From Desulfosudis oleivorans (GTDB taxonomy: Bacteria > Desulfobacterota > Desulfobacteria > Desulfobacterales > SURF-7), in NCBI GenBank assembly GCA_020723305.1, contig DYJC01000020.1:1-64000 (forward strand): a stretch of 64,000 bases of DNA, read 5' to 3'. Positions 1-64,000 of the stretch are shown here, one piece after another. The notes beneath the pieces were generated by a model. It ran no database searches and was not told where the DNA came from. It saw only the letters and a list, made by a program, of their open reading frames with translations. The position numbers and the translations under genes are program-made. Numbering within the stretch: position 1 is the stretch's first letter; each line of letters opens with the position of its first letter.

Positions 1-38
1 TACGGGTTAAAGGTACAATACCCCACTTTGGTGGAAGG

Positions 39-108
39 CCATAACTATTATCAAGCCGTCCGAGCCGACGCCAAGAGGACGGCGCGGCTCAACGGCATAC
101 CGTTATAC
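39..108 (+). repeat. attC-like palindrome 1 (integron cassette recombination site candidate)
   Basis: Outer boxes ATAAC (41-45) and GTTAT (102-106) are exact complements. Inside them the arms 55-72 and 77-96 pair as an imperfect palindrome with single extra bases, which is the architecture of integron attC sites folded as single strands. The right end resembles the GTTATA end of Vibrio repeats. It lies 20 bases before the first small gene and would close a cassette left of the window. No integrase is visible, so this is inferred from structure only. Confidence 0.5.
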
Positions 109-127
109 ATCCGATTGAGGAAATTTT

Positions 128-439
128 ATGCTTCAGTATAAGATAAATTTTGATGAGATAGAGTGGGAGAAGCCATTTGAAGGTGTTAAATGCAAAATTT
201 ATAAACAAGGTGACAAACAATTACGCCTTGTTGAATACTCTAAAGGAATGCCACCTCATTGGTGTGAGAAAGGGCATTATGGATACATCCTTGATGGCAA
301 GTTCGAAATTGAATACCAAAATGAAAAAATAATCTATCAAGCTGGTGATGGTGTATTTATTCCTGATGGGGAAAAACATAAGCATAGGGCTAAAGTCCTC
401 TCTGATTTTGTAAAAGTAATATTTGTTGAAAATGTATAA
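128..439 (+). CDS. Single-domain cupin protein
   Basis: A 103-residue protein spanning one small cupin barrel. The stretch MPPHWCEKGHYGYILDG has the H-x-H-type first cupin motif, and GDGVFIPDGEKHKHR matches the second motif (G-x5-P-x-G-x2-H). Such proteins bind a metal through these histidines and act as sensors, isomerases or sugar/small-molecule binders; the substrate cannot be read here. There is no signal peptide, so it is cytoplasmic. A GAGG ribosome site precedes ATG 128. The TAA stop is embedded in the TATAAC left box of the next attC-like palindrome, as in integron cassettes. AT-rich composition differs from the genes after 1.9 kb. Confidence 0.8.
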   Translation: MLQYKINFDEIEWEKPFEGVKCKIYKQGDKQLRLVEYSKGMPPHWCEKGHYGYILDGKFEIEYQNEKIIYQAGDGVFIPDGEKHKHRAKVLSDFVKVIFVENV

Positions 440-521
440 CACGCCGCTGTTGCCGTCGCCGAAAGCAGTCGGATATGTTTCACCACTTACCGTGGGCGGC
501 GCGGCAAAGCTTTTCGTAAGC
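434..521 (+). repeat. attC-like palindrome 2
   Basis: The left box GTATAAC (434-440) overlaps the stop codon of the cupin gene. Arms 446-461 and 494-510 pair with unpaired extra bases (GCT-TTGCCG-CGCCG core). The expected right box GTTRRRY is degenerate (CGTAAGC at 515-521). Palindromic shape and position fit attC; the degenerate right end lowers certainty. Confidence 0.42.
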
Positions 522-544
522 AAAATAATGGAGGAAATTTTAGT

Positions 545-1078
545 ATGCATATAATTTTAGGAGCACTGGGTTTAATAATAACTATCCTAATATTATTCCG
601 GAGGCTATCAGATGCAGGGATTGATATTGGTTGGCTCGATCCCTTCAAAGCGCATAGAAGATATAAGTGGCGCAAAGCATATCATGCAAATCCTTTATTT
701 GATATAGATGACCCCATGAAAGCAACTGCTTGCTTAATGTATACAATCGCTAAGTGCTCTGGAGATATTTCAAAGGAAGAAAAATCATATATAATCTCAA
801 TTTTTAAAGAAACTTTCAAGTTGCCTGATAAAGAAGCAACCGAACTGCTTTCAAATTGTAGTTTTTATATTAAAGATGAAAACCAAGTGAAAGACAATTT
901 AGAAAAATTTATGAAAGCAAGTATAGAAAATTTTGCAGATGAGCAGAAGGAAGCAGCTTTTTCATTAATAGAAAAAGTCGCCTTCTGTGAAGGCAATCCA
1001 AATGAAAAACAATCAGAATTGTTGGCCGAAATTAAAGCTATTTTTACACCAAAAAAAGAAACCTTTAGAAAGTGGTAG
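545..1078 (+). CDS. Membrane-anchored TerB-like protein
   Basis: A 177-residue protein. Residues 1-18 form one hydrophobic N-terminal segment followed by a basic stretch (RRYKWRK), so it is probably anchored with the rest in the cytoplasm. Residues about 55-165 are all-helical and resemble the TerB/DjlA-type helical domain (KATACLMYTIAKCSGDIS, then EEKSYIISIF), a fold seen in tellurite-resistance and envelope-stress proteins that may bind metal through acidic residues. The specific function is unknown. A strong GGAGG site precedes ATG 545. It is the second gene of the cassette-like row, with no promoter of its own visible. Confidence 0.55.
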   Translation: MHIILGALGLIITILILFRRLSDAGIDIGWLDPFKAHRRYKWRKAYHANPLFDIDDPMKATACLMYTIAKCSGDISKEEKSYIISIFKETFKLPDKEATELLSNCSFYIKDENQVKDNLEKFMKASIENFADEQKEAAFSLIEKVAFCEGNPNEKQSELLAEIKAIFTPKKETFRKW

Positions 1079-1084
1079 TTTTAT

Positions 1085-1157
1085 TGCTAACCACATGCTT
1101 TACGCGGACTTGTGTTACGCTTCGCTACACACAAGCCGCTAAGCATGGACGTTCGCT
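1085..1157 (+). repeat. attC-like palindrome 3
   Basis: The clearest of the series. Arms 1095-1115 and 1129-1146 pair as ATGCTT / CGCGG / CTTGTGT with extra unpaired bases (TA and A) on one strand only, the asymmetry that sets attC strand choice. Outer boxes are TGCTAAC (1085-1091) and GTTCGCT (1151-1157), imperfectly complementary. It lies just after the stop of the TerB-like gene. Confidence 0.52.
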
Positions 1158-1181
1158 GTATAACAAATTGAGAAAAATAAT

Positions 1182-1436
1182 ATGGATTTCATGGAACAAT
1201 ATTTGGATCGGGCAAATGAAATAATTGGAGAACGGACAAAAGAAGAAGAGCGATATGATAAAGAAGTTTTAAGGTGGCTCCGAAGAGGTAAAGGTATTAA
1301 AAAAGCCATCAATAAAGCAAATCAGAAATACCCGGAGGAGGCCATGGAAGTCACTACTGACAATATTAATGATGTAGCAGCCCATTACGATTATTTATTG
1401 GAGCATGAGAACATCATCCGTAAAATATCGCATTAA
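1182..1436 (+). CDS. Small charged hypothetical protein
   Basis: An 84-residue protein rich in Glu and Lys, predicted helical throughout (KEEERYDKEVLRWLRRGKGI, then KKAINKANQKYP). No membrane segment, cysteine cluster or recognised domain. The central basic stretch LRRGKGIKKAI could be a nucleic-acid-binding helix, but I cannot assign a function. It sits in the cassette-like row between two attC-like palindromes and is followed by an orphan ribbon-helix-helix gene. It does not look like a RelE, BrnT or HigB toxin, so I do not call the two a toxin-antitoxin pair. Start ATG 1182 is chosen because it begins the conserved-looking reading frame; no strong ribosome site is seen. Confidence 0.5.
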   Translation: MDFMEQYLDRANEIIGERTKEEERYDKEVLRWLRRGKGIKKAINKANQKYPEEAMEVTTDNINDVAAHYDYLLEHENIIRKISH

Positions 1437-1445
1437 AAGTCGCTT

Positions 1446-1499
1446 GCAGCGAATCGCGTCACCGGACCCAAAAAGCGGGCCAATGCGCTCAATCGCTGC
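1446..1499 (+). repeat. attC-like palindrome 4 (weak)
   Basis: GCAGCGA at 1446-1452 pairs with TCGCTGC at 1493-1499, and inner segments pair imperfectly around a CGGACCC/GGGCC core. It follows the stop of the preceding gene by about 10 bases. Outer boxes are not recognisable, so it is weaker than sites 1 and 3. Confidence 0.3.
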
Positions 1500-1588
1500 T
1501 CCAAAAAATCACTTGCGCTATAATGCAAATATTATTTCTGCTCGAAAGGCAACCAAAAAAGAGCAAAAACAATATGGGAGTTTCTATC

Positions 1589-1804
1589 ATGAAAAAGGAA
1601 TATGATTTTTCGAAGTCTGTAAAGAATCCTTATGCCAAGCATCTTAAAAGGCAAGTTACTCTTCGTCTTGGAGTTGATGTTATTGATTATTTTAAAAATT
1701 TATCTGAGCAAACCGGAGTCCCATATCAGAATCTCATTAATCTGTACCTGCAAGATTGTGCTCATTCACAAAAAAAACTGAAACTGTACTGGGCTTCTAA
1801 ATAA
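1589..1804 (+). CDS. Ribbon-helix-helix (BrnA/CopG-type) antitoxin-like protein, orphan
   Basis: A 71-residue protein. Residues about 19-60 fit a ribbon-helix-helix DNA-binding domain: beta strand KRQVTLRL, then helix VDVIDYFKNLSEQTG, then VPYQNLINLYLQDCA. This is the pattern of BrnA/CopG-family antitoxins, which repress their own operon and neutralise a partner toxin. No BrnT-like toxin is visible before or after it, so it is an orphan or a solitary regulator. ATG 1589 has GGAG at the right distance; a longer frame opening at 1523 runs over the upstream palindrome and is unlikely. Orphan antitoxins are common passengers of integron cassette arrays. Confidence 0.68.
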   Translation: MKKEYDFSKSVKNPYAKHLKRQVTLRLGVDVIDYFKNLSEQTGVPYQNLINLYLQDCAHSQKKLKLYWASK

Positions 1805-1809
1805 AATAC

Positions 1810-1885
1810 GAAAGCAGGGCGTTTAGGATAAGAGATCGAATCATACTGCTAAGCCCGCCTTCATCTTTGGCGCGTTTATCCTAAC
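1810..1885 (+). repeat. attC-like palindrome 5
   Basis: Two nested inverted repeats: GTTTAGGATAA (1821-1831) with TTATCCTAAC (1876-1885), and GAAAGCAGGGCGTTTAG (1810-1826) with CTGCTAAGCCCGCCTTC (1846-1862), the latter with extra bases on one arm. It starts right after the ribbon-helix-helix gene and ends 10 bases before the next gene. Confidence 0.38.
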
Positions 1886-1895
1886 GGAGTAAACC

Positions 1896-2324
1896 ATGAG
1901 CAACAAGACAGCCGTCACGATTTCACTGCTCCTCGGGCTCGGACTGCTCGCCGGGTCCGGTTACATGTTTTTCAACACGAGGCAGTTGATATCCGACGGA
2001 GGGAAAGCTCCGGGTATTGTGGTGGGCTTCGAGCGACGTTCTTCAAAAAGCGGCAGCAGCGATTATCCCGTGATCGAGTTCACTACCCCCTCCGGCGAGA
2101 TCCGCCGTTTTACCACATCCGGCGCTGGCGACTATGCCAAGGGTGAAGCCGTGGAGGTGATTTATGACTCCGCTGATCCGGCCAGTGCCCGAGTCAATGT
2201 ATTCATCGAGAAGTGGCTGGGCACTCTTGCCCTAAGCGCCTTTGGCCTGTTGTGCCTGGGCGTCGGTATTGGCACGTTGCTCTACGAGCGGGTTCGCAAG
2301 AAAGCCGGTACAGGAAACGGATAG
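1896..2324 (+). CDS. DUF3592-type two-helix membrane protein
   Basis: A 142-residue protein with a hydrophobic helix at residues about 6-30 and a second at about 107-130. Between them lies a beta-rich soluble segment (PGIVVGFERR, YPVIEFTTPSGE, VIYDSADPASARV) typical of DUF3592 proteins, whose role is unknown. Topology suggests the middle domain faces the periplasm. GGAG (1886-1889) precedes ATG 1896. It is the last gene of the same-strand row, has higher GC than its left neighbours and is not followed by an attC-like palindrome. A short hairpin (TTCCATG 2347-2353 with CATGGAA 2363-2369) separates it from the convergent lpxK. Confidence 0.7.
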   Translation: MSNKTAVTISLLLGLGLLAGSGYMFFNTRQLISDGGKAPGIVVGFERRSSKSGSSDYPVIEFTTPSGEIRRFTTSGAGDYAKGEAVEVIYDSADPASARVNVFIEKWLGTLALSAFGLLCLGVGIGTLLYERVRKKAGTGNG

Positions 2325-2387
2325 CGATGATTTTAAAAAGGTGTACTTCCATGGCAAAAGATCATGGAAAGTCAGGAAACAGGTCAA

Positions 2388-3554
2388 TCAGGGCTTTTTT
2401 GACATGTTGTAGTTCTCTATTTTTGTAAGAATCAACTCCTGGAATTTCTTTTCCTCATGGATGGAGATGGATACGCCGATCACCCCAAGGGGAAGGGGCC
2501 ATTGGAAGCGTCCGGCGATTCTGGAAAAATCTTTTTCCGTAGTGATGACCATTTCCGCGTTGTTCTTCCTTGCAGCCTGCATGATCCCTGAAAAATCCGT
2601 CTCATTGTATTCATGATGATCGGAGAACTCCAGATATCCTGCAATCCGGCATCCAAGCGTTGCGGCGGATTTACGAAAGTCGATGTTTTTTGCAATTCCG
2701 GAAAATGCAAAAACAGATTTGCCTTTCAGGATGGATGGATCTTGCGGAGAAGGCGCTGGATTTCCTCCGGACTTATCATCGCCTGACAAGATGATGCTGT
2801 GAATATATGGCCTGTGAGAGGATAAGAACAGCGGGGTATGGGAAGCAAACGCTTCCAGGCCGTTTTTTGAAAGCTGTTCCAGAAGGGATTTTCCCGGCTC
2901 AGGTGAATTTCCAGCTCTGGTCAGGATCATGATATCTGCCCGCTGGATCATTGCAACAGGCTCCCGCAGTGTGCCCCTGGGAAGCAGATGACCGTTTCCA
3001 AACGGATGGTTTGCGTCCAGGAGAAGGATGTTCAGATCCCGTTTCAGTTTCCGGTGCTGGAAACCATCATCCAGAAGGAGGATATCAGGTGAAAATTTTT
3101 CAATGGCCAGCAACCCGGCCTGATACCGGTTGCTCCAGACCACGACCGGAACATCTTGAAGCTGTTTTGCCATCATATGGGGCTCGTCGCCCGCCATATG
3201 GGAAGGAAGCAGAATTTTTTTTCCATCACACACAATGCCGCCTGTTTTGGAGGATTTTCCTCCATATCCCCTGCTGACAATCGCAACCCGGAAACCGGAG
3301 TTTTTCAGCATGGTTGCGAGATAAACCGTCATCGGTGTTTTGCCGGTTCCGCCGACGGTAATATTACCGATAGAGATGACCATGCAGGGCAGACTGCCGG
3401 AACGTTCCGGATGATTTTGGAAAGAACGGTCACGGATTTTCAATACGCCGCCGTAACAGTGGGAAAGCCCGGTCAGGAGCCGTTCCAGGGGAATGGCTTT
3501 CGGCTTCCCGTCGTCATTCATGATGGATTCAATTTTTTTTTTCAGCAGTCCCAT
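2388..3554 (-). CDS. lpxK: Tetraacyldisaccharide 4'-kinase LpxK
   Basis: Catalyses the sixth step of lipid A synthesis, phosphorylating the 4' position of the tetraacyldisaccharide at the inner membrane. The P-loop GNITVGGTGKT is at residues about 63-73, followed by VSRGYGG and the LpxK signatures AGDEP, DDGFQHRKLKRD and GNGHLLPRG. I start at ATG 3554 (388 residues, MGLLKKKIES), which matches where LpxK proteins begin. The frame is open to another ATG at 3632, but the extra 26 residues are unlike the family and cover a short direct repeat of GTTTGCCG. The gene follows lptG closely on the same strand, so it is probably cotranscribed with the LPS-export genes. E. coli LpxK is about 328 residues; the extra length here is mostly in the C-terminal third. 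Confidence 0.93.
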   Translation of the reverse strand: MGLLKKKIESIMNDDGKPKAIPLERLLTGLSHCYGGVLKIRDRSFQNHPERSGSLPCMVISIGNITVGGTGKTPMTVYLATMLKNSGFRVAIVSRGYGGKSSKTGGIVCDGKKILLPSHMAGDEPHMMAKQLQDVPVVVWSNRYQAGLLAIEKFSPDILLLDDGFQHRKLKRDLNILLLDANHPFGNGHLLPRGTLREPVAMIQRADIMILTRAGNSPEPGKSLLEQLSKNGLEAFASHTPLFLSSHRPYIHSIILSGDDKSGGNPAPSPQDPSILKGKSVFAFSGIAKNIDFRKSAATLGCRIAGYLEFSDHHEYNETDFSGIMQAARKNNAEMVITTEKDFSRIAGRFQWPLPLGVIGVSISIHEEKKFQELILTKIENYNMSKKP

Positions 3555-3637
3555 GGTGTCCGTTTGCCGGTTTGCCGGTTTGCCTGTTGGCCGGTGGGAG
3601 CGGCTTCCAGCCGCGAAGAACCACACCGGCATTCATA

Positions 3638-4711
3638 TCACTCGGTATTTAACAGGATAATCCCGCAAGTACAAGACAGAATAAAGTTTGCCATCCATGC
3701 GGCAATCACAGGCGGCAGCAGTTCTCCATATCCCAGAGAGATACAGAAGCTGTGAAAAAACCAGTAGATAAAGGCGAGGCAGATGCCGATTGCAATGTTC
3801 ATCGCAAGGCCTTTCCTCTGCTGTCCGGACAATACAACGCCAAACCCCGTGATGCACATCAGAAAGCAGGCAAAAGGAAAGGCCAGTTTTCCATGCAGGT
3901 CAACCCGATACAGAATCGGATCATACCCTTCTGTATTCAGTTTTTTTACATATCGAATCATCTCCCGTATATTCATTTCTTCGGGTTTTTTAATGACGCT
4001 TTTCAGATCTTCCGGTTGAAGATCAAGAAGGATCAGTTTTTCTTTCATTGACGTTGAAGTAAAAAACAGGTCGTCCTTACTGGAAGTCAGCTCTAGAACT
4101 TCCTGCAATTGCCATGTTCCATTGAGGAAGCGCGCTTTCTGTGCATCGACTCTTCGGATCAGCTTAAACTGGTTGTCAAAATAATAGAGAGTAATTCCGG
4201 AAAGAGTCTTCTCTATATGGTTGTAATAGTTGATATGAATGATGACATCATTCTTTCTGATCCAGATATCGTTATCCCGTGTAGTGGTGACGCTCTGATT
4301 TTTGATTTCGCGCCGGACATTGTTTGCTTTTGTCTGGGCTGTTGGAACAATGGTTTCGGAAAGAAGAAAATAGGAGAGAGTCAGGCCAAGCCCCAACATC
4401 ACCACCGGCTTCAGCAAGCTCATAATTCTTACACCACTGCTTTTCAGAGCCAGGATTTCATTGTTTTTCACCATAAGACAAAAAACAATAATCGTGGCAA
4501 GTGCGGAGCATGCCGGCATCAGCATCGTGAAAATATGCGGAACCTTGAGCAGGATATATCCCAGACCATACAATAAGGGAATTTCCAGTTTCATGAAATA
4601 TCCGATCCTGGTGAGATAATCAATAATGACAAACAAGGCAATGATGACGCCCTGAACAAGACCAAGATATTTAAAAAACTCTTTCAGAATGTATTTTTGA
4701 ATGATCAGCAC
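3638..4711 (-). CDS. lptG: LPS export permease LptG
   Basis: One of the two transmembrane subunits of the LptB2FG transporter that extracts LPS from the inner membrane toward LptC. The 357-residue protein has the expected layout: three N-terminal membrane helices, a periplasmic beta-jellyroll (about residues 110-260, with IWIRKNDVIIHI) and three C-terminal helices (LAFPFACFLMCITGFGVVLS). The start is GTG 4711, which overlaps the lptF stop and gives the family's usual length; a longer frame to 4903 merely reads through lptF sequence. Overlap implies translational coupling. Second position in the pair and length favour LptG over LptF. Confidence 0.9.
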   Translation of the reverse strand: MLIIQKYILKEFFKYLGLVQGVIIALFVIIDYLTRIGYFMKLEIPLLYGLGYILLKVPHIFTMLMPACSALATIIVFCLMVKNNEILALKSSGVRIMSLLKPVVMLGLGLTLSYFLLSETIVPTAQTKANNVRREIKNQSVTTTRDNDIWIRKNDVIIHINYYNHIEKTLSGITLYYFDNQFKLIRRVDAQKARFLNGTWQLQEVLELTSSKDDLFFTSTSMKEKLILLDLQPEDLKSVIKKPEEMNIREMIRYVKKLNTEGYDPILYRVDLHGKLAFPFACFLMCITGFGVVLSGQQRKGLAMNIAIGICLAFIYWFFHSFCISLGYGELLPPVIAAWMANFILSCTCGIILLNTE

Positions 4712-5901
4712 GGGTCGTTTTGATTTTGTTTTGATTTTATCCAGTTCCAGATCCGGTAAAATAGATCGGAAACATAATCCAGGCCAATGGTTTTTTCTTG
4801 TGCAACCCGGATGAGAAACCATAATCCAACACTTCCGATAAACAGATTGGGCACCCACATCCCAATAAAAGCCGAGCACAGACCGGATCTTACGGAAGAC
4901 CATCCGATTCCAAGAAGCAGATAATAGATTAAAAAGCAGAACAGCCCCATACCCAGCCCGGATGACTGTTTTAAAAAGGCGGATTTTAGCCCAAGAGGAA
5001 CAGCCAGTAACCCCAGGGCAAAACAGGCAAACGGTATGGAGAATTTTTCATTCAGTTCCATAAGCGCATCGTTACGCTCCGCCTCGCTGGTTTTTGGATG
5101 ATGAATAAAGGCCCTTAATTCCGACAGGGTCATCTCCTTCCTTGCCTTGTTTCCTTCCTGAGACTGTTGAATGCTTTTTTTAAAATCAATATGAATATCA
5201 TAGGTGTCAAAACGGATGGTGTGCACAGACTGATCCGAGATGTTTACCCGGTTAATGATGCCATTGTTCAGTCGCATAGTGATTGCGGTCTTGTCTTTGT
5301 TCATCATTTTTGAGCCGGAAGGTGCGATAACCGTACTTCTGCTTTTTTCATCCCGCTGATCTTCGATCAGAACATCGTACAGCTTTTTTCCCTGAGGATC
5401 GATCCGGTTCACGTAAATCATGATGTTGTCAAAACTGTCGTTAAAGACTCTTTCTTTGAGAGCCGCATCGGTAAAAGAAGAGGCGATATCTATTGTAAGT
5501 TTTTTATACGAGGAATTACCCCAGGAGATCCCGTAAACGGTCATGATCAGTGTTGACAGCCATCCCAGCAGGCAGAACAGAAAAACCGGTGGAAGCAGGC
5601 TGTATATGCTGCCGCCCCCTACTTTAATGGCAATGATCTCATTGTCACCGGCCATTCGGAGGAAAGTCAGCAGAATGGACATCATGATGGACATGGGAAT
5701 GGTGAATTGAAAAAAAGACGGCATGGAATAAACAATCAGAAAGAAAAAGGATGCAATACTCGCCTGATAATTCACAATCATGTTCATGATTTCAAGAACT
5801 TGTGCAAGAAGAAAAACAAAGGTCAGAAAAGCCATGGTGAGGAAAAAGGCGGGAATCATCTCCCGGAAAATATGCCTGTTGATTATGGTGTTTATTTTCA
5901 T
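4705..5901 (-). CDS. lptF: LPS export permease LptF
   Basis: Partner of LptG in the LPS exporter. The 398-residue protein begins KINTIINRHIFREMIPAF, the typical amphipathic entry to the first helix. It continues with three helices, a periplasmic jellyroll domain (about 115-290) and three final helices with the family's FALGLLAVPLGL pattern. ATG 5901 is preferred over TTG 5922, which adds only seven residues. The stop overlaps the GTG start of lptG. The gene follows the GspE/PilT-like gene by about 70 bases on the same strand. Confidence 0.9.
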   Translation of the reverse strand: MKINTIINRHIFREMIPAFFLTMAFLTFVFLLAQVLEIMNMIVNYQASIASFFFLIVYSMPSFFQFTIPMSIMMSILLTFLRMAGDNEIIAIKVGGGSIYSLLPPVFLFCLLGWLSTLIMTVYGISWGNSSYKKLTIDIASSFTDAALKERVFNDSFDNIMIYVNRIDPQGKKLYDVLIEDQRDEKSRSTVIAPSGSKMMNKDKTAITMRLNNGIINRVNISDQSVHTIRFDTYDIHIDFKKSIQQSQEGNKARKEMTLSELRAFIHHPKTSEAERNDALMELNEKFSIPFACFALGLLAVPLGLKSAFLKQSSGLGMGLFCFLIYYLLLGIGWSSVRSGLCSAFIGMWVPNLFIGSVGLWFLIRVAQEKTIGLDYVSDLFYRIWNWIKSKQNQNDPC

Positions 5902-5969
5902 ATGGTTATGGCTAAGATTCAAGACCCCGTTGTTTTTCTATCAAGATTCAGGCGCAGACTTGAAATTTA

Positions 5970-7583
5970 TCATCCACCTGTTTTTGGAGGGGTCTTCACC
6001 CGGCCAGTCAATTCACGATAATACTGTTCATCTTCCACGAAAACAAGCCCGTCATCAAATTTGATCATCCCGCTATTGAATAGTTTTGCTATGGCAAGAT
6101 CAATTGATTCAAAAGACTCAGATCCTGCTTGCATCTGTGATCTGATATGACTTGTATTTTTTTCTTTTATCAGATTTTTAATTTTATACGTGTTGATGAG
6201 CTTCTCAACTGCCAATATTCTTCCTGCTTCATTTTTTCGTGGAATCAATCTCTGTGATAAAACCAGGAGCAGACAATCTGCCAGCATTGTCCGGATAAGA
6301 TTTTGTCTATGCTGTTCAAACATGTTAATGACCCGGTCAAAAATGGAAGTGGAATAATCCGCATGAATTGAGCTTAACACAAGATGGCCGGTTCCGGCGG
6401 CCTGCAAAGCGATTTCAAAGGTTTCTTTGTCTCTCATCTCCCCAATCACAATCACATCCGGAGCCTGTCTGAAAACATGCCTGAGTCCGGCAGCAAAAGA
6501 TTCTGTGTCCGACCCGATCTCCCTCTGATTGATATTGCTCATTTTATGTTTATGCAAAATCTCAATGGGGTCTTCAAGGGTCACAATATTACATTTTTTA
6601 TTGGTATTGATAAAATCGATCATGGCACTCAGGGTTGTTGTTTTCCCATGCCCTGCCGGACCGCATACCAAAATCAATCCCTGGGGTTTCAGTAAAAAAT
6701 TTTTTATCCAATCCGGAAGATGAAGTGAATCTAAAGAAGGCTTTTCATCTACAAGAGACCGCATCGCAATCGATATGGAGCCTCTTTGCTTGTATACATT
6801 TACCCTGAAGCGGCCGATACCTGGAAACGATACGGCAAAATCAAACTCATTGGTCTTTGCGAAGTTATCCCAATCATTATAGGATATAAGTTCACGCGCA
6901 TATCTTTCACAATCCGTGGTTGTAAGTGCCGGTAACGGGAGGCGCTTCAATATATTGTCGATCCTTATGGAAGGGGCAACCCCTGCTGTAAATAAAATAT
7001 CGCTTGCGCCCGAATTCGTTAAGCTCTTCAACAACGATTGCAAATCCGGAATTTCACCAACGGCTCCATCATGGACTTTTACCATTTTCGCCACATTCTT
7101 ACCGATCAATGGCTTATCATGGCGATCCGGGAGGCATTTGAGAGCGGCTTCCATCATAAAAGCAGGCAACACCAATGCCCGAATCTTTTTCCCGAGCATG
7201 AACTCAATCTCACTGATAGCAATAAAATCCTGAGGATTCAGCATCGCAAGGGTAACGGTTGTCCCATCCGCTGCAACCGGCAACACCTTTAAAGAAATGA
7301 TTTTTTCACGCGGCAGTAAACCCAATATTTCTGATGGGATATTCATTTTATATAAATTGATTCCAGGGACACCCAGTTTTTGACTAAGGATTTCTATCAG
7401 ATTATCGATTGTAATAAATCCCATTTCAATTAAGATTGAACCTAACTGCCCTCCGACCTGTGTCTGCCTTTTTAATACCGCCTGAAGCTGTTTTTCATTT
7501 ATAAGCCCGGATTGGACCAGGATTTCTCCAAGACGTTGTTTGCTCTTTGCCGCTTCACTTTTTTTATTTATACTTTTTTCCAT
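5970..7583 (-). CDS. Secretion/pilus ATPase with MshE-type N-terminus and PilT-like motor
   Basis: A 537-residue hexameric-type ATPase. Residues about 15-150 contain an MshE/GspE N-terminal module (RLGEILVQSGLINEKQL, LGVPGINL), which in relatives binds cyclic di-GMP or inner-membrane partners. Residues about 180-490 are the PilT/VirB11 motor: Walker A GPAGHGKTTT (308-317), Walker B VIVIGEMRD (about 377-385) and GTGHLVLSSIHA (397-408). The motor is closer to retraction ATPases (PilT/PilU) than to assembly ATPases, since the tetracysteine zinc motif of GspE/PilB is absent. It may control twitching or adhesion. No pilin genes are nearby. Confidence 0.82.
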   Translation of the reverse strand: MEKSINKKSEAAKSKQRLGEILVQSGLINEKQLQAVLKRQTQVGGQLGSILIEMGFITIDNLIEILSQKLGVPGINLYKMNIPSEILGLLPREKIISLKVLPVAADGTTVTLAMLNPQDFIAISEIEFMLGKKIRALVLPAFMMEAALKCLPDRHDKPLIGKNVAKMVKVHDGAVGEIPDLQSLLKSLTNSGASDILFTAGVAPSIRIDNILKRLPLPALTTTDCERYARELISYNDWDNFAKTNEFDFAVSFPGIGRFRVNVYKQRGSISIAMRSLVDEKPSLDSLHLPDWIKNFLLKPQGLILVCGPAGHGKTTTLSAMIDFINTNKKCNIVTLEDPIEILHKHKMSNINQREIGSDTESFAAGLRHVFRQAPDVIVIGEMRDKETFEIALQAAGTGHLVLSSIHADYSTSIFDRVINMFEQHRQNLIRTMLADCLLLVLSQRLIPRKNEAGRILAVEKLINTYKIKNLIKEKNTSHIRSQMQAGSESFESIDLAIAKLFNSGMIKFDDGLVFVEDEQYYRELTGRVKTPPKTGG

Positions 7584-7754
7584 ATGGGTCTCCTTCGAGC
7601 GAGGTGATTTTTTTAGAAAGGGAAATAATTATTGGATAAGACGTAGCTATTTTTAGAGATGAGCATATCGGAAAGGCACTTGTGTGTCAACGGCAATATC
7701 TATGCAACATGCAGAGAGGTGTTTGAAAAGTTGAAAACAGTTGAAGGGTCACAC

Positions 7755-8975
7755 TTACGGAAGTCCGGAAAGCCACAGCCATGCAGGCGCGATCAATATG
7801 TTGTTTGATCCGTTCGCAATGATGCGGTAGCCTTCGCCTTCATTGTTTACTTGCACCGCGGGGATACCCAACATATTTTGAAAGGCGGTCAAAGGTTTTG
7901 CGGGGTGTGTATCCGACAGCTTTGTTTCAACAAGCAAAAATGGCTTTCCATTCCTGACGACGACAAAATCAACCTCCCTCTTTTCTTTATCCTTAATAAA
8001 ATGCATCGAGAAATTGCCCAAACCCTGGTCGGTCCAAAGCGTCACCGCGCGCCAAAGTTCGCAGGCGACCATATTTTCAAACCTGGCGGCGTTGTTTTCT
8101 ATACGTGCATAATCCCAGAGATAGTATTTTTTTTCTTTCTGAATCGCGCGTGTGATTTTTCCGGTCCAGGTCGGAATACTGAATACCAGGAAAAATTTCT
8201 CCAGGATATCAAGCCACATCCGGACAGTGTTGTATGAAACCTTTAAATCTTCCGCAAGCGAGGTGACGGAAAGCGGGCTGCCGATTTTAGATGGTAAAAG
8301 CATATATAGTGTTTCAATATCCTGCACAGCCTTTATCCCCGTCAAATCCCGAATATCTTCCCTGATCAGTTGCCTTCCATATGTGTTAGACCAGCGGCGA
8401 TAGGTTGTTTCGCGGCCGGAAAGAAAAGGTTCCGGAAAACCCGACAAGACAGCAAGCTGTCGCCAGTGATCCGCACTTGCACTGCCCTTTTTTATGGAGA
8501 TTTCCAGGGGGTTCTTCACAAAATCCGCAACTGGGCGACTCGTATTGCACATTTCAGAGAAGGTAAAGGGAAAGAGATGAAAAAGATAATACCGGCCGGC
8601 CAGTGAATCCCCGCCCTTTTGATAGATGTCGAGGCGACCGCTTCCGGAAATCAGGAATTTGTATTGGTCACTGAATTCATCATAGATGCCTTTCAAATAA
8701 TTTTTCCAGTCCTTATATTTGTGGATTTCATCAAGAATGACAAACGGTTTTGCATTGTCCTTTCTAACCAGTCGCGTAAAGAAGGATGCGTCTTCAAACA
8801 ACTGCTTGCGGTGATCGGCAATATCCCAATTCCAATAAAGGCTGTTGGTGAAAGACTCCGCGATCATCTTCGCAAGGGTTGTCTTGCCGGCCTGACGAGG
8901 GCCGGCCAGAAAAACCATTGCTTTGCCATCGGACAGTTCTGTCCATACATCAACGTAAGTGGCTCGATTTTCCAT
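7755..8975 (-). CDS. DUF4143/AAA_14 ATP-binding protein
   Basis: A 406-residue protein of the widespread AAA_14-DUF4143 family. Walker A GPRQAGKTTLAK lies near residue 25 and Walker B FVILDEIHKYKDW near residue 85, followed by the sensor ISGSGRLDIY. The C-terminal half (about 200-400) carries the DUF4143 region ending in a PD-(D/E)xK-like core: KREVDFVVVRNGKPFLLVETK. These predicted ATPase/nuclease proteins are of unknown role and often occur as isolated, frequently transferred genes. Start ATG 8975 is preferred over GTG 8990. A perfect 13-bp palindrome lies immediately upstream and overlaps a good promoter-like sequence. Confidence 0.82.
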   Translation of the reverse strand: MENRATYVDVWTELSDGKAMVFLAGPRQAGKTTLAKMIAESFTNSLYWNWDIADHRKQLFEDASFFTRLVRKDNAKPFVILDEIHKYKDWKNYLKGIYDEFSDQYKFLISGSGRLDIYQKGGDSLAGRYYLFHLFPFTFSEMCNTSRPVADFVKNPLEISIKKGSASADHWRQLAVLSGFPEPFLSGRETTYRRWSNTYGRQLIREDIRDLTGIKAVQDIETLYMLLPSKIGSPLSVTSLAEDLKVSYNTVRMWLDILEKFFLVFSIPTWTGKITRAIQKEKKYYLWDYARIENNAARFENMVACELWRAVTLWTDQGLGNFSMHFIKDKEKREVDFVVVRNGKPFLLVETKLSDTHPAKPLTAFQNMLGIPAVQVNNEGEGYRIIANGSNNILIAPAWLWLSGLP

Positions 8976-8983
8976 ATGGCAAT

Positions 8984-9022
8984 TATTCACTTTACTGAAA
9001 AATAGTCAAGACTATTTTTCAG
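8984..9022 (-). promoter_or_regulatory. Perfect 13-bp palindrome with overlapping promoter-like sequence
   Basis: CTGAAAAATAGTC (8995-9007) and its exact complement (9010-9022) are separated by two bases. Read on the minus strand, the centre supplies TTGACT as a -35, and 16 bases on lies AATAAT as a -10 (8984-8989). Transcription would then start almost at ATG 8975, giving a nearly leaderless message. The palindrome could be a repressor operator for the ATPase gene or a hairpin ending the upstream protease gene. No U-run follows, so I favour the operator reading. Confidence 0.4.
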
Positions 9023-9027
9023 CAACC

Positions 9028-9900
9028 CTAATGAGATCTGTTTTCAGTCAGCCACGGAATCCACTTTACCAGTTGTCTGAAGAGAGATGGAAAGTTATTT
9101 GCAAGAAATGCTTTACACTTGCCGATCATATTCTGTTTTTTCCCCTCTATTGATAAGGATCTGCCTTCCAGTTGCTCCTGTAATCTCTCAGCTCTCTTAT
9201 CCGGGTCCGGGTGGCTTGAAAAAAAGGTATGCGATTTGCCCAACTTGGCAATTTTCTGTAAAGCAGATACAGCATCCTGCTGTTTGAACTTATTCCTTTT
9301 CAGGAAGACCAATCCGTAATCATCTGCCTCTTTCTCTTCCTGTTGGGAAAACTGTGCATTTATAAGAGATTCTGCCAGACCTCCGAACAATGAACGAGCT
9401 ACATCTCCAGCGTTGCTATTTTGGGACGCAATCCCTTTACGTACAGCACTGACAGCATAGGCGAATTGTATTTTTTTCCGGATATGCTTCTTCATGACAT
9501 GCCCCATCTCATGCCCGATAACAAAACGCAATTCACCATCGTTGAGCATATCCATTAGCCCGCTATATACACGTATGGTCCCGTTTGCCATCGCGAATGC
9601 ATTTACCTCAGGGGATATATAGACGCCATAATTGAATCTAACATTACCATCCTGAAGGTTTTGATCAACCAGACGATGAAGTCGTTTTGCGTATGGGTTG
9701 TCCGGAGTCGCAAGGGTATGTTTCTTGTCTGAATATTGAGCTGCTTGTAAAGCAATCTCCTGCATATCCTTATCAGAAAGGGTCAGTGCCTTTACCGCAT
9801 CCTTACCTGCATCTGCAGCTATTTGTAGGTCCGTATTTTCACACCCTGACAGCAAGATTGTACAGAAACAAAATGCAAGAATCAAATATTTCATCATCAT
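9028..9900 (-). CDS. loiP: Lipoprotein metalloprotease of the M48 family, LoiP/YggG-like
   Basis: A 290-residue outer-membrane-type lipoprotein. The signal peptide ends in the lipobox LLSGC. The zinc site HEMGH is in VIGHEMGHVMKKH, and the third ligand is probably the Glu in the downstream EKEAD motif. NAFAMANGTIRVYSGLMDM and INAQFSQQEEKEADDYG closely match E. coli LoiP, a protease acting in cell-envelope quality control with BepA/YcaL relatives. Three consecutive ATG codons make the exact start uncertain. It is encoded alone on the minus strand, divergent from the glycosyltransferase. Confidence 0.88.
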   Translation of the reverse strand: MMMKYLILAFCFCTILLSGCENTDLQIAADAGKDAVKALTLSDKDMQEIALQAAQYSDKKHTLATPDNPYAKRLHRLVDQNLQDGNVRFNYGVYISPEVNAFAMANGTIRVYSGLMDMLNDGELRFVIGHEMGHVMKKHIRKKIQFAYAVSAVRKGIASQNSNAGDVARSLFGGLAESLINAQFSQQEEKEADDYGLVFLKRNKFKQQDAVSALQKIAKLGKSHTFFSSHPDPDKRAERLQEQLEGRSLSIEGKKQNMIGKCKAFLANNFPSLFRQLVKWIPWLTENRSH

Positions 9901-10080
9901 AAATGCCTTTTTCAGCGGCTGTGCGGCAGGTGGAACAGTTCGATAGATAGTCGATCAGGACTCGTTTTTCAACAGGTTTTTCGGGTACAGAGGAACTTTG
10001 GCATCAACTAATCATTGAAAGAAATGCAGCAAACAGATATGTTGCGTTACCTTTTGAAATTGAAAAAAAAGAAGGCCACC

Positions 10081-11577
10081 ATGGAAAAAAATTATACCAA
10101 AATATTTCTGATCATTATCCTGATCAAGCTGTTTTTCGCATGGGTTTTTCCCATTACAACCGATGAAGCCTACTGGCTGATTCTGGGAAAACATCCGGAT
10201 GTCAACTATTATGATCATCCGCCCATGAGCGGCTGGGTAATTTACTTGTTTTCACTCCTGGGAAGCCATGTGTTTTTTGCCAGGCTTTATACGATTTTCT
10301 ACGGTATTCTGGCTGCCCTTGGGATCTATTTTGCAGCCAAGGAAATGAGTCAGGATAGAGAGAAGGCAAAACTGGCATCCCTGATTTTTCTGGTTTCTCC
10401 GCTTCATGTACTGTTTGTCCTGATTGCAACCGATACCTCTTTGTGCCTCTTTGTGCTTCTGTCCGGTATCTCCTTTTATTTCGGTCATAGCCGCAATAAA
10501 ACCAGTCTTGTTTTTCTGGCTGGAGTCTTTCTGGGGCTGGCGGTTCTGAGTAAGTATTTTTCCGGATTGTTGCTGATCGCCCTGATTGTCTGCCTGTTTG
10601 TCTACAAGAGCCGGAAGCAGGCGGTAATCAAAAGCATCATACTGGTGTCAGGAGCGATTCCGTTTGTCCTGCTGCATCTGTATTGGAGCTCGATCAATTG
10701 CTGGACCAATATCATGTTCAATGTGATCAATCGAAATCAGGACATTGAAAGAGATTATACCGGGCTGATTGTTTTTGCTGCGTTTCAGATCTATCTGAGT
10801 ACGCCCTGGCTGTTGCATTATGCATATCGGAATTTCAGACAGATTCAGGAAGGAATCCGAAAAGACAGGAATCTGTTTTTTTTCCTGTTTGCCATCCCGG
10901 TATTCCTTCTGGGAATGGTTTCCATTCAAAACACCGGTCTGCACTGGTATTTTTCTTTTTATCCATTTCTGTTTCCGTTTCTGTTTTATATGCCTTCAGA
11001 GAATCTCCGGAAAATTGTAACATATTCAGCCCTGTTTTCTTGTGTTCATCTGATTGTTGCGTCTGTTCTGCTGCTTCTTCCAATGGAAATCATCCAGAAT
11101 TCCAAGCACTATAAGACCTTGTTGATCTACTTCCACGGCGATGAGATTGTTCGGGAAATTCAAAAAAAATATGGGGATCAGTATATATTGGCAGGCAATG
11201 GCTATTCCACCGCGAGTGTGTTGACCTATCACGGCGGACAAGAGTTTATCGTATTCTCCAGCGGCTCAAAGTATGGGCGGCATTTTGACAAGTTGAATGA
11301 TTTTCGGGAATATGCCGGCAAGGATATCCTGATTTTTTCCTCCACCGAGGATTATCACGATTATTTTGACCAGGTGACAATCGATACCCTCAAGGTAAGA
11401 AATTATGATTTTCCGGTCACGCTTGGAAAAGGGTTTCGATATCCGCAATACCGGAACCGGTTTTTATCGTGGGCCAGAGAAAAATGGTACAATATTCCGG
11501 ATTTTCTTCCTGTATGTGATTGCTTTTTCTTTGATCGATATTTTCCCAACAATGAAAAACAGGACGGGTCAAGGTGA
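10081..11577 (+). CDS. ArnT/PMT-type integral membrane glycosyltransferase
   Basis: A 499-residue protein with about 12 predicted membrane helices. The first periplasmic loop carries TTDEAYW and YYDHPPM, the acidic and DHPP motifs of the PMT_2/ArnT superfamily. These enzymes use polyprenyl-phosphate sugars to glycosylate lipid A or other envelope acceptors at the periplasmic face. A soluble C-terminal domain (about 380-499) follows. Start ATG 10081 is preceded by AGAAGG; a frame extension to 10015 has no good ribosome site. A PagL-like lipid A deacylase is encoded next on the same strand, so lipid A modification is a reasonable but unproven role. Confidence 0.8.
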   Translation: MEKNYTKIFLIIILIKLFFAWVFPITTDEAYWLILGKHPDVNYYDHPPMSGWVIYLFSLLGSHVFFARLYTIFYGILAALGIYFAAKEMSQDREKAKLASLIFLVSPLHVLFVLIATDTSLCLFVLLSGISFYFGHSRNKTSLVFLAGVFLGLAVLSKYFSGLLLIALIVCLFVYKSRKQAVIKSIILVSGAIPFVLLHLYWSSINCWTNIMFNVINRNQDIERDYTGLIVFAAFQIYLSTPWLLHYAYRNFRQIQEGIRKDRNLFFFLFAIPVFLLGMVSIQNTGLHWYFSFYPFLFPFLFYMPSENLRKIVTYSALFSCVHLIVASVLLLLPMEIIQNSKHYKTLLIYFHGDEIVREIQKKYGDQYILAGNGYSTASVLTYHGGQEFIVFSSGSKYGRHFDKLNDFREYAGKDILIFSSTEDYHDYFDQVTIDTLKVRNYDFPVTLGKGFRYPQYRNRFLSWAREKWYNIPDFLPVCDCFFFDRYFPNNEKQDGSR

Positions 11578-11724
11578 TGTGGATGAATTGCATGCTTTGC
11601 TTGACGCGCATTTCAATTTCAAGTATGGATTGCCACTTGGTTGACAGAACATTTCATTGTCTGAAATCAGTTTTGATAAGTTTCCGGTGCATAGCCCGGT
11701 AAAAAGAGAGTGGAAAGAATGGAT

Positions 11725-12435
11725 ATGGATTTGAAGAATTGTTTGAGAATTGTTTTTTTTACAGTTGTTTTATCTGCAATGTTGGGGTCCGGCTTTATGG
11801 GTACCGGAGCATTGGAGGCTGGTTCAGAGAAACAGACGGAACCGTCAGCAGAAAAAACGGAAAAAAAATGGATTGGAATGAACGGCTCCTGGGGAAGAAA
11901 TTTTCATATCTGGAGTGACCGGGAATATTATGGATACCGGAATTCTCAGTTCGGTATTTTTCATGAGTGGGAGATTGATCCGTTGTTTAAACTGGGGCTG
12001 AATATCGAGCATACATTCCGTGCAGAGTTCCGGATCGCCACCCTCTGGGGAACGATACCGCTGAGTGACGATCAGGTATCGGATGAAGAGGCAGCACGAA
12101 CAGACGAACACTCTACAACCCTTGATCACAAACAGGCCGTTTTTCTGGGAATCCGGAGATGGGTGTTTCTGCCGGATTCTTCCATCCGTCCGAATCTGCA
12201 TCTGGGGTTCGGCATCTCCATCACCGATGAGCTGATCATTGAGGGGGGAACCCTGTATGCATTCAGTTTTACCGGCGGGGGAGGAATTGATATTGACGTA
12301 AGTGACCGGTGGACGATTTTTTCAGAGGTCAGTTGGGAGCATTTTTCCAATGGCGGTCAGATGTATCTGACCAACAAACGGGTGATCGGCCCGGAATCAT
12401 TGAATACCCGGTTTGGATTTCGATACCGGTATTAG
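11725..12435 (+). CDS. PagL-like lipid A 3-O-deacylase (acyloxyacyl hydrolase family)
   Basis: A 236-residue outer-membrane beta-barrel precursor. It has a signal peptide (about residues 1-30), a charged linker, then alternating amphipathic strands ending in FGFRYRY, with the aromatic last residue expected for BAM insertion. The sequence WEHFSNGG contains the His-x-Ser-Asn signature of PagL, where His and Ser are catalytic; Glu in VIGPESLN is a candidate third residue. PagL removes the 3-position acyl chain from lipid A. ATG 11725 gives the best spacing to GGAAAG; GTG 11710 and ATG 11719 are possible. The gene is downstream of the ArnT-like transferase. Confidence 0.75.
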   Translation: MDLKNCLRIVFFTVVLSAMLGSGFMGTGALEAGSEKQTEPSAEKTEKKWIGMNGSWGRNFHIWSDREYYGYRNSQFGIFHEWEIDPLFKLGLNIEHTFRAEFRIATLWGTIPLSDDQVSDEEAARTDEHSTTLDHKQAVFLGIRRWVFLPDSSIRPNLHLGFGISITDELIIEGGTLYAFSFTGGGGIDIDVSDRWTIFSEVSWEHFSNGGQMYLTNKRVIGPESLNTRFGFRYRY

Positions 12436-12481
12436 ACTTTCTCCTATACGATTTTTGCATCAACCTGACGGAATTTCAGGG

Positions 12482-13564
12482 TCAATAATATCGGCGGGAT
12501 TGATTGCTCTGTTTCCGGGGAATCAGGATGCTGCTGATCTCCTCAATCTGAGATACGGTTTCCTGAATAATTTCAGACAGCATCTCCACAGGCAGGCCAA
12601 TCATTTTCCAGGTAACCGGACTCAATGGGGGCACAAACTGTTCGCCGCTTGTCCCCAGTTTCAAGGCATTCATCATGATATCGGAAAGATGGATAATGGC
12701 TGTGTCAAGGGGTTCCGGAGAGTCTTCCGGTTGATGGTGAAACCGGATCACATCCGCCAGTTTTCCAGGGAGTTTCCATTTGTCCAGTATCCTGCCTCCG
12801 ATTTTGGCATGATCAAAGCCCAGTACCGTGGTTTCCGCTTTATATAAAAGCCCTTTGTGATGCGCGGCATAAGAGATCGCCTGGTAGGCTTGATCCGGCA
12901 GGTTGTTGTAGATCACCAACCGGCCGATATCATGGAGCAGACCGGCAACGAAAAACCGTTCCCGGTTTGTTTCTCCTTTTCGCGCAGCAATTTTTCTGGC
13001 CATCATGCCGCATCCGATACTGTGCTTCCAGAAAGAGGTCATGTCCACAAGGATGGAAGGGATATCCTTAAACAGGGCCAGAATTGAAGTGCTGAGGCAC
13101 AATGCATACAGTTCACTGGTTCCGATGATCATGACCGCGTGGGAGATGGTGTCAATCTGAGACCGGTATCCATAAAAAGCAGTGTTCACGATTTTCAGCA
13201 GTCTTGCCGTAAGAGCCGGGTCATTGCAGATCACATTGGAAAAATCATGGGCGCTGCTGTCCGGGTCACTCATCAGATCCATGATCTGGTTGAATATCGT
13301 GGGAAGGGACGGGAGTTTGATCTGAGTTTGTAACAGGGCGTCCAGGTCTACTGGATGGTATGGGCCCTCATCCACTTCTTCGGTTTCAGGGATGATTCCG
13401 GCGGATGCAGCATTCTGCATGTTATCTGTCTGCTTGGATACCTCGCGTTGAAAATACAGGTTGGCAAGCTCACGTATGGCTTCATGCTTGAAATCCGTAT
13501 GGCGGAAAAGCAGCTGGATATCTTTTTTTATTTTTTCAACAATTTTTGCATCTGGTTTGGTCAT
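12482..13564 (-). CDS. HDOD-domain signalling protein
   Basis: A 360-residue cytoplasmic protein. Residues about 85-290 form an HDOD domain (LPSLPTIFNQIMDLMSDP, NDPALTARLLKIVNTAFYG, SHAVMIIGTSEL), including FVAGLLHDIGRLVIYN, where the HD dyad is retained. HDOD proteins act in chemotaxis, motility and stress signalling, usually without phosphodiesterase activity, although the HD here could bind metal. The N-terminal 60 residues are helical and unassigned. It is encoded convergently to the PagL-like gene and stands alone. Confidence 0.87.
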   Translation of the reverse strand: MTKPDAKIVEKIKKDIQLLFRHTDFKHEAIRELANLYFQREVSKQTDNMQNAASAGIIPETEEVDEGPYHPVDLDALLQTQIKLPSLPTIFNQIMDLMSDPDSSAHDFSNVICNDPALTARLLKIVNTAFYGYRSQIDTISHAVMIIGTSELYALCLSTSILALFKDIPSILVDMTSFWKHSIGCGMMARKIAARKGETNRERFFVAGLLHDIGRLVIYNNLPDQAYQAISYAAHHKGLLYKAETTVLGFDHAKIGGRILDKWKLPGKLADVIRFHHQPEDSPEPLDTAIIHLSDIMMNALKLGTSGEQFVPPLSPVTWKMIGLPVEMLSEIIQETVSQIEEISSILIPRKQSNQSRRYY

Positions 13565-13663
13565 GGGCCAAGATTACCTCGTGAATCCGGTTCCGGAAAG
13601 ATCATTTATGAACCGGATTAAGTGTACCATATTGAATGACCGGATGTAAACAATTTAAATCAT

Positions 13664-13785
13664 GAGCCAATTTCAAAACTATTATAAAGCGTCACACCGG
13701 CGAAAGTCAGTGCTCAGAAAAGAGCCGAAAATACTGAATTTTAGTTTTCGCCGGAACTACAACAACAGACTTTTGAAATTGGCTC
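13664..13785. repeat. MITE-like element, copy 1 (122 bp)
   Basis: Terminal inverted repeats GAGCCAATTTCAAAA / TTTTGAAATTGGCTC bound a 122-bp non-coding element. It is flanked on both sides by TCAT (13660-13663 and 13786-13789), a 4-bp target-site duplication. Near-identical 122-bp copies lie at 25199-25320 and 32414-32535, and a shorter inverted copy at 17088-17187. Open frames crossing it are artefacts. Confidence 0.9.
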
Positions 13786-13814
13786 TCATGGCTGGAAAGA
13801 GAACAAACAGCAGG

Positions 13815-13979
13815 CTATGCAAACGATTTTTTGACCGTAAACCAGATCAGGCAGGAGGGTCTGAATTTGCAATAGAGTTCAGGATCACGGCAGGTAATGC
13901 ACTCTTTGCAGTAGGAAACAGAATATTTCATGCATTGAACCACGGATTCCTTTTCCGGATGATGGATACATTTTTCCAC
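13815..13979 (-). CDS. Cys-rich zinc-finger-like mini-protein
   Basis: A 54-residue protein starting at GTG 13979. It reads VEKCIHHPEKESVVQC, then YCKECITC, then RDPELYCKFRPSC and LIWFTVKK. It has eight cysteines and a CxHH start, spaced like a B-box/RING-type zinc site followed by an extra Cys pair. AGGAGG lies 11 bases before the GTG. I recall similar small proteins in sulfate reducers but cannot verify this here; function unknown. It is too short for usual ORF cut-offs, and the opposite-strand frame 13662-14084 is a shadow. Confidence 0.6.
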   Translation of the reverse strand: MEKCIHHPEKESVVQCMKYSVSYCKECITCRDPELYCKFRPSCLIWFTVKKSFA

Positions 13980-14306
13980 AACGACAATACCCTCCTGAAT
14001 ATAAAAGATAATTCCCGAAGCAGAAAATTCAGAATCCAGCTCAAGGGAATATGCATGATGCCTGATTCATTCATATTGAAATAAAGCCACCGGATCAAGT
14101 GCTTATTGAAATCCTTTTACAGTTGGTGGAACCGGATCTTGACCCCCTTAAAAAACAGGGGTATTCTATTACCTCAGCCGCAAGCCGATGGGGAGATCCT
14201 GCTTCAATATTCTTTTGCGGCATCCGGAAAGATAGGATGTATTCCGTATCCGGCTGAACATTGATGCATATCGGGCTTTTAAAAGAATAAAACCGACAGG
14301 ACTTTT
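13980..14306. other. Intergenic region between the mini-protein and archease genes
   Basis: Holds the leader of the leftward mini-protein gene, including its AGGAGG site, and the upstream region of the rightward archease-rtcB pair, so promoters for both must lie here. A run of C and A/T near 14144-14160 (CCCCTT, then AAAAAACAGGGG) can pair weakly. No further gene or recognisable RNA was seen. Confidence 0.4.
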
Positions 14307-14732
14307 ATGGTAAATGCTTTGAAATATCGACTCACGGATCATACTGCGGATTTCGGGATTCAGGCGTTTGGAAAAACAATGGAACAGGTTTTTGAAAATG
14401 CCGCTTTTGCCATATCCGATCTGATTACAGATATCCATATTCTTCAGGGAGTGCATTCGCAACCGATATTCGTAACCGGTGACGACCGGGACGATCTGAT
14501 GATGAACTGGTTGCGGGAGATCCTGTACCTCTGGAACGGGATGGGACTGCTTGTCAAACAGACATCTGTAAAGGAGGTTACCGAATCCCATCTAAAGGCG
14601 GATATCACATATGATTTTTATGATACGGACAGACATGAAATCAAAAACGAGATTAAGGCAATTACCTACCATCAACTGGAAGTAAACCGGAATCAGGATG
14701 GATGGTTTGCCAATTTTATTCTGGATGTATGA
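14307..14732 (+). CDS. Archease (RtcB activator)
   Basis: A 141-residue archease. The N-terminus YRLTDHTADFGIQAFG contains the conserved DHTAD motif, and NWLREILYLWN and the C-terminal FILDV carry further acidic residues used in metal-dependent activation. Archease speeds up guanylylation of RtcB and widens its nucleotide use. The stop overlaps an upstream in-frame ATG of the rtcB frame, and the true rtcB start is 18 bases on, so the two are one operon. ACAGGA precedes ATG 14307. Confidence 0.92.
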   Translation: MVNALKYRLTDHTADFGIQAFGKTMEQVFENAAFAISDLITDIHILQGVHSQPIFVTGDDRDDLMMNWLREILYLWNGMGLLVKQTSVKEVTESHLKADITYDFYDTDRHEIKNEIKAITYHQLEVNRNQDGWFANFILDV

Positions 14733-14749
14733 TGAACAGGGAGCGCACC

Positions 14750-16183
14750 ATGGACTTAATTCAAAAAAATGACTACTTGTGGGAGATTCCAAAAACAGGC
14801 CATATGAATGTGCCGGGAAGAATCTATTCCAGCTCATCCATGATCGACAGCGTTTCAAAGGAGGAAGCTTGCAAGCAGGTGGCGAATGTTGCCGAGCTTC
14901 CGGGGATTGTATCCGCTTCCCTTGCCATGCCGGATATCCACTGGGGATATGGATTTCCGATCGGCGGTGTGGCTGCATTTGACTGGAAGGAAGGAGTTAT
15001 TTCGCCGGGAGGCGTTGGCTATGATATCAATTGCGGGGTACGGCTCGCAACCAGCAGCCTGCATGTGGATGATGTTCAATCCAGACTGGAAGATCTTGCC
15101 GATGATTTGTACCATGGGACTCCGTCGGGAGTAGGTTCAACCGGATCGATCAAGCTTTCCAAAAAAGAGGTAAAAAAGGTTCTGGAACAGGGAAGTCAAT
15201 GGGCGGCTTCCAATGGATTCGGGGAAGAGCTGGATATCCGAAGGACAGAAGATCATGGTTGTATGGACAGTGCAGATCCGGAAGCAGTAAGCGAGCGGGC
15301 GCTGGAAAGAGGAACGCAGCAGCTCGGCACTTTAGGCTCCGGGAATCATTTTCTCGAACTTGGGATGGTAGAAGAGATTTTCGATCCGGATACGGCCGCA
15401 AAATTCGGTCTGTTCCCTGGCCAGATCACCATGATGATTCATTCAGGGTCACGTGGACTTGGCTATCAGATTTGCGATGATTTTCTGGCGGATCTGACCC
15501 GGCATGCGAGAAAGTCGGCTTATTATCTGCCGGACAGGCAACTGGCATATGCCATGATCCAGTCGGTTCAGGGCCGGCGTTACCTCAGCGCCATGGCCTG
15601 TGCAGCAAATTATGCATGGGCAAATCGTCAGATCATGATGCACCGGGCGGAAGCGGTGATCATGAGGACGCTGGGGATCAGCCCGAACACCCTGTCCATG
15701 CAGCTTTTATATGATGTCTGCCATAATATCGCAAAGAAAGAAGAACATATGGTTGAAAACCGGAAAACATGGCTATGCGTCCATCGAAAAGGTGCGACAC
15801 GGTCATTTCCTCCGGGTCATCCTTCCCTGCCGGAGGAGTATCGCACCACCGGCCAGCCGATTCTGATACCCGGGGATATGGGAACGGCGTCTTATATACT
15901 GGCGGGTACGGAAAAAGCCATGGCCGAAACATTCGGGTCCACCTGTCACGGCGCAGGAAGGGTGCTGAGCCGGAATGCAGCCAAAAAGGCCAGCCGCGGC
16001 CGGGCCATTCAGAATGAACTGGCTGAAAAAGGAATTATTGTGCGATGGACCGGCCGATCCACCCTGGCAGAAGAGATGCCGGAAGCCTATAAGGATATCA
16101 CCGATGTGGTAGATGTGGTTCATGGAGCGGGGATATCCAGAAAGGTGGCAAAGCTCAGACCGCTTGTGGTCATCAAGGGATGA
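14750..16183 (+). CDS. rtcB: RNA-splicing ligase RtcB
   Basis: A GTP- and Mn2+-dependent ligase joining 2',3'-cyclic-phosphate or 3'-phosphate ends to 5'-OH ends in RNA repair. The 477 residues match the long RtcB form. Metal ligands are visible in YDINCGVR (Cys about 95), GNHFLELG and HSGSRGLGY. The histidine that becomes guanylylated is in CHGAGRVLSR, and the family ends in HGAGISRKVAKLRPLVVIKG as here. ATG 14750 is chosen because AGGGAG lies six bases before it; ATG 14729 overlaps the archease stop. Coupling with archease is the usual functional pair. Confidence 0.96.
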   Translation: MDLIQKNDYLWEIPKTGHMNVPGRIYSSSSMIDSVSKEEACKQVANVAELPGIVSASLAMPDIHWGYGFPIGGVAAFDWKEGVISPGGVGYDINCGVRLATSSLHVDDVQSRLEDLADDLYHGTPSGVGSTGSIKLSKKEVKKVLEQGSQWAASNGFGEELDIRRTEDHGCMDSADPEAVSERALERGTQQLGTLGSGNHFLELGMVEEIFDPDTAAKFGLFPGQITMMIHSGSRGLGYQICDDFLADLTRHARKSAYYLPDRQLAYAMIQSVQGRRYLSAMACAANYAWANRQIMMHRAEAVIMRTLGISPNTLSMQLLYDVCHNIAKKEEHMVENRKTWLCVHRKGATRSFPPGHPSLPEEYRTTGQPILIPGDMGTASYILAGTEKAMAETFGSTCHGAGRVLSRNAAKKASRGRAIQNELAEKGIIVRWTGRSTLAEEMPEAYKDITDVVDVVHGAGISRKVAKLRPLVVIKG

Positions 16184-16239
16184 TGGCCGATCCTCCTCTT
16201 TTTGGCGATGAACAGTTGATCGTTCCCGGAAACGCAGGG

Positions 16240-16992
16240 CTATTTCAGATAACTATCCAATATTTTTTGATACTCTCCTGATGATTTTAATTCGTCAAGG
16301 GCGGATTGCAGCTTCTGTATGGTTTCATCCGGAGTATCGATGTGAAAGGCATAATACATATAGCCTGTATCTATCGTATGTACAGCTTGGAAATCCGAAG
16401 TATTTAATCCAGCGCCTTTGATAAACCACATGGCCGTGATCTCATCGTAGGCCCATAGATCGATCCGTTTGATATTCAGTATGTTAACACATGATTCTGC
16501 TTTTGCTTCAGCGTGAACAGAGGCCGGCGGAACACCAAGATCAAGTACGCGCTGCTCACCGATGTCATCCCGAATCACGCCGATTTTATATGGATAAAGA
16601 TCTTTATCGGATTGAATCTTGATGTTGCTGTCTTTTCTGGCGATCAGCGATGTTTTTGTAGGGGCGACAGGCCCTACCCATTTGAAAAGTTTTTCACGCT
16701 TTTCATTCCTGGTCATTCCGAACAGACAGGTGTTTTTTTTGGTTTGGACTTTGTTATACCCTCTGGCCCATGGCCATACCTTGATATCTTCCCGCTTTAA
16801 TGTTGATCCGGTTTTTTCCAACAGCTTGACCAGGACATCTACGGTTATCCCCTGAACCTTACCGTCTATTTCAAAATTGAATGGAGGATATTGTTCGGTA
16901 ATGAGAACCAAATCGTTAATGGGTTGTGATGAGGCAGTTAATGGAAACAAAAACAGAATTGCGACAAGCAGTGACAAAACTTTTTTTTGCAT
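16240..16992 (-). CDS. Periplasmic solute-binding protein (SBP_bac_3 type)
   Basis: A 250-residue secreted protein with a signal peptide (KKVLSLLVAILFLFPLTASS) followed by the amino-acid-type binding fold: LVLITEQYPPFNFEIDGKVQG, then VDVLVKLLEKTG, then a second lobe around YKIGVIRDD. Such proteins bind small ligands for ABC uptake or, as here without permease or ATPase genes nearby, serve as orphan receptors. Start ATG 16992 is set by an AGGAGG six bases upstream and by the signal peptide; a longer frame to 17268 reads through MITE copy 4 and is not genuine. Confidence 0.8.
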   Translation of the reverse strand: MQKKVLSLLVAILFLFPLTASSQPINDLVLITEQYPPFNFEIDGKVQGITVDVLVKLLEKTGSTLKREDIKVWPWARGYNKVQTKKNTCLFGMTRNEKREKLFKWVGPVAPTKTSLIARKDSNIKIQSDKDLYPYKIGVIRDDIGEQRVLDLGVPPASVHAEAKAESCVNILNIKRIDLWAYDEITAMWFIKGAGLNTSDFQAVHTIDTGYMYYAFHIDTPDETIQKLQSALDELKSSGEYQKILDSYLK

Positions 16993-17399
16993 TGCGAACC
17001 TCCTTTGTTCAGTAGTAAAAGATAGTTTCTTGGACAGGCAAATCAAGCAACAGGAAGTTTTTCCTGTTTGGTTTCGATCAATGAATTGAGACAATTTCAA
17101 AAGTCTGCTGTTGTCGTTACGGCGAAAGCCGGACACGAAGTAAAACGTAACACGATCCAGTATTTTCAATCGTTTTGAAATTGGCTCAATTGAATAATGA
17201 TTGTTGCAAAAGGTAATGACCTGGGAAAACAGGAGCAGGTGTAAATGGTTACGAAATTTTTTTCCCATTGGGTTGAATCAGATGAGAGGAGTTTATTAAA
17301 CAATACCGATTTTGTCAAGAAAAGATCTATATTAAAGATCTATATTTATTTAAAATCAATGAATTGTGTTATTCATTATCAAATGAAAGGTGGTTGATC
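16993..17399. other. Divergent intergenic region containing MITE copy 4
   Basis: Lies between the leftward binding-protein gene and the rightward MazG-like gene. It contains MITE copy 4 (17088-17187) and an AT-rich stretch with a direct repeat of AAAGATCTATAT near 17324-17345. No gene was found; promoters for both flanking genes must lie here or in the element. Confidence 0.4.
17088..17187. repeat. MITE-like element, copy 4 (100 bp, inverted and diverged)
   Basis: Same terminal repeats as the 122-bp copies (GAGACAATTTCAAAA with one changed base pair, and TTTTGAAATTGGCTC), in the opposite orientation, with a shorter and divergent centre. It is flanked by AATT on both sides (17084-17087 and 17188-17191), a clear 4-bp target duplication. 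Confidence 0.85.
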
Positions 17400-17738
17400 A
17401 TGGCGGAACTGACCATAAAAGAATATCAGAATACAATTGATCAGTGGGTCAAAGATTTTGGTGTACGCTATTTTTCCGAACTCACGAACCTTGGTATCCT
17501 GATGGAAGAGGTGGGAGAGGTGGCCAGAATCATGACCCGGATTTACGGGGATCAGAGTTTTAAAAACAGAGATAACCGCCCGGATCTGGCGGATGAGCTT
17601 GCGGACGTTCTTTTTGTGATCGGATGTATCGCCAATCAGACTGGAATTGACCTGACCCAGGCCATTCAAAAGAATTTGGAGAAAAAAACCAATCGCGACC
17701 ATGACCGCCATTGGAACAATCCGAAACTGTCGAAGTAA
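17400..17738 (+). CDS. MazG-like nucleotide pyrophosphohydrolase
   Basis: A 112-residue single-domain all-alpha NTP pyrophosphohydrolase. The metal-binding pattern is visible as LMEEVGEVARIM (EExxE) and DELADVLFVIG (ExxD). The family hydrolyses non-canonical or excess NTPs to NMP and pyrophosphate; this short form resembles MazG-like/RS21-C6 proteins rather than two-domain MazG. ATG 17400 follows AAAGGTGG. It stands alone on the plus strand. Confidence 0.85.
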   Translation: MAELTIKEYQNTIDQWVKDFGVRYFSELTNLGILMEEVGEVARIMTRIYGDQSFKNRDNRPDLADELADVLFVIGCIANQTGIDLTQAIQKNLEKKTNRDHDRHWNNPKLSK

Positions 17739-18021
17739 GCACATGGAACCGGAAGCGGTTATAAGATCAAAGAAGAAGAACCTGATCTTTTTACAATTGG
17801 TGTCTTGTTTATGCTGTTCTTGACGTCATTTGCATATGCCGTACCCAGAGGGTATTCTGAAAATGAATTTGTACCGGGTGAATAATGGAACCTTGAATAT
17901 TTTTACAGGGCCTTGAATTTTTAAAGGACGATTGAAGTATTCCGGACATTACTGATTTCGATTGGATAAAAATAGGCAGGACTTGTAAATGACCCTGCCA
18001 ATTTGTAATAGTTTACTTTTG
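17739..18021. other. Intergenic region with a repeated 20-mer and a possible signal-peptide remnant
   Basis: Positions 17746-17765 carry GAACCGGAAGCGGTTATAAG, found again at 30552-30571; it folds as AACCG/CGGTT around GAAG. A 24-codon frame from ATG 17811 to 17885 reads MLFLTSFAYAVPRGYSENEF and then VPGE, which resembles the end of a signal peptide plus a short mature tail. It may be the remnant of a secreted-protein gene or chance. Confidence 0.25.
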
Positions 18022-18732
18022 TTATTTCTGAAATCTTCTCATAATTCCTACAACTCCAATTAAGCCTGATCCTAAAATGTACATTGCACTTGGAATGGGA
18101 ACCGATGATACATCTCCACTACGAACGAACAACCCACCACTACTGAAATCCTTAAAGAATGCATATTGGTCGCCTTCCGACATATTGAAGTACCAAGCCA
18201 TGTCCAGACTATGAGAATACTCCGTGTCAGACCACAATCTAGTAGGAATTAAATTATCAAAAATTCCGGTATTTAACAGCCCATAATCATCTGGCGGTAT
18301 TTCAATACCGGAGGTGTCCAGAAAACCCAGGTTGCCCAATTCTTCGTAATAAAGATGGCCCATCTCTGAACTAGTGATATTCCAACCGGCTGTAGTGGTT
18401 CCATTATAACCAATATCCTCCACCCCATCTACTGTATACGGCAGACGCCAATTGTCATCATTCCAGCTAATCGTATAAGCCGGCTCTATTTTGTATGTTA
18501 AATATTGATTAAGTCCATTAGCCCAGAACTTTTGGCTTGCCCAATCGGAGTTGTTGCTGATATAATCAAGCCAAACCAAAGATCTGCCATTGTTGTCATT
18601 GTCCCAAATCAGGTTATAATCTGAACCAGCAAAGGTTACGGAACCTATTTTTGTTAATGCCGCTTGAGAAAATTCAGTCACGAAAAATAACAACATCACT
18701 CCTACGAAGCCTGCTAATAATTTCTTTTTCAT
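18022..18732 (-). CDS. Secreted Lcl/DUF1566-like protein with C-terminal VPIP sorting-type tail
   Basis: A 236-residue protein with a signal peptide (residues 1-24, ending SQA) and aromatic, Asp/Asn-rich body with DDNWRLP, the WRLP signature of DUF1566/Lcl-type domains. It ends SSVPIPSAMYILGSGLIG and then a basic tail (MRRFQK). This tripartite tail (short VPxP motif, hydrophobic helix, basic residues) is PEP-CTERM-like, so the protein is probably processed and surface- or EPS-associated. Start ATG 18732 has AGGAG. It is a paralogue of the next gene upstream. Confidence 0.7.
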   Translation of the reverse strand: MKKKLLAGFVGVMLLFFVTEFSQAALTKIGSVTFAGSDYNLIWDNDNNGRSLVWLDYISNNSDWASQKFWANGLNQYLTYKIEPAYTISWNDDNWRLPYTVDGVEDIGYNGTTTAGWNITSSEMGHLYYEELGNLGFLDTSGIEIPPDDYGLLNTGIFDNLIPTRLWSDTEYSHSLDMAWYFNMSEGDQYAFFKDFSSGGLFVRSGDVSSVPIPSAMYILGSGLIGVVGIMRRFQK

Positions 18733-18787
18733 TTCTAATCTCCTTATAGATATGAGACTATGCGATTTAATTCAATTTTGTATTTCG

Positions 18788-19513
18788 TTATTTTTGAAGT
18801 TTTCTTCTTATGCTTACAAGGCCGATTATGCCAGATCCCAAGAGCCATAGTGCACCGGGGATGGGAACGAGGCCAACATCACCATCACGCACCAGCCATG
18901 CAGAGTATGATTTACTAATAGAATCATGGTCCTGAGCACCAAATGCCCAAACGAAATACCAGGCTTCGCTTCCTTCTTCAGGCCCGTAATAATTGGCAGA
19001 CCAAATATAGTTCTGGATTCCCTCAAAAAAAACAACAGGGCCATTTGGCCCGCCGGATTCAAAACTGCTGTTTTTAGTTGGCAGTTGAAAATTACCGTTT
19101 ACATCAAAGTTCCCTCTATTTCCAAGGTTGTTATAAAACATATAAGCCAGTTCACTGGCAGTGTTACCAGGGTATGCGCTCCCGGGTGCTGTAATATTAA
19201 AACCCACATCTGTTGACCCATCAAAATTTAAGGTATCATCATATGCAGTACCATTAATAGGGAGCGTCTTGGGTAAACGCCAATCATCCCATATTACATT
19301 CCGTACAGAATCACTGTATTCAAACTCATCAGCCCAAGATATAGCAGTATTCCATTGACTAGTAAAATTTGCATAATTCGCATTCTGCATCCATGTAATG
19401 TTCAGGACATCATCGTATATCAACCCCACACCTCTATCCCAAAGCGTAGCATTTGCTATTCCCACAAATCCTATCAAGATAACTATTGTTAGTAATGCAG
19501 CTACTTTTTTCAT
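18788..19513 (-). CDS. Secreted Lcl/DUF1566-like protein with VPIPGALWLLGSG tail
   Basis: A 241-residue paralogue of the gene at 18022-18732. It has a signal peptide (residues 1-22, ending ANA), then LWDRGVGLIYDDVLNITWMQ, then WDDWRLP and a C-terminal WSANYYG...AWYFVW block typical of Lcl/DUF1566 domains. The tail is VPIPGALWLLGSGIIGLV followed by SIRRKLQK, the PEP-CTERM-like arrangement. AAGGAGG precedes ATG 19513. The two genes are 55 bases apart on one strand, so they are probably cotranscribed duplicates. Confidence 0.72.
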   Translation of the reverse strand: MKKVAALLTIVILIGFVGIANATLWDRGVGLIYDDVLNITWMQNANYANFTSQWNTAISWADEFEYSDSVRNVIWDDWRLPKTLPINGTAYDDTLNFDGSTDVGFNITAPGSAYPGNTASELAYMFYNNLGNRGNFDVNGNFQLPTKNSSFESGGPNGPVVFFEGIQNYIWSANYYGPEEGSEAWYFVWAFGAQDHDSISKSYSAWLVRDGDVGLVPIPGALWLLGSGIIGLVSIRRKLQK

Positions 19514-19525
19514 GTAAAATCCTCC

Positions 19526-21847
19526 TTATTTATTCCGGAAAATCCGGTTAAAGTATATACTGAAAACTGATTGACAATGCTTGTGTTTTGAACTGTATCC
19601 GGTTGATGCAACAAAGCATCCCCCACCGCCGCCACCTGAATCACCGGCAGGAGCAGCAGCTGGAACACTATCGATGGTTTCTGCAGGCCCCCCTTGATCA
19701 ACTATGATACCATTGGTTCCATCAAAATCATCATCCCCCCTTTTACCGTCAACAAAGTAAAGGGTGATTAAATTGCCGTTGATCTGTGCACCGGTTTCTC
19801 CGTCATACAGAAATTCATACCAGTGGTCAGTGGAATCATCCGGTGTGGGGCCGTATTTGTAATAGGTTGTGGGTGCAGCTTCGGCTGGCAAATAAATCGT
19901 GATTGTCGTTGCTCCTCCCGGCAAAACACTCGTAATGGTAAAATCAAACAAACCGTAGGGAAATTCTACCTCAGTCGGAGCGTCTGCAGGAACACTTGAA
20001 GCATGGCAGCTATTCAGGATTGTCCCAACAGGGGTTTCAAGGGTGACATAGGTCTGACCGTCATATGCCTGAAAAGAGGCAACATGACCCTGTGTGCTGT
20101 CCAAAATCCCGTCTTTGTTTCCGTCACCATTGTTGGGTCCGGCATTCTCTTCTGCTTCACTGATGCCGTCTTGATCATCATTCAGATCTGAATTTTCAGC
20201 TGTATCATCGTTATCACTGTCCTGCCATTGAGACGAATCAAGAGGAAAGGTGTCTTGATTATCCAATACCCCGTCATTATCGTCGTCCGTGTCTGCATTG
20301 TTGCCGATTCCGTCTCTGTCCGTATCTATGCTTTCTGACGGATCAAGAGGAAAGGTGTCTTGATTATCCAATACCCCGTCATTGTCATCGTCCGTGTCTG
20401 CATTGTTGCCGATTCGGTCTCTGTCCGTATCTATGCTTTCTGACGGATCAAGGGGAAAGGCGTCTTGATTATCCAACATCCCGTCATTGTCATCGTCCGG
20501 ATCCATGCAGTCAGCTGTGCCATCATCATCCGTATCAAGACCACCGCAGACCTCTTCACTGTATTCACTCTCAACAACATTCCAATTGTTCATATGTGAA
20601 TCAGTGTATGTCTGAACTACAAAATAGTAGGTTGTATCCGGATCAAGGCTAGTGACCTCCATTTGATCAGCCGATTTATTCGCAGTTGTATCCAACAGGG
20701 TATATGGCCCGCCGGGAGATGTGCTGTAAAATACATGATAGCCGCCGGTATCATTGGTATAGGTGATCGGCGTCCAGCTTATTTGAACCGATGTATCAAA
20801 AACAGGATCATCCAGGGTTACGTCGCCCGGTTGGATGGTTTGCGTGTCTTCCCAGTTCGGACACTTGCTCTCTAAAAATGCCCGTAAAGATTCATTTTCT
20901 GTGTATAAACCATTGTAGCCTATGTAGAGCCCTATGAGATTCAAAAGGTTACCAAGTTCTGAGGGAATTTCCCCTGAAAGCTGGTTGCCGTAAAGATAAA
21001 GATATTGAAGATTTGTAAGGCCACCAAGCACTGAGGGAATTTTCCCTGAAAGATGGTTGTAGGAAAGATCAAGCCGTTGAAGATTTATAAGACCACCAAG
21101 CACTGAGGGCATTTCCCCTGAAAGCTGGGTGTAGGATAGAGAAAGCTCTTGAAGATTCATAAGGCCACCAAGCTCTGATGGAATTTCTCCTGAAAGCGGG
21201 TTTTGGGAAAGATAAAGATATTGAAGATTTGCAAGGCCACCAAGCTCTGAAGGAATTTTTCCTGAAAGCTGATTGCCGGAAAGATCAAGCCATTGTAAAT
21301 TTATAAGCCCACCAAGCGTTGAGGGAATTTTTCCTGAAAGCTGGTTGTAGGAAAGATGAAGTACTTTAAGATTTGTAAGATCACCTATCGTTGAGGGAAT
21401 TTTTCCTGAAAGCTGGGTGTTGGAAAGATAAAGCTCTTGAAGATTCATAAGGCCACCAAGCTCTGATGGAATTTCTCCTGAAAGCTGGTTGATGGAAAGA
21501 TTAAGCCATCGAAGCTTTGTAAGACGACCAAGCGTTGATGGAATTTTCCCTGAAAGATTATTTCTTCCAAAAGAAAGTTGTTCAACGCTGTCGTTAAAAG
21601 GGTTTAACGTAACCCCAAACCATGAACCCTCTGTTCCTGGTTTGGCAAAACCGTCCAACAAATCTAGCGGTTTCGTCTTCCAGCCGCTGTTGTCCTTCCA
21701 GCTATCGCCGTTCGTGCTTTTATAAAAATCAATCAGAGCCGCTCTCTCTTTCTTTGAAATTTGTGCATGGGCGTTGTTATGTATGGTCCCAAATAGCAAT
21801 ATGAAAAAAATGAAAAAACAGATTTGTTTTATACGATGAGTATTCAT
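19526..21847 (-). CDS. Secreted leucine-rich-repeat / TSP3 / choice-of-anchor U protein
   Basis: A 773-residue modular surface protein. Order: signal peptide (1-28, ending AHA); LRR N-cap (about 30-90); about ten 24-residue LRRs of the SGxIPxxLGxLxNL plant type (about 90-320); an Fn3-like domain (about 345-430, ending TYYFVVQTYTDS); thrombospondin-3 calcium repeats (DTDDDNDGVLDNQD, about 435-570); and a choice-of-anchor U-type domain (TYYKYGPTPDDS, YFVDGKRGDDD, about 590-740). A GGGGGG linker then leads to CFVASTGYSS. The last motif resembles the CFIATAAYGS start of a C-terminal anchor, but the protein ends about 20 residues later, so the anchor is truncated or decayed. AGGAG precedes ATG 21847. 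It probably mediates adhesion. Confidence 0.83.
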   Translation of the reverse strand: MNTHRIKQICFFIFFILLFGTIHNNAHAQISKKERAALIDFYKSTNGDSWKDNSGWKTKPLDLLDGFAKPGTEGSWFGVTLNPFNDSVEQLSFGRNNLSGKIPSTLGRLTKLRWLNLSINQLSGEIPSELGGLMNLQELYLSNTQLSGKIPSTIGDLTNLKVLHLSYNQLSGKIPSTLGGLINLQWLDLSGNQLSGKIPSELGGLANLQYLYLSQNPLSGEIPSELGGLMNLQELSLSYTQLSGEMPSVLGGLINLQRLDLSYNHLSGKIPSVLGGLTNLQYLYLYGNQLSGEIPSELGNLLNLIGLYIGYNGLYTENESLRAFLESKCPNWEDTQTIQPGDVTLDDPVFDTSVQISWTPITYTNDTGGYHVFYSTSPGGPYTLLDTTANKSADQMEVTSLDPDTTYYFVVQTYTDSHMNNWNVVESEYSEEVCGGLDTDDDGTADCMDPDDDNDGMLDNQDAFPLDPSESIDTDRDRIGNNADTDDDNDGVLDNQDTFPLDPSESIDTDRDGIGNNADTDDDNDGVLDNQDTFPLDSSQWQDSDNDDTAENSDLNDDQDGISEAEENAGPNNGDGNKDGILDSTQGHVASFQAYDGQTYVTLETPVGTILNSCHASSVPADAPTEVEFPYGLFDFTITSVLPGGATTITIYLPAEAAPTTYYKYGPTPDDSTDHWYEFLYDGETGAQINGNLITLYFVDGKRGDDDFDGTNGIIVDQGGPAETIDSVPAAAPAGDSGGGGGGCFVASTGYSSKHKHCQSVFSIYFNRIFRNK
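20230..20510. repeat. Tandem 105-bp coding repeats (TSP3 region)
   Basis: Three near-identical 105-bp units (GTCTTGATTATCCAA recurs at about 20252, 20357 and 20462) encode the 35-residue calcium-binding TSP3 repeats. High DNA identity implies recent unequal exchange. It is coding repeat, not CRISPR. Confidence 0.75.
20930..21560. repeat. Tandem 72-bp coding repeats (leucine-rich repeats)
   Basis: About nine consecutive 72-bp units, each carrying variants of TGAGGGAATTTTTCCTGAAA, encode the 24-residue LRRs. Unit-to-unit DNA identity is high, so repeat number is likely to vary between strains. Confidence 0.75.
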
Positions 21848-21982
21848 TTTACCTTCTCCTTAATATTTAAGAGGTTAAGGATCCAAAACTATCCAATTCT
21901 GTGAGACTTGGTTCAAAATTTATACGGGCTGATCGGGAATTGGTTTAGCAAGACTGCTTAGTCTCACTCATAAAAAACAATT

Positions 21983-22846
21983 TTATTCACATACTTTTGA
22001 GGTGGTGCTTGGTCTTGCTACCAATTTACTAGATCCTCCATACCAGAGCTCATCGTCCACATAATGGAATTCAGTGTTGCTTTCATATAAAGAGCCGTCT
22101 GGAGATGTTTTGTAGCATACGGAGAAAATGTTGTTACCACGATCCTTCAGCTCCCAGTAATAATATGTGGTTTTGCTTTTTCTTGAGCTGCTGCCTTCAT
22201 TTTCTTCCCAATCGCAACCGGTTCTGTCTGCATTAAAAATCCAGTACTGTGTTGATCCATCATAGCGATGATATCGTGACCATTTCCCCGATAGAGCTTC
22301 TTCAAACATTGTCAATTTTTTTACTTTTGAATTCTCATTGTCTTCTTCTTGTTCATTCTCATTTTCTGAACCTGGATCTGTTGTGTCACTCCCTACAGTG
22401 TAAGGAACGGTAATATCAAAGGAAGTTTCTGAACTATCTTGCAAGCTGCCGACAAAATGGAATTCCCAAGTCCCTTCAATTTTGTTAACGCCAAGTGTCT
22501 CGGGCTGTAAGGGAAATTTTTCATTCTTTGATATTTTCCCCAGATTTTCTTTCCAAAAAGACAGATCACCGTTTGGTGTAATGGATTCCCATTTAGATAT
22601 ATCCACATCCTGATCCGGTGAAGCATAAAATTGTATGAAATCCGGTTTCACCGTACCATTATTTAAAACAAACTCTTTTTCTGTGACGGTGAATGTCACG
22701 ACCTCTTTGCTGGAGGCAGGATTTTCAGTTGCTGCCGGCGAAGCCGGTGAATCACTCCCTCCACTCCCTCCACTGCATCCAAGCATTACAATACAGATTA
22801 CGAAAAAAATTGCTGCCCTGATTGTTTCAATTTTAATTGTTTTCAT
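21983..22846 (-). CDS. Lipoprotein of unknown function
   Basis: A 287-residue lipoprotein: signal peptide with lipobox VMLGC, then a low-complexity Gly/Ser/Pro/Ala linker. A beta-type domain (about 50-150, VTFTVTEKEFVLNNGTV) is followed by a very acidic linker (ENENEQEEDNEN) and a C-terminal domain (about 180-287) with GKWSRYHRYDGSTQYWIF and an SSRKSKTTYYYWEL strand pair. The C-terminal half looks lipocalin-like, as in DUF5004/lipocalin-like domains, but I am not certain. GGAGGG precedes ATG 22846. Confidence 0.6.
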   Translation of the reverse strand: MKTIKIETIRAAIFFVICIVMLGCSGGSGGSDSPASPAATENPASSKEVVTFTVTEKEFVLNNGTVKPDFIQFYASPDQDVDISKWESITPNGDLSFWKENLGKISKNEKFPLQPETLGVNKIEGTWEFHFVGSLQDSSETSFDITVPYTVGSDTTDPGSENENEQEEDNENSKVKKLTMFEEALSGKWSRYHRYDGSTQYWIFNADRTGCDWEENEGSSSRKSKTTYYYWELKDRGNNIFSVCYKTSPDGSLYESNTEFHYVDDELWYGGSSKLVARPSTTSKVCE

Positions 22847-22917
22847 GATTCCCTCCATTTGCGTAATAATGTTGGCTTTCTAAAAGGCCGTCAATTTTTA
22901 CATGTTGCAAAAACGGA

Positions 22918-23082
22918 TCGATGTTCAAGTTTTTTTTGTCATTCCGGCGAAAGCCGGAATCCAGTGGTTTTGATAGTTCGTCTGGATAGCTCATAGCTTC
23001 ACTGCATGTCCGGGTCTCCGCTTCGCTCCGTCCGGAATGACGGGGTTTATTTCTATTCAGTGATAAAAAACTTGAACATCGA
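22918..23082. repeat. 165-bp palindromic element with 18-bp perfect terminal repeats
   Basis: TCGATGTTCAAGTTTTTT (22918-22935) and its exact complement (23065-23082) flank an inner inverted pair GTCATTCCGG/CCGGAATGAC (22938 and 23041 ends) with GGCGAAAGCCGGAATCCAG. The inner part is of a dispersed palindromic type common in proteobacteria. Non-coding, between two lipoprotein genes. The motif ACGGATCGATGTT at its left end also occurs near 25020, upstream of the next gene. Confidence 0.7.
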
Positions 23083-23117
23083 GTTTTAAATTTTTTGTTA
23101 TTGAATTATACACAGCT

Positions 23118-24986
23118 TCACCACACTACTGGTGCATAGGGCATGGGTTGCTGGTTTACATCTCTTAGCACTTTTGATACATAAGAATTTATTTGCGCGG
23201 TATTATTTACCTTATTTACACTATAGGCTGTTCCTACATTTGGCTTAGTAGAGTTTCGTGCCTGAGCGGAATCCCCAGTAGTATGCAGGTCATCTGACAT
23301 ATCAAAATCAGGCACGGATTGGCTCACCATCAGTACAACATCGGTTGCAGCCCAAATGGGTTGTGAATATTCAAAAGCAGCCGAAAAATCTCCCATTTCC
23401 GCTATCTTCTTTTTTGTAATCGTACAGACACCTCGCAGCGTACGTTTCTTGTTTTCATAGGCGGCACCTGATGTATAAACAAGATCAATCCCATAATGGG
23501 TCCAATAGGGGTATTCATCAAAATATTTATTATCAGTCAGTTGAATTACATTTGATCCATCAACATCCATAATGTAGATTTCCGGACCATTCCCCGACCG
23601 GAAAGAATGAAACGCTATTTGACGCCCATCAGGTGAAAATACGGGGAAAGAATCGTCTTTCCCATTATCATCTTCCGTTATATTTACAACATCGCTCCCA
23701 TCGGCATTCATTATAAATATATCGAGATCCCCTTCTCTATCGCTAATGAAAACAATTTTCTTGTTATCCGGCGACCAACGTGGAAGACCATTAAAAATTT
23801 CAGGATTATCATCATGAGTAAGTTGAGTCATGTTTTTGCCGTCTTCGTCCATTACCCAGATATTCCAAGTGCCTGATTTCTTAGACCAGAAAGCAATTTT
23901 TTTCTCATCCCATGAAAACATCGGATCCTGGCTGCTGTAGACTGGATCCGTTAAGATAGTGGGTTCTGCATCATCGGGTGCATCCAATGCAATTTTATAA
24001 ATCGCTACCGTTTTGTAACCGGACGTTTCTCTGTGCCTGTCTGAATCAAATAGCAACGTGGTTCCACCATTGATGACATGAGGCCCGCCATCATGCCCGC
24101 GCGCCCCTTTGATACGATAATCCCACCGATCCGACTGAATGTCGCTGATCAAAATATTAGAGGGTAAAAATGAAGAAAGGACCCTGCGTGAATAGATATA
24201 TGGAATATACTGGTTATACGGTTCCGCCAAAATCGAGTCCAATGCCCTTATGGGATGAAGACCCGCAGCAAAAGCTCTTAAACGCCACAATACTGTTTCA
24301 TTATTAGGATCATAATCAATGGCTTTTAGCAATGCTGCCTCCAAAATTCGCCTTACCGCCTGAACAAGACGATCGTTTTGAGGTATCAGCTCTTCATTTG
24401 TTACTTGTCCATCGGAGGTATCATTTGAAATTTCGTAATATGAATCATTTGGTAAAGAAGATGAAGGAACAGAGAAAGGTTTGATGTCAAATATGGATAT
24501 GCTACCAGGTAAAATGCTTTCTACTTTAAATTTTAGCTCTTCCATATCATCATCTGCAGGAATATTTTCCATGCTGGCATAAATGAGAGCCGCTTCCATC
24601 GTTGAGTCAACGCTGATAGTCACATCGGTATCTTCTTTAAGCTTTTCCGTGCATGCCCATAGGATGTGGTTATTTTCTGTTGTCGCTTTTAGCAGATAGG
24701 CTTTTTCACCCTGCTCACCAAAATCAAAACTATTTCCATTTGCTTTCGTTGTTTCAACCTTTTCACCTTGTAAGTTATAAAGACCGATTTCGAGGATGCT
24801 ATCGTCCTTTGGAAGATCATGTTTTTCAAGTAACTTGTTTAAAACCGTAAGATCGATAGATCCAGACAGTTTATATACTTGGTTTTCATTCGGTTTGGAT
24901 GTTACATCAGAAGGATTATCCGAATCATCACAAGCCAAAAGTGTAATAAAACAAACACCAAAAATTAAAAAATGAAACATTTTCAT
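23118..24986 (-). CDS. TolB-like beta-propeller lipoprotein
   Basis: A 622-residue lipoprotein (lipobox ITLLAC). After an N-terminal beta-rich domain (about 40-190) and a helical section, residues about 300-520 contain PD40/WD40-like blades: FSWDEKKIAFWSKKSG, WSPDNKKIVFISDREGD and FSPDGRQIAFHSFRSG, each followed by a DG(S/K)(N/D) turn. This is the TolB-type propeller that binds peptides or proteins in the periplasm. It is not the Tol-Pal TolB, as no tol genes are nearby and it is lipidated. AAAGGAGG precedes ATG 24986. Two CRP-like sites lie 105-145 bases upstream. Confidence 0.75.
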   Translation of the reverse strand: MKMFHFLIFGVCFITLLACDDSDNPSDVTSKPNENQVYKLSGSIDLTVLNKLLEKHDLPKDDSILEIGLYNLQGEKVETTKANGNSFDFGEQGEKAYLLKATTENNHILWACTEKLKEDTDVTISVDSTMEAALIYASMENIPADDDMEELKFKVESILPGSISIFDIKPFSVPSSSLPNDSYYEISNDTSDGQVTNEELIPQNDRLVQAVRRILEAALLKAIDYDPNNETVLWRLRAFAAGLHPIRALDSILAEPYNQYIPYIYSRRVLSSFLPSNILISDIQSDRWDYRIKGARGHDGGPHVINGGTTLLFDSDRHRETSGYKTVAIYKIALDAPDDAEPTILTDPVYSSQDPMFSWDEKKIAFWSKKSGTWNIWVMDEDGKNMTQLTHDDNPEIFNGLPRWSPDNKKIVFISDREGDLDIFIMNADGSDVVNITEDDNGKDDSFPVFSPDGRQIAFHSFRSGNGPEIYIMDVDGSNVIQLTDNKYFDEYPYWTHYGIDLVYTSGAAYENKKRTLRGVCTITKKKIAEMGDFSAAFEYSQPIWAATDVVLMVSQSVPDFDMSDDLHTTGDSAQARNSTKPNVGTAYSVNKVNNTAQINSYVSKVLRDVNQQPMPYAPVVW

Positions 24987-25090
24987 AATTTGCCTCCTTT
25001 ATTATATCAGGATAAAAAACGGATCGATGTTTAGGAAAAATTCGTTTTCCTCTTCCTGAAATGAATACTACCCGAAAAAATAAATAATAA

Positions 25091-25129
25091 TGTGAGCTGG
25101 GTCACATTTTTTTTGTGGATTTTTTCACA
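25091..25129. promoter_or_regulatory. Two tandem CRP/FNR-family operator-like sites
   Basis: TGTGA-GCTGGG-TCACA (25091-25106) is a perfect match to the CRP consensus TGTGA-N6-TCACA. A second, TGTGG-ATTTTT-TCACA (25114-25129), has one mismatch. Centres are 23 bp apart. They lie 105 and 128 bp before the TolB-like gene and about 300 bp before a gene with a class III nucleotide cyclase domain. This suggests control by a cAMP-type receptor, by inference from the consensus alone. Confidence 0.55.
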
Positions 25130-25198
25130 TACTTGGGAGCGTAATTCCGGCAGTCTTGTGATGAAAAATCAGAGAAGTTTCTTGATTAAAAAACAAAG

Positions 25199-25320
25199 GA
25201 GCCAATTTCAAAACTATCATAAAGCGTCACACCGGCGAAAGTCAGTGCCCAGAAAAGAGCCTAAAATACTGGATTCTAGTTTTCGCCGGAACTACAACAA
25301 CAGACTTTTGAAATTGGCTC
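25199..25320. repeat. MITE-like element, copy 2 (122 bp)
   Basis: Same length and terminal repeats as copies 1 and 3, in the same orientation, with a few base changes. No 4-bp duplication is visible at its edges (AAAG left, ATTT right), so one flank may have changed since insertion. Confidence 0.88.
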
Positions 25321-25419
25321 ATTTATAAACATGAAAATTTCGACTCTTTCTGAGAAAAAACAGCGATAACAGAATTCATAATATTTTCAAATAGAAGTTT
25401 TTTAACAAGGCTATGCTAT

Positions 25420-28400
25420 ATGAAGTGTCCGCAATGCGAGCATCGAAATCCGAATGAAGCCAAATATTGCAATGCATGTGCATTTGAACTCAAAATCTCA
25501 AAGGACAATAATACACATGGTTTTTTACGATGTACCCCCTATACCCCAAAACATCTTGCAGAAATAATTCTCGCCTCAAAAAACACTCTTGAAGGCGAGC
25601 GTAAGCTCGTAACCGTGATGTTCGCCGATGTGGCGGATTACACTGCCATGTCCGATAATCTCGACCCGGAAAACATTCATAAAATCATGGATGGATGCTT
25701 TAAAATTTTGATGGACGAAATCCATGCCTACTATGGAACCATCAATCAATTCACCGGTGACGGAGTGATGGCTCTTTTCGGTGCACCATTGGCCCTTGAA
25801 GACCATGCCCAAAACGGATGCCGGGCTGCTCTTGCCATTCAAAAAGCATTAAAGGAATACAGCAAAGAATTGGAGATAAAATTCGGCCTGCCTTTAATGA
25901 TGCGGATCGGGCTCAACTCCGGTCCAGTCATTGTTGGCTCAATTGGCGACAATCTGCGCATGGACTACACAGCCATCGGCGATACCACCAACCTGGCTGC
26001 CAGAATGGAAAATATGGCCAAGCCAGGTACCGTGGTGGTTTCTCAAAATTTATACCATGCAATCCAACATCAATTCGAGTGTAAACCCCTTGGCAAAGCA
26101 ACCATCAAGGGCAAAAACAAACCTATAGAAATTTATCAACTCATCAAAGACAAGGCCCAACGGCCTCGGTTGGGATTGGAACGTCAGATCTATTCGGAGA
26201 TGGTGGGAAGGGACAGCGAGCTCAACAAACTGGAGCTTCAAGTCAATAAGGCTATTTACGGTGAAGGTTCAATTGTAAACATTATCGGAGAGGCAGGAAT
26301 CGGAAAATCACGGCTGATTGCGGAACTGAAGAACCATGAAGCCCTAAAACGCGTCATGCTATTTGAAGGAAGGGCCATCTCCATAGGCAGGAATTTAAGC
26401 TTTCACCTCATCATCGATCTATTTAGAAATTGGGCTCAAATTAAAGAAGAGGACAATGGAACCACCGCATTCGGGAATCTGGAATCAGCAATAAGAAACA
26501 TATGTCCGAAAGAGGCAGATGAAATATTGCCCTTTATAGCGACGCTTATGGGCATGAAGCTTTATGGAAGATTTGCAGAAAGGATCAAAGGTATCGAGGG
26601 GGAAGCGTTAGAAAAACTGATTCTGAAAAATATGAAAGACCTTTTAACAAAAGCAGCCCAAAAGACTCCGTTGGTGATTATTTTCGAGGATCTGCACTGG
26701 GCAGATACCAGTTCAATTGAGCTTCTGGAATCTCTCTTTCGCCTTGCAGAGACTCAACGAATTCTTTTCATTAATGTGTTTAGGCCTTCTTATATGGAAA
26801 CCGGTGACAGAATCGTTCAAACCATAAAAGAAAAGCTATCCGTGTATTTTGTTGAAATCCATCTAAACCCGCTTACCCAGCAGATGAGCGAAACACTCAT
26901 TAACAACATGCTGAACATTAAAGTACTTCACCATGTCATAAAAGACAAGATCATACAGCGAGCCGGCGGGAATCCATTTTTTATAGAAGAGGTCGTACGT
27001 TCATTTATCGATGAAGGGGCGGTAATTATAAAAGGTGGTAATTTTGAAGTAACGGATAAACTCGAAACAATGGTCATTCCGCACACGATCAATGATGTAC
27101 TCATGGCCAGAATCGACAGACTTGATGAAGAAACGCGAAATCTCATAAAAGTTGCTTCTGTAATCGGCAGAAGTTTTTTTCACCGAATCCTCGCCGAAGT
27201 GGCAAACACAATTGATAATATTGAAATCCGATTATCGTATTTAAAAGAGATACAGCTAATCCGGGAACGGAAAAGGTTGGAGGAGCTGGAATATCTATTT
27301 AAACACGCACTAGCCCAGGAAACAGCATATGAATCGATTTTACATCAGAAACGGAAAGAAATTCATCTGCGAATCGCCAAATCCATTGAAACGGTTTTCA
27401 ATAATAGACTCCAGGAATTTTATGGAATGCTCGCTTTTCATTTCAGCAAGGGGGAAGATGAGGAAAAAGCAGAAGAGTATCTAATCAAGGCGGGTGAAGA
27501 AGCCATGAAATCATCTGCATCCAGCGAGGCAGTGAATTATTTTCAGAGGGCCTTGGATCTTTATCTCAACAAATTCGGTGATGCTGCAGATCCGCAAAAA
27601 ATTGCCATGTTGGAGAGCAATATTGCCCTCGCTTTTTTTAATAAGGGGAAGTATTTTGAAGCAATTGCTCATTTTGACAAGGCCCTTGAACATTACCATG
27701 AAAAGTTACCCCAAAATACAATTTCAATTGCAATAAAGTTTCTTGCTTGTTTTTTTCATTTCTTGATAAGCATGTATCTTCCATTTCTAAAATTCAAGAA
27801 AACCCCCGGTTTAAAAGATTTGGAAGTAGTTAACCTGTCTTATAAAAAATTGAACGCCTTGGCCATTATCAACCCCAAAAGATTCGTTCTGGAATCATTT
27901 TATTTTGTTAAACATCTTTCCGGATTTGATTTAACAAAGGTTGAAAACGGATTTGGCCTATTTGTGGGTTTTGTCGGTACCCTTTCCTATCCGGGCCTTT
28001 CTTTTCGATTGAGTAAAAAAGTGTTGGATGTTATCAAAGGCATGGCCGATACAAATAATTTCAAATTCAGAATTCACTATAAGATGATTGCAACCTTATA
28101 TGGTTTAATGGCAGGCGATTGGAATATTACAGAAGATTTTGAAGACAATTTGGTGACACTCTCTTTAAACATTGATGAAATATTTAACACCTCAGTTTAT
28201 ATTATCTATCAGGGTGTTATCAATATCGATAAGGGATGTTTTCACAATGCGCAAAAAATGGTCGACAAGCTAAATGAAATTGCGGATGTATATGAAAATG
28301 AGTTTTCTAGATTGCACAAATATGAACTAAATACCAAATTACTGATGAAACGCAGAAACCTGCACGATCTCTTAAGTGAGACAAAAGAAGGAATCGATTT

Positions 28401-29019
28401 CGGCAATAAAACCGGCATGAAAATTTATGTTTTTATCTGCCTGATCCTTAAAGCAAGAGCACAGATCCTTTTGAAGGATATCAAAGGGGCTGAAGAGTCA
28501 TTGCTGCTCGCAGAGGAATATCATGCCGTCGCAACACCGATTCCATATTACAACAGCAATCTTTTATTATGCCTGCTTATCCTGAATCTGCAAAAATTGG
28601 AAGAAGCTCTACAAGCCAATGATCTGTCAGAAATCAAAAGAATACAAAAGAAAACCATAAAAATCGGCAGGAAGGCTGTTCGAAATTCACGAAAAGCCGC
28701 CAGTGACCGAACCGAGGCCTTAAGATTAATGGGAACAACCTGCTGGCTGATCAACAAACCCCAAAAGGCTCTCAACTGGTGGAAAAAATCAATAATGGAA
28801 GGAGAACGACTTGAAGCCCGATTGGAACTATCCCGGACCTATATGGAGGTCGGCAGACGATTGCTGGAACTGAAGGGCAAGGATAAAACATTGAATAATA
28901 TTTCAGCCCAGGAATACCTTGCAAAAGCAAGGATTATGTTTAAAGAAATGGGTCTCCAGTATGACTTGGATGAATTTGATAAGATAAGCGCCAAGGAATA
29001 TCAAAAACACTTGTTATGA
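25420..29019 (+). CDS. Class III nucleotide cyclase - AAA ATPase - TPR regulator
   Basis: A 1199-residue signalling protein. A zinc ribbon (Cys 3, 6, 17, 20) is followed by a class III cyclase domain (about 60-240) with metal-binding Asp in FADVADYTAM (D70) and FTGDGVMALFG (D114), and IGDTTNLAARM near the substrate site. An AAA_16 ATPase comes next (about 258-560: Walker A GEAGIGKSR at 290-298, Walker B LVIIFEDLHWAD), then helical TPR-type repeats to the end. Both cyclase metal Asp residues are present, so it may make cAMP, with the ATPase/TPR part sensing signals. It is transcribed away from a TolB-like lipoprotein gene, with perfect CRP-type sites in between. ATG 25420 starts the zinc ribbon. 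Confidence 0.85.
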   Translation: MKCPQCEHRNPNEAKYCNACAFELKISKDNNTHGFLRCTPYTPKHLAEIILASKNTLEGERKLVTVMFADVADYTAMSDNLDPENIHKIMDGCFKILMDEIHAYYGTINQFTGDGVMALFGAPLALEDHAQNGCRAALAIQKALKEYSKELEIKFGLPLMMRIGLNSGPVIVGSIGDNLRMDYTAIGDTTNLAARMENMAKPGTVVVSQNLYHAIQHQFECKPLGKATIKGKNKPIEIYQLIKDKAQRPRLGLERQIYSEMVGRDSELNKLELQVNKAIYGEGSIVNIIGEAGIGKSRLIAELKNHEALKRVMLFEGRAISIGRNLSFHLIIDLFRNWAQIKEEDNGTTAFGNLESAIRNICPKEADEILPFIATLMGMKLYGRFAERIKGIEGEALEKLILKNMKDLLTKAAQKTPLVIIFEDLHWADTSSIELLESLFRLAETQRILFINVFRPSYMETGDRIVQTIKEKLSVYFVEIHLNPLTQQMSETLINNMLNIKVLHHVIKDKIIQRAGGNPFFIEEVVRSFIDEGAVIIKGGNFEVTDKLETMVIPHTINDVLMARIDRLDEETRNLIKVASVIGRSFFHRILAEVANTIDNIEIRLSYLKEIQLIRERKRLEELEYLFKHALAQETAYESILHQKRKEIHLRIAKSIETVFNNRLQEFYGMLAFHFSKGEDEEKAEEYLIKAGEEAMKSSASSEAVNYFQRALDLYLNKFGDAADPQKIAMLESNIALAFFNKGKYFEAIAHFDKALEHYHEKLPQNTISIAIKFLACFFHFLISMYLPFLKFKKTPGLKDLEVVNLSYKKLNALAIINPKRFVLESFYFVKHLSGFDLTKVENGFGLFVGFVGTLSYPGLSFRLSKKVLDVIKGMADTNNFKFRIHYKMIATLYGLMAGDWNITEDFEDNLVTLSLNIDEIFNTSVYIIYQGVINIDKGCFHNAQKMVDKLNEIADVYENEFSRLHKYELNTKLLMKRRNLHDLLSETKEGIDFGNKTGMKIYVFICLILKARAQILLKDIKGAEESLLLAEEYHAVATPIPYYNSNLLLCLLILNLQKLEEALQANDLSEIKRIQKKTIKIGRKAVRNSRKAASDRTEALRLMGTTCWLINKPQKALNWWKKSIMEGERLEARLELSRTYMEVGRRLLELKGKDKTLNNISAQEYLAKARIMFKEMGLQYDLDEFDKISAKEYQKHLL

Positions 29020-29130
29020 GAACAGTGGGGCATGGATTTAAGGACGTCCGTGCACAGCCATTCACAGAATTCAATGCCCTGTTTCTGATCCTAATATCAG
29101 TTCGACCACTGCGTACAATTTTTTCATCTT

Positions 29131-29805
29131 TTATTTATACCCCATTAACTTTTGTGCGAGCCGATTCAGTTCCGGATTAGCAAGGGCCGATACCTTTTTT
29201 TTTACAGTCCGGGAATAATATTCCCTTTCGGTCTTCGTTAAAGCATCGCCGCTTAATTTTTTTTTAAATAATTCCTTTTGCTTCGGCGAAAACAACTGGG
29301 ATAAAGCATATTCGAGAGACAGCTCCTCATATTTTTCTTTCAGGCGAGTTGTTTTTTTTACGTCTTTCTCAAAATAATTATTAAACGTTGCCTTCAAACG
29401 ATCAGAGTGAAAGTGAATGTCACCTGTGAAAACAAAATCGTCACGGGTTAATGAATTTTTTAATTCTTGCAGAGCGGCAAGCTCTTCCTTGGAGAAATAT
29501 TTTTTCAACTGATTTGACCAGTGAAATGACAAATGAAAATGTCGGTACAATGCCAAAGATAATAATAACAAGGCACGAAAATTTTCTTGGTCCAGGTTCT
29601 TTGTTAAATTTTTTAAAGTCTGATCATAATCAAACTCATACTCCTGGGCGGCATTCGCCAACAAAACCGGAAAACCTTCCCATAGCCGGATGTCTTTACT
29701 TTTAACCACTTCGGCAAGGGTTTTATTAACATCAAAATCCTCATTTACTTCCATCATCACAAAGCCTAGACGCTTTAGATTTCCAAATAACTCCTTTTTA
29801 TCCAT
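29131..29805 (-). CDS. Hypothetical partner of the nucleotidyltransferase gene
   Basis: A 224-residue, Lys/Glu-rich, mostly helical protein without membrane segments. It opens MDKKELFGNLKRLGFVMMEV and ends with a basic segment (TKTEREYYSRTVKKKVSALA) that could bind nucleic acid. Its start overlaps the end of the upstream nucleotidyltransferase gene by 8 bases, so the two are translated together. The pair resembles two-gene nucleotidyltransferase toxin-antitoxin modules in layout, but neither this sequence nor its partner lets me name the system. Confidence 0.55.
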   Translation of the reverse strand: MDKKELFGNLKRLGFVMMEVNEDFDVNKTLAEVVKSKDIRLWEGFPVLLANAAQEYEFDYDQTLKNLTKNLDQENFRALLLLSLALYRHFHLSFHWSNQLKKYFSKEELAALQELKNSLTRDDFVFTGDIHFHSDRLKATFNNYFEKDVKKTTRLKEKYEELSLEYALSQLFSPKQKELFKKKLSGDALTKTEREYYSRTVKKKVSALANPELNRLAQKLMGYK

Positions 29806-30385
29806 AGATCTTCTCCTTTCGCAGGAGATTGATAAAATTTTCTAAATATCCAAGAACCCGATTTTCTGAAATATCGTACGTGGCCAATTCTCTGAAGTGC
29901 GACTCAAGATGCGCAATATCAATGATATCTTTATGGGATTTCATCAGCATTAGACAATCATCAAAATCAACGGTTGAACCCCGGAAAAGTTTGCTGGCGA
30001 TCAAATCATAATCATTCAAAACGCCGATATAAATATGAGATAACTCTTTCAACAATATATGGTTGCCTTCTTTCAGGGGAGTATCCAATAATTCTGTGGT
30101 ATGGATGCGCTTGCCAGGAAATAAGTCAAAAATAAATATGTCTTCTTTTCTCTGCCAGCCCGATCCTGTTGTTTGCCGATATCCTAAATCCTTTAATGTC
30201 CGTATTAAATATTTATATTCCAGCTCAACAGGTACTATGAAATCAACGTCCTTGGTTGATGGCTTGATATCCAACAGGGTAAGCGCCGTTCCGCCGCAGG
30301 CAATAAGATGGATCTTGCGTTTAATAAATCCGTTCCATTGCCCCACTATCTCAAGGAGTGCCTTCTTATTAAGTCTGTATTCCAT
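29798..30385 (-). CDS. DUF6036-type nucleotidyltransferase-fold protein
   Basis: A 195-residue protein. LIACGGTALTLLDIKPSTKD continues into VDFIVP, the nucleotidyltransferase-fold signature (GG-T-A followed by a D-x-D pair). The later acidic residue expected in an active enzyme may be in IFIFDLFPG. Relatives occur as solitary genes or with helical partners, some as AbiEii/MenT-like toxins. It is the first gene of a two-gene operon, driven by a promoter with three 22-bp-spaced repeats upstream. Confidence 0.68.
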   Translation of the reverse strand: MEYRLNKKALLEIVGQWNGFIKRKIHLIACGGTALTLLDIKPSTKDVDFIVPVELEYKYLIRTLKDLGYRQTTGSGWQRKEDIFIFDLFPGKRIHTTELLDTPLKEGNHILLKELSHIYIGVLNDYDLIASKLFRGSTVDFDDCLMLMKSHKDIIDIAHLESHFRELATYDISENRVLGYLENFINLLRKEKIYG

Positions 30386-30403
30386 TTCTTGTACCTTTTA
30401 ACA

Positions 30404-30470
30404 CAATAAATTGTATATTATTGTTCAATAAATTGTATCTATATGTACAATAATTAATGTAAAATGTCAA
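30404..30470 (-). promoter_or_regulatory. Promoter with iterated 22-bp operator repeats
   Basis: Read leftward, TTGACA (30465-30470) and TACATA (30442-30447) are separated by 17 bases. Downstream, TACAATTTATTG occurs exactly at 30426-30437 and 30404-30415, and a degenerate copy starts at 30448, all with 22-bp period (two helical turns). Same-face repeats just past the -10 suit cooperative autorepression of the two-gene operon. Confidence 0.5.
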
Positions 30471-30564
30471 TAAACAAAAGAATTAATCAAACGGGTTTGA
30501 AATTAGATGTCGATGCATTTCAACTTTTTTTTGGTAATAAACTCAAGAGGGGAACCGGAAGCGG

Positions 30565-32187
30565 TTATAAGCTCTCGACAATCATCCTGAATGTTCCAAG
30601 TCCGCTTCTCATCACTCCTTCATATCCCCCGCCCGGATATCCCCAGGCACTTGCCAGGTAGAGACCTTCAATGGGTGTATGGTTCTTGATTCGACCAATG
30701 AACTGATTGTCCATGGCCTGTTCATAGCCGTATATGGCTCCTTGTGGATTTTTGGTAAAACGGATATTGGTGAGGGGTGTGGCAGACTCCTGCTCTTCGA
30801 TCATGCTGGACAGGCCGGGAATGAAATGCTTTTCTACCCGCTGGATCATCTTTTCCGTGATCTGCATTTTCCGCTGATGATACTCTTTTTTCCTGCCTGC
30901 GAAATACTCTTTTTCAAATTCCATCCAGGGTTCATATCCAGAGAGGAAGGTGATCATAATGGTTGATTTGGATGGAGCTGAATATCCGTCGAAGAAGTTA
31001 TCAAAAAGGGCGATGGAATATCCGACTTTTTCCGGATCACACGTGAGAGCGTTCTGATAAGCGACTTCCGCACCTTCTTTTGTTTTCATATGAATATTGC
31101 AGCCTGGAATTTTGCCGCGTAAACTTTCATGTAATCCCAGCCAGATGCTAAAGGACGATATGCTTGGACGAAGGGTCGCGAGCTTTTCCGAATATCCGGA
31201 ATAGTCGATATCCGTTGACAACAGCTTGCCGAAGGTGTCCGGCAGATTGGCGTTGCTGACAACGAACTTCGCAGGCAGCAACTTGCCGTCGGCGGTTCGA
31301 ACTCCGGATACAGCTCCGCCGTTTGCCATGATTTTTTCCGCAGGCGTATTCAGAAGAATTGTTCCGCCATTCTCTTTGATAACATCCACAAGTGCATTGC
31401 TCATGTTCTGGGAACGATCCCGGACATAGCTCGAACCGTTTTTCAGGTAGTCTGCAACGGAATTGGAATAATAAAATCCGGACAGTTTCGAGGGCGGAAG
31501 ACCATAGTAGCCGGATAAAAAGCTGAGCACATTCTTCACCTCAGGATCAGCGACATGCTCATTCAGAAGGTCTGCCAGGGTTTTATTCCGGACAGCCCAC
31601 ATTTTTGAATACTGTAACGGGAAAAGCAGGGTTATATACTCATTTTTATTCAGAAAGAGTGTATGGACCTCCTCCTGAATTCCAATCATTTCAGAAACGA
31701 AATTCCGGATTCCTTCTTTTTCCGCAGGGTAATGGTCGGATAACAGCCGGATATATGCCTCGGGGTCTTTATCCGGTAGAAGCAGATCCTTGTTCGCTGT
31801 TACCAGTCGATGGGCTTTCTCAAGCTCAATAAACTCCACTTTTGAGAGGAGCCCAAGGTCATTGCACATCTGATAGGTGGCGTTGTTTTTTGCCGCAATA
31901 GCATGAAGTGAAACCTCAAAGGAGAAGTCGCCCCGTTGAAAAGCAGTCGCATATCCACCCGGTGTGTGATGCTGTTCCACAACGGTTACCGGAAATCCGG
32001 CTTTGGACAAATAGGCTGCACAGGTAAGCCCCCCGATGCCGGAACCGATAATGACGATCGGGTATTCTTCTTTATTTTCAACAGCCATGGAAGCCTCTTT
32101 CAGGCTGGTCCAGTCAAGCGTTGCCGTTGCTGCGGTCATTGCCGAAATTTTGATAAAGTCCCGTCGCGTGGTTTTTTGCAGTTTCAT
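30565..32187 (-). CDS. Tat-exported FAD oxidoreductase, CrtI/RetSat-like
   Basis: A 540-residue flavoprotein. The N-terminus TTRRDFIKISAMTAATATLD is a twin-arginine signal, so the folded protein is exported. The FAD-binding Rossmann motif VIIGSGIGGLTCAAYLSKAG starts near residue 45, followed by the EQHHTPGGYATAF stretch typical of phytoene desaturase/CrtISO/retinol-saturase relatives. The second dinucleotide-type motif GLYLASAWGYPGGGYEGVM closes the fold. The substrate is unknown; carotenoid desaturase activity should not be assumed for a periplasmic protein. GGAG precedes ATG 32187. Its TAA stop lies in the repeated 20-mer at 30552-30571. Confidence 0.83.
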   Translation of the reverse strand: MKLQKTTRRDFIKISAMTAATATLDWTSLKEASMAVENKEEYPIVIIGSGIGGLTCAAYLSKAGFPVTVVEQHHTPGGYATAFQRGDFSFEVSLHAIAAKNNATYQMCNDLGLLSKVEFIELEKAHRLVTANKDLLLPDKDPEAYIRLLSDHYPAEKEGIRNFVSEMIGIQEEVHTLFLNKNEYITLLFPLQYSKMWAVRNKTLADLLNEHVADPEVKNVLSFLSGYYGLPPSKLSGFYYSNSVADYLKNGSSYVRDRSQNMSNALVDVIKENGGTILLNTPAEKIMANGGAVSGVRTADGKLLPAKFVVSNANLPDTFGKLLSTDIDYSGYSEKLATLRPSISSFSIWLGLHESLRGKIPGCNIHMKTKEGAEVAYQNALTCDPEKVGYSIALFDNFFDGYSAPSKSTIMITFLSGYEPWMEFEKEYFAGRKKEYHQRKMQITEKMIQRVEKHFIPGLSSMIEEQESATPLTNIRFTKNPQGAIYGYEQAMDNQFIGRIKNHTPIEGLYLASAWGYPGGGYEGVMRSGLGTFRMIVESL

Positions 32188-32618
32188 ATCCTTCTCCAGT
32201 GGAAAACAGTGTATTTACAAACAGTGATTACCGAATTAGGGATGCTGTATTTTATCATTCTCCCTCTTGAGAGGAGAACAGGAATACGAAAGATATTTTT
32301 AACCAAGATGAATTTTTAGTCAATACTGTTTTTTTTATTCTTTCAGGCCTTTTTGAGAAATTGCTATTTCAAGCTTTTGTCACTGTACCTGAATGGATAA
32401 TGGATAAATCCTTGAGCCAATTTCAAAACTATTATAAAGCGTCATACCGGCGAAAGTCAGTGCTCAGAAAAGAGCCGAAAATACTGGATTCTAGTTTTCG
32501 CCGGAACTACAACAACAGACTTTTGAAATTGGCTCCCTTATTTGAGGATTGACATTCATGTAAGGTCGTGAGATTTTCAACCTAACCCACTGTTATAGGA
32601 TTAAGGAGAAAATGGAGT
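32188..32618. other. Divergent intergenic region with MITE copy 3
   Basis: Lies between the leftward FAD oxidoreductase and the rightward phosphohexomutase. It contains MITE copy 3 and, before ATG 32619, GGAG in an AAGGAGAAAATGGAGT leader. No other gene was seen. Confidence 0.45.
32414..32535. repeat. MITE-like element, copy 3 (122 bp)
   Basis: Same length and ends as copies 1 and 2. It is flanked by CCTT on both sides (32410-32413 and 32536-32539), a 4-bp target-site duplication. Confidence 0.9.
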
Positions 32619-33971
32619 ATGAATCCTGAAATATTCAGAGAGTATGATATACGAGGCATTGCCGGGAAGGATATCACCGGCGATGATGTTTTCCATATCG
32701 GCAAGGCAATCGGGAGTTTTCTGGTTACACGGGGCCATGCCAGGCTTTCCGTAGGACGTGATTGCAGGGTTTCATCGGATCACTATAGTGAAAAAGTGAT
32801 TCAGGGCCTACTGTCCGCCGGATGTGATGTGATTGATATTGGAATCTGCCCGACCCCGGTTTTTTATTTTTCGATTCAACACCTCGCAACACAGGGAGGC
32901 GTGATGGTGACGGCCAGCCACAATCCTCCGGAATATAATGGTTTCAAACTCTGTCTGGATCTGGATTCCATCCATGGTGAGGATATTCAGACCATCCGGC
33001 GGATGATTGAGAAAAAACAGGTTGTCGAGGGCAGAGGGAAAAGGATTTTTCAGGATGTGATTGCAGCCTATCATGATTATGTGGTTTCCAATATCCATAT
33101 CCGCCGGCTCATGAAGGTTGGTGTGGATGCGGGGAATGGAACCGGTGGGGTGGTTGCGGTTCCGATTCTTAAGAAATTGAACTGCGAGGTCCATGAATTA
33201 TACTGCGATATGGATGGCACTTTTCCGAATCATGAAGCCGATCCCACGGTTGCAAAGAACATGAAGGATCTGATCTCTCTGGTGAAGGAAAAGAGGCTTG
33301 ATCTTGGAATCGGATATGATGGGGATTCAGACCGGATCGGGGTAGTGGATGAAACCGGCAAGCTTATATACGGGGATCAGTTGATGATCATTTTTTCCAG
33401 GGAAATACTCTCCCGGAAACCCGGCGCAACCTTTATCTCAGAGGTCAAATGCTCCAAGACCATGTATGATGATATCCGGAAACACGGCGGCAACCCCATC
33501 ATGTGGAAGACAGGGCATTCCCTGATCAAGAAAAAGATGAAGGAGGAAAAGGCGGAACTGGCCGGCGAAATGAGCGGTCATATCTTTTTTGCAGACCGGT
33601 ATTTCGGGTATGATGATGCCATTTATGCCTCCTGCCGGCTCCTGGAAATCCTGTCAGACAGCGGGAAAACCATATCTGAACTGCTGGCGGATGTTCCCGG
33701 GACATTCAATACTCCGGAGATCCGCGTGGAATGCCCGGACAAAATCAAATTTCAGGTAGTTCAAAAAGTCACCCGGATTTTCCGGGAGAAATATGATGTC
33801 ATTGACATCGATGGTGTCCGGATTTTATTTGATGACGGGTGGGGTTTGGTGCGTGCATCCAATACCCAGCCGGCACTGGTGCTGCGCTTTGAAGCCATGA
33901 CCAAAGAAAGGCTCTCTGAAATCAGGGCTCTTGTTGAAAAAACCCTGGAAAATGTCAAAAAGGAGTTCTGA
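32619..33971 (+). CDS. Phosphomannomutase/phosphoglucomutase (AlgC type)
   Basis: A 450-residue alpha-D-phosphohexomutase that interconverts sugar 1- and 6-phosphates for LPS and exopolysaccharide precursors. It begins FREYDIRGIAG, as AlgC-type enzymes do. The phosphoserine loop is TASHNPPEYNGFK (about residues 98-110), the Mg2+ loop DGDSDRIGVVDE (about 235-246) and the sugar-specificity loop GEMSGHIFF (the GEMSGH pattern is shared by PMM/PGM). The C-terminal phosphate-binding loop is VRASNTQPALVLRFEA. GGAG precedes ATG 32619. It is a single gene followed by a GC-rich inverted repeat. Confidence 0.93.
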   Translation: MNPEIFREYDIRGIAGKDITGDDVFHIGKAIGSFLVTRGHARLSVGRDCRVSSDHYSEKVIQGLLSAGCDVIDIGICPTPVFYFSIQHLATQGGVMVTASHNPPEYNGFKLCLDLDSIHGEDIQTIRRMIEKKQVVEGRGKRIFQDVIAAYHDYVVSNIHIRRLMKVGVDAGNGTGGVVAVPILKKLNCEVHELYCDMDGTFPNHEADPTVAKNMKDLISLVKEKRLDLGIGYDGDSDRIGVVDETGKLIYGDQLMIIFSREILSRKPGATFISEVKCSKTMYDDIRKHGGNPIMWKTGHSLIKKKMKEEKAELAGEMSGHIFFADRYFGYDDAIYASCRLLEILSDSGKTISELLADVPGTFNTPEIRVECPDKIKFQVVQKVTRIFREKYDVIDIDGVRILFDDGWGLVRASNTQPALVLRFEAMTKERLSEIRALVEKTLENVKKEF

Positions 33972-34005
33972 TTCCATTTTGCAATCAGGATGATATGATT
34001 CGTAG

Positions 34006-34027
34006 GGGCAGGCCACTGTGCCTGCCC
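34006..34027. terminator. GC-rich hairpin after the phosphohexomutase gene
   Basis: GGGCAGGC pairs perfectly with GCCTGCCC across a six-base loop, followed by TTTGTG. It could terminate transcription, though the T-run is short. The CGTAGGGGC lead is shared with the hairpin at 47793-47830, so it is also a dispersed palindromic repeat. Confidence 0.5.
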
Positions 34028-34088
34028 TTTGTGCTGCAAAATGATCGTTTCTGTATATGGTTGTCGAGAATTTACTCAAATTCCCATG

Positions 34089-34128
34089 TTGACAAAAAGT
34101 ATATCATCATATAAATGTATATTTATAT
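34089..34128 (+). promoter_or_regulatory. Candidate promoter and ArsR-type operator
   Basis: TTGACA (34089-34094) is followed 17 bases later by TAAATG, overlapping a perfect 8-bp inverted repeat ATATAAAT-GTAT-ATTTATAT (34109-34128). AT-rich inverted repeats over the -10 are usual operators of ArsR-family repressors, and the first gene downstream is an ArsR protein, so autoregulation is likely. Confidence 0.45.
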
Positions 34129-34173
34129 ATTGTTCCATTTGATTCCATCAATAAAACCGGAATAAGTTGAATT

Positions 34174-34509
34174 ATGGACAAAACACTTACACTTCAATCC
34201 AGCCTGGATAATGATCGCCTTCAATCCGCGGCTTTTCTGGCTAAAAGTTTATCAGACGCCAATCGGCTAAGGATATTACTGTTCATCAGTGATGGGAAAA
34301 AATCGGTTTCAACCATCGTTGAGGAACTTGATTTGTCCCAACCGCTGGTATCGCACCATTTAAAAGAGTTGAAACGCTCGCTTCTGGTCAAGGTGGAACG
34401 TGAGGGACCTTTTATATATTATGAGTTATCGGATTCGAGAATACTTACCGTTCTGCAGACTCTAAGTGACGTGGCGACAAACCTTTTGTCGGCGAGAAAG
34501 ACTTTTTAA
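34174..34509 (+). CDS. ArsR-family transcriptional regulator
   Basis: A 111-residue winged-helix repressor. Residues about 18-95 give the ArsR fold: LAKSLSDANRLRILLFISDG, the recognition helix SQPLVSHHLKELKRSLLV and the wing VEREGPFIYYEL. It has no cysteine at all, so it cannot use the thiolate metal sites or the persulfide-forming Cys pair (BigR/SqrR) of well-studied members. The signal may be sensed another way, or by a partner. It is the first gene of the selenoprotein cluster and 21 bases before the next gene. Confidence 0.87.
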   Translation: MDKTLTLQSSLDNDRLQSAAFLAKSLSDANRLRILLFISDGKKSVSTIVEELDLSQPLVSHHLKELKRSLLVKVEREGPFIYYELSDSRILTVLQTLSDVATNLLSARKTF

Positions 34510-34530
34510 TTTAACGGAGGCCAACACCTA

Positions 34531-34980
34531 ATGAATCAGCTTTTTGAAATTATTTCCCGTATGGCCCCTGAAAAGGCTCTGGCGGAAATTACAAAAATCC
34601 TCGGGAATCTTCTGGCTGACCTGGATAACGAGGCGCGTGAGCGTTTTATGATAAATCTGATCGGACAGTCTGAAGGCGACAAAGTAAGCAGCATGGTGCA
34701 TTTGTGACTGGCCGAATGCATGGGCGAAGGTGTCGACCCAACGACGATGTGTCAAAGCCTTGTGGATAAGGTCGCTCAATCCCGGCAACTTGCGGCGATC
34801 GCCAATCCGGAACTGCTGGTGCTTTTTGAGGACTGGCTTGAAGAGATTGAAGAAGAGGTCATCTCTTTTATCGTAAAAAACGGTGATGCGGATGCGGATG
34901 AGCTTGCCCGGAATCTTGGACTATCCAGAAGGGGCGCTACGTTTATCCTGTCAAAATTGAAACGAGAAGGAAAAATATAG
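34531..34980 (+). CDS. Predicted selenoprotein (in-frame UGA at codon 59), unknown family
   Basis: ATG 34531 (GGAGG upstream) opens a frame that meets TGA at 34705-34707 and continues unbroken in the same frame to 34980, giving 149 residues with Sec at 59. The join reads SSMVHL-U-LAECMGEG, so Sec precedes a Cys by four residues. The C-terminal 60 residues (DADADELARNLGLSRRG, then ATFILSKLKREGKI) look like a winged-helix DNA-binding tail. The N-terminal half is helical. A hairpin at 34721-34740 meets the bacterial SECIS rule. A simple nonsense mutation is the alternative, but codon structure on both sides is intact. It may be a redox- or metal-responsive regulator in an operon with TauE and rhodanese-DsbD genes. 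Confidence 0.68.
34721..34740 (+). promoter_or_regulatory. Candidate bacterial SECIS element for UGA 34705
   Basis: TGGG-CGA pairs with TCG-CCCA (one bulged A at 34736) around the loop AGGTG (34728-34732). The loop starts 20 bases after the UGA (allowed 16-37) and has G in its second position, both required by the published bSECIS model. The loop resembles the GGUCU loop of E. coli fdhF. Confidence 0.6.
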
Positions 34981-35053
34981 CCTATAGCCCGTTCCGGTTA
35001 CATATGAAGATCTGGTAGCTGCCATCAGAAAAAATAAATAGGGAGAAAACCGG

Positions 35054-35842
35054 ATGGATGTTCCTTTTCTTTTGACGCTTGTCATCCTCGGCCTTGGAGG
35101 AGGATTCCTATCTGGTTTGCTGGGGCTTGGCGGGGCGATTTTCATGATTCCGCTCCTTTTATATGTCCCGCCGATCCTTGGCGTTGGTCATCTGGATATG
35201 AAACAGGTCGCAGCGATCAGTATGGTTCAGGTGCTTGCAGCCTCGCTTTCCGGCATGATCGCTCATAATAAAAACAGATTCGTCAGCAAGTCGGTTCTCT
35301 TCTATATGGGAATCTGCAATGCAATCGGCAATCTTGCGGGTTCTTTTTTTTCTAAAGGCGTAAAAAGTTCGTTCCTGCTCGCTATTTTTGCGTCTATGGC
35401 TGTCATCGCCGCAGTCACCATGTTTATTCCAAAGCGTGAACAGGGCGAGGATTTTTCTCCTGATGAGATAAAATTCAATATACCGCTTGCAGCGGCTCTC
35501 AGTCTTGCAATCGGCAGTTTCGGAGGGATGGTCGGAGCGCCGGGCGCATTTATCTATATTCCGGTTATGATTTATCTGCTTGGTATTCCGACTCGTATAG
35601 TCATTGGTAGCAGTCTTGGGATTGTATTTATGGGTGCTTTGACAGGAACTATCGGGAAGATGGCCACAGGACAGATCATCTGGCCGTACGCCCTTGCGCT
35701 GGTTTTAGGGACAATTCCTGCTTCCCAAGTTGGCGCCCATGCCAGCAAAATAATGAACACCGGATATCTCAGGCTTGCCATCGCAGTGATTATTGCCCTG
35801 ACCGGGCTGAGAATGTGGTACCAAATTATTGAAGGGTATTGA
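35054..35842 (+). CDS. TauE/SafE-family sulfite/organosulfur exporter
   Basis: A 262-residue permease with about eight membrane helices in two repeats. Each repeat starts with the family's glycine-rich motif: GLGGGFLSGLLGLGGAIFMI and, in the second half, GSFGGMVGAPGAFIYIP. TauE/SafE proteins move sulfite, thiosulfate, sulfoacetate or related small anions across the inner membrane. In the same direction between the Sec protein and the rhodanese-DsbD fusion, it suggests transport of a sulfur (or selenium) compound. GGGAG precedes ATG 35054. Confidence 0.87.
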   Translation: MDVPFLLTLVILGLGGGFLSGLLGLGGAIFMIPLLLYVPPILGVGHLDMKQVAAISMVQVLAASLSGMIAHNKNRFVSKSVLFYMGICNAIGNLAGSFFSKGVKSSFLLAIFASMAVIAAVTMFIPKREQGEDFSPDEIKFNIPLAAALSLAIGSFGGMVGAPGAFIYIPVMIYLLGIPTRIVIGSSLGIVFMGALTGTIGKMATGQIIWPYALALVLGTIPASQVGAHASKIMNTGYLRLAIAVIIALTGLRMWYQIIEGY

Positions 35843-35897
35843 ACGGGTGCTGTCGAGCTCTATTCCGGAAAATAAAACAGGAGATAGGGGAAGAGAC

Positions 35898-37664
35898 ATG
35901 AAAAAGAAAGCATCATTTTTTCCGGCGATTGTGGCAGTGGTTATAACCGCTGCCTCCGTCTGGTATGTTCAGCGTCCCGCCGTACCAAAGCAAACCACAT
36001 GGGATGACGTGCAGGTGGAGGCCAGGGCCGGCGGTTATCGTATCATTACCACCGAAGATCTTGCCGATCTGTATCATAAGGCTCCTTCCGGTCTGCTGAT
36101 AGTGGATACCCGCCAGCCGTGGGAATACCGCACCGGGCATATTGATGGGGCGGTGAATTTTCCGATGGAACCTACGAGATGGGAGCGCTGGCGAAAGGTG
36201 TCTGGCCTGAAGAACTTTTTAGGACCGGATAAGAACCGCACTCTTGTGTTTTACTGAGCGGGCTTGACATGAGTCCGCAGCGACTCAGCGGCCCGTGTGG
36301 CCGTTACACTTGGTTACAAAAACGTCTATCGCGATCCCTATGGATTCCCCGAGTGGCAGAAGCAGGGGCTGCCTGTTGTCAGTGACCAGACAGACCGTTC
36401 CACATCTGCGGATGAAACGGCAAAGTCGATTGCCACTCACAACCTTCAGGGCTGGGCCATGATCTGGACGTTTCTGGGCATTTTTGCCGGTGGGCTGGCC
36501 TTGAACCTGACGCCGTGTGTTTATCCAATGATTCCCATCACCGTTTCGTTTTTCGGCGGGCGGGCAGCCCAGGAAAAACTGAGCCAGTTTAAACTGGTTC
36601 TCCATGGGCTCTGTTACCTGATAGGCCTTACCCTGACCAACTCAACCCTTGGCGTGGTGGCAGCCTTTACCGGTGGTTTAATGGGGGCGATGCTGCAAAA
36701 TCCTGTTGTGCTTGTCCTTGTCGCCGGTGTTCTGGTTCTGTTTGCTACCAGCCTTTTTGGTCTTTGGGAACTGCGCCTGCCCGGAGCCTTAAACCAGATG
36801 GCCGGTAAGTCCTACACTGGATATTTTGGAAGTTTGTTCATGGGGCTGACCATGGGTGTGGTGGCCGCGCCCTGCATCGGCCCCTTTGTGCTGGGTTTGC
36901 TCACATGGGTGGCCAGCGTGGGCAATCCGTGGCTCGGATTTCTGGTTTTTTTCACCCTGAGCCTTGGGCTGGGCATTCCTCTTTTTGTGTTGGCGCTTTT
37001 TTCCGGGCAACTCCAGCGGCTTCCCCGTGCCGGTGGATGGATGCTCTGGGTACGTATGCTTATGGGCTGGGTACTGGTGGGTATGGCGGCTTTCTTTATA
37101 CGTCCGATTCTACCGGACGCTGTAAGAATCTTCCTGACAGCCGGTGTCGCAGTGGCTGCCGGTTTGCATCTTGGGTGGATCGATAAAAATCAGGCGGGTT
37201 TCAGCGCGTTTCCATGGCTGAAAACCATTGTGGGCACAATGTGTCTGGCGCTTGCAACCTTCTGGGTCACCGTTTGGATCATGCAGGGACCGGGGATCGC
37301 CTGGCATTCCTATTCGGAAGAGGTTTTGAGGCAAGCTGTTGAGCAAAAGAAGCCGGTCATCATTGACTTTTATGCCGACTGGTGTACACCATGCCGTGAA
37401 TTGGAAGAAACCACCTTTCATAACCCTGTTGTGGTTCAGCAGGCGCAAATGGATTATATCATGATCAAGGTCAACGTAACCCAGAGCGGCAATGGTTTGA
37501 ATGAGCGCTTGTTGAAACAGTACAGCGTCAAGGGCGTACCCACGATCGTGTTTCTGGATGCATCGGGGAAAGAACGATCCGGTCTTCGTCTGGTGGATTT
37601 TCTGCCGCCCGATCAATTTCTGGGTCGTATGGCCAGCGTGAAAAAACACAGGCCAGAGCCATAA
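35898..37664 (+). CDS. Predicted double-Sec rhodanese-DsbD-thioredoxin fusion
   Basis: ATG 35898 starts a frame that continues through TGA at 36255 and 36270 to 37664, giving 588 residues with Sec at 120 and 125. Order: N-terminal anchor/signal helix (6-24); rhodanese domain (about 45-155, IVDTRQPWEYRTGHIDGAVN, then LVFY-U-AGLT-U-VRSDSA and GYKNVYRDPYGFPEW); DsbD/CcdA membrane domain (about 185-445, with redox Cys in LTPCVYP 207 and AAPCIGP 326); thioredoxin domain (about 465-588, WCTPC 496/499). In ordinary rhodaneses of this type the two UGA positions are Cys (FYCxGxxC), so UGA falls exactly on catalytic residues. Each UGA has a SECIS-like hairpin. Such a chain could carry reducing power from the cytoplasm to an exported selenium rhodanese. 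GGGGAAGAG precedes the ATG. Confidence 0.8.
36258..36295 (+). promoter_or_regulatory. Candidate bacterial SECIS element for UGA 36255
   Basis: TGAGTC (36270-36275) and GACTCA (36282-36287) form a perfect stem with loop CGCAGC. An outer stem CGGGC/GCCCG (36259-36263 with 36291-36295) extends it. The loop begins 18 bases after the UGA and has G in second position, satisfying the bSECIS rule. The second UGA lies in its stem. Confidence 0.65.
36287..36305 (+). promoter_or_regulatory. Candidate bacterial SECIS element for UGA 36270
   Basis: AGCGGCC (36287-36293) pairs with GGCCGTT (36299-36305), one G-U pair included, around loop CGTGT. The loop is 21 bases after the second UGA, with G at position two. 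It shares bases with the outer stem of the first hairpin, so the two would form alternately as ribosomes advance. Confidence 0.6.
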
Positions 37665-37715
37665 AAAAAAGGGAAGACATAACACGAACGATTATCAACA
37701 TCAGGATATCAGAAA

Positions 37716-38531
37716 ATGGAAAATGAATCGATTATACGTTTTGGGATTTTTGTTGGTGTGTTCGCCATCTTGGCCTTGTTGGAAATCCTTTCACCCCGAA
37801 GAATACTTACGACCGCAAAGCCACGTCGCTGGTTTATCAACCTGGTGATCTTGATCCTTAACCCCTTGATTGTGCGCCTTGTCTTTTCTATTTTGCCTGT
37901 TGGCATGGCCATACTATCTTCGGAACAGCACTGGGGACTGTTAAACAGCATAGACTTTCCCGATGAGCTCAAAATATTGGCCGGCGTGATCTTGCTTGAT
38001 CTGGTCATCTACCTTCAACATGTTCTGTTTCATGCGGTTCCAGCACTCTGGCGGTTGCATATGGTGCATCACGCGGACCTCGATTTCGACTTGACTACCG
38101 GGCTAAGGTTTCATCCCATTGAAATTCTTTTGTCTATGGGCATCAAGGTTTTAACCGTGTCCGCGCTTGGAACGCCTCCAATGGCCGTCCTTATTTTCGA
38201 GGTGGTTTTGAACGCCACGTCCATGTTCAATCACAGTAATATCCGCATCCTCGTTAAAATAGATCGAATTTTACGTCTTTTTATCGTAACACCGGATATG
38301 CATCGCGTCCATCACTCGGTGATCATCAACGAGACCAATAGTAACTATGGTTTCAGCTTACCCTGGTGGGATCGACTCTTTGGAACATATAAAGATCAGC
38401 CGGACAAAGGTCATACCGGCATGACGATTGGTCTGTCTCAGTTTCGGGACGAGCAAGGGTTGTCCCTGCCAAAGCTGTTGCTCCTTCCGTTCACAGGTGA
38501 TCCCGGTCGCGTGCCCATCAATCGGCGCTGA
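37716..38531 (+). CDS. Sterol desaturase / fatty acid hydroxylase superfamily membrane protein
   Basis: A 271-residue membrane di-iron protein. Four or five helices carry the histidine boxes of the family: HVLFH, HMVHH and, near the C-terminus, HRVHH. Such enzymes hydroxylate or desaturate lipids using O2, which is odd for a presumed strict anaerobe. It may serve under microoxic conditions or have another activity. It lies 51 bases after the selenoprotein fusion on the same strand and may be the last gene of that operon. Confidence 0.85.
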   Translation: MENESIIRFGIFVGVFAILALLEILSPRRILTTAKPRRWFINLVILILNPLIVRLVFSILPVGMAILSSEQHWGLLNSIDFPDELKILAGVILLDLVIYLQHVLFHAVPALWRLHMVHHADLDFDLTTGLRFHPIEILLSMGIKVLTVSALGTPPMAVLIFEVVLNATSMFNHSNIRILVKIDRILRLFIVTPDMHRVHHSVIINETNSNYGFSLPWWDRLFGTYKDQPDKGHTGMTIGLSQFRDEQGLSLPKLLLLPFTGDPGRVPINRR

Positions 38532-38577
38532 TCGAGCGGCATTTTCCATTTTAACCTGATTGGACCTAAATTCCGGA

Positions 38578-38988
38578 TTATCCGGCAGGCGAATAGGAAC
38601 AATACCCCGGCCTTGGCCCGATCTCTTCCGGATGTTTCCGGCATACGGTCGGCCGTTTTTCATATACCCGGCAGTTCCGGCCGGAGTCCAGGAAGATGCA
38701 GTCTCCCCGGCTGTTTTGTTCCAGCACAAAGATTTTGGTTTTGAAATGATAGCGCCGGATGATGCCCTCTTTTTTCAATCTCCGGATCAGGGTTTTGATG
38801 GAATGATCAACCTCCCATTCATCGGTCAGGCCAAGGCGGATCAGATCCGCCCCTGTCACTTCAACGATCAGCGTGCAGCATCCAGCCTGACAGTTCAGGC
38901 AAAGATCCGGATGATACCGTCGCCAGGTTTTGGGGTTTTCAATATTCATAACATGGGTAAACCAAAAAGTCCTTTTGGTAATGGTCAT
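38578..38988 (-). CDS. YkgJ-type Cys-cluster protein
   Basis: A 136-residue protein with the YkgJ (UPF0153) cysteine pattern: CLNCQAGCC near residue 30, then CIFLDSGRNCRVYEKRPTVC and a final Cys near GYCSY. The cysteines are thought to hold zinc or an iron-sulfur cluster. The function of the family is unsettled; several members act with lipid or flagellar modification. Start at 38988 is three bases after the CBS-protein stop, which suggests translational coupling; an internal ATG at 38949 is possible. Confidence 0.75.
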   Translation of the reverse strand: MTITKRTFWFTHVMNIENPKTWRRYHPDLCLNCQAGCCTLIVEVTGADLIRLGLTDEWEVDHSIKTLIRRLKKEGIIRRYHFKTKIFVLEQNSRGDCIFLDSGRNCRVYEKRPTVCRKHPEEIGPRPGYCSYSPAG

Positions 38989-38991
38989 TCA

Positions 38992-39546
38992 CTACAGTTT
39001 GCATTTTTTCATGGTGTGGAATATCGCGGCAAATACGTCTACCAGCCGGAGAATTCCGGTGATCTCATTATTTTTTAAAACCAGCAGAGACTGATGCTGT
39101 CCCATAACCAGAAAATGGATTGCCTGGTCGAGAGTGGTATCTTCATCGATAATTTCACCATCAGATGGGGTTGTCATAATTGTAGACACCTTGATATCCA
39201 TCGCTTTTTTACAGATTTGGGTCAGAGGCGTATCCCATAGTTTGTATTGTTCCATCATGGATTTAAAAAAATTTTTGGTAAAGCCATACCGGGCAGGACC
39301 GGATTGGGTCTGCATTTCACCGTATTTTGGTTCAAGCGCCCTTAGAACATCAAGCTGGCTCAGTTTGCCGACCAGTTTTTTATTATCGTCCAGAATCAGG
39401 ATGGCTCTGTGGGCATAACGATTTCGGTCAAAATCCAATTGGGCTTTTTCCAGTGCAATGACCGCTTCATACAAGGTCGCATCTTTGGATACGGTAGCGT
39501 ATTCTTCGATGGGTACCATGACATCTTTTACATGATATTCTATCAT
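38992..39546 (-). CDS. CBS-domain pair protein
   Basis: A 184-residue protein made only of two CBS domains (VKDVMVPIEEYATVSKDATL, then LVGKLSQLDVLRAL; and VSTIMTTPSDGEIIDEDTTL, then ITGILRLVDVFAAIF). A long insert with a FTKNFFKSMMEQYKLWDTPL stretch separates them. CBS pairs bind adenosine nucleotides and report energy state. No enzyme domain is attached, so it probably regulates a partner, possibly the YkgJ protein encoded directly downstream. Confidence 0.85.
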   Translation of the reverse strand: MIEYHVKDVMVPIEEYATVSKDATLYEAVIALEKAQLDFDRNRYAHRAILILDDNKKLVGKLSQLDVLRALEPKYGEMQTQSGPARYGFTKNFFKSMMEQYKLWDTPLTQICKKAMDIKVSTIMTTPSDGEIIDEDTTLDQAIHFLVMGQHQSLLVLKNNEITGILRLVDVFAAIFHTMKKCKL

Positions 39547-40147
39547 TTTATCCCCCTTTTATTCTGATTTTTCGTCTCTCGGACGCTTGTTTTCTGCGTT
39601 TTGTAAGGTTTGCAGAAGGAGTATAATTATCATGAGGGATGTAAAAGAGCAATATATTCATGTTGGAAAAGTTGAAGGTGACCGGCCTTCCGGTCATGCC
39701 CGGTGATCACTATGTTAGCAAACCGCCTGCATTGGCCTGTCTGAAATCATTACTCTCAAATTTCCCCTGGTTAAAAAATATCTTGACATTTGTTAGAATG
39801 TAGCAAAGATATATCGCAATTTCCTCAGTTGTATCCATTATGAGATTTGAGTGTTCGAAAAAAAAAGAAAAATACAAATGAGCACATCTTTAATCATAAT
39901 GTGTCCGTTGCCTTAAAAAATAATATATTGATTTTTTAATACATATATTATTCAGAATCGAGGTTGTACCCAAGCCTAAAAATAAAATCAGAATGCAGGA
40001 TCAATGAGAAACAATTGTTATCCGGAAACAAATGAATATCAAATCGTAGAATCAACGAAATTCGATTGTAACTAAATACTCATGTTTTTCCGGATGTGAA
40101 AGCGATAACCCAAAGATTATAATCGTTATGAACAGTGAGGGCGGATT
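39547..40147. other. 600-bp AT-rich intergenic region
   Basis: Divergent region before the CBS gene (minus) and the Ig-repeat gene (plus). It holds a perfect hairpin GACCGG-CCTT-CCGGTC (39680-39695), a TTGACA at about 39782, a TATAAT at 40118-40123 placed to give a start about 18 bases before ATG 40148, and GAGGGCGG as ribosome site. No coding frame or known RNA was recognised. Confidence 0.35.
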
Positions 40148-42331
40148 ATGAAAAAGAGAGGTATTGTTTTTTTATTTCTGATGACTGGTTTGCTGGTGAC
40201 CGCTTCATCTTCATTCGGAACCACCCTGTTTGGCCCAACAAGGTATGACCGGACTACCGGGGCTCCGAATGTTTATACAGATTCCTTTACAGCAACTGCG
40301 GGTGGAGGCAGGCTGGTGATTCGAAACGGAGATGCAGAAGATAAGCACCGTGTCACCAGTGCACTGATTTTTGTGAACGGAATCCAGCTGTTTGGACCAG
40401 ATGATTTCAAACAGAAAATACCGGTTCTGGAAGCACCCGTTGACCTGGCCGACACCAATGAACTGGTGGTGGAGCTTCGAAGCAAGCCAGGAACTTTTTT
40501 GACGATTGAAATTATGGGAGAGACAAATGGATTGCCTTTTGTCAGCATATCGGCTGATCCGTTGACCATTGAATGTGGAGCACCGTCTGAAAATAAGGAA
40601 ATAATCGTTGGTTGTTCCGGAGATTATACAACACTGACTTGGAACAGCACGAATGCGGAAACCTGTTTTATCGAACCGGATGTCGGGTACGTGGATCTGA
40701 ATGGTTCGGCTTCCATATGGATCGATCAGACAACCACATTTACGATCACAGCCACGGGTCCCGGCGGAACCGCAACCAAAGATGTTACCGTGACCGTGAT
40801 CTATCCTCCTCCAAGCTTGTGGGCAACCCTTGATCCGCCGGAAATCATGGTCGGCAATAAAAGCGTCCTGGAATGGGAATCGCAGATTGCGGATAAGTGC
40901 GTGATCGAGCCGGATATCGGAACAGTGAGTGTGAGCGGTTCCATGTATGTTTCTCCAACCCGGACAACAGAATATATGATTACAGCCACCGGCCCCGGCG
41001 GCACTACGGCCCAAAGTGTTACCCTGACGGTAAATTATCCCCCGCCGATTGTGAGTATGCAGGCTGATCCACCCACCCTGCAGGCCGGAGAATCCACCAC
41101 GCTCACATGGGATACCACATACGCGGATACCTGCATTATCGATCCGGAGGTAGGCAGCGTGCCAGTGGATGGATCAACAGTTGTCTTGCCGGCGAAAAAT
41201 ACCACATATACATTGACGGCAACGGGGCCGGGAGGAACAAGCACAGCCCAGACAACCGTTTATCTGAACCCAACGGTCACACTCAGCGCGGATCAGGCGG
41301 AAATCAAGATCGGTGCCCCGGTAGTTCTGACATGGCAATCCACTGATGCAACATCCTGGGTGATCGAGCCGGGAAATATTGTATGCGGGGAATCCAGCGG
41401 CTCCATCCAGGTGTTTCCTAACGAAACCACCCAATACTCCATTACCGCAACCAATGGCGGAGGCAGCACCGCCACGGCATCTGTTTTGGTCAAGGTGCAT
41501 AATCCCTTTACGGTTGAAATCACCTCCCCAATTGAAGGGGCTCTTGTGGGAAGGCCGGATGTCATGGTGGAAGGAACGATTCTCCATGCCGGGGGACTGG
41601 AAACCGGTGTTGTGGTTAACGGTGTTTTGGCAATGGTTTATGAAAACAAGTTTGTGGCAAATCATGTTCCGCTTCAGAATGCAGAGAAGACAATTGTCGT
41701 AACCGTAACCGATATTGAGGGCGCAACCGTAAAAAAAGCAATCTCCTTGAATTATCATCCAGCAAATGCTTATATCACCATGAAAGCGTTCCCGGCATCA
41801 GGCTTGACCTCTTTTGAAACCAGCCTTAAAATAGACGGAACCTTCACTATCCCCAATTCAACGGTTACAGATTCCGATCCAGGGGCTGTGGAATACCTGG
41901 AAACCGGAACCGAAGAATACAAGTCGCGAGTAACCGGCGGGGGGTTTTATTATTTTACTGCACATGTAACCGATGCTGAAAATAGGACCTATACGGATAC
42001 GGTTGCTGTTCTGGCTCAGGATCGAAACGATTTTGACGCATTTCTCAAAGCCAAGTGGGATGGAATGAGAACCGGGCTGAGAACAAAAGATGTAAATGCG
42101 GCAGTTCACCCTATTGCCGGCAGTAAAAAGGCAATGTACGAATACAATTTTAATCTGCTGATTGACCACCTGCCTGCAATCGAGGCGGAATTTCACGGCA
42201 TCACCCTGGTAAGCATGCAGGACGGGATCGTTGAATATGTTCTGGACAGCGAACAGGAGGGACAGCGATATTCCTTTTATGTTCTGTTTGTCAAGGATAC
42301 GGATGGGATCTGGCGAATCAGCTTCTTTTGA
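40148..42331 (+). CDS. Large secreted protein with four Ig-like repeats
   Basis: A 727-residue exported protein: signal peptide (1-24, ending SSFG), a short beta domain (25-125), then four Ig-like repeats of about 80 residues (about 130-455). Each repeat has an LTW..T.A..C.I(E/D)P pattern and ends in ITATGPGGT with proline-rich joints (YPPP). A glucodextranase/Big-type domain (about 457-545, ITSPIEGALVGRPDVMVEGT) and a PKD-like region follow, then a C-terminal NTF2-like domain (about 630-727, ending VKDTDGIWRISFF). Probably an adhesin or surface scaffold. It is followed within 20 bases by the tandem array genes, so may be cotranscribed. Confidence 0.75.
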   Translation: MKKRGIVFLFLMTGLLVTASSSFGTTLFGPTRYDRTTGAPNVYTDSFTATAGGGRLVIRNGDAEDKHRVTSALIFVNGIQLFGPDDFKQKIPVLEAPVDLADTNELVVELRSKPGTFLTIEIMGETNGLPFVSISADPLTIECGAPSENKEIIVGCSGDYTTLTWNSTNAETCFIEPDVGYVDLNGSASIWIDQTTTFTITATGPGGTATKDVTVTVIYPPPSLWATLDPPEIMVGNKSVLEWESQIADKCVIEPDIGTVSVSGSMYVSPTRTTEYMITATGPGGTTAQSVTLTVNYPPPIVSMQADPPTLQAGESTTLTWDTTYADTCIIDPEVGSVPVDGSTVVLPAKNTTYTLTATGPGGTSTAQTTVYLNPTVTLSADQAEIKIGAPVVLTWQSTDATSWVIEPGNIVCGESSGSIQVFPNETTQYSITATNGGGSTATASVLVKVHNPFTVEITSPIEGALVGRPDVMVEGTILHAGGLETGVVVNGVLAMVYENKFVANHVPLQNAEKTIVVTVTDIEGATVKKAISLNYHPANAYITMKAFPASGLTSFETSLKIDGTFTIPNSTVTDSDPGAVEYLETGTEEYKSRVTGGGFYYFTAHVTDAENRTYTDTVAVLAQDRNDFDAFLKAKWDGMRTGLRTKDVNAAVHPIAGSKKAMYEYNFNLLIDHLPAIEAEFHGITLVSMQDGIVEYVLDSEQEGQRYSFYVLFVKDTDGIWRISFF

Positions 42332-42348
42332 CAGGAGAGACCGCTTTT

Positions 42349-42972
42349 ATGAAAAAATTTGCCTTGATGATTCTGTTTTCTTTCGTGGTTGTATTTCTGT
42401 GCACTTCAAACTGCATGGCGTTCTGGCTGATTTATTACAAGTCCGGATACAAGGGCAGGATACTGGATGCAGAAACCAAGGAGCCCATCAAAGATGCGGT
42501 TGTGGTAGCGGTATACCACTATGAACCGATTATCTGCGGTCCGGCAGGCTGCAACGGCGGCGTGCAAAGTGTGAAAGAGACCCTGACCGATGAAAAAGGG
42601 GAGTTTTATCTTTATCCCTATTTTACGATTTTTAATCCATTTACGGTTATGGGGGATACAAGCTTCATTATTTATAAGCCAGGGTATGGGAGTCATCCAG
42701 GGAGCAGTATTAAACCAATTGATTATTTTGGAAACTATCCGGAGGAATTTTTTACCGAGGATATCGGAGAAAAAGGAGAGAAGCGGGTAAAGAGAAGTGC
42801 ACATCCGATTACATATGGGATCGTTGAGCTTCCAAGACGTAGTACGAGAGAGGAGAGGTTGAGAGCCCAACCGAGTACTCCCACAGATATAGGCGCTGAT
42901 GAGTTACCGTTTTTATTTAAGGCGATAAATGAAGAAAACAAAAGATTTGGAAGAGGGGAAGTAAAATATTAG
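42349..42972 (+). CDS. Secreted carboxypeptidase-regulatory-like protein, array copy A1
   Basis: A 207-residue secreted protein: signal peptide (1-23, ending CMA), then a transthyretin/CarboxypepD_reg-like domain (YKGRILDAETKEPIKDAVVV, ending with EKGEFYLYPY). A charged C-terminal segment (TREERLRAQPSTPTDIGADE) follows. AGGAGAG lies nine bases before ATG 42349. It is the first of three nearly identical copies, each followed by a gene B 5' end. Function unknown; relatives sit beside nuclease/phospholipase-like genes, so it may be an accessory or immunity-type partner of B. Confidence 0.72.
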   Translation: MKKFALMILFSFVVVFLCTSNCMAFWLIYYKSGYKGRILDAETKEPIKDAVVVAVYHYEPIICGPAGCNGGVQSVKETLTDEKGEFYLYPYFTIFNPFTVMGDTSFIIYKPGYGSHPGSSIKPIDYFGNYPEEFFTEDIGEKGEKRVKRSAHPITYGIVELPRRSTREERLRAQPSTPTDIGADELPFLFKAINEENKRFGRGEVKY

Positions 42973-42982
42973 GAGATAAAAT

Positions 42983-43492
42983 ATGAAAAAAATATTGTGC
43001 CAGATAATAATTGCATTCGGTTTAATAACATCTGCATATGCTTTGGAAGTAGAAACCCATCGATCTCTGAATGAATATATCGCGCAACAAGAGTTTAATG
43101 AGATCGAATTTTCGCTGAAATCATTTTTAACAAACCAATTGGAGTTTAAAGATGGTGTTAAGGAGATAATAAATTCGAAAGAAGTTTTTGACTGGCTCGG
43201 CGAAGGAGGCATTAAAGAAGACAAGCCTGATTTTCCGGCAATCAACTTTATCCGTTCCTTTAACCATTTTCATGATCCATTGACAGATGAAGGTTTTCCA
43301 AGTGGAATCAGTTCTGTTGTTTGGTCCCAGATGCCTATCAATGGACAGTTCTATGGTTACTATTCATGGCATGATGTTCGATACTATTTTTACAAAGCCT
43401 TGACCCTTCCGGGAAAAGACAGCAGGGATGATAAGTATGCGGATCTGTTCAGGGGGCTTGGCCAGATTATGCATCTTAACAGGAGAGCTTAA
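42983..43492 (+). pseudogene. Truncated gene B, array copy 1
   Basis: A 169-residue frame matching the N-terminal 166 residues of the full gene B at 45276-47762 (signal peptide, VETHRSLNEYIAQQ, WLGEGGIKEDKPD, SFNHFHDPLTDEGFP, LFRGLGQIMHL). It is cut off inside the active-site motif and ends in NRRA, residues encoded by the leader of the following gene A. It lacks the second half of the metal site and could only act as a decoy or be inert. AGGAG precedes ATG 42983, so it may still be translated. Confidence 0.72.
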
Positions 43493-43496
43493 TTTT

Positions 43497-44114
43497 ATGA
43501 AAAAATTTGCTTTAATGATTCTGTTTTCTTTTATGGTTATGCTTCTGAGCAGTTCAAACTGCATGGCGTTTTGGCTGATATTTTACAAATCCGGATACAA
43601 GGGCAGGATACTGGATGCAGAAACCAAGGAGCCCATTAAGGATGCGGTTGTGGTTGCCATATACCACTACGAACCGATTATCTGTGGTCCGGCAGGCTGC
43701 TCCGGTGGCGTGCAAAGTGTGAAAGAAACCCTAACCGATGAAAAAGGGGAGTTTTATCTTTATCCCTATCTTACGCTTTTCAATCCATTCACGGTTATGG
43801 GGGATACAAAATTTATTATTTATAAGCCTGGATATAAAAGTTATCCGGGAATTATATATCCGATCAGTCATTTTGGTCCATATCCGGAGGATTTTTTTAC
43901 CGAAGATATTGGAGAGAAGGGTGAAAAAAGGGTCTGGAGAGAAACCTATCCAGTAACGTATGGAATTGTTGAGCTTCCAAAAAGGATAACGAGAGAAGAG
44001 AGATTGAGGGCAATACCAAGTCGCCCTACAGATATGCGTGCAGATGATTTACCTCTATTATTTAAATCCATCAACGAAGAAAGAAAAAAATTTGGTCTGG
44101 ACGAGGTTGGATAA
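43497..44114 (+). CDS. Secreted carboxypeptidase-regulatory-like protein, array copy A2
   Basis: A 205-residue paralogue of A1 with the same signal peptide and regulatory-like domain. It diverges mainly after residue 115 (KFIIYKPGYKSYPGIIYPIS versus the A1 sequence) and at the C-terminus (FGLDEVG). Start ATG 43497 follows the AACAGGAGAG leader in which the truncated B1 frame ends. Confidence 0.72.
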   Translation: MKKFALMILFSFMVMLLSSSNCMAFWLIFYKSGYKGRILDAETKEPIKDAVVVAIYHYEPIICGPAGCSGGVQSVKETLTDEKGEFYLYPYLTLFNPFTVMGDTKFIIYKPGYKSYPGIIYPISHFGPYPEDFFTEDIGEKGEKRVWRETYPVTYGIVELPKRITREERLRAIPSRPTDMRADDLPLLFKSINEERKKFGLDEVG

Positions 44115-44127
44115 CAGGAGAAAAGAT

Positions 44128-44637
44128 ATGAAAAAAATATTTTATCAGATATTGATATCATTGTATTTTGTAACTATGGCAAGTGCATTAAAAGTAGAAA
44201 CCCATGAAACGCTGAATGAATATATTGCCAGACAGAATTTTTCGGTGATCGAGTTTTCATTGGATACATACCTGAAAAGCGAATTGAATTTTGCTCAGGG
44301 TATAGATGAAAAAATGAATCGTTTAGAAGTTTTTAAATGGCTAGGCGAAGGAGGCATTAAAGAAGACAAACCGGATTTTCCGGCAATTCTATACCGCCGC
44401 TCATTCAACCATTTTCATGACCCTTTGACTGATGAAGGTTTCCCGAATGGAATCAGTTCTGTTGTTTGGTCCCAGATGCCTATTAATGGGCAGTTTGATG
44501 GATATTATTCATGGCATGATGTTCGATACTATTTTTACAAAGCCTTGACCCTTCCGGGAAAAGACAGCAGGGATGATAAGTATGCGGATCTGTTCAGGGG
44601 GCTTGGCCAGATTATGCATCTTAACAGGAGAGCTTAA
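44128..44637 (+). pseudogene. Truncated gene B, array copy 2
   Basis: A 169-residue frame, same length and same terminal NRRA as copy 1, again broken inside the HxxxD metal motif. The first 80 residues have diverged (KSELNFAQGIDEKMNRLEV), while the last 90 are almost identical to copies 1 and 3, which suggests gene conversion near the junction. AGGAG precedes ATG 44128. Confidence 0.72.
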
Positions 44638-44641
44638 TTTT

Positions 44642-45262
44642 ATGAAAAAATTTGCTTTAATGATTCTGTTTTCTTTTATGGTTATGCTTCTGTCCAGTTC
44701 AAACTGCATGGCGTTTTGGCTGATTTATTACAAGTCCGGATACAAAGGCAGGATACTGGATGCAGAAACCAAGGAGCCCATCAAAGATGCGGTTGTGGTT
44801 GCAGTATACCATTATGAACCGATTATCTGCGGTCCGGCAGGTTGCTCCGGTGGCGTGCAAAGTGTGAAAGAAACCCTGACCGATGAAAAAGGGGAGTTTT
44901 ATCTTTATCCCTATCTTATGCTTTTCAATCCATTCACGGTTATGGGGGATACAAGCTTTATTATTTATAAACCGGGATATGGGAGTCATCCAGGGGGTAG
45001 TTTGGGATCCATTCATCATTTCGGTCCATATCCGGAGGATTTTTTTACCGAAGATATCGGAGAGAAGGGAGAAAAAAGGGTCTGGAGAGAAACCTATCCA
45101 GTAACGCATGGAATTGTTGAGCTTCCAAAAAGGATAACGCGAGAAGAGAGATTGAGGGCAATGCCAAGTACTCCGGTTGATTATGGGGCAGACGAACTAC
45201 CTCTTCTATTTAAGGCAGTAAATGAAGAAAATAAGAGGTTTGGCAGAGGAGAAGAAAAATAA
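44642..45262 (+). CDS. Secreted carboxypeptidase-regulatory-like protein, array copy A3
   Basis: A 206-residue paralogue of A1 and A2, directly upstream of the only complete gene B. It is closer to A1 than to A2 in the loop after residue 115 (GYGSHPGGS) and at the C-terminus (NEENKRFGRGEEK). The gene B start lies 13 bases after its stop. Confidence 0.72.
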   Translation: MKKFALMILFSFMVMLLSSSNCMAFWLIYYKSGYKGRILDAETKEPIKDAVVVAVYHYEPIICGPAGCSGGVQSVKETLTDEKGEFYLYPYLMLFNPFTVMGDTSFIIYKPGYGSHPGGSLGSIHHFGPYPEDFFTEDIGEKGEKRVWRETYPVTHGIVELPKRITREERLRAMPSTPVDYGADELPLLFKAVNEENKRFGRGEEK

Positions 45263-45275
45263 CAGGAGATTGGAT

Positions 45276-47762
45276 ATGAAAAAAATATTGTGCCAGATAA
45301 TAATAGCATTAAGTTTTTTAGCTACTGCAGAAGCCCTGATTGTAGAAACGCATGAAACTCTGAATGAATATATTGCATTACAAAATTTTACAAAGATTGA
45401 TTTTTCCTTAAATTTATATTTGAAAAATGAGCTATCATTTCAAGATGGTGCAACTGAGATAGTTAATTCGAAAAAAGTTTTTAAATGGCTCGGCGAAGGA
45501 GGCATTAAAGAAGACGAACCTGATTTACCGACAATTTACTATCTCCGTTCATTTAACCATTTTCATGATCCCTTGACGGATGAAGGTTTCCCAAATGGGA
45601 CCAGTTCTGTTGTTTGGTCCCAGATGCCGATCAATCGACAGTTCTATGGTTACTATTCATGGCATGATGTGCGATACTATTTTTACAAAGCCTTGACCCT
45701 TCCGGAAAAAGACAGCAGGGATGATAAGTATGCGGATCTGTTCAGGGGGCTTGGTCAGTTGATGCATCTGGTCGAGGATGCTTCTGTTCCGGATCATACA
45801 AGAAATGACGCGCATATTATACCGGGCTGGTTACTGGATTCCTATGAACCTTGGGTCAAATCAAATTTGGCAGTAATACCTGATGGAAATGAAAATCAAC
45901 TGCTTAAAATTAAAGGAACTACTATAGACCCAAAAACAAACCAAACCAACTTTTTTTCACCTGCAAAACTTCTGGAAACAGAAAGCGGTTTTTCAAACGC
46001 AGCCAACCCCTTTGCAAATCTTATTGACACAAACATTTATCTGGCGGATGAGAACCACAACCCCATTACTGATCCAAGCGTGACCCTGGGAACCCATGAC
46101 GGTTTTGCGGGCGTGGGATTGGCGGAATACACAAATGCAAATTTTTTAAGCCATGATACCATGTTCAGCTTTAACTATCCCTATCCCAAGGAAAAGGATT
46201 GCAATGTATATTTGGAAATGCCTCCAGATGATATTCTGGGCGCTGAACGGATATACTTCTCAAGCACCAACGGCCACCTCGGAGAGCAGGTTAACCACCT
46301 GGCGGTTGCCAGCAAGCTTTATGCCTGGAGGGGCGCCTACTTTCCGGATGAAACAGAACATCAACCCATCGGACTTGACCCTGCCTGTCACAGGGACTAT
46401 GCAGAAAAACTGATCCCCAAGGCGGTTGGCTATGCAGCAGGCTTCTTGAAATATTTCTTCCGGGGAGAAATCGATCTGGTGCCTGACAAATCCACAGGCT
46501 ACGGGTATGTGATTCAAAATAAAACCAGTGAAGTGATGGATGGCACCTTTGAGCTGTACTATGATAATTTTAACGATATCCGAAAGCTGGTTCCCATTGA
46601 GGTAAAACCCTGGCTCTGGAAAAAAAGAGTTGTGATTCCTGCCAATGGTACCAGCAGCCACATCGACCTGTGGGCAGAGCCGGATGACATCAAGGAGCCG
46701 GGAAAATTCATTCTGGTTTTTCGCGGAAATCTGGGGCTGGAGCAGACAGGCGCTGTTGTCGGGAAAGTGGTGGATATCTCCCATGTGATCAATATTTCAC
46801 TGCCGGATACCGGGTACTATGCATTTACGGACAAAGATCCTGGTCTGGACAGTGCTGACCCGCGATATCTGGAAGATCCGTCATCCAGCGGATTTGATAA
46901 AATTATCCTGAATGTCGATAACATTGCATCCAGAGGTGAACTGGATAATGGAACCTTGAAACTGATTGTCCGCTATCGGCTTGGCCAGGGCGAACAGTTT
47001 CAAAATCCTCCTGAAAGTACTTCGGAAGCGGTATACTATATTGAGAAAGAGTATCCCGGCATGGTCGCAATCCCAAGGGGAATGCCCCGGAAACTGGAAT
47101 TTGACCTTGGTGATACACCGCTTCCCCTTTGGGCAACCGATGTGTATGTCTATCTGGCCTATCAAGGCAGCTATGGATCAGATGATGATGCCTTGTGTTT
47201 TGGATTCAAGGATGCTTCCGAGCCTACGGCTTTTGGACTCCTGAATTTTGCCCATACAACATGTCTTTATGAGACCATCTATGATGTGAATGATCCAACG
47301 GCAAAAGCCATGGGCGATCTGGATGGTGACGGGGTGATTGAAAAGAATGAGTGGGATGTATTCCCCCATGATCTGGATAAACTCAAGATCGGCTTTACAA
47401 CAGACCCTCATGTATTTCCGGTAATACATAAGTTTGATACACTGCTTGCAGGAGAAGGGATGAGGGTGTTTGTGATCGGCGATTATCAGGGCGGTTATTA
47501 TGGAATTAACAGCATCGTAACACCCGGCGATGACCAGGACCCTTTTCATGACTTTGTTTTAAATCAGTGGGAAATGGTATCCTCCATGCATTGGGCCGAG
47601 AATCAATATCAGGTCAAAATCGATACCTGTAAAATCAATCCAAATGCATGTGCGGTAAGACAATACCCGACATACAGCACAAGGATGGGAATCAATACGG
47701 TCAGGCCGGTCATGTTCCTTAACAAGGTGTATCCGGAGGGATCTGCTGTCTGTCCATATTGA
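45276..47762 (+). CDS. Full-length secreted S1/P1-nuclease/phospholipase C-like metalloenzyme (gene B)
   Basis: An 828-residue secreted protein: signal peptide (1-20), then a helical domain (about 20-400) with metal-ligand motifs of the zinc phospholipase C / S1-P1 nuclease superfamily. These are VETHETLNEYIA near the mature N-terminus, SFNHFHDPL, and GLGQLMHLVEDASVPDHTRN (HxxxD-x4-PxH). A later H (HLGEQVNHLAVASK) may complete the three-metal site. The C-terminal half (about 430-828) is beta-rich and includes an EF-hand-like DLDGDGVIEKNEWD. It probably cleaves phospholipids or nucleic acid outside the cell; which one cannot be decided. AGGAG precedes ATG 45276; the start at 45222 overlaps A3. 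Confidence 0.72.
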   Translation: MKKILCQIIIALSFLATAEALIVETHETLNEYIALQNFTKIDFSLNLYLKNELSFQDGATEIVNSKKVFKWLGEGGIKEDEPDLPTIYYLRSFNHFHDPLTDEGFPNGTSSVVWSQMPINRQFYGYYSWHDVRYYFYKALTLPEKDSRDDKYADLFRGLGQLMHLVEDASVPDHTRNDAHIIPGWLLDSYEPWVKSNLAVIPDGNENQLLKIKGTTIDPKTNQTNFFSPAKLLETESGFSNAANPFANLIDTNIYLADENHNPITDPSVTLGTHDGFAGVGLAEYTNANFLSHDTMFSFNYPYPKEKDCNVYLEMPPDDILGAERIYFSSTNGHLGEQVNHLAVASKLYAWRGAYFPDETEHQPIGLDPACHRDYAEKLIPKAVGYAAGFLKYFFRGEIDLVPDKSTGYGYVIQNKTSEVMDGTFELYYDNFNDIRKLVPIEVKPWLWKKRVVIPANGTSSHIDLWAEPDDIKEPGKFILVFRGNLGLEQTGAVVGKVVDISHVINISLPDTGYYAFTDKDPGLDSADPRYLEDPSSSGFDKIILNVDNIASRGELDNGTLKLIVRYRLGQGEQFQNPPESTSEAVYYIEKEYPGMVAIPRGMPRKLEFDLGDTPLPLWATDVYVYLAYQGSYGSDDDALCFGFKDASEPTAFGLLNFAHTTCLYETIYDVNDPTAKAMGDLDGDGVIEKNEWDVFPHDLDKLKIGFTTDPHVFPVIHKFDTLLAGEGMRVFVIGDYQGGYYGINSIVTPGDDQDPFHDFVLNQWEMVSSMHWAENQYQVKIDTCKINPNACAVRQYPTYSTRMGINTVRPVMFLNKVYPEGSAVCPY

Positions 47763-47792
47763 TTCAATTTTTCAATCAAGATGTCATAATCC

Positions 47793-47830
47793 GTAGGGGC
47801 GGTTCGCGAACCGCCCTTACGCGAACCGCC
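47793..47830. repeat. GC-rich palindromic repeat
   Basis: GGGGCGGTTCGCGAACCGCCC is a near-perfect palindrome, followed by a second GCGAACCGCCCC. It shares the CGTAGGGGC lead with the hairpin at 34006-34027. It lies between convergent genes and may end transcription of both. Confidence 0.55.
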
Positions 47831-47855
47831 CCGACACGAACCGACACAATAGCGG

Positions 47856-49067
47856 CTATGGCAAAAGTTTCCGGATCAGACTTTCGCATTCCTCCAGTGT
47901 CATAATCCTTGGCACAGGATAATCCGGATGAGCCTCGTCCAGTGCTCGTTTGGCGATCAGCGGGATATCTTTTTCCTTAAGTTCTTTTATGGTTGTCGGA
48001 ATCTTCATCTTTTTGTTCATCTCTTTTATCTTTTTGATGAACTTATCGGCCAAATCTTCCTCAGAATCTCCTTCTTTCCCGATTCCGCCGGCCAGGGCCA
48101 GTTTGGCCAGTTTTTTCTCTGCCTCTTTCTGACAGAATTCCAGAACATGGGGCAAAATAATCGCATTGGCCAGACCATGCGGAACACCATACATTCCGCC
48201 CATATTATGGGCAATGGCATGTACATAGCCAACATATGCACGGGTAAATGCTGCGCCACCGTAAAAAGAGGCCAGCGCCATATTGTTGCGGGCTTTTAAG
48301 TCCGAACCTTTTGTATAGACTTTTTCAAGGTTTTCAAAAATCAGCCGGGTGGCATTTTCCGCATTTTCATCTGTAAACGCGTTCCCGTTTAATCCAATAT
48401 ACGCCTCAACAGCATGTGTCAGGGCATCCATACCGGTTGTGGAGGTAATGTGGGGTGGAAGACCGACCATGAGTTCAGGGTCCAGTACCGCGATTTTGGG
48501 TATCAGCTTGAGGTCGCTGATGGCAAATTTTTCATGGGTATCCGGATCTGAAATAACGGCCGCGACCGTTGTTTCCGATCCCGTTCCCGCAGTCGTGGGT
48601 ACGCAGAAGAGTGGCGGGGTTGGCAGGATCACCCTGAAAAGTCCTTTCATTCGCTTTACCGATAAATACGGGTTGGAGATCCTGGCACCGATGATCTTGG
48701 CACAATCGATGGGAGAGCCTCCCCCGAATCCGATCAGGGAATCGCATTTTTTCTTTTTATACAATTTTCGGCCATCTTCCACGTTCTGGATCGTGGGGTT
48801 GGGCTGAACCTTGTCATATATGGTATATGATATGCCATTGTCCGTAAGCGATTCCAAAAGGCCGTCAGCCAGATTCAATTCCATCAGGACCTTGTCTGTG
48901 ACGACCATCACATGCTTCAGGCCCCTTACCCGAATGTTTTCAGCCAGTTTCCCGACGCTTCCGGGACCGGTTAACAGTACCGGGATGGGAAAGGGTAATA
49001 TGGCAGAGGCAACTTTCATCACCTGGTGCTGCGTACGGTAGAGTTTTTTCTTCAAAGTCCAGAGCAT
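47856..49067 (-). CDS. Iron-containing alcohol dehydrogenase
   Basis: A 403-residue group III alcohol dehydrogenase using NAD(P)H and Fe2+. The dinucleotide region is GFGGGSPIDCAKIIG (about 112-126) and PTTAGTGSETT. Metal ligands are Asp and His in GMDALTHAVEAYIG, plus His in YVHAIAHNMGGMYGVPHGLANA (given here as the two blocks AIAHNMGG and GVPHGLAN). The substrate is unknown; such enzymes handle short alcohols, butanol or diols in anaerobes. GGAGG precedes ATG 49067. It is transcribed convergently to the gene B array. Confidence 0.9.
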   Translation of the reverse strand: MLWTLKKKLYRTQHQVMKVASAILPFPIPVLLTGPGSVGKLAENIRVRGLKHVMVVTDKVLMELNLADGLLESLTDNGISYTIYDKVQPNPTIQNVEDGRKLYKKKKCDSLIGFGGGSPIDCAKIIGARISNPYLSVKRMKGLFRVILPTPPLFCVPTTAGTGSETTVAAVISDPDTHEKFAISDLKLIPKIAVLDPELMVGLPPHITSTTGMDALTHAVEAYIGLNGNAFTDENAENATRLIFENLEKVYTKGSDLKARNNMALASFYGGAAFTRAYVGYVHAIAHNMGGMYGVPHGLANAIILPHVLEFCQKEAEKKLAKLALAGGIGKEGDSEEDLADKFIKKIKEMNKKMKIPTTIKELKEKDIPLIAKRALDEAHPDYPVPRIMTLEECESLIRKLLP

Positions 49068-49471
49068 GTCATGTTACCTCCTTTTTTTCTGTAGATTGTT
49101 GATGGTGTCTTATTCAATTATAGATAAGCTTTTTTTTTGAATCTTTAGCCTATGTGAAAGCGGTTTATGTGTCAAGAATATAGACGATGCAATACGGTTT
49201 CGGCATTTGGAAATAATACATTAATCAACCAATTCCGATTAAGGGGGTGTAACAGGATAGCACTCCGATTGCAGTTACCCTGATCATACAAACATACAAG
49301 AACATGGTTGACAGAAAGCCTCTTATCCAATAATTTATCGACTTCAATATTTTTTTCAAATCCGGATGCTTTTTTAATAATATCTTGTATTGTAAGTATT
49401 ATTTTTTTATCAGGGCGTTCAGGGTATCTGGATCGCTGTTGCTGATATCAATTGATTGCACAAGGAGCATT
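49068..49471. other. Divergent intergenic region upstream of the Hyf/Ehr-like operon
   Basis: Between the leftward alcohol dehydrogenase and the rightward membrane-complex operon. TTGACA (49308-49313) with TAATTT 17 bases on (49331-49336) is a candidate operon promoter, giving a leader of about 130 bases. AAGGAG precedes ATG 49472. No gene or known riboswitch was recognised. Confidence 0.35.
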
Positions 49472-51430
49472 ATGGATCTTTTTTTTCTGTCTCTGATCAT
49501 CATCCTTTTGGGCGGTGTTCTGCCGCTGTTTGCCGGAAGGCAATTTACTGCAATCAAAACAGTGGCGGTTGCCGGAATCGGGGCCGGATGTTTGCTGGGA
49601 TGGATCGACAGCGGGATCAAATTATCACAAGCCGTGCCTTTCAGCCGATCATTCCAATACCTGAAAATGTTTTCGCTCTCATTTCAGATCGATAGCCTGT
49701 CTGCATTTTTTCTCGTGATTATTTTTTCTATCTCCTTTTTTGCCACAGTTTACAGCTATCATTATATGAACAAACCGGAAAAAGCCGTGCGTGTATCGGT
49801 GAACTATTTATTTTTCGCTCTGTTGATTGTTTCCATGGCACTGGTCGTGGCATCCGGCAACATGATTGCCTTTATGCTGTCCTGGGAAATCATGTCCCTG
49901 TCCTCCTTTTTTCTGGTGATTTACAACTACCAGTTACCGGAAAACAGGAAAGCTGGATATCTTTACCTTGTTTTTTCCCATGTGGGGGCCATGAGCATTT
50001 TTGCGGCCTTTGGCATCATGTATGGACAAACCGGCGGTTTTGAATTCACGGATGCAGCCGGTATGACGGAAACCGTTAAAATCCTGATATTCATACTGGC
50101 TTTTATCGGATTCGGATCAAAGGCAGGTATATTCCCGTTTCATGTCTGGCTGCCCCATGCGCATCCGGCAGCGCCGAGCCATATCTCTGCCGTCATGTCC
50201 GGGGTGATGATCAAAACCGGTATTTACGGTATTCTCCGGATTTATGCCATGCTCAATTTACACACGCCGGTTTTTGGGGAGATTGTTCTTATTGCCGGCA
50301 TGATTTCCGGAATTCTTGGGGTTATTTACGCCCTGGGTCAGTATGATCTAAAAAAAATACTGGCGTATTCCAGTGTTGAAAATATCGGAATCATCCTGAT
50401 CGGAATCGGAATCGGCATGATCGGCGTCTCTTCCAATCAGCCGGTGATGGCCATACTGGGATTCTCAGGAGGGCTGCTTCATCTGCTGAATCATTCAATT
50501 TTCAAATCTCTGCTGTTCATGGGGGCCGGGATCGTTCTTCAAAAAACCGGAACCCGATCCATAGAGGTGCTGGGCGGACTGATCAAACAGATGAAGATCA
50601 CCGGAACCACATTCCTGATCGGGTCTCTTGCCATATCCGGTCTTCCGCCGTTTAACGGATTTGTCAGCGAGTTTCTGATCTATCTGGGCGGATTCAAAGG
50701 AGTGATGCTGGAAAAAACACCTTTTGTACTCAGTCTGCTCGGTATTATCAGCATGGCAGTTATCGGCGGACTGGCCCTGGCCTGTTTTTCAAGAGTCCTT
50801 GGCGTGGTTTTCCAGGGTGAACCCAGAAGTCCGGCTGCTGTAAACAGAGATGAAAAGGGCCCGGCCATGCTGCTTCCCATGCTGACGCTGGCTGCCGCCT
50901 GCGTTCTGATCGGTGTATTCCCCCAGGTGTTTATGGAGAGCGCCGTCAAAGCAGCTTCATCACTGGGATTGGGTTACGGCCGGATTCCTATTGAACCTTT
51001 TATGGAACTGACCGGCCATATCACCCGGGCAGCCGCGATTTTTTTTGCTGTTCTTCTGCTGATTCTGATGCTTCGAATCCTTTTATACCGGAACAAGTTG
51101 ATCACTCGTTCCGGAACCTGGGGGTGCGGTTTTACACAGCCGACCGTGAAAATGCAGTACACAGGTTCTTCTTATGCAGCATCGATTCTTGGATTTTTCA
51201 AAACGCTGGCGCCGCTTACGGAAGATCATCCGGCAATCCGTGGACGGTTTCCGGAAAAAACCCATTATCACAGCAAGATCAGTGATATTGCCGAGCTTCA
51301 TATGGAGAATGTGATTGTGCGTCCGGTGATGTTTCTATTTGACCATTTAAGGTGGATACAGCACGGAGAAATTCATCTGTATATCGGCTATATCCTGCTG
51401 GCCATTGTTGTGCTGCTGTTTTTCGTATAA
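49472..51430 (+). CDS. hyfB: Hyf/Ehr-like complex, large antiporter subunit (HyfB/NuoL-type)
   Basis: A 652-residue membrane protein with about 15-16 helices, homologous to the Mrp/NuoL-type ion-pumping subunits. The antiporter core is recognisable: SWEIMSLSSFFLVIYNY (conserved Glu), FGSKAGIFPFHVWLPHAHPA (Lys and the HxWLPxAHP motif) and YSSVENIGIILIGIG. It would move H+ or Na+ in response to electron flow in the peripheral arm. AAGGAG sets ATG 49472; an upstream frame to 49385 is not conserved-looking. First gene of six (49.4-56.8 kb), order B-C-E-F-G-I. Confidence 0.88.
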   Translation: MDLFFLSLIIILLGGVLPLFAGRQFTAIKTVAVAGIGAGCLLGWIDSGIKLSQAVPFSRSFQYLKMFSLSFQIDSLSAFFLVIIFSISFFATVYSYHYMNKPEKAVRVSVNYLFFALLIVSMALVVASGNMIAFMLSWEIMSLSSFFLVIYNYQLPENRKAGYLYLVFSHVGAMSIFAAFGIMYGQTGGFEFTDAAGMTETVKILIFILAFIGFGSKAGIFPFHVWLPHAHPAAPSHISAVMSGVMIKTGIYGILRIYAMLNLHTPVFGEIVLIAGMISGILGVIYALGQYDLKKILAYSSVENIGIILIGIGIGMIGVSSNQPVMAILGFSGGLLHLLNHSIFKSLLFMGAGIVLQKTGTRSIEVLGGLIKQMKITGTTFLIGSLAISGLPPFNGFVSEFLIYLGGFKGVMLEKTPFVLSLLGIISMAVIGGLALACFSRVLGVVFQGEPRSPAAVNRDEKGPAMLLPMLTLAAACVLIGVFPQVFMESAVKAASSLGLGYGRIPIEPFMELTGHITRAAAIFFAVLLLILMLRILLYRNKLITRSGTWGCGFTQPTVKMQYTGSSYAASILGFFKTLAPLTEDHPAIRGRFPEKTHYHSKISDIAELHMENVIVRPVMFLFDHLRWIQHGEIHLYIGYILLAIVVLLFFV

Positions 51431-51499
51431 AACTGTGTCTGCCGGAAAGAGCTGTCCGGTAGACCTGGTGTTACTTTAAAGAGATGAAGAGAAAAGTTT

Positions 51500-52414
51500 A
51501 TGATTGAACCGATTGTTCTCTGGCTACTGGCGATCCTCCTGGCCCCGTTTTTTTCCGCGGTGATCCTCAAGGTCAAGGCGTTTTTCGGTGGGAAAAAAGG
51601 GCCGCCGATCCTGATCAACTACTATACCTTGATCAAACTGTTTCAAAAAGGGTCGGTATACAGTACCAGCACCACTGTCGTTTTCAAACTCGGTCCTGTG
51701 GTTTCCATGGGGACGGCTGTTGTGGCTTTGATGTTTCTGCCCATTGCCGGAAGGCTTCCCCTGATTTCATTTAACGGGGATGTGATTTTTGTCCTGTACC
51801 TTCTGGGACTAGGGCGTTTTTTTACCATTGCCGCAGCCATGGATACAGCCTCGCCTTTTGAGGGCATGGGTGCAGCTAGAGAAGCTTATTTTCCCATTAT
51901 CTGTGAAGCCACGATGTTCATGATATTGATCCTGTTTATCAAGATTACCGGTATCCTGAGCCTGTCCGGTTATTTTGCCGGCCCGCAGGCCCTGTTTATC
52001 TGGAAAGCTGCCGGCCCCCAGATGTTCTTTATCATCATCGCGCTTTTTATTGTTCTTTTGACGGAAAATGCCAGAGTTCCGGTGGATGACCCGGCCACTC
52101 ACCTGGAGCTGACCATGATCCACGAGGTCATGGTGCTGGATCACAGCGGGCCGGATTTCGCATTCATTGAACTGGGCGCTTTTTGCAAACTGTTTTTCTA
52201 CTCAACCATGGTCGCAAGCCTTGTGTTTCCTTTTGATATGGGCACTCCCATGGCGGATATCGGCCTGTTCTGGGGTTCGCTTTTGGTGGTTTACGCGGCA
52301 GTCGGTGTGATGGAATCGATCATGGCCCGGTATCGAATGGATCTGGTGCCGAAATTCATTTTAACCTCTTTTGCCCTGGCTTTTTTTGCAACCATTATCA
52401 CCCTGGAGTTTTAA
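51500..52414 (+). CDS. hyfC: Hyf/Ehr-like complex, NuoH/HyfC-type subunit
   Basis: A 304-residue eight-helix protein, the membrane anchor that joins the peripheral arm to the pump modules. The signature cytoplasmic loop is GKKGPPILINYYTLIKLFQK, and ENARVPVDDPATHLELTMIH carries acidic residues of the HyfC/EchB family. Start ATG 51500. It lies 69 bases after hyfB and 4 bases before hyfE. Confidence 0.9.
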   Translation: MIEPIVLWLLAILLAPFFSAVILKVKAFFGGKKGPPILINYYTLIKLFQKGSVYSTSTTVVFKLGPVVSMGTAVVALMFLPIAGRLPLISFNGDVIFVLYLLGLGRFFTIAAAMDTASPFEGMGAAREAYFPIICEATMFMILILFIKITGILSLSGYFAGPQALFIWKAAGPQMFFIIIALFIVLLTENARVPVDDPATHLELTMIHEVMVLDHSGPDFAFIELGAFCKLFFYSTMVASLVFPFDMGTPMADIGLFWGSLLVVYAAVGVMESIMARYRMDLVPKFILTSFALAFFATIITLEF

Positions 52415-52418
52415 ACGG

Positions 52419-53057
52419 ATGAATTCCATTGACACAGCTTTATCCCTTGTCATTCTGTCGTCTTTATTTTCCTTTGCCTCCAACCGGCTGCCGGGTCTGA
52501 TCAAGGTGATGGCCTTCCAGGGAGTGGTGGTTTCAATGATTCCTCTTTTCCTGGGCCATAACCTGACAGCCGGCGGCGTTACCTTCACTCTGACCACCAT
52601 GATGATCCGGGGTGTGATCATCCCTTTGTGTATTTATCTGGTGATTAAAAAAGTAGCCATCCGCCGTGAAGTGGAACCGATTATCGGATATCATGCTTCT
52701 TTGCTGGCCGGCCTGGTGCTGATTGTGGCTGCAACCTATGTGAGCCATAAATTGAATGTTCCATCCATCAAAGAACATCATTTACTGCTGCCCACGGCCA
52801 TTACCCTGCTGGTAACCGGCATCTTTTTGCTGATGACCCGGCGGAATGCCATTGCCATGGTGCTTGGGTATATCATGATGGAAAACGGTATCTATCTGGT
52901 GGGAACCACCTTTTCGATCCGGACTCATCATATTGTTGAATTCGGGATTTTGCTCGATATCCTGGCAGGGGTTATGATCATGGCCATTATCCTTCAGAAT
53001 ATCAAACAGACATTTGATAACGTGGATACTGCTCATCTCAGAACATTAAAGGAATAA
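52419..53057 (+). CDS. hyfE: Hyf/Ehr-like complex, HyfE subunit (NuoK-like)
   Basis: A 212-residue protein with about six helices. Residues 120-212 (LVTGIFLLMTRRNAIAMVLG, MMENGIYLVG, EFGILLDILAGVMIMAI) are NuoK-like with the conserved Glu residues; the N-terminal half is the HyfE extension. I start at ATG 52419 (MNSIDTALSL), just past the hyfC stop, rather than at 52371 inside hyfC. Confidence 0.87.
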   Translation: MNSIDTALSLVILSSLFSFASNRLPGLIKVMAFQGVVVSMIPLFLGHNLTAGGVTFTLTTMMIRGVIIPLCIYLVIKKVAIRREVEPIIGYHASLLAGLVLIVAATYVSHKLNVPSIKEHHLLLPTAITLLVTGIFLLMTRRNAIAMVLGYIMMENGIYLVGTTFSIRTHHIVEFGILLDILAGVMIMAIILQNIKQTFDNVDTAHLRTLKE

Positions 53058-53069
53058 GGCGGTTTGTTC

Positions 53070-54491
53070 ATGGTTGAAATCATATTTTTCGTGCCGTTTT
53101 TGACCGGCATCATCGCATTTTTTTTGAACCCATCGGCCGGCCGGCCTTTATTGGTGATCACCGGTGCCTTTCATCTGGTTCTGTCTGTTCTTTTATGGAT
53201 CAAGCGGCCGGAGCCGATGTTGGGTGAATATTTTGCAGTGACACCGGAAGGCATGCTGTCTTTGCTGGTGATATCCCTTCTGTTTTTTTTGATTTCGATC
53301 TATACTACCGGTTATCTTTTGGAATCGAAAATCCGATCCGAGAAGATTTTCACCGGGTCCATGCTGCTGTTTCTGTCCACCATGACCATGGTCACCCTGT
53401 CCGATCATATCATGGTGATGTGGATTGCCATTGAAGCCACAACCCTGGCCAGTGCGCCGCTCATTTACACACACCGGTCAAAGGCTTCCCTGGAGGCCAC
53501 CTGGAAATATGTGCTGATCTGTTCGGTCGGTATTGCCCTAGCGCTTTTGGGATCGGTACTGATCACCCTGGCTATGGATATCGGTCAGGTGGATACGGCG
53601 GTTTCGTTTTCCGCCTTAACCATTGCTGCCGGACAGCTTGATCCCATGTGGCTCAAGGCCGGTTTTGTGTTTATTCTTGTGGGGTATGGCACAAAGATGG
53701 GTCTTGCGCCCATGCACACATGGCTTCCGGATGCCCATAGCGAAGCACCCAGCCCGGCATCCGCCCTTTTGTCCGGCGTGCTGCTCAACTGTGCATTCCT
53801 CGGAATATTCAAGACCAACAAAATCATGTGCGCCGCAGGTCTTGGTTCGTTTTCCGGAACCATACTGATGGTGTTCGGTATCACTTCCATGCTGGTTGCC
53901 GCAACCTTTATTCTCAAGCAGACGGAATACAAACGGATGCTGGCCTATTCCAGTATCGAAAACATGGGGATCATCGCATTCGGAACCGGCATCGGGGGAT
54001 TGGGCGCATACGGAGCCATGCTCTGCCTGATCCATCACAGCCTGATCAAATCCTCCCTGTTTTTAACTTCCGGAAATATCCTTCTGGGTTACGGCACCCG
54101 CCTGATTGAAAAAACCGGAGGCCTGGTCAAGGCGATGCCCGGAACCTTTATCGCATTTTTCGGGGGATTTGCAGGTGTTTCCGGATTTCCTCCTTTTGGA
54201 ATTTTTATCGGGGAGCTACTGATTATCATCGGTGCTTTCCGCAGTGCGCATTATGCGGGTGCTGGAATTTTTATCCTGAGTCTGTGTATCATTTTTGCCG
54301 GTTTTGCCAACCACGCAATGAAGATATCTTTTCATGACACAAATGCAAAGGCTCAGATGGATGAAAAAATCACCATGATCTGGCCCCAGTATATACTGCT
54401 TTCAACCTCTCTGTCACTGTGCCTCTGGATTCCGGATACCTTGTACCAGACCATTACCAGTGCAGTGAATTACGCGGGCGGGGGATTTTAA
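53070..54491 (+). CDS. hyfF: Hyf/Ehr-like complex, HyfF subunit (NuoN/M-like antiporter)
   Basis: A 473-residue antiporter-like subunit of about 13-14 helices with WIAIEATTLASAPLIY (conserved Glu), GYGTKMGLAPMHTWLPDAHS (Lys, and the MHTWLPDAHSEAPSP block) and YSSIENMGIIAFG. It is the second pump module of the complex. Its TAA shares a base with the next ATG (TAATG), so translation is coupled. Confidence 0.9.
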   Translation: MVEIIFFVPFLTGIIAFFLNPSAGRPLLVITGAFHLVLSVLLWIKRPEPMLGEYFAVTPEGMLSLLVISLLFFLISIYTTGYLLESKIRSEKIFTGSMLLFLSTMTMVTLSDHIMVMWIAIEATTLASAPLIYTHRSKASLEATWKYVLICSVGIALALLGSVLITLAMDIGQVDTAVSFSALTIAAGQLDPMWLKAGFVFILVGYGTKMGLAPMHTWLPDAHSEAPSPASALLSGVLLNCAFLGIFKTNKIMCAAGLGSFSGTILMVFGITSMLVAATFILKQTEYKRMLAYSSIENMGIIAFGTGIGGLGAYGAMLCLIHHSLIKSSLFLTSGNILLGYGTRLIEKTGGLVKAMPGTFIAFFGGFAGVSGFPPFGIFIGELLIIIGAFRSAHYAGAGIFILSLCIIFAGFANHAMKISFHDTNAKAQMDEKITMIWPQYILLSTSLSLCLWIPDTLYQTITSAVNYAGGGF

Positions 54492-56026
54492 TGAAAACAG
54501 CTTTTTTACAAATCGGAAACAATGAAGCAGTGGAAAGAGCCGCTATCCCGGAGCTGACATTTGATGATTTCAGACAGGAAGCCATTAAGATTGTAAAAAA
54601 TCACGGCAAGGTTGTCCACTATTTTGCATACCATGATAAGGATGCTGTCAAACTGATGGCTGTCCTCCGCACCGATCAACTGTTCGCTCTCCGCAATGAT
54701 TTGTTGCTGGTGGCCGGATGCAATGCGCCGGAAACCTATCCTTCCATGACTCCCGAGTGCGAACCTTTTCATATGTTTGAAAGGGAAATTGCCGAGCAGT
54801 ATGGTATTAAGCCCGAAGGGCATCCCTGGCTGAAAATGGTGCGGTATCACCCCAATCTTACGGGCAGGCTGGATGTATTCGGCAATGACTATGAAAAAGA
54901 TATCCCCGGAAACTATGACTACTACTCGGTGGAAGGAGAAGAAATTCACGAGGTGGCTGTGGGGCCTGTACACGCAGGGGTTATCGAACCCGGGCATTTC
55001 CGGTTTAATTGTATCGGAGAACGGGTGTTGAACCTGGAGATCCAGTTGGGATACCAGCATCGGGGGGTTGAGAACCTGTTACAGACTGCGGATGCCGGAC
55101 GGCTTCCCATACTAGCTGAAAATATTGCCGGTGACACCACTATCGGCCACAGCCTTTGTATGGCCGAAGCTATGGAGGCGCTTGCCAATATCCAGACGGA
55201 TCAAGGTGCCCGGATCATCCGGACAATTGCGCTGGAACTGGAAAGGCTTGCCAACCACACCGGTGACCTGGGCGCATTGAGCGGTGATGTGGCCTTTCTG
55301 CCGCCGGCCAACTACTGCGGAAGGATGCGGGGAGACTTTCTGAACCTTTCCCTGCTGATCTGCGGGAACCGGTTTGGCAAAGGGCTGGTCCGGCCGGGCG
55401 GGGTTTGCTTTTCCATTACCGGAGATGTTCTGAAAATCATGCGTGAGCGTCTTGATGAACTCAAAACCCAGATGACACACGTCATTGATCTTCTGTTGAT
55501 TACTACGCCCAGTGTCCGGTCTCGTTTTGAAGAGTGCGGGACGGTCAGCCGGTCGGATGCGGAAAAACTGGGTCTGGTAGGGCTGGCTGCCCGTGCCAGC
55601 GGCATTCCATATGATGTCCGGCGTGTTTTTCCCACGGAGCAATACGGGGAACTGGATATCCCGGAAAACGCCAAGTCCAGCGGGGATGTGTATGCACGGG
55701 CAAAAGTCAGGGCAGACGAGGTGTTGCAGTCCATTGAGATCATTCAATCCCTGCTGACCGGTACGATTGAAACCAGAGAGATTTCAACTGCTGCGCCCAC
55801 CCTGAATCCCTCTGCGTTTGTGGTGTCGCTGAATGAGGCCTGGCGGGGAGAAGTATCCCACTGCCTGCTGACCGACGCCAAGGGCAGGATTCTCCGCTAC
55901 AAGGTCAAGGACCCTTCCTTCCATAACTGGAATGGCCTGTCCATGGCTTTGAGGAATACGGGGATTTCGGATTTTCCCCTGAACAACAAAAGTTTCAACC
56001 TCTCCTATTGCGGGTTTGATCTGTAA
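54491..56026 (+). CDS. hyfG: Hyf/Ehr-like complex, NuoC-NuoD fusion subunit lacking NiFe-site cysteines
   Basis: A 511-residue fusion of a NuoC-like domain (about 1-150, ending HPNLTGRLDVFG) and a NuoD/HycE large-subunit fold (about 155-511, FNCIGERVLNLEIQLGYQHR). In hydrogenases the L1 motif RxCGxC follows the GVE block; here that stretch is AENIAGDTTIGHSL with no cysteine. At the C-terminus the expected DPCxxC is absent and only SYCGFDL remains. The protein therefore cannot hold a NiFe centre and is not a hydrogenase. This is the hallmark of energy-converting-hydrogenase-related (Ehr) complexes, whose electron donor and acceptor are unknown. Confidence 0.88.
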   Translation: MKTAFLQIGNNEAVERAAIPELTFDDFRQEAIKIVKNHGKVVHYFAYHDKDAVKLMAVLRTDQLFALRNDLLLVAGCNAPETYPSMTPECEPFHMFEREIAEQYGIKPEGHPWLKMVRYHPNLTGRLDVFGNDYEKDIPGNYDYYSVEGEEIHEVAVGPVHAGVIEPGHFRFNCIGERVLNLEIQLGYQHRGVENLLQTADAGRLPILAENIAGDTTIGHSLCMAEAMEALANIQTDQGARIIRTIALELERLANHTGDLGALSGDVAFLPPANYCGRMRGDFLNLSLLICGNRFGKGLVRPGGVCFSITGDVLKIMRERLDELKTQMTHVIDLLLITTPSVRSRFEECGTVSRSDAEKLGLVGLAARASGIPYDVRRVFPTEQYGELDIPENAKSSGDVYARAKVRADEVLQSIEIIQSLLTGTIETREISTAAPTLNPSAFVVSLNEAWRGEVSHCLLTDAKGRILRYKVKDPSFHNWNGLSMALRNTGISDFPLNNKSFNLSYCGFDL

Positions 56027-56055
56027 ACAAATTATGGATGGATTGATAGGCCACT

Positions 56056-56799
56056 ATGCTAAAGACATTGTATAACCGATGGGAACAGGGATACCGTACC
56101 AACAATTATCCCAAAGAAAAGATCGAACTGTTTCCGCGCTATCGCGGATTGCCGGAAATTCATAAAAATGCGTCGGAAGAAATAGCTAAAAAATGTGCTT
56201 CCGCCTGCCCTCAGGATGCCATTGATGCAGGAGCAAAAGTGATTGACATGGGACGCTGCGTCTTCTGCGGAACCTGTGAACGCCTGTCCAAAGGAGAGTT
56301 TGTTTCCTTTACCGGCAATTTTGAAATTTCCGTTTCCGAAAAAGAGCACCTGATAACCGATGGAACATTGCCGTCCCTTGCCGATCATGCAAGGCAGCAC
56401 TTTAAAAAACTGTTCGGACGTTCCCTGCAACTGCGCCAGGTATCGGCTGCCGGATGCAATGCCTGTGAAGCGGACCTGAATGTATTGGCCACTCCGTTTT
56501 TCGACCTGGCCCGGTTCGGTATCAACTTTGTGGCATCACCCCGTCATGCAGACGCCATCGTGGTTACCGGCCCCATCTCCCGGAATATGAGGACAGCGCT
56601 TCTTAAGACCTATGAAGCCACTCCTTCTCCCAAGGCTGTCATTGCGGTCGGAAGCTGTACCATCACCGGCGGCCCTTTCCGGGGAAGCGCCGAGATTACG
56701 GAAGGATTGGACAAACTGCTGCCCGTGGATCTGTTCATCCCGGGATGTCCGCCCCATCCCATGACCAATCTGCATGCTTTGCTGAGCTTTTTTAAATAG
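56056..56799 (+). CDS. hyfI: Hyf/Ehr-like complex, ferredoxin-small subunit fusion (HycF/HyfI-type)
   Basis: A 247-residue fusion. An N-terminal ferredoxin-like part has Cys 47, 51, 68, 71 and 74 (CASACPQDAI, RCVFCGTCE), enough for one [4Fe-4S] cluster rather than two. The NuoB/HycG-type small subunit (about 125-247) keeps all four ligands of the proximal cluster: CNAC (134, 137), VGSCTITGG (201) and PGCPPHP (231). So electron transfer to the large-subunit cavity is preserved although the NiFe site is gone. Last gene of the operon. Confidence 0.88.
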   Translation: MLKTLYNRWEQGYRTNNYPKEKIELFPRYRGLPEIHKNASEEIAKKCASACPQDAIDAGAKVIDMGRCVFCGTCERLSKGEFVSFTGNFEISVSEKEHLITDGTLPSLADHARQHFKKLFGRSLQLRQVSAAGCNACEADLNVLATPFFDLARFGINFVASPRHADAIVVTGPISRNMRTALLKTYEATPSPKAVIAVGSCTITGGPFRGSAEITEGLDKLLPVDLFIPGCPPHPMTNLHALLSFFK

Positions 56800-56818
56800 A
56801 TCTGGGATTCAGCTGCAT

Positions 56819-57424
56819 TTATGGAATCCAGTTTCGAATGGTATTGATGAATTTCGTAAAGGAGGTATCGATACAATCCAGATAATCAGCCTTTTCTGCC
56901 AGTGTTACATAAAGAGAAGAAGAACGTGGTATTTTTTGGTATTTTAGTGCAGACTCAAAAGCCTCCTTGGGTCTGACCGGTTTTGAGTTTATGCAAGAAA
57001 ATCCTTTTGTTTTGATCCATTGATAGACATCTTCCTGATGTTCCCAATCCATAATCTGATGAAGATGAGTTTTGTTGACCCATAACCAGGATTCCAGCTC
57101 AGGTTCAAGAATTATGCAGGCATTTCTGTCTTGCCATCCATTACTATCAAGCTCTTTTTCGATTTGTAATTCCAATTCAAGTTTTGCTTTCTTTTCTTTG
57201 CCACTACCCTCATGGTCAAAAAACACCAACAGAAAACGGTAGTCTTTGATGTAAGGACGAACATATTCTACGGACTGATTTACAACTCCGGGATCTCGCT
57301 TTGGGTGGGTAATGATATCAAAGTTGAACTCTCTGATCTTTTCAGACCTTGGCAATCTGTCCAATAGAGCCTTCAGCATCAGTTCGGCGTCTTTGTCTGC
57401 TGTTAAAACCAGGATGTCTTTCAT
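56819..57424 (-). CDS. Small partner of AAA ATPase, HPxRDPG/FDHEG family (candidate defence protein)
   Basis: A 201-residue protein. It opens MKDILVLTADKDAELMLKAL, then THPKRDPGV, LLVFFDHEGSG and CIILEPELESWLWV, a pattern of spaced acidic residues reminiscent of TOPRIM/OLD-type metal-dependent nucleases. I recall similar proteins encoded beside SMC-like AAA ATPases in defence islands but cannot verify a family name. It overlaps the upstream ATPase gene by 4 bases (ATGA), so the two form a module. It is convergent with the Hyf/Ehr operon. Confidence 0.62.
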   Translation of the reverse strand: MKDILVLTADKDAELMLKALLDRLPRSEKIREFNFDIITHPKRDPGVVNQSVEYVRPYIKDYRFLLVFFDHEGSGKEKKAKLELELQIEKELDSNGWQDRNACIILEPELESWLWVNKTHLHQIMDWEHQEDVYQWIKTKGFSCINSKPVRPKEAFESALKYQKIPRSSSLYVTLAEKADYLDCIDTSFTKFINTIRNWIP

Positions 57425-58692
57425 CCGAGTATCCCTCCAGCAAACAGATCACTCAGATTGATCGTTCCTTTCCAGTTCTTCAACTTGGGGTGATTCGCAC
57501 CACTCACAATATCCGTAATTCCTCCTCTTGTCTTTGCAAAGCATAAAACATCATGCGATTGTACCATGCTTAAAATGATGGGAGAATGGGAGGCAAGGAG
57601 TATCTGTGATCCATATACCGATGAAAGTGATTGATATACGGTTTCAATCGCTTTTGGATGGATTCCGTTCTCAGGTTCTTCAATTAAAAAAATGTTTTGG
57701 AGATTAGGTAGGTAAGCGATGATCGTTAAAGCAAAAAGTCGGAGGGTCCCATCGGAAACCAGCCAGCTTGGGATTTTTCCTTCATTCAAATAGTTAACCC
57801 GGATGTATTTATGTCTATCTTCCGGCCTTTCAATTATTTCAATATCTGTAATATCCGGGAAGGCTGTTTTCAAGTGAGCCAGCCACTTCTCAAAACGTTT
57901 GGATTCCTTTTTAAGATCATCAATAACCCAGGGAAGGTTGGAGCCATCAGGTTTAAAACGTCGACTTTGACCTGGAGGGCTTGGCATACGAATTTTCAGA
58001 CTATCCAGAATAAAAAGTTGAATTCCTTCTGTTAAAAACTCCTTCAGCCAGCTTGAAGCAGGAAATTTCGTTGCATCCGCCGGGAGATTCCCAAGCGCTG
58101 TTTTCTTAATGCCGAATTTGAAGGAAGGCATCCAGCCTTTTCCAGCCCTCTCCTGGGTTTCGTCATAAAAATTGTCATTTCCACCTGGTTTCTTTCTGAA
58201 TATTCTCCTTGAATGTTTATCCTTATATTTTTTGTTCAGTATGCTATCCGGCTCCTCATGAAGCATGGGGAACAGGTCCATTTGCTGTGAATCAATTTTT
58301 GTTCGAATTGCATCTTCCTTAATCAATATTGCAGATTCCTCAATAATCGCATGTTCTTCAGTTTGGTCTGCTATGCCGATTTCCATTTCATAACGGATAT
58401 AGCTGAATTCCTGATCAGATAATTTTGCTCTGATGTTGTCCGGCAAAAGGATTTCCAGAGCCAGTTGAATGGTTCCCCCTTTGCCAAAACAGGTTAGATC
58501 CTGAAACATGGAAACTCTTTTGGAGATGGCTTCATCAATCCCCAGCTGAACAATGTCAGAGATAAAACTGATAACATCCAGAAAAGTTGTTTTCCCGCTG
58601 GCATTTGCACCAATCATTACCTGAAAACTATTGATCGTTTGGCGTATATATTTCAAACTTCGGTAGTTTTTTGCTTCTATGCAATAGATCAT
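57421..58692 (-). CDS. SMC/RecF-like AAA ATPase (AAA_15/AAA_21)
   Basis: A 423-residue ABC-type ATPase of the OLD/RecF superfamily. Walker A MIGANASGKTTFLDVI starts near residue 25, the ABC signature region is SDGTLRLFAL, Walker B NIFLIEEPENGIHPKAI follows, and the His switch is LLASHSPIIL. The middle (about 90-270) is an insertion of helical/beta segments. Related proteins are effectors or sensors in anti-phage systems (OLD, PARIS AriA, Septu PtuA). ATG 58692 is chosen with TGAGGA upstream; TTG 58704 is the alternative. Confidence 0.8.
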   Translation of the reverse strand: MIYCIEAKNYRSLKYIRQTINSFQVMIGANASGKTTFLDVISFISDIVQLGIDEAISKRVSMFQDLTCFGKGGTIQLALEILLPDNIRAKLSDQEFSYIRYEMEIGIADQTEEHAIIEESAILIKEDAIRTKIDSQQMDLFPMLHEEPDSILNKKYKDKHSRRIFRKKPGGNDNFYDETQERAGKGWMPSFKFGIKKTALGNLPADATKFPASSWLKEFLTEGIQLFILDSLKIRMPSPPGQSRRFKPDGSNLPWVIDDLKKESKRFEKWLAHLKTAFPDITDIEIIERPEDRHKYIRVNYLNEGKIPSWLVSDGTLRLFALTIIAYLPNLQNIFLIEEPENGIHPKAIETVYQSLSSVYGSQILLASHSPIILSMVQSHDVLCFAKTRGGITDIVSGANHPKLKNWKGTINLSDLFAGGILG

Positions 58693-59433
58693 AAATATCC
58701 TCAAACAATTTACAGAAGTATATATTTCCTCAAAGTTTTTTACCCCTTTGTCGCAGTAATAAACAAAACGGAGTGGTTGCGGGGCTTTTCTTTTTCAGGA
58801 TATAACCATATATGAGGAGAGGCAGAGTGTCAATAATCGTGAATCGTAGTACCATTTTAAAAGAATATATTGGAAAAATATTTGTAGCGGTTTAATTCTG
58901 ATCTGCGTCCGGAATGAATAAATTGCTGATGAAAAAATTATTCAAAGCCTTGACCGCTGATAAGAAAGACATTTTCTCACCAACCAACTTCAAGAAATGC
59001 GCCGGGGAAAAACGATTCGGCCGGCAAAGGGCAAACGTGGCAAAGGAAGTGAATGGCAATTGTATAAACCGGTTAAAAAAAAATTGCGATTAAAGGCTTT
59101 TTTATATAATTCGAGTTGCGCGATAATCTGATATTTAGCAATAAAACAATTAGTTATTAATTTTTTATTGTTCTATCGTACCTTTTTTCCGCAACTGATA
59201 TATTCAATGCAGTCTAGTTTTTGAAGCGTTCGGGGGACATGTTGGTCCATTTTTGAAAAGACCCTGTAAGGCACTTGTTTCGCTGCAGCTTTATTGCCGA
59301 AGGAACAAGCATTCTGTCAGAGGCCGGAAAACGCTTGTTCACTTTATGCAGGAATGGTACAACCTGGAAAAAGAGATTTTACCGGGTATACAGTTTTTTC
59401 GGGAAGGATAAATATCACAGGAGGAGAGGTGAA
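58693..59433. other. 740-bp intergenic region
   Basis: Low-GC region between the defence-like module and the 267-residue secreted protein. A short plus-strand frame around 58991-59132 reads MRRGKTIRPAKGKRGKGSEW followed by QLYKPVKKKL; it is very basic and could be a decayed or small nucleic-acid-binding protein, but no ribosome site supports it. AT-rich sequence 59090-59180 may hold promoters. Nothing else was recognised. Confidence 0.3.
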
Positions 59434-60237
59434 ATGAAACGGATTTTGATTTTTATGGCAGCTATGCTGACAATGACCATCCTGGCCTGGGCAGACGGAG
59501 GAGAGGAGCGGTTTCTGACATCGGCGGAGAAGGATTATTACAAGAATACATACCAGAAAGCAATTGCCCTGATGCCGGCTGCACCGGCTGGATGGACAGT
59601 ACACCTTGAAGAACTGAGCATGCCGACCAAGGTAGGGGTGGGTTCTGAGAATAGGCCGATGTTTTTCGATATCCTGTGTGATTATCAGAAACCCGTTACA
59701 ATGGATCTCACCAGTATGGAAGCAGACAGCAAGTCGATGGAGGATCTGAGCGGAAAGCTCTCGTCTCTTGGTGACAAGATGAATGAAGCCATAGCCAAAG
59801 GCGATCAGGCATCAATTGCACAGATTCAGAATGAAATGCAGGAAGCAATGAATTCGAATTCCGGAATGCAGAAAATGAAATCAAAAATAGACGATCAAAT
59901 GCACAACTCGGCAAAAGTCAGAATCCGCATCAACGCTCACGGCGCTGATTACTCATTTGTAAAAGAAATCACGCCAAAGGCTCCGGCAGTGTACGCATTG
60001 CGAACCGTGCGGGCATCACGACCCAACCAGTCAGACGGTTTGGATACGACCATGCTGTTTTTCGGAACATACAAGAAGGAGAAATCCGGTGACACCTTCA
60101 AGATCTATCAGACCAGCGACACTGGTCCAGGTGCAAAGGTTCAACGCTTGATTCTTGAGATCGAGGCGGATGAGAAAATCGTTGACGAATTGCTGGCAAA
60201 GATGGATCTGAATATGCTGGCGGCGATGATCCGGTAA
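59434..60237 (+). CDS. Secreted protein of unknown function with helical insert
   Basis: A 267-residue exported protein: signal peptide (1-19, ending AWA), an N-terminal part (TSAEKDYYKNTYQKAIALMP, then AAPAGWTVH), a Met/Gln-rich helical segment (about 100-155, EAIAKGDQASIAQIQNEMQE) and a beta-rich C-terminus (AKVRIRINAHGADYSF, RLILEIEADEKIVDELLAKM). No known family recognised. AGGAGGAGAGG precedes ATG 59434; the frame upstream to 59275 is not supported. A good terminator follows. Confidence 0.65.
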   Translation: MKRILIFMAAMLTMTILAWADGGEERFLTSAEKDYYKNTYQKAIALMPAAPAGWTVHLEELSMPTKVGVGSENRPMFFDILCDYQKPVTMDLTSMEADSKSMEDLSGKLSSLGDKMNEAIAKGDQASIAQIQNEMQEAMNSNSGMQKMKSKIDDQMHNSAKVRIRINAHGADYSFVKEITPKAPAVYALRTVRASRPNQSDGLDTTMLFFGTYKKEKSGDTFKIYQTSDTGPGAKVQRLILEIEADEKIVDELLAKMDLNMLAAMIR

Positions 60238-60574
60238 AATGACGCATTTGGGCTAAAGCCGACAAGAGATGCAACCGCCACCCTATGTCAGATGACTGGC
60301 GGTTTTTACATGATCGCATAAAAATGGAGAATAAAACACGCAGGTAAATTGATTCATAAGGTCAAACCGACGTTATTAACAATGGTAAGGAATCACCAAT
60401 TATCGGATGTCCATGAAAAGGAATTGGAAAGAGGAAACAGAAACAGGGCAATCCTATCAAAATATCCGATTGAATATTCCAAATAAATATTTTATAGTAG
60501 TGCCATGAATAGATCTTTGAATCCAAGAATAAAACGTGTTCACTGCTCATAGTAACCGAGCAAAAGAGGCAAAT
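60238..60574. other. Intergenic region with terminator
   Basis: Begins with the hairpin terminator of the preceding gene (60273-60307). The rest is AT-rich and contains the promoter region of the next small secreted-protein gene. No gene. Confidence 0.4.
60273..60307 (+). terminator. Rho-independent-type terminator
   Basis: AACCGCCA (60273-60280) pairs with TGGCGGTT (60297-60304) and is followed by a T-run to 60307. It lies 36 bases after the stop of the gene at 59434-60237. Confidence 0.65.
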
Positions 60575-61006
60575 ATGAAAAGAGCTGTCTTTTTCCTAAT
60601 ATGTTGGGTTCTATTGTTTTCCATGACAACCAGTCTTTATGGATCAGAAGTAAAACCGGCACAAAGCTTTTATTCCAGCCCCAGTTACGAAGTGGAAAAC
60701 CTGGAGGCTGTTATGCACGAGGCCGGCCTTTTTTATGTGAGCGGAGTTATCCGGAATACTGATGCTTATCCTACAACAGGATATGTAGTGATATATTTTA
60801 CAAATGACAGTGATGAAGTGATCGCCTCAGATGAAACGATTGTAAATCATAAAAGAGCGATTGATCCCGGAAACACAGGTCGCTTTGAGCTCACCAAAAA
60901 AATTGAAAAATATAACCAGATTAATAAAACGTATATCGAATATGTGGTTCAGAAAAAAATTATCACACCCAAAAAACCCCTTATCTCGATTGGGGCAAAG
61001 CGGTAA
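60575..61006 (+). CDS. Small secreted FxLYD-like protein
   Basis: A 143-residue exported protein: signal peptide (1-23, ending YGSE), then one immunoglobulin-like beta domain with AGLFYVSGVIRNTDAYPTTG, VVIYFTNDSDEVIASDE and DPGNTGRFEL. This matches the FxLYD/DUF3426 type, which binds at the cell surface without known catalysis. AGAGG precedes ATG 60575. It is convergent with the molybdenum-cofactor genes. Confidence 0.62.
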   Translation: MKRAVFFLICWVLLFSMTTSLYGSEVKPAQSFYSSPSYEVENLEAVMHEAGLFYVSGVIRNTDAYPTTGYVVIYFTNDSDEVIASDETIVNHKRAIDPGNTGRFELTKKIEKYNQINKTYIEYVVQKKIITPKKPLISIGAKR

Positions 61007-61066
61007 ATCAGTATCGGGCTTCTGGAACAATCGAAAATGAATTCCATTTGGGGAAACCCCTAAAAA

Positions 61067-62185
61067 TCATGTTCGCCCCCCTCGGAGCGACTTTCCGATT
61101 ATGGACGCAATTTTTTTTTGGATCAGTTCAGCGTTATGCATCCGTTTTTCGATCTTCTTCTTTATTTCCGGATCATGGCTGTATTTTTCCAGCGATGTCT
61201 GGAATCGTTCATAGATGTCCATCACCTGATTCCCTTTGACCAGCTTATCAGCCAGATACAGAACCTCGGCACAGTTGATTGGAGCAAGCGGAGAATACTC
61301 GATGTCTGTGTGTGTTGCCACAATATCGGCAATCTCCGGAAAACCCATGCTGGTTAACAATTCGGCCGCTTTTTCTGCGTGCCGGGGTTTCCCTTTGGCA
61401 AGATCGTGTAGAAGGGCGGCGGCTTCAATCTGTTCGTTATCGATGGGGCAATTGGCGCGATTCAGAACCTTGGATATCTTTGCTGCCATATCCGCCACAG
61501 CATTGCAATGCTCATAGATCGTTTCGTCAACACAGGCGATGTCCCGGAGAATGGATTCGCATTCGTCTCTTGTCGGAATCGCATACCGGGCAAATTTTTT
61601 CAGTATCGCTTCGTAATCAGAAGGAGTATCCACATCCGGAAGAATGCCGGCATCTGCTACCGGAATCCTGACTGTCTTGTCGATCAGGAGGTTCAGGACG
61701 CCTTTCAGGCCGTTTTCTCCGTTCCACTTTTGGATCATGCCGAAGTATTCAACTGGAATGACGACCGGATGACCCTGCTGATGATGAAAGCAGGGGATCA
61801 GGATCTTGCCGCTGTACTTGCGATGTTGTTCCAGCAGAGAGTGTATGGTGTAGGGCCTTACCAGAGGGATGTCGACAGGCAGAAGGATGATGGACTGGAT
61901 ATGGGATTCCAGGCTTTTAAGTGCGGCGAGCACGGAAGAAAACATCTCATGGGAGTTTGCATAATTAACGATTGCCCGTGCTCCGGTCTTTTCAAGAATA
62001 GGCTCTATCTGTTCACGGCAATAGCCGATGACCACGCGGACATCATCGATTCCAGCCTGTCTGAACAGGGAAACAGATCTTTCGATCATGGTTTCTTCCC
62101 CGATTTTCAGCAGGGGTTTGAATTGGCCCATCCGGGTGGAATATCCGGCTGCCGGTATGATTGCTGTGATTCTTTGCTGGTTCAT
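61067..62185 (-). CDS. MobA/MocA-like nucleotidyltransferase fused to an HD domain
   Basis: A 372-residue fusion. Residues about 8-200 are a MobA/MocA-like NTP transferase: IIPAAGYSTRMGQFKPLL (nucleotide-binding signature), LLPVDIPLVRPYTI (metal Asp) and GILPDVDTPSDY. Residues about 215-365 are an HD domain with HCNAVADMA, LLHDLAKG and ATHTDIEY. MocA-type enzymes add CMP (or AMP/GMP) to molybdopterin for molybdenum hydroxylases; the HD part may hydrolyse phosphoesters or regulate. It overlaps xdhC by 4 bases, supporting a role in molybdenum-enzyme maturation. Confidence 0.82.
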   Translation of the reverse strand: MNQQRITAIIPAAGYSTRMGQFKPLLKIGEETMIERSVSLFRQAGIDDVRVVIGYCREQIEPILEKTGARAIVNYANSHEMFSSVLAALKSLESHIQSIILLPVDIPLVRPYTIHSLLEQHRKYSGKILIPCFHHQQGHPVVIPVEYFGMIQKWNGENGLKGVLNLLIDKTVRIPVADAGILPDVDTPSDYEAILKKFARYAIPTRDECESILRDIACVDETIYEHCNAVADMAAKISKVLNRANCPIDNEQIEAAALLHDLAKGKPRHAEKAAELLTSMGFPEIADIVATHTDIEYSPLAPINCAEVLYLADKLVKGNQVMDIYERFQTSLEKYSHDPEIKKKIEKRMHNAELIQKKIASIIGKSLRGGRT

Positions 62186-63228
62186 CGTCTTTTTTGCGCC
62201 CGGTGGTGAATCAGTTCCCCGACAATGCTGACGGCTATTTCCTCCGGGGTTTCTGCGCTTATGGAAAGTCCGATCGGGCTGTGGACTCTTGCCAGATCAA
62301 GATCCGTGAACCCTTCCTGAAGGAGTGCCTTGTAAATGGAATCCCTTTTTCTTCGACTTCCGATCATTCCGATATAACCTGCCTGGGTTCGTAATGCCTG
62401 TGCCAGCACGGTCTTGTCATGCAGATGGCCGCGAGTGACAATAACAACATAGCTGTGGTCATCTAAATCCTGGTTGCGGAAGCAGTTTTCAAAAGAATCC
62501 AGAACAACAACCCCGGCTGGAGAAGGAAATCGTTTTTTATTGGCAAACTCCATCCGGTCGTCGAGGATCAAGGTGTGAAACCCGACATTCATAGCCAGAG
62601 AGGAAACTTCTTTTGCAACATGCCCTGCACCGAAGATATAGACTGTATGACTGCATTCAAGTATGTCAATACAGTAATTCCGCCCTTCCATCACAAGGAT
62701 AGAAGATCCGATTGCGTTTTTAATCAGGCGCAGGATATCTTCATGAATTTCAGGGTCGGTCGCGAATACTTGAATATCCTTCCCGTCTTTCAGCAGCATC
62801 CTTCGGACTACCGTGAGGCATTTATTGATTTCATGAAACTCTGTACACAAAAGCCTTGTCCGGAGCTTTTTTTCGGTTTGAACAACGGACTCGAACAGAG
62901 ATATTGTATCCTTATCAGACGGGATGTATTCACATAGAACTTGCAGATGGCCGCCGCAGATCATCTCTGTTTCAGCCAAAGTTTCGGAAGACAGATCAAG
63001 TTCAAAGAGGGCGGAACATCCGGTTTTAAAAGCATCCATGGCCGCTTTGATTGCAGAGGCCTCGACAAGCCCGCCGCCGATGGTTCCGGATAGGCTCCTA
63101 TTCCGACGAACCACCATCCTGGCACCCGAAGTCCGTGGTGTAGATCCTTTGCTGTTCACGATCCGGGCAAGGACAAGATCTTCACCTGTTTTTACAATAT
63201 CGAGTATGGTTGTAAAAATATTGTTCAT
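62182..63228 (-). CDS. xdhC: XdhC/CoxI-family molybdenum-cofactor maturation protein
   Basis: A 348-residue protein that binds Mo cofactor and inserts its sulfurated form into xanthine-dehydrogenase-type enzymes. The XdhC N-terminal domain has STPRTSGARMVV, IGGGLVEA and ICGGHLQVL (Cys-Gly-Gly). The Rossmann-like C-terminal domain has YIFGAGHVAKEV, GMIGSRRKRDSI and HSPIGLSISAETPEEIAVSI. It forms an operon with the MobA-HD fusion. No molybdenum hydroxylase gene is in the window. Confidence 0.9.
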   Translation of the reverse strand: MNNIFTTILDIVKTGEDLVLARIVNSKGSTPRTSGARMVVRRNRSLSGTIGGGLVEASAIKAAMDAFKTGCSALFELDLSSETLAETEMICGGHLQVLCEYIPSDKDTISLFESVVQTEKKLRTRLLCTEFHEINKCLTVVRRMLLKDGKDIQVFATDPEIHEDILRLIKNAIGSSILVMEGRNYCIDILECSHTVYIFGAGHVAKEVSSLAMNVGFHTLILDDRMEFANKKRFPSPAGVVVLDSFENCFRNQDLDDHSYVVIVTRGHLHDKTVLAQALRTQAGYIGMIGSRRKRDSIYKALLQEGFTDLDLARVHSPIGLSISAETPEEIAVSIVGELIHHRAQKRR

Positions 63229-63241
63229 GTAAGTATCTTAT

Positions 63242-63388
63242 TGCAAGCTATCTCAAAAAAAAGATTTTGGTTCAAAATCAAGGCGGATTCAGATTTTAAA
63301 CCGCAGGCATACTCGAAGTATGTCGAGGATTTGAAAACTGAATCCAACGCAGAGTTTGAGCCAAAAGACCTTTTTGAGATAGCTTGCA
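63242..63388. repeat. 147-bp palindromic element with 18-bp terminal inverted repeats
   Basis: TGCAAGCTATCTCAAAAA (63242-63259) and its exact complement (63371-63388) bound an element whose middle is also partly palindromic (GGATTCAGATTTT with AAAACTGAATCC; CATACTCGAAGTATG). It ends at the base before the stop codon of the MoaD-like gene. Non-coding; a MITE-like or REP-like element. Confidence 0.7.
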
Positions 63389-63622
63389 TTAACCGCCCGT
63401 AATATAGGCCACAATGTTGACCTGGTCGTTGTCTTTCAGTTTTGTGGATTTCCAGGCAGCATCCTGATTGATGAAAGCCTGCACATTTCTCTGTGCATCT
63501 TTCTTTAGACCGATCCGCTGGAAAAGATCCATAATGGTGCTGCCTTCCGGCATCTCGATCACAGGATTTTTTTCAATCTCTTGTATTTTCAGAAATCCCG
63601 TGTATCCAACATGGATTTTCAT
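63389..63622 (-). CDS. MoaD/ThiS-family sulfur carrier protein
   Basis: A 77-residue beta-grasp protein ending in the required Gly-Gly (VNIVAYITGG), the site that is adenylated and thiocarboxylated. The pattern PEGSTIMDLFQRIGL and AFINQDAAWKSTKLKDND is typical of MoaD-like proteins found beside aldehyde ferredoxin oxidoreductases, donating sulfur for molybdopterin or tungstopterin. AGGAG precedes ATG 63622. It lies 21 bases after the next upstream gene, so they are probably cotranscribed. Confidence 0.85.
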   Translation of the reverse strand: MKIHVGYTGFLKIQEIEKNPVIEMPEGSTIMDLFQRIGLKKDAQRNVQAFINQDAAWKSTKLKDNDQVNIVAYITGG

Positions 63623-63643
63623 TTTTTTCTCCTGAACAGCTGC

Positions 63644-63997
63644 TTATTTTTTTTTGAAATTGCCGGTAGCATACCCCAGGAAAATGTTAAACGGGATACT
63701 CAGCGCCCGGCTCCCCAGGATGTCCAGATCCCGGTTGGCTTCAGCCTTGAACAGGCCTGTGGGGTCTGGATTGGTCAGAACTTTAAAGGCGGTATTCCCA
63801 TTCTTCCATACATACGCAAAATCATACTCCGTCAGGATATTGTCAACAGAAAAAGTTCCTTTATGGAAAATAAATCGTTTTCCCCTTTTCCCATCCTTGG
63901 TCATCATGACAAACCGATAGTTATGCGTCGTGAGCATATCCCGGACATATTTTTTGGTTTTGATGTTCAGCTTTATGATCAGCGGCAGGATAAACAT
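63644..63997 (-). CDS. Hypothetical protein, possibly truncated by the window edge
   Basis: At least 117 residues; the first in-frame ATG (63997) is three bases from the window end, so the true start may lie outside. It opens with a hydrophobic stretch (FILPLIIKLNI), followed by a domain rich in aromatic and basic residues (YRFVMMTKDGKRGKRFIFHK, TEYDFAYVWKNGNTAFKVL) and a basic C-terminus. No family recognised. It precedes the MoaD-like gene on the same strand and may share its operon. Confidence 0.45.
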   Translation of the reverse strand: MFILPLIIKLNIKTKKYVRDMLTTHNYRFVMMTKDGKRGKRFIFHKGTFSVDNILTEYDFAYVWKNGNTAFKVLTNPDPTGLFKAEANRDLDILGSRALSIPFNIFLGYATGNFKKK

Positions 63998-64000
63998 CAG

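Follow-up and report, generated by a model that had tools for sequence, protein, structure and literature searches.

In DsbD, electrons are passed from cytoplasmic thioredoxin to the membrane domain, from there to the gamma domain and finally to the alpha domain.

A protein family that resembles DsbD in part is registered in NCBIfam as 'rhodanese/DsbD fusion-like selenoprotein TsoB' (NF045694). In the accessible part of a 2026 review (PMC13188914), TsoB is entered as 'Rhodanese-like domain-containing protein form 5' with motif UxxxxU and two selenocysteines (Sec); the review cites Haft and Tolstoy 2025 (mSystems) for TsoB, and the Tso operon is described there too. The other Sec rhodaneses in its table, forms 1 to 4, are like TsoB in carrying Sec in a rhodanese-like domain, but have one Sec each. 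Apart from this review, no paper on TsoB or on a rhodanese/DsbD selenocysteine fusion was found among the matches listed in a literature search.

The locus described here lies in the window, the 64,000-nucleotide stretch of Desulfosudis oleivorans that was analysed (contig DYJC01000020.1, positions 1 to 64,000). The window protein and the NF045694 family are alike over their whole length, share the two Sec residues (UxxxxU) and are linked to tsoR and tsoA. The window locus differs in that a TauE-family gene separates tsoA from tsoB and that no tsoC match follows tsoB; the source genome differs in that a second TsoB is encoded in it, next to an ArsR-rhodanese regulator. An earlier note on this DNA, made from the sequence alone, had called a double-Sec rhodanese joined to DsbD unusual, a judgement that falls away with NF045694 and the accessible text of PMC13188914. 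As the family, its two Sec residues and the operon are already in print, the find itself is known and not new. As far as checked, the hairpin covariation, the Cys-Cys paralogue, the domain-swap argument and a second regulatory setting without TsoA are new here; Haft and Tolstoy 2025 may already contain some of these points.

Sequences and Alignments

Relatives were collected by scanning genome_contigs with both full TsoB copies of the source genome as queries, resulting in 34 relative loci. Their titles name sulfate-reducer or other deltaproteobacterial groups, mostly metagenome-assembled. The protein alignment of 34 sequences comprised 32 of the 34 relative loci (L036 and L062 were left out), the window copy and L002, the second copy of the source genome. 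The same alignment minus L002 was used for structure prediction.

Hairpins were compared in 59 distinct rows, aligned without gaps from the first TGA onward. Repeats of other stretches (L001, L003, L065, L076, L100, L101 and L102) were left out, duplicates (L064, L066, L070 and L080) were removed, and eight loci (L089-L096) had no two-TGA row. Broken or cut copies were kept (L004 from contig C16, L097 with a TAG, L098, L099, L088 and L062). For mutual information, 25,651 pairs of third positions at conserved residues across the whole gene were ranked in 54 rows, without L062 (cut by a contig end), L066, L070 and L080 (duplicate hairpin rows), L076 (the C44 copy) and C16.

Results

Frame and domains of tsoB

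The earlier note had joined two reading frames into a single one, with no interruption other than TGA at 36255 and 36270. Translation with TGA read as Sec bore this out: 35898-37664 on the + strand gives 588 residues, and the two TGA codons, at residues 120 and 125, are the only in-frame stops inside it. The loop around them reads LVFY-U-AGLT-U-VRSDSA and contains the UxxxxU motif that the accessible part of PMC13188914 lists for TsoB. The parts follow each other as a predicted N-terminal membrane anchor helix, a rhodanese, a DsbD-like membrane domain and a DsbD-gamma-like thioredoxin domain:

35898..37664, + strand: tsoB (NF045694), frame open except for two TGA
36051..36362, + strand: rhodanese domain, residues 52-155 (PF00581, E 4.9e-14; rhodaneses also matched by Foldseek)
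36255..36257, + strand: Sec120 codon, in-frame TGA at the rhodanese catalytic Cys position
36270..36272, + strand: Sec125 codon, in-frame TGA with two bases within the 5′ arm of hairpin 1
36465..37112, + strand: DsbD membrane domain (DsbD_TM), residues 190-405 (PF02683, E 1.2e-40)
37299..37562, + strand: thioredoxin domain, residues 468-555, with WCTPC (C496, C499; PF13899, E 9.1e-17)

The TsoB model NF045694 matched with 970.5 bits (cut-off 805) over model positions 5-572 of 572. The product of 35898-37664 is almost certainly TsoB with two predicted Sec residues, encoded in a Tso (three selenoprotein operon) locus. In the protein alignment, with Sec read as C, the positions of Sec120, Sec125, C207, C326, C496 and C499 were invariant.

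Conservation of the two TGA codons

Both TGA codons were found at the same codons, with pattern UAG[LF][TA]U, in 34/34 relative loci, 33 by pattern search and L058 by row comparison. The TsoB cut-off was passed in 22 of 395 genomes of the phylum, giving 24 matches; 23 of these carry the two TGA without any further stop in the frame. The remaining match, L096 (G278:C128), is free of TGA. It is full length (913 bits), its frame is open, its loop region reads FYCAGPDCVRSDAA, and its motif is CAGPDC with Cys at both Sec positions, the kind of homologue that the earlier note had suggested seeking. Sec and Cys therefore appear to exchange jointly at both positions in the sole Cys case seen. G278 carries two more copies, of which one is complete with both TGA and the other is broken, with a TAG in addition to two TGA.

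Two further copies were found in the source genome. The copy on contig C44 is full length, with 62% identity over residues 8-583 and the same two TGA. The copy on C16 is decayed: it has the same two TGA, matches residues 89-188 and 460-583 only, contains a TAA, shows two large deletions relative to the intact copies and lacks the DsbD domain as well as the start of the rhodanese. The sequences show that the two UGA codons are conserved and occupy redox-Cys positions. A pseudogene or ordinary stop was rejected on this TGA conservation.

Selenocysteine apparatus

The source genome (5.4 Mb, 97.9% complete) was searched for selA, selB, selC and selD, as the earlier note had advised, and all were found. 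Scores were above the family cut-offs for selA (623 bits), selB (382 bits), tRNA-Sec (selC; 73 bits, anticodon TCA, UCA in RNA) and selD (376 bits; G000:C41:10371-11294, L026), the last with one in-frame TGA of its own. The predicted genes to make and insert Sec are present in this genome. Since the apparatus is complete, genome-wide UGA recoding was set aside as unnecessary. Among the 22 TsoB genomes, selA was above cut-off in 20, the two misses being 62% and 79% complete; it was also above cut-off in 22/22 genomes without an over-cut-off TsoB. The presence of selA is not discriminating as a test of TsoB.

Hairpins after the two UGAs

The two SECIS-like hairpins proposed in the earlier note are supported by comparison of the 59 rows:

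36271..36286, + strand: hairpin 1, for the first UGA, core stem of 5 bp (36271-36275/36282-36286)
36288..36304, + strand: hairpin 2, for the second UGA, stem of 6 bp (36288-36293/36299-36304)

The loop of hairpin 1 (36276-36281, mostly CGNAGY) starts 18 nt past the first UGA and that of hairpin 2 (36294-36298; CGGGU, CGUGU or AGGGU) 21 nt past the second, each with G as second loop base, in agreement with the G expected among the first two loop bases of a bacterial SECIS. They are arranged in a staggered way, two bases of the second UGA being part of the 5′ arm of hairpin 1. The earlier note had drawn them one pair longer, at 36270-36287 and 36287-36305, with the same distances of 18 and 21 nt. 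The core stems are kept across the rows and the outermost pairs are not: 36270-36287 was formed in only 48/59 rows and 36287-36305, the seventh pair of hairpin 2, in only 25/59.

Hairpin 2 was paired in 352 of 354 cells (six pairs in 59 rows). The third bases of Ala131 and Ala135 were G-C in 40 rows, A-U in 14, C-G in 3, G-U in 1 and A-C in 1; those of Ala132 and Val134 were C-G in 54 and U-A in 5. By normalised mutual information, Ala132-Val134 (1.000) and Ala131-Ala135 (0.637) ranked 1 and 2 among the 25,651 third-position pairs, followed by a pair at 0.433. On the TsoB tree, in which 17 of 51 inner branches were unsupported, Ala131-Ala135 changed at least 7 times and Ala132-Val134 at least 4 times. 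A tree-based sign test of covariation yielded 4 and 2 independent pairs on starred branches (median p 0.25 and 0.5, respectively) and was underpowered.

Hairpin 1 was paired in 291 of 295 cells (five pairs in 59 rows). No covariation was found for it in these rows, and it is supported by near-invariant synonymous sites alone. At the third base of Val126, as at that of Asp129, entropy is 0.13 bit, compared with a minimum of 1.31 bit among 15 other Val and 0.78 bit among 7 other Asp.

Folding of isolated 56-nt segments, a check of the kind proposed in the earlier note, was modestly better at most than that of shuffled sequences. The three copies had z-scores of -1.88, -1.71 and -0.78, at best weakly significant, and the minimum-energy fold of the window segment contained a different first hairpin; pair probability in this segment was about 0.11 for hairpin 1, while hairpin 2 held up at about 0.88. 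The alternative first hairpin was rejected, its third bases varying freely across rows. As the three copies folded in three different ways, isolated folding was set aside and conservation across rows was relied on instead. The Cys-Cys paralogue L096 can still form the core pairs (hairpin 1 with wobbles, probability about 0.04; hairpin 2 about 0.5), which means that a copy without Sec can pair as well. With Rfam, nothing reached the gathering score in the window, and lax settings on 34690-36400 returned four matches far under their gathering scores, none of them SECIS. Each UGA is followed at a suitable distance by its own conserved predicted hairpin. Synonymous-site covariation for the second SECIS and constraint for the first add evidence that is independent of the family name.

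Comparison with DsbD and with other rhodaneses

Window TsoB is DsbD-like in its membrane domain with paired Cys and its C-terminal thioredoxin domain. Unlike DsbD, it has as N-terminal domain a rhodanese with Sec-x4-Sec instead of DsbD_N; no Pfam match to DsbD_N (PF11412, alpha domain) was found in window TsoB, and its score with the DsbD model NF001419 was 268.3 bits, below the cut-off of 330. DsbD-like matches below the TsoB cut-off aligned from model position about 160-180 on, without the rhodanese, and the one examined, paralogue L089, has DsbD_N, membrane and thioredoxin parts. These alignments and the DsbD_N of L089 suggest that TsoB is a DsbD in which a rhodanese has taken the place of the substrate domain.

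Single-domain and CxGxxC rhodaneses share with TsoB the fold, the catalytic Cys position and, in most rows, RS after the loop; TsoB differs from them in having Sec at both loop positions and in being joined to a DsbD relay. The earlier note assigned Cys at both places to ordinary relatives. This holds for the long-loop CxGxxC type, to which L096 (CAGPDC) and the ArsR-rhodanese (CRGPYC) belong, but not for the three solved rhodaneses that were aligned (of 20 chains matched): their loop is two residues shorter than that of TsoB, and they have the first Cys only, the Cys of FYC aligning with Sec120. The AlphaFold model of TsoB (mean pLDDT 67.0, pTM 0.42) was too weak for domain contacts or topology. 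Searched with Foldseek, this model of modest quality matched the DsbD C-terminal domain best, through its own C-terminal thioredoxin domain, and rhodaneses next; matches to its N-terminal part were rhodaneses, including the Wolinella polysulfide-sulfur transferase 1qxn at rank 21.

Tso neighbourhood

Four genes flank tsoB on the same strand of the window:

34174..34509, + strand: tsoR, ArsR/SmtB-type regulator (NF045707, 166.1 bits, cut-off 115)
34531..34980, + strand: tsoA, small winged-helix selenoprotein (NF045695, 214.6 bits, cut-off 170)
35054..35842, + strand: TauE/SafE-family permease, between tsoA and tsoB (PF01925, E 1.3e-43)
37716..38531, + strand: fatty acid hydroxylase-family protein, directly 3′ of tsoB (PF04116, E 4.7e-29)

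The sequence of window TsoR is free of Cys, and nothing in it points to a persulfide sensor. TsoA has one TGA (34705-34707, in LULAEC) and HTH_24 in its C-terminal part. No TsoC match was found 3′ of window tsoB; the only one in the genome adjoins the C16 copy.

Neighbour counts in the 34 relatives are lower bounds, because some loci end near tsoB. TsoR was found upstream of tsoB in 21, TsoA in 20 and an ArsR-rhodanese fusion in 4, and TsoC just downstream in 23. The TsoA motif codon is TGA in 18/20 (for the other 2, a pattern search did not find the motif), and the TsoC pattern NEPxGxx ends in TGA in 25/25 downstream matches. TsoR and the ArsR-rhodanese fusion were never both adjacent to tsoB in the 34 relatives. 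The fusion precedes tsoB in L031, L044, L051, L053 and G000:C44 (L002; CRGPYC loop), and nine loci have neither (L030, L037, L041, L045, L046, L048, L049, L052 and L055). In L032, two ArsR-rhodanese genes lie farther upstream on the other strand. An ArsR-rhodanese in place of TsoR and TsoA possibly marks a second regulatory class. Among other neighbours, a fatty acid hydroxylase-family homologue occurs within 5 kb downstream of tsoB in 5/34 relatives. With one representative tested per family, a VTT-domain protein family recurs in 11/34 loci and a thioredoxin-reductase-like family in the flanks of 6/34, once on the other strand. TauE had a single match in the 34 relatives, in L061, elsewhere and on the other strand.

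Discussion

Two Sec residues in the rhodanese loop, as the earlier note had predicted, are supported by the Sec machinery, the conserved TGAs, the Cys-Cys paralogue and the covariation of hairpin 2. That both UGAs are instead real stops, in a pseudogene or between two separate proteins, is extremely improbable. Decay does occur in this family, since the third copy on C16 is truly broken by two large deletions and a TAA and the extra copy in G278 by a TAG beside its two TGA; against a general explanation of this kind stand the shared TGA pair without other stops in 23/24 over-cut-off matches, selABCD in the genome and the covarying hairpins. It is also unlikely, though less so, that an efficient SECIS of its own exists for just one UGA, probably the second, with the first poorly served or served by the same hairpin. 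Such an arrangement would fit the restriction of covariation to hairpin 2 and the weakness of hairpin 1 in isolated folding. It sits badly with the stem of hairpin 1, whose synonymous bases vary far less than those elsewhere in the gene, and with its loop 18 nt after the first UGA; moreover, a ribosome terminating at the first UGA never gets to the second.

For a TsoB with two Sec residues, the fused thiol relay suggested in the earlier note is plausible. By analogy with DsbD, it is fairly probable that the protein is an electron relay ending in a Sec-Sec rhodanese. Electrons would be taken from cytoplasmic thioredoxin by the DsbD-type membrane domain (C207/C326) and handed on to a thioredoxin domain that faces outward (C496/C499). 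This domain would in turn reduce the Sec120-Sec125 pair as last relay, the rhodanese standing where the N-terminal (alpha) domain of DsbD would be. Sec120 may take up sulfane sulfur (from persulfide, polysulfide or thiosulfate) or a similar oxidant, Sec125 would free the reduced product through formation of a diselenide, and the thioredoxin domain would re-reduce the latter. We infer sulfur uptake by Sec120, resolution by Sec125 and an outward-facing side. The thioredoxin-reductase-like family fits this relay, though it was seen near tsoB in only 6/34 loci.

Sulfane sulfur as the substrate of this rhodanese is a reasonable candidate, put forward tentatively. Only slightly less credible is a two-Sec TsoB with the same wiring acting on something else: peroxide, arsenate or another oxyanion, a selenium species or mixed disulfides of exported proteins. 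Such a substrate would suit the loop, which exceeds that of the three aligned solved rhodaneses by two residues, and the regulator, named as an ArsR/SmtB-type metalloregulator. CDC25 phosphatases, which have the rhodanese fold, are also among the sequence matches; their match covers the stretch before the loop and is therefore weak support. Sulfur is favoured instead by the context, namely the TauE/SafE-family permease in the window and the ArsR-rhodanese regulator beside the C44 copy and in 4/34 relatives.

Taken as a whole, and with the same reserve, TsoB might be a selenium-based, membrane-powered sulfane-sulfur reductase, in which a diselenide-forming rhodanese has replaced the substrate domain of DsbD and reducing power from the cytoplasm is used to clear persulfide or polysulfide on the outside of the membrane in sulfate reducers and related bacteria. 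It would exist in two regulatory forms, TsoR-TsoA and ArsR-rhodanese, and would be read through two staggered SECIS, the first with a stem that takes in some of the second Sec codon. The relay, if true, would provide a testable function for the Tso operon, for which the accessible part of PMC13188914 gives none.

Additional Observations

Synonymous bases are also strongly conserved after the Sec codon of TsoA (34705-34760). A bulged stem, GGGCGA/UCG-A-CCC with loop AGGUG, could be drawn there by eye, its third pair changing from G-C to A-U in 2 of 19 rows (L054 and L062); folding of this TsoA segment gave no significant structure (z -0.15) and did not favour the stem drawn by eye.

A decayed Tso remnant lies at G000:C16:38167-39034 (L004, L101), where the broken TsoB is followed by the only TsoC match of the genome. 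This match (48.4 bits, cut-off 45; model positions 5-50 of 87) looks damaged as well, the expected start and the matched part being in different frames when compared by eye with L034. In L034 itself, frames resembling a J-domain protein and a methyltransferase were seen by eye between tsoA and tsoB (3660-4940).
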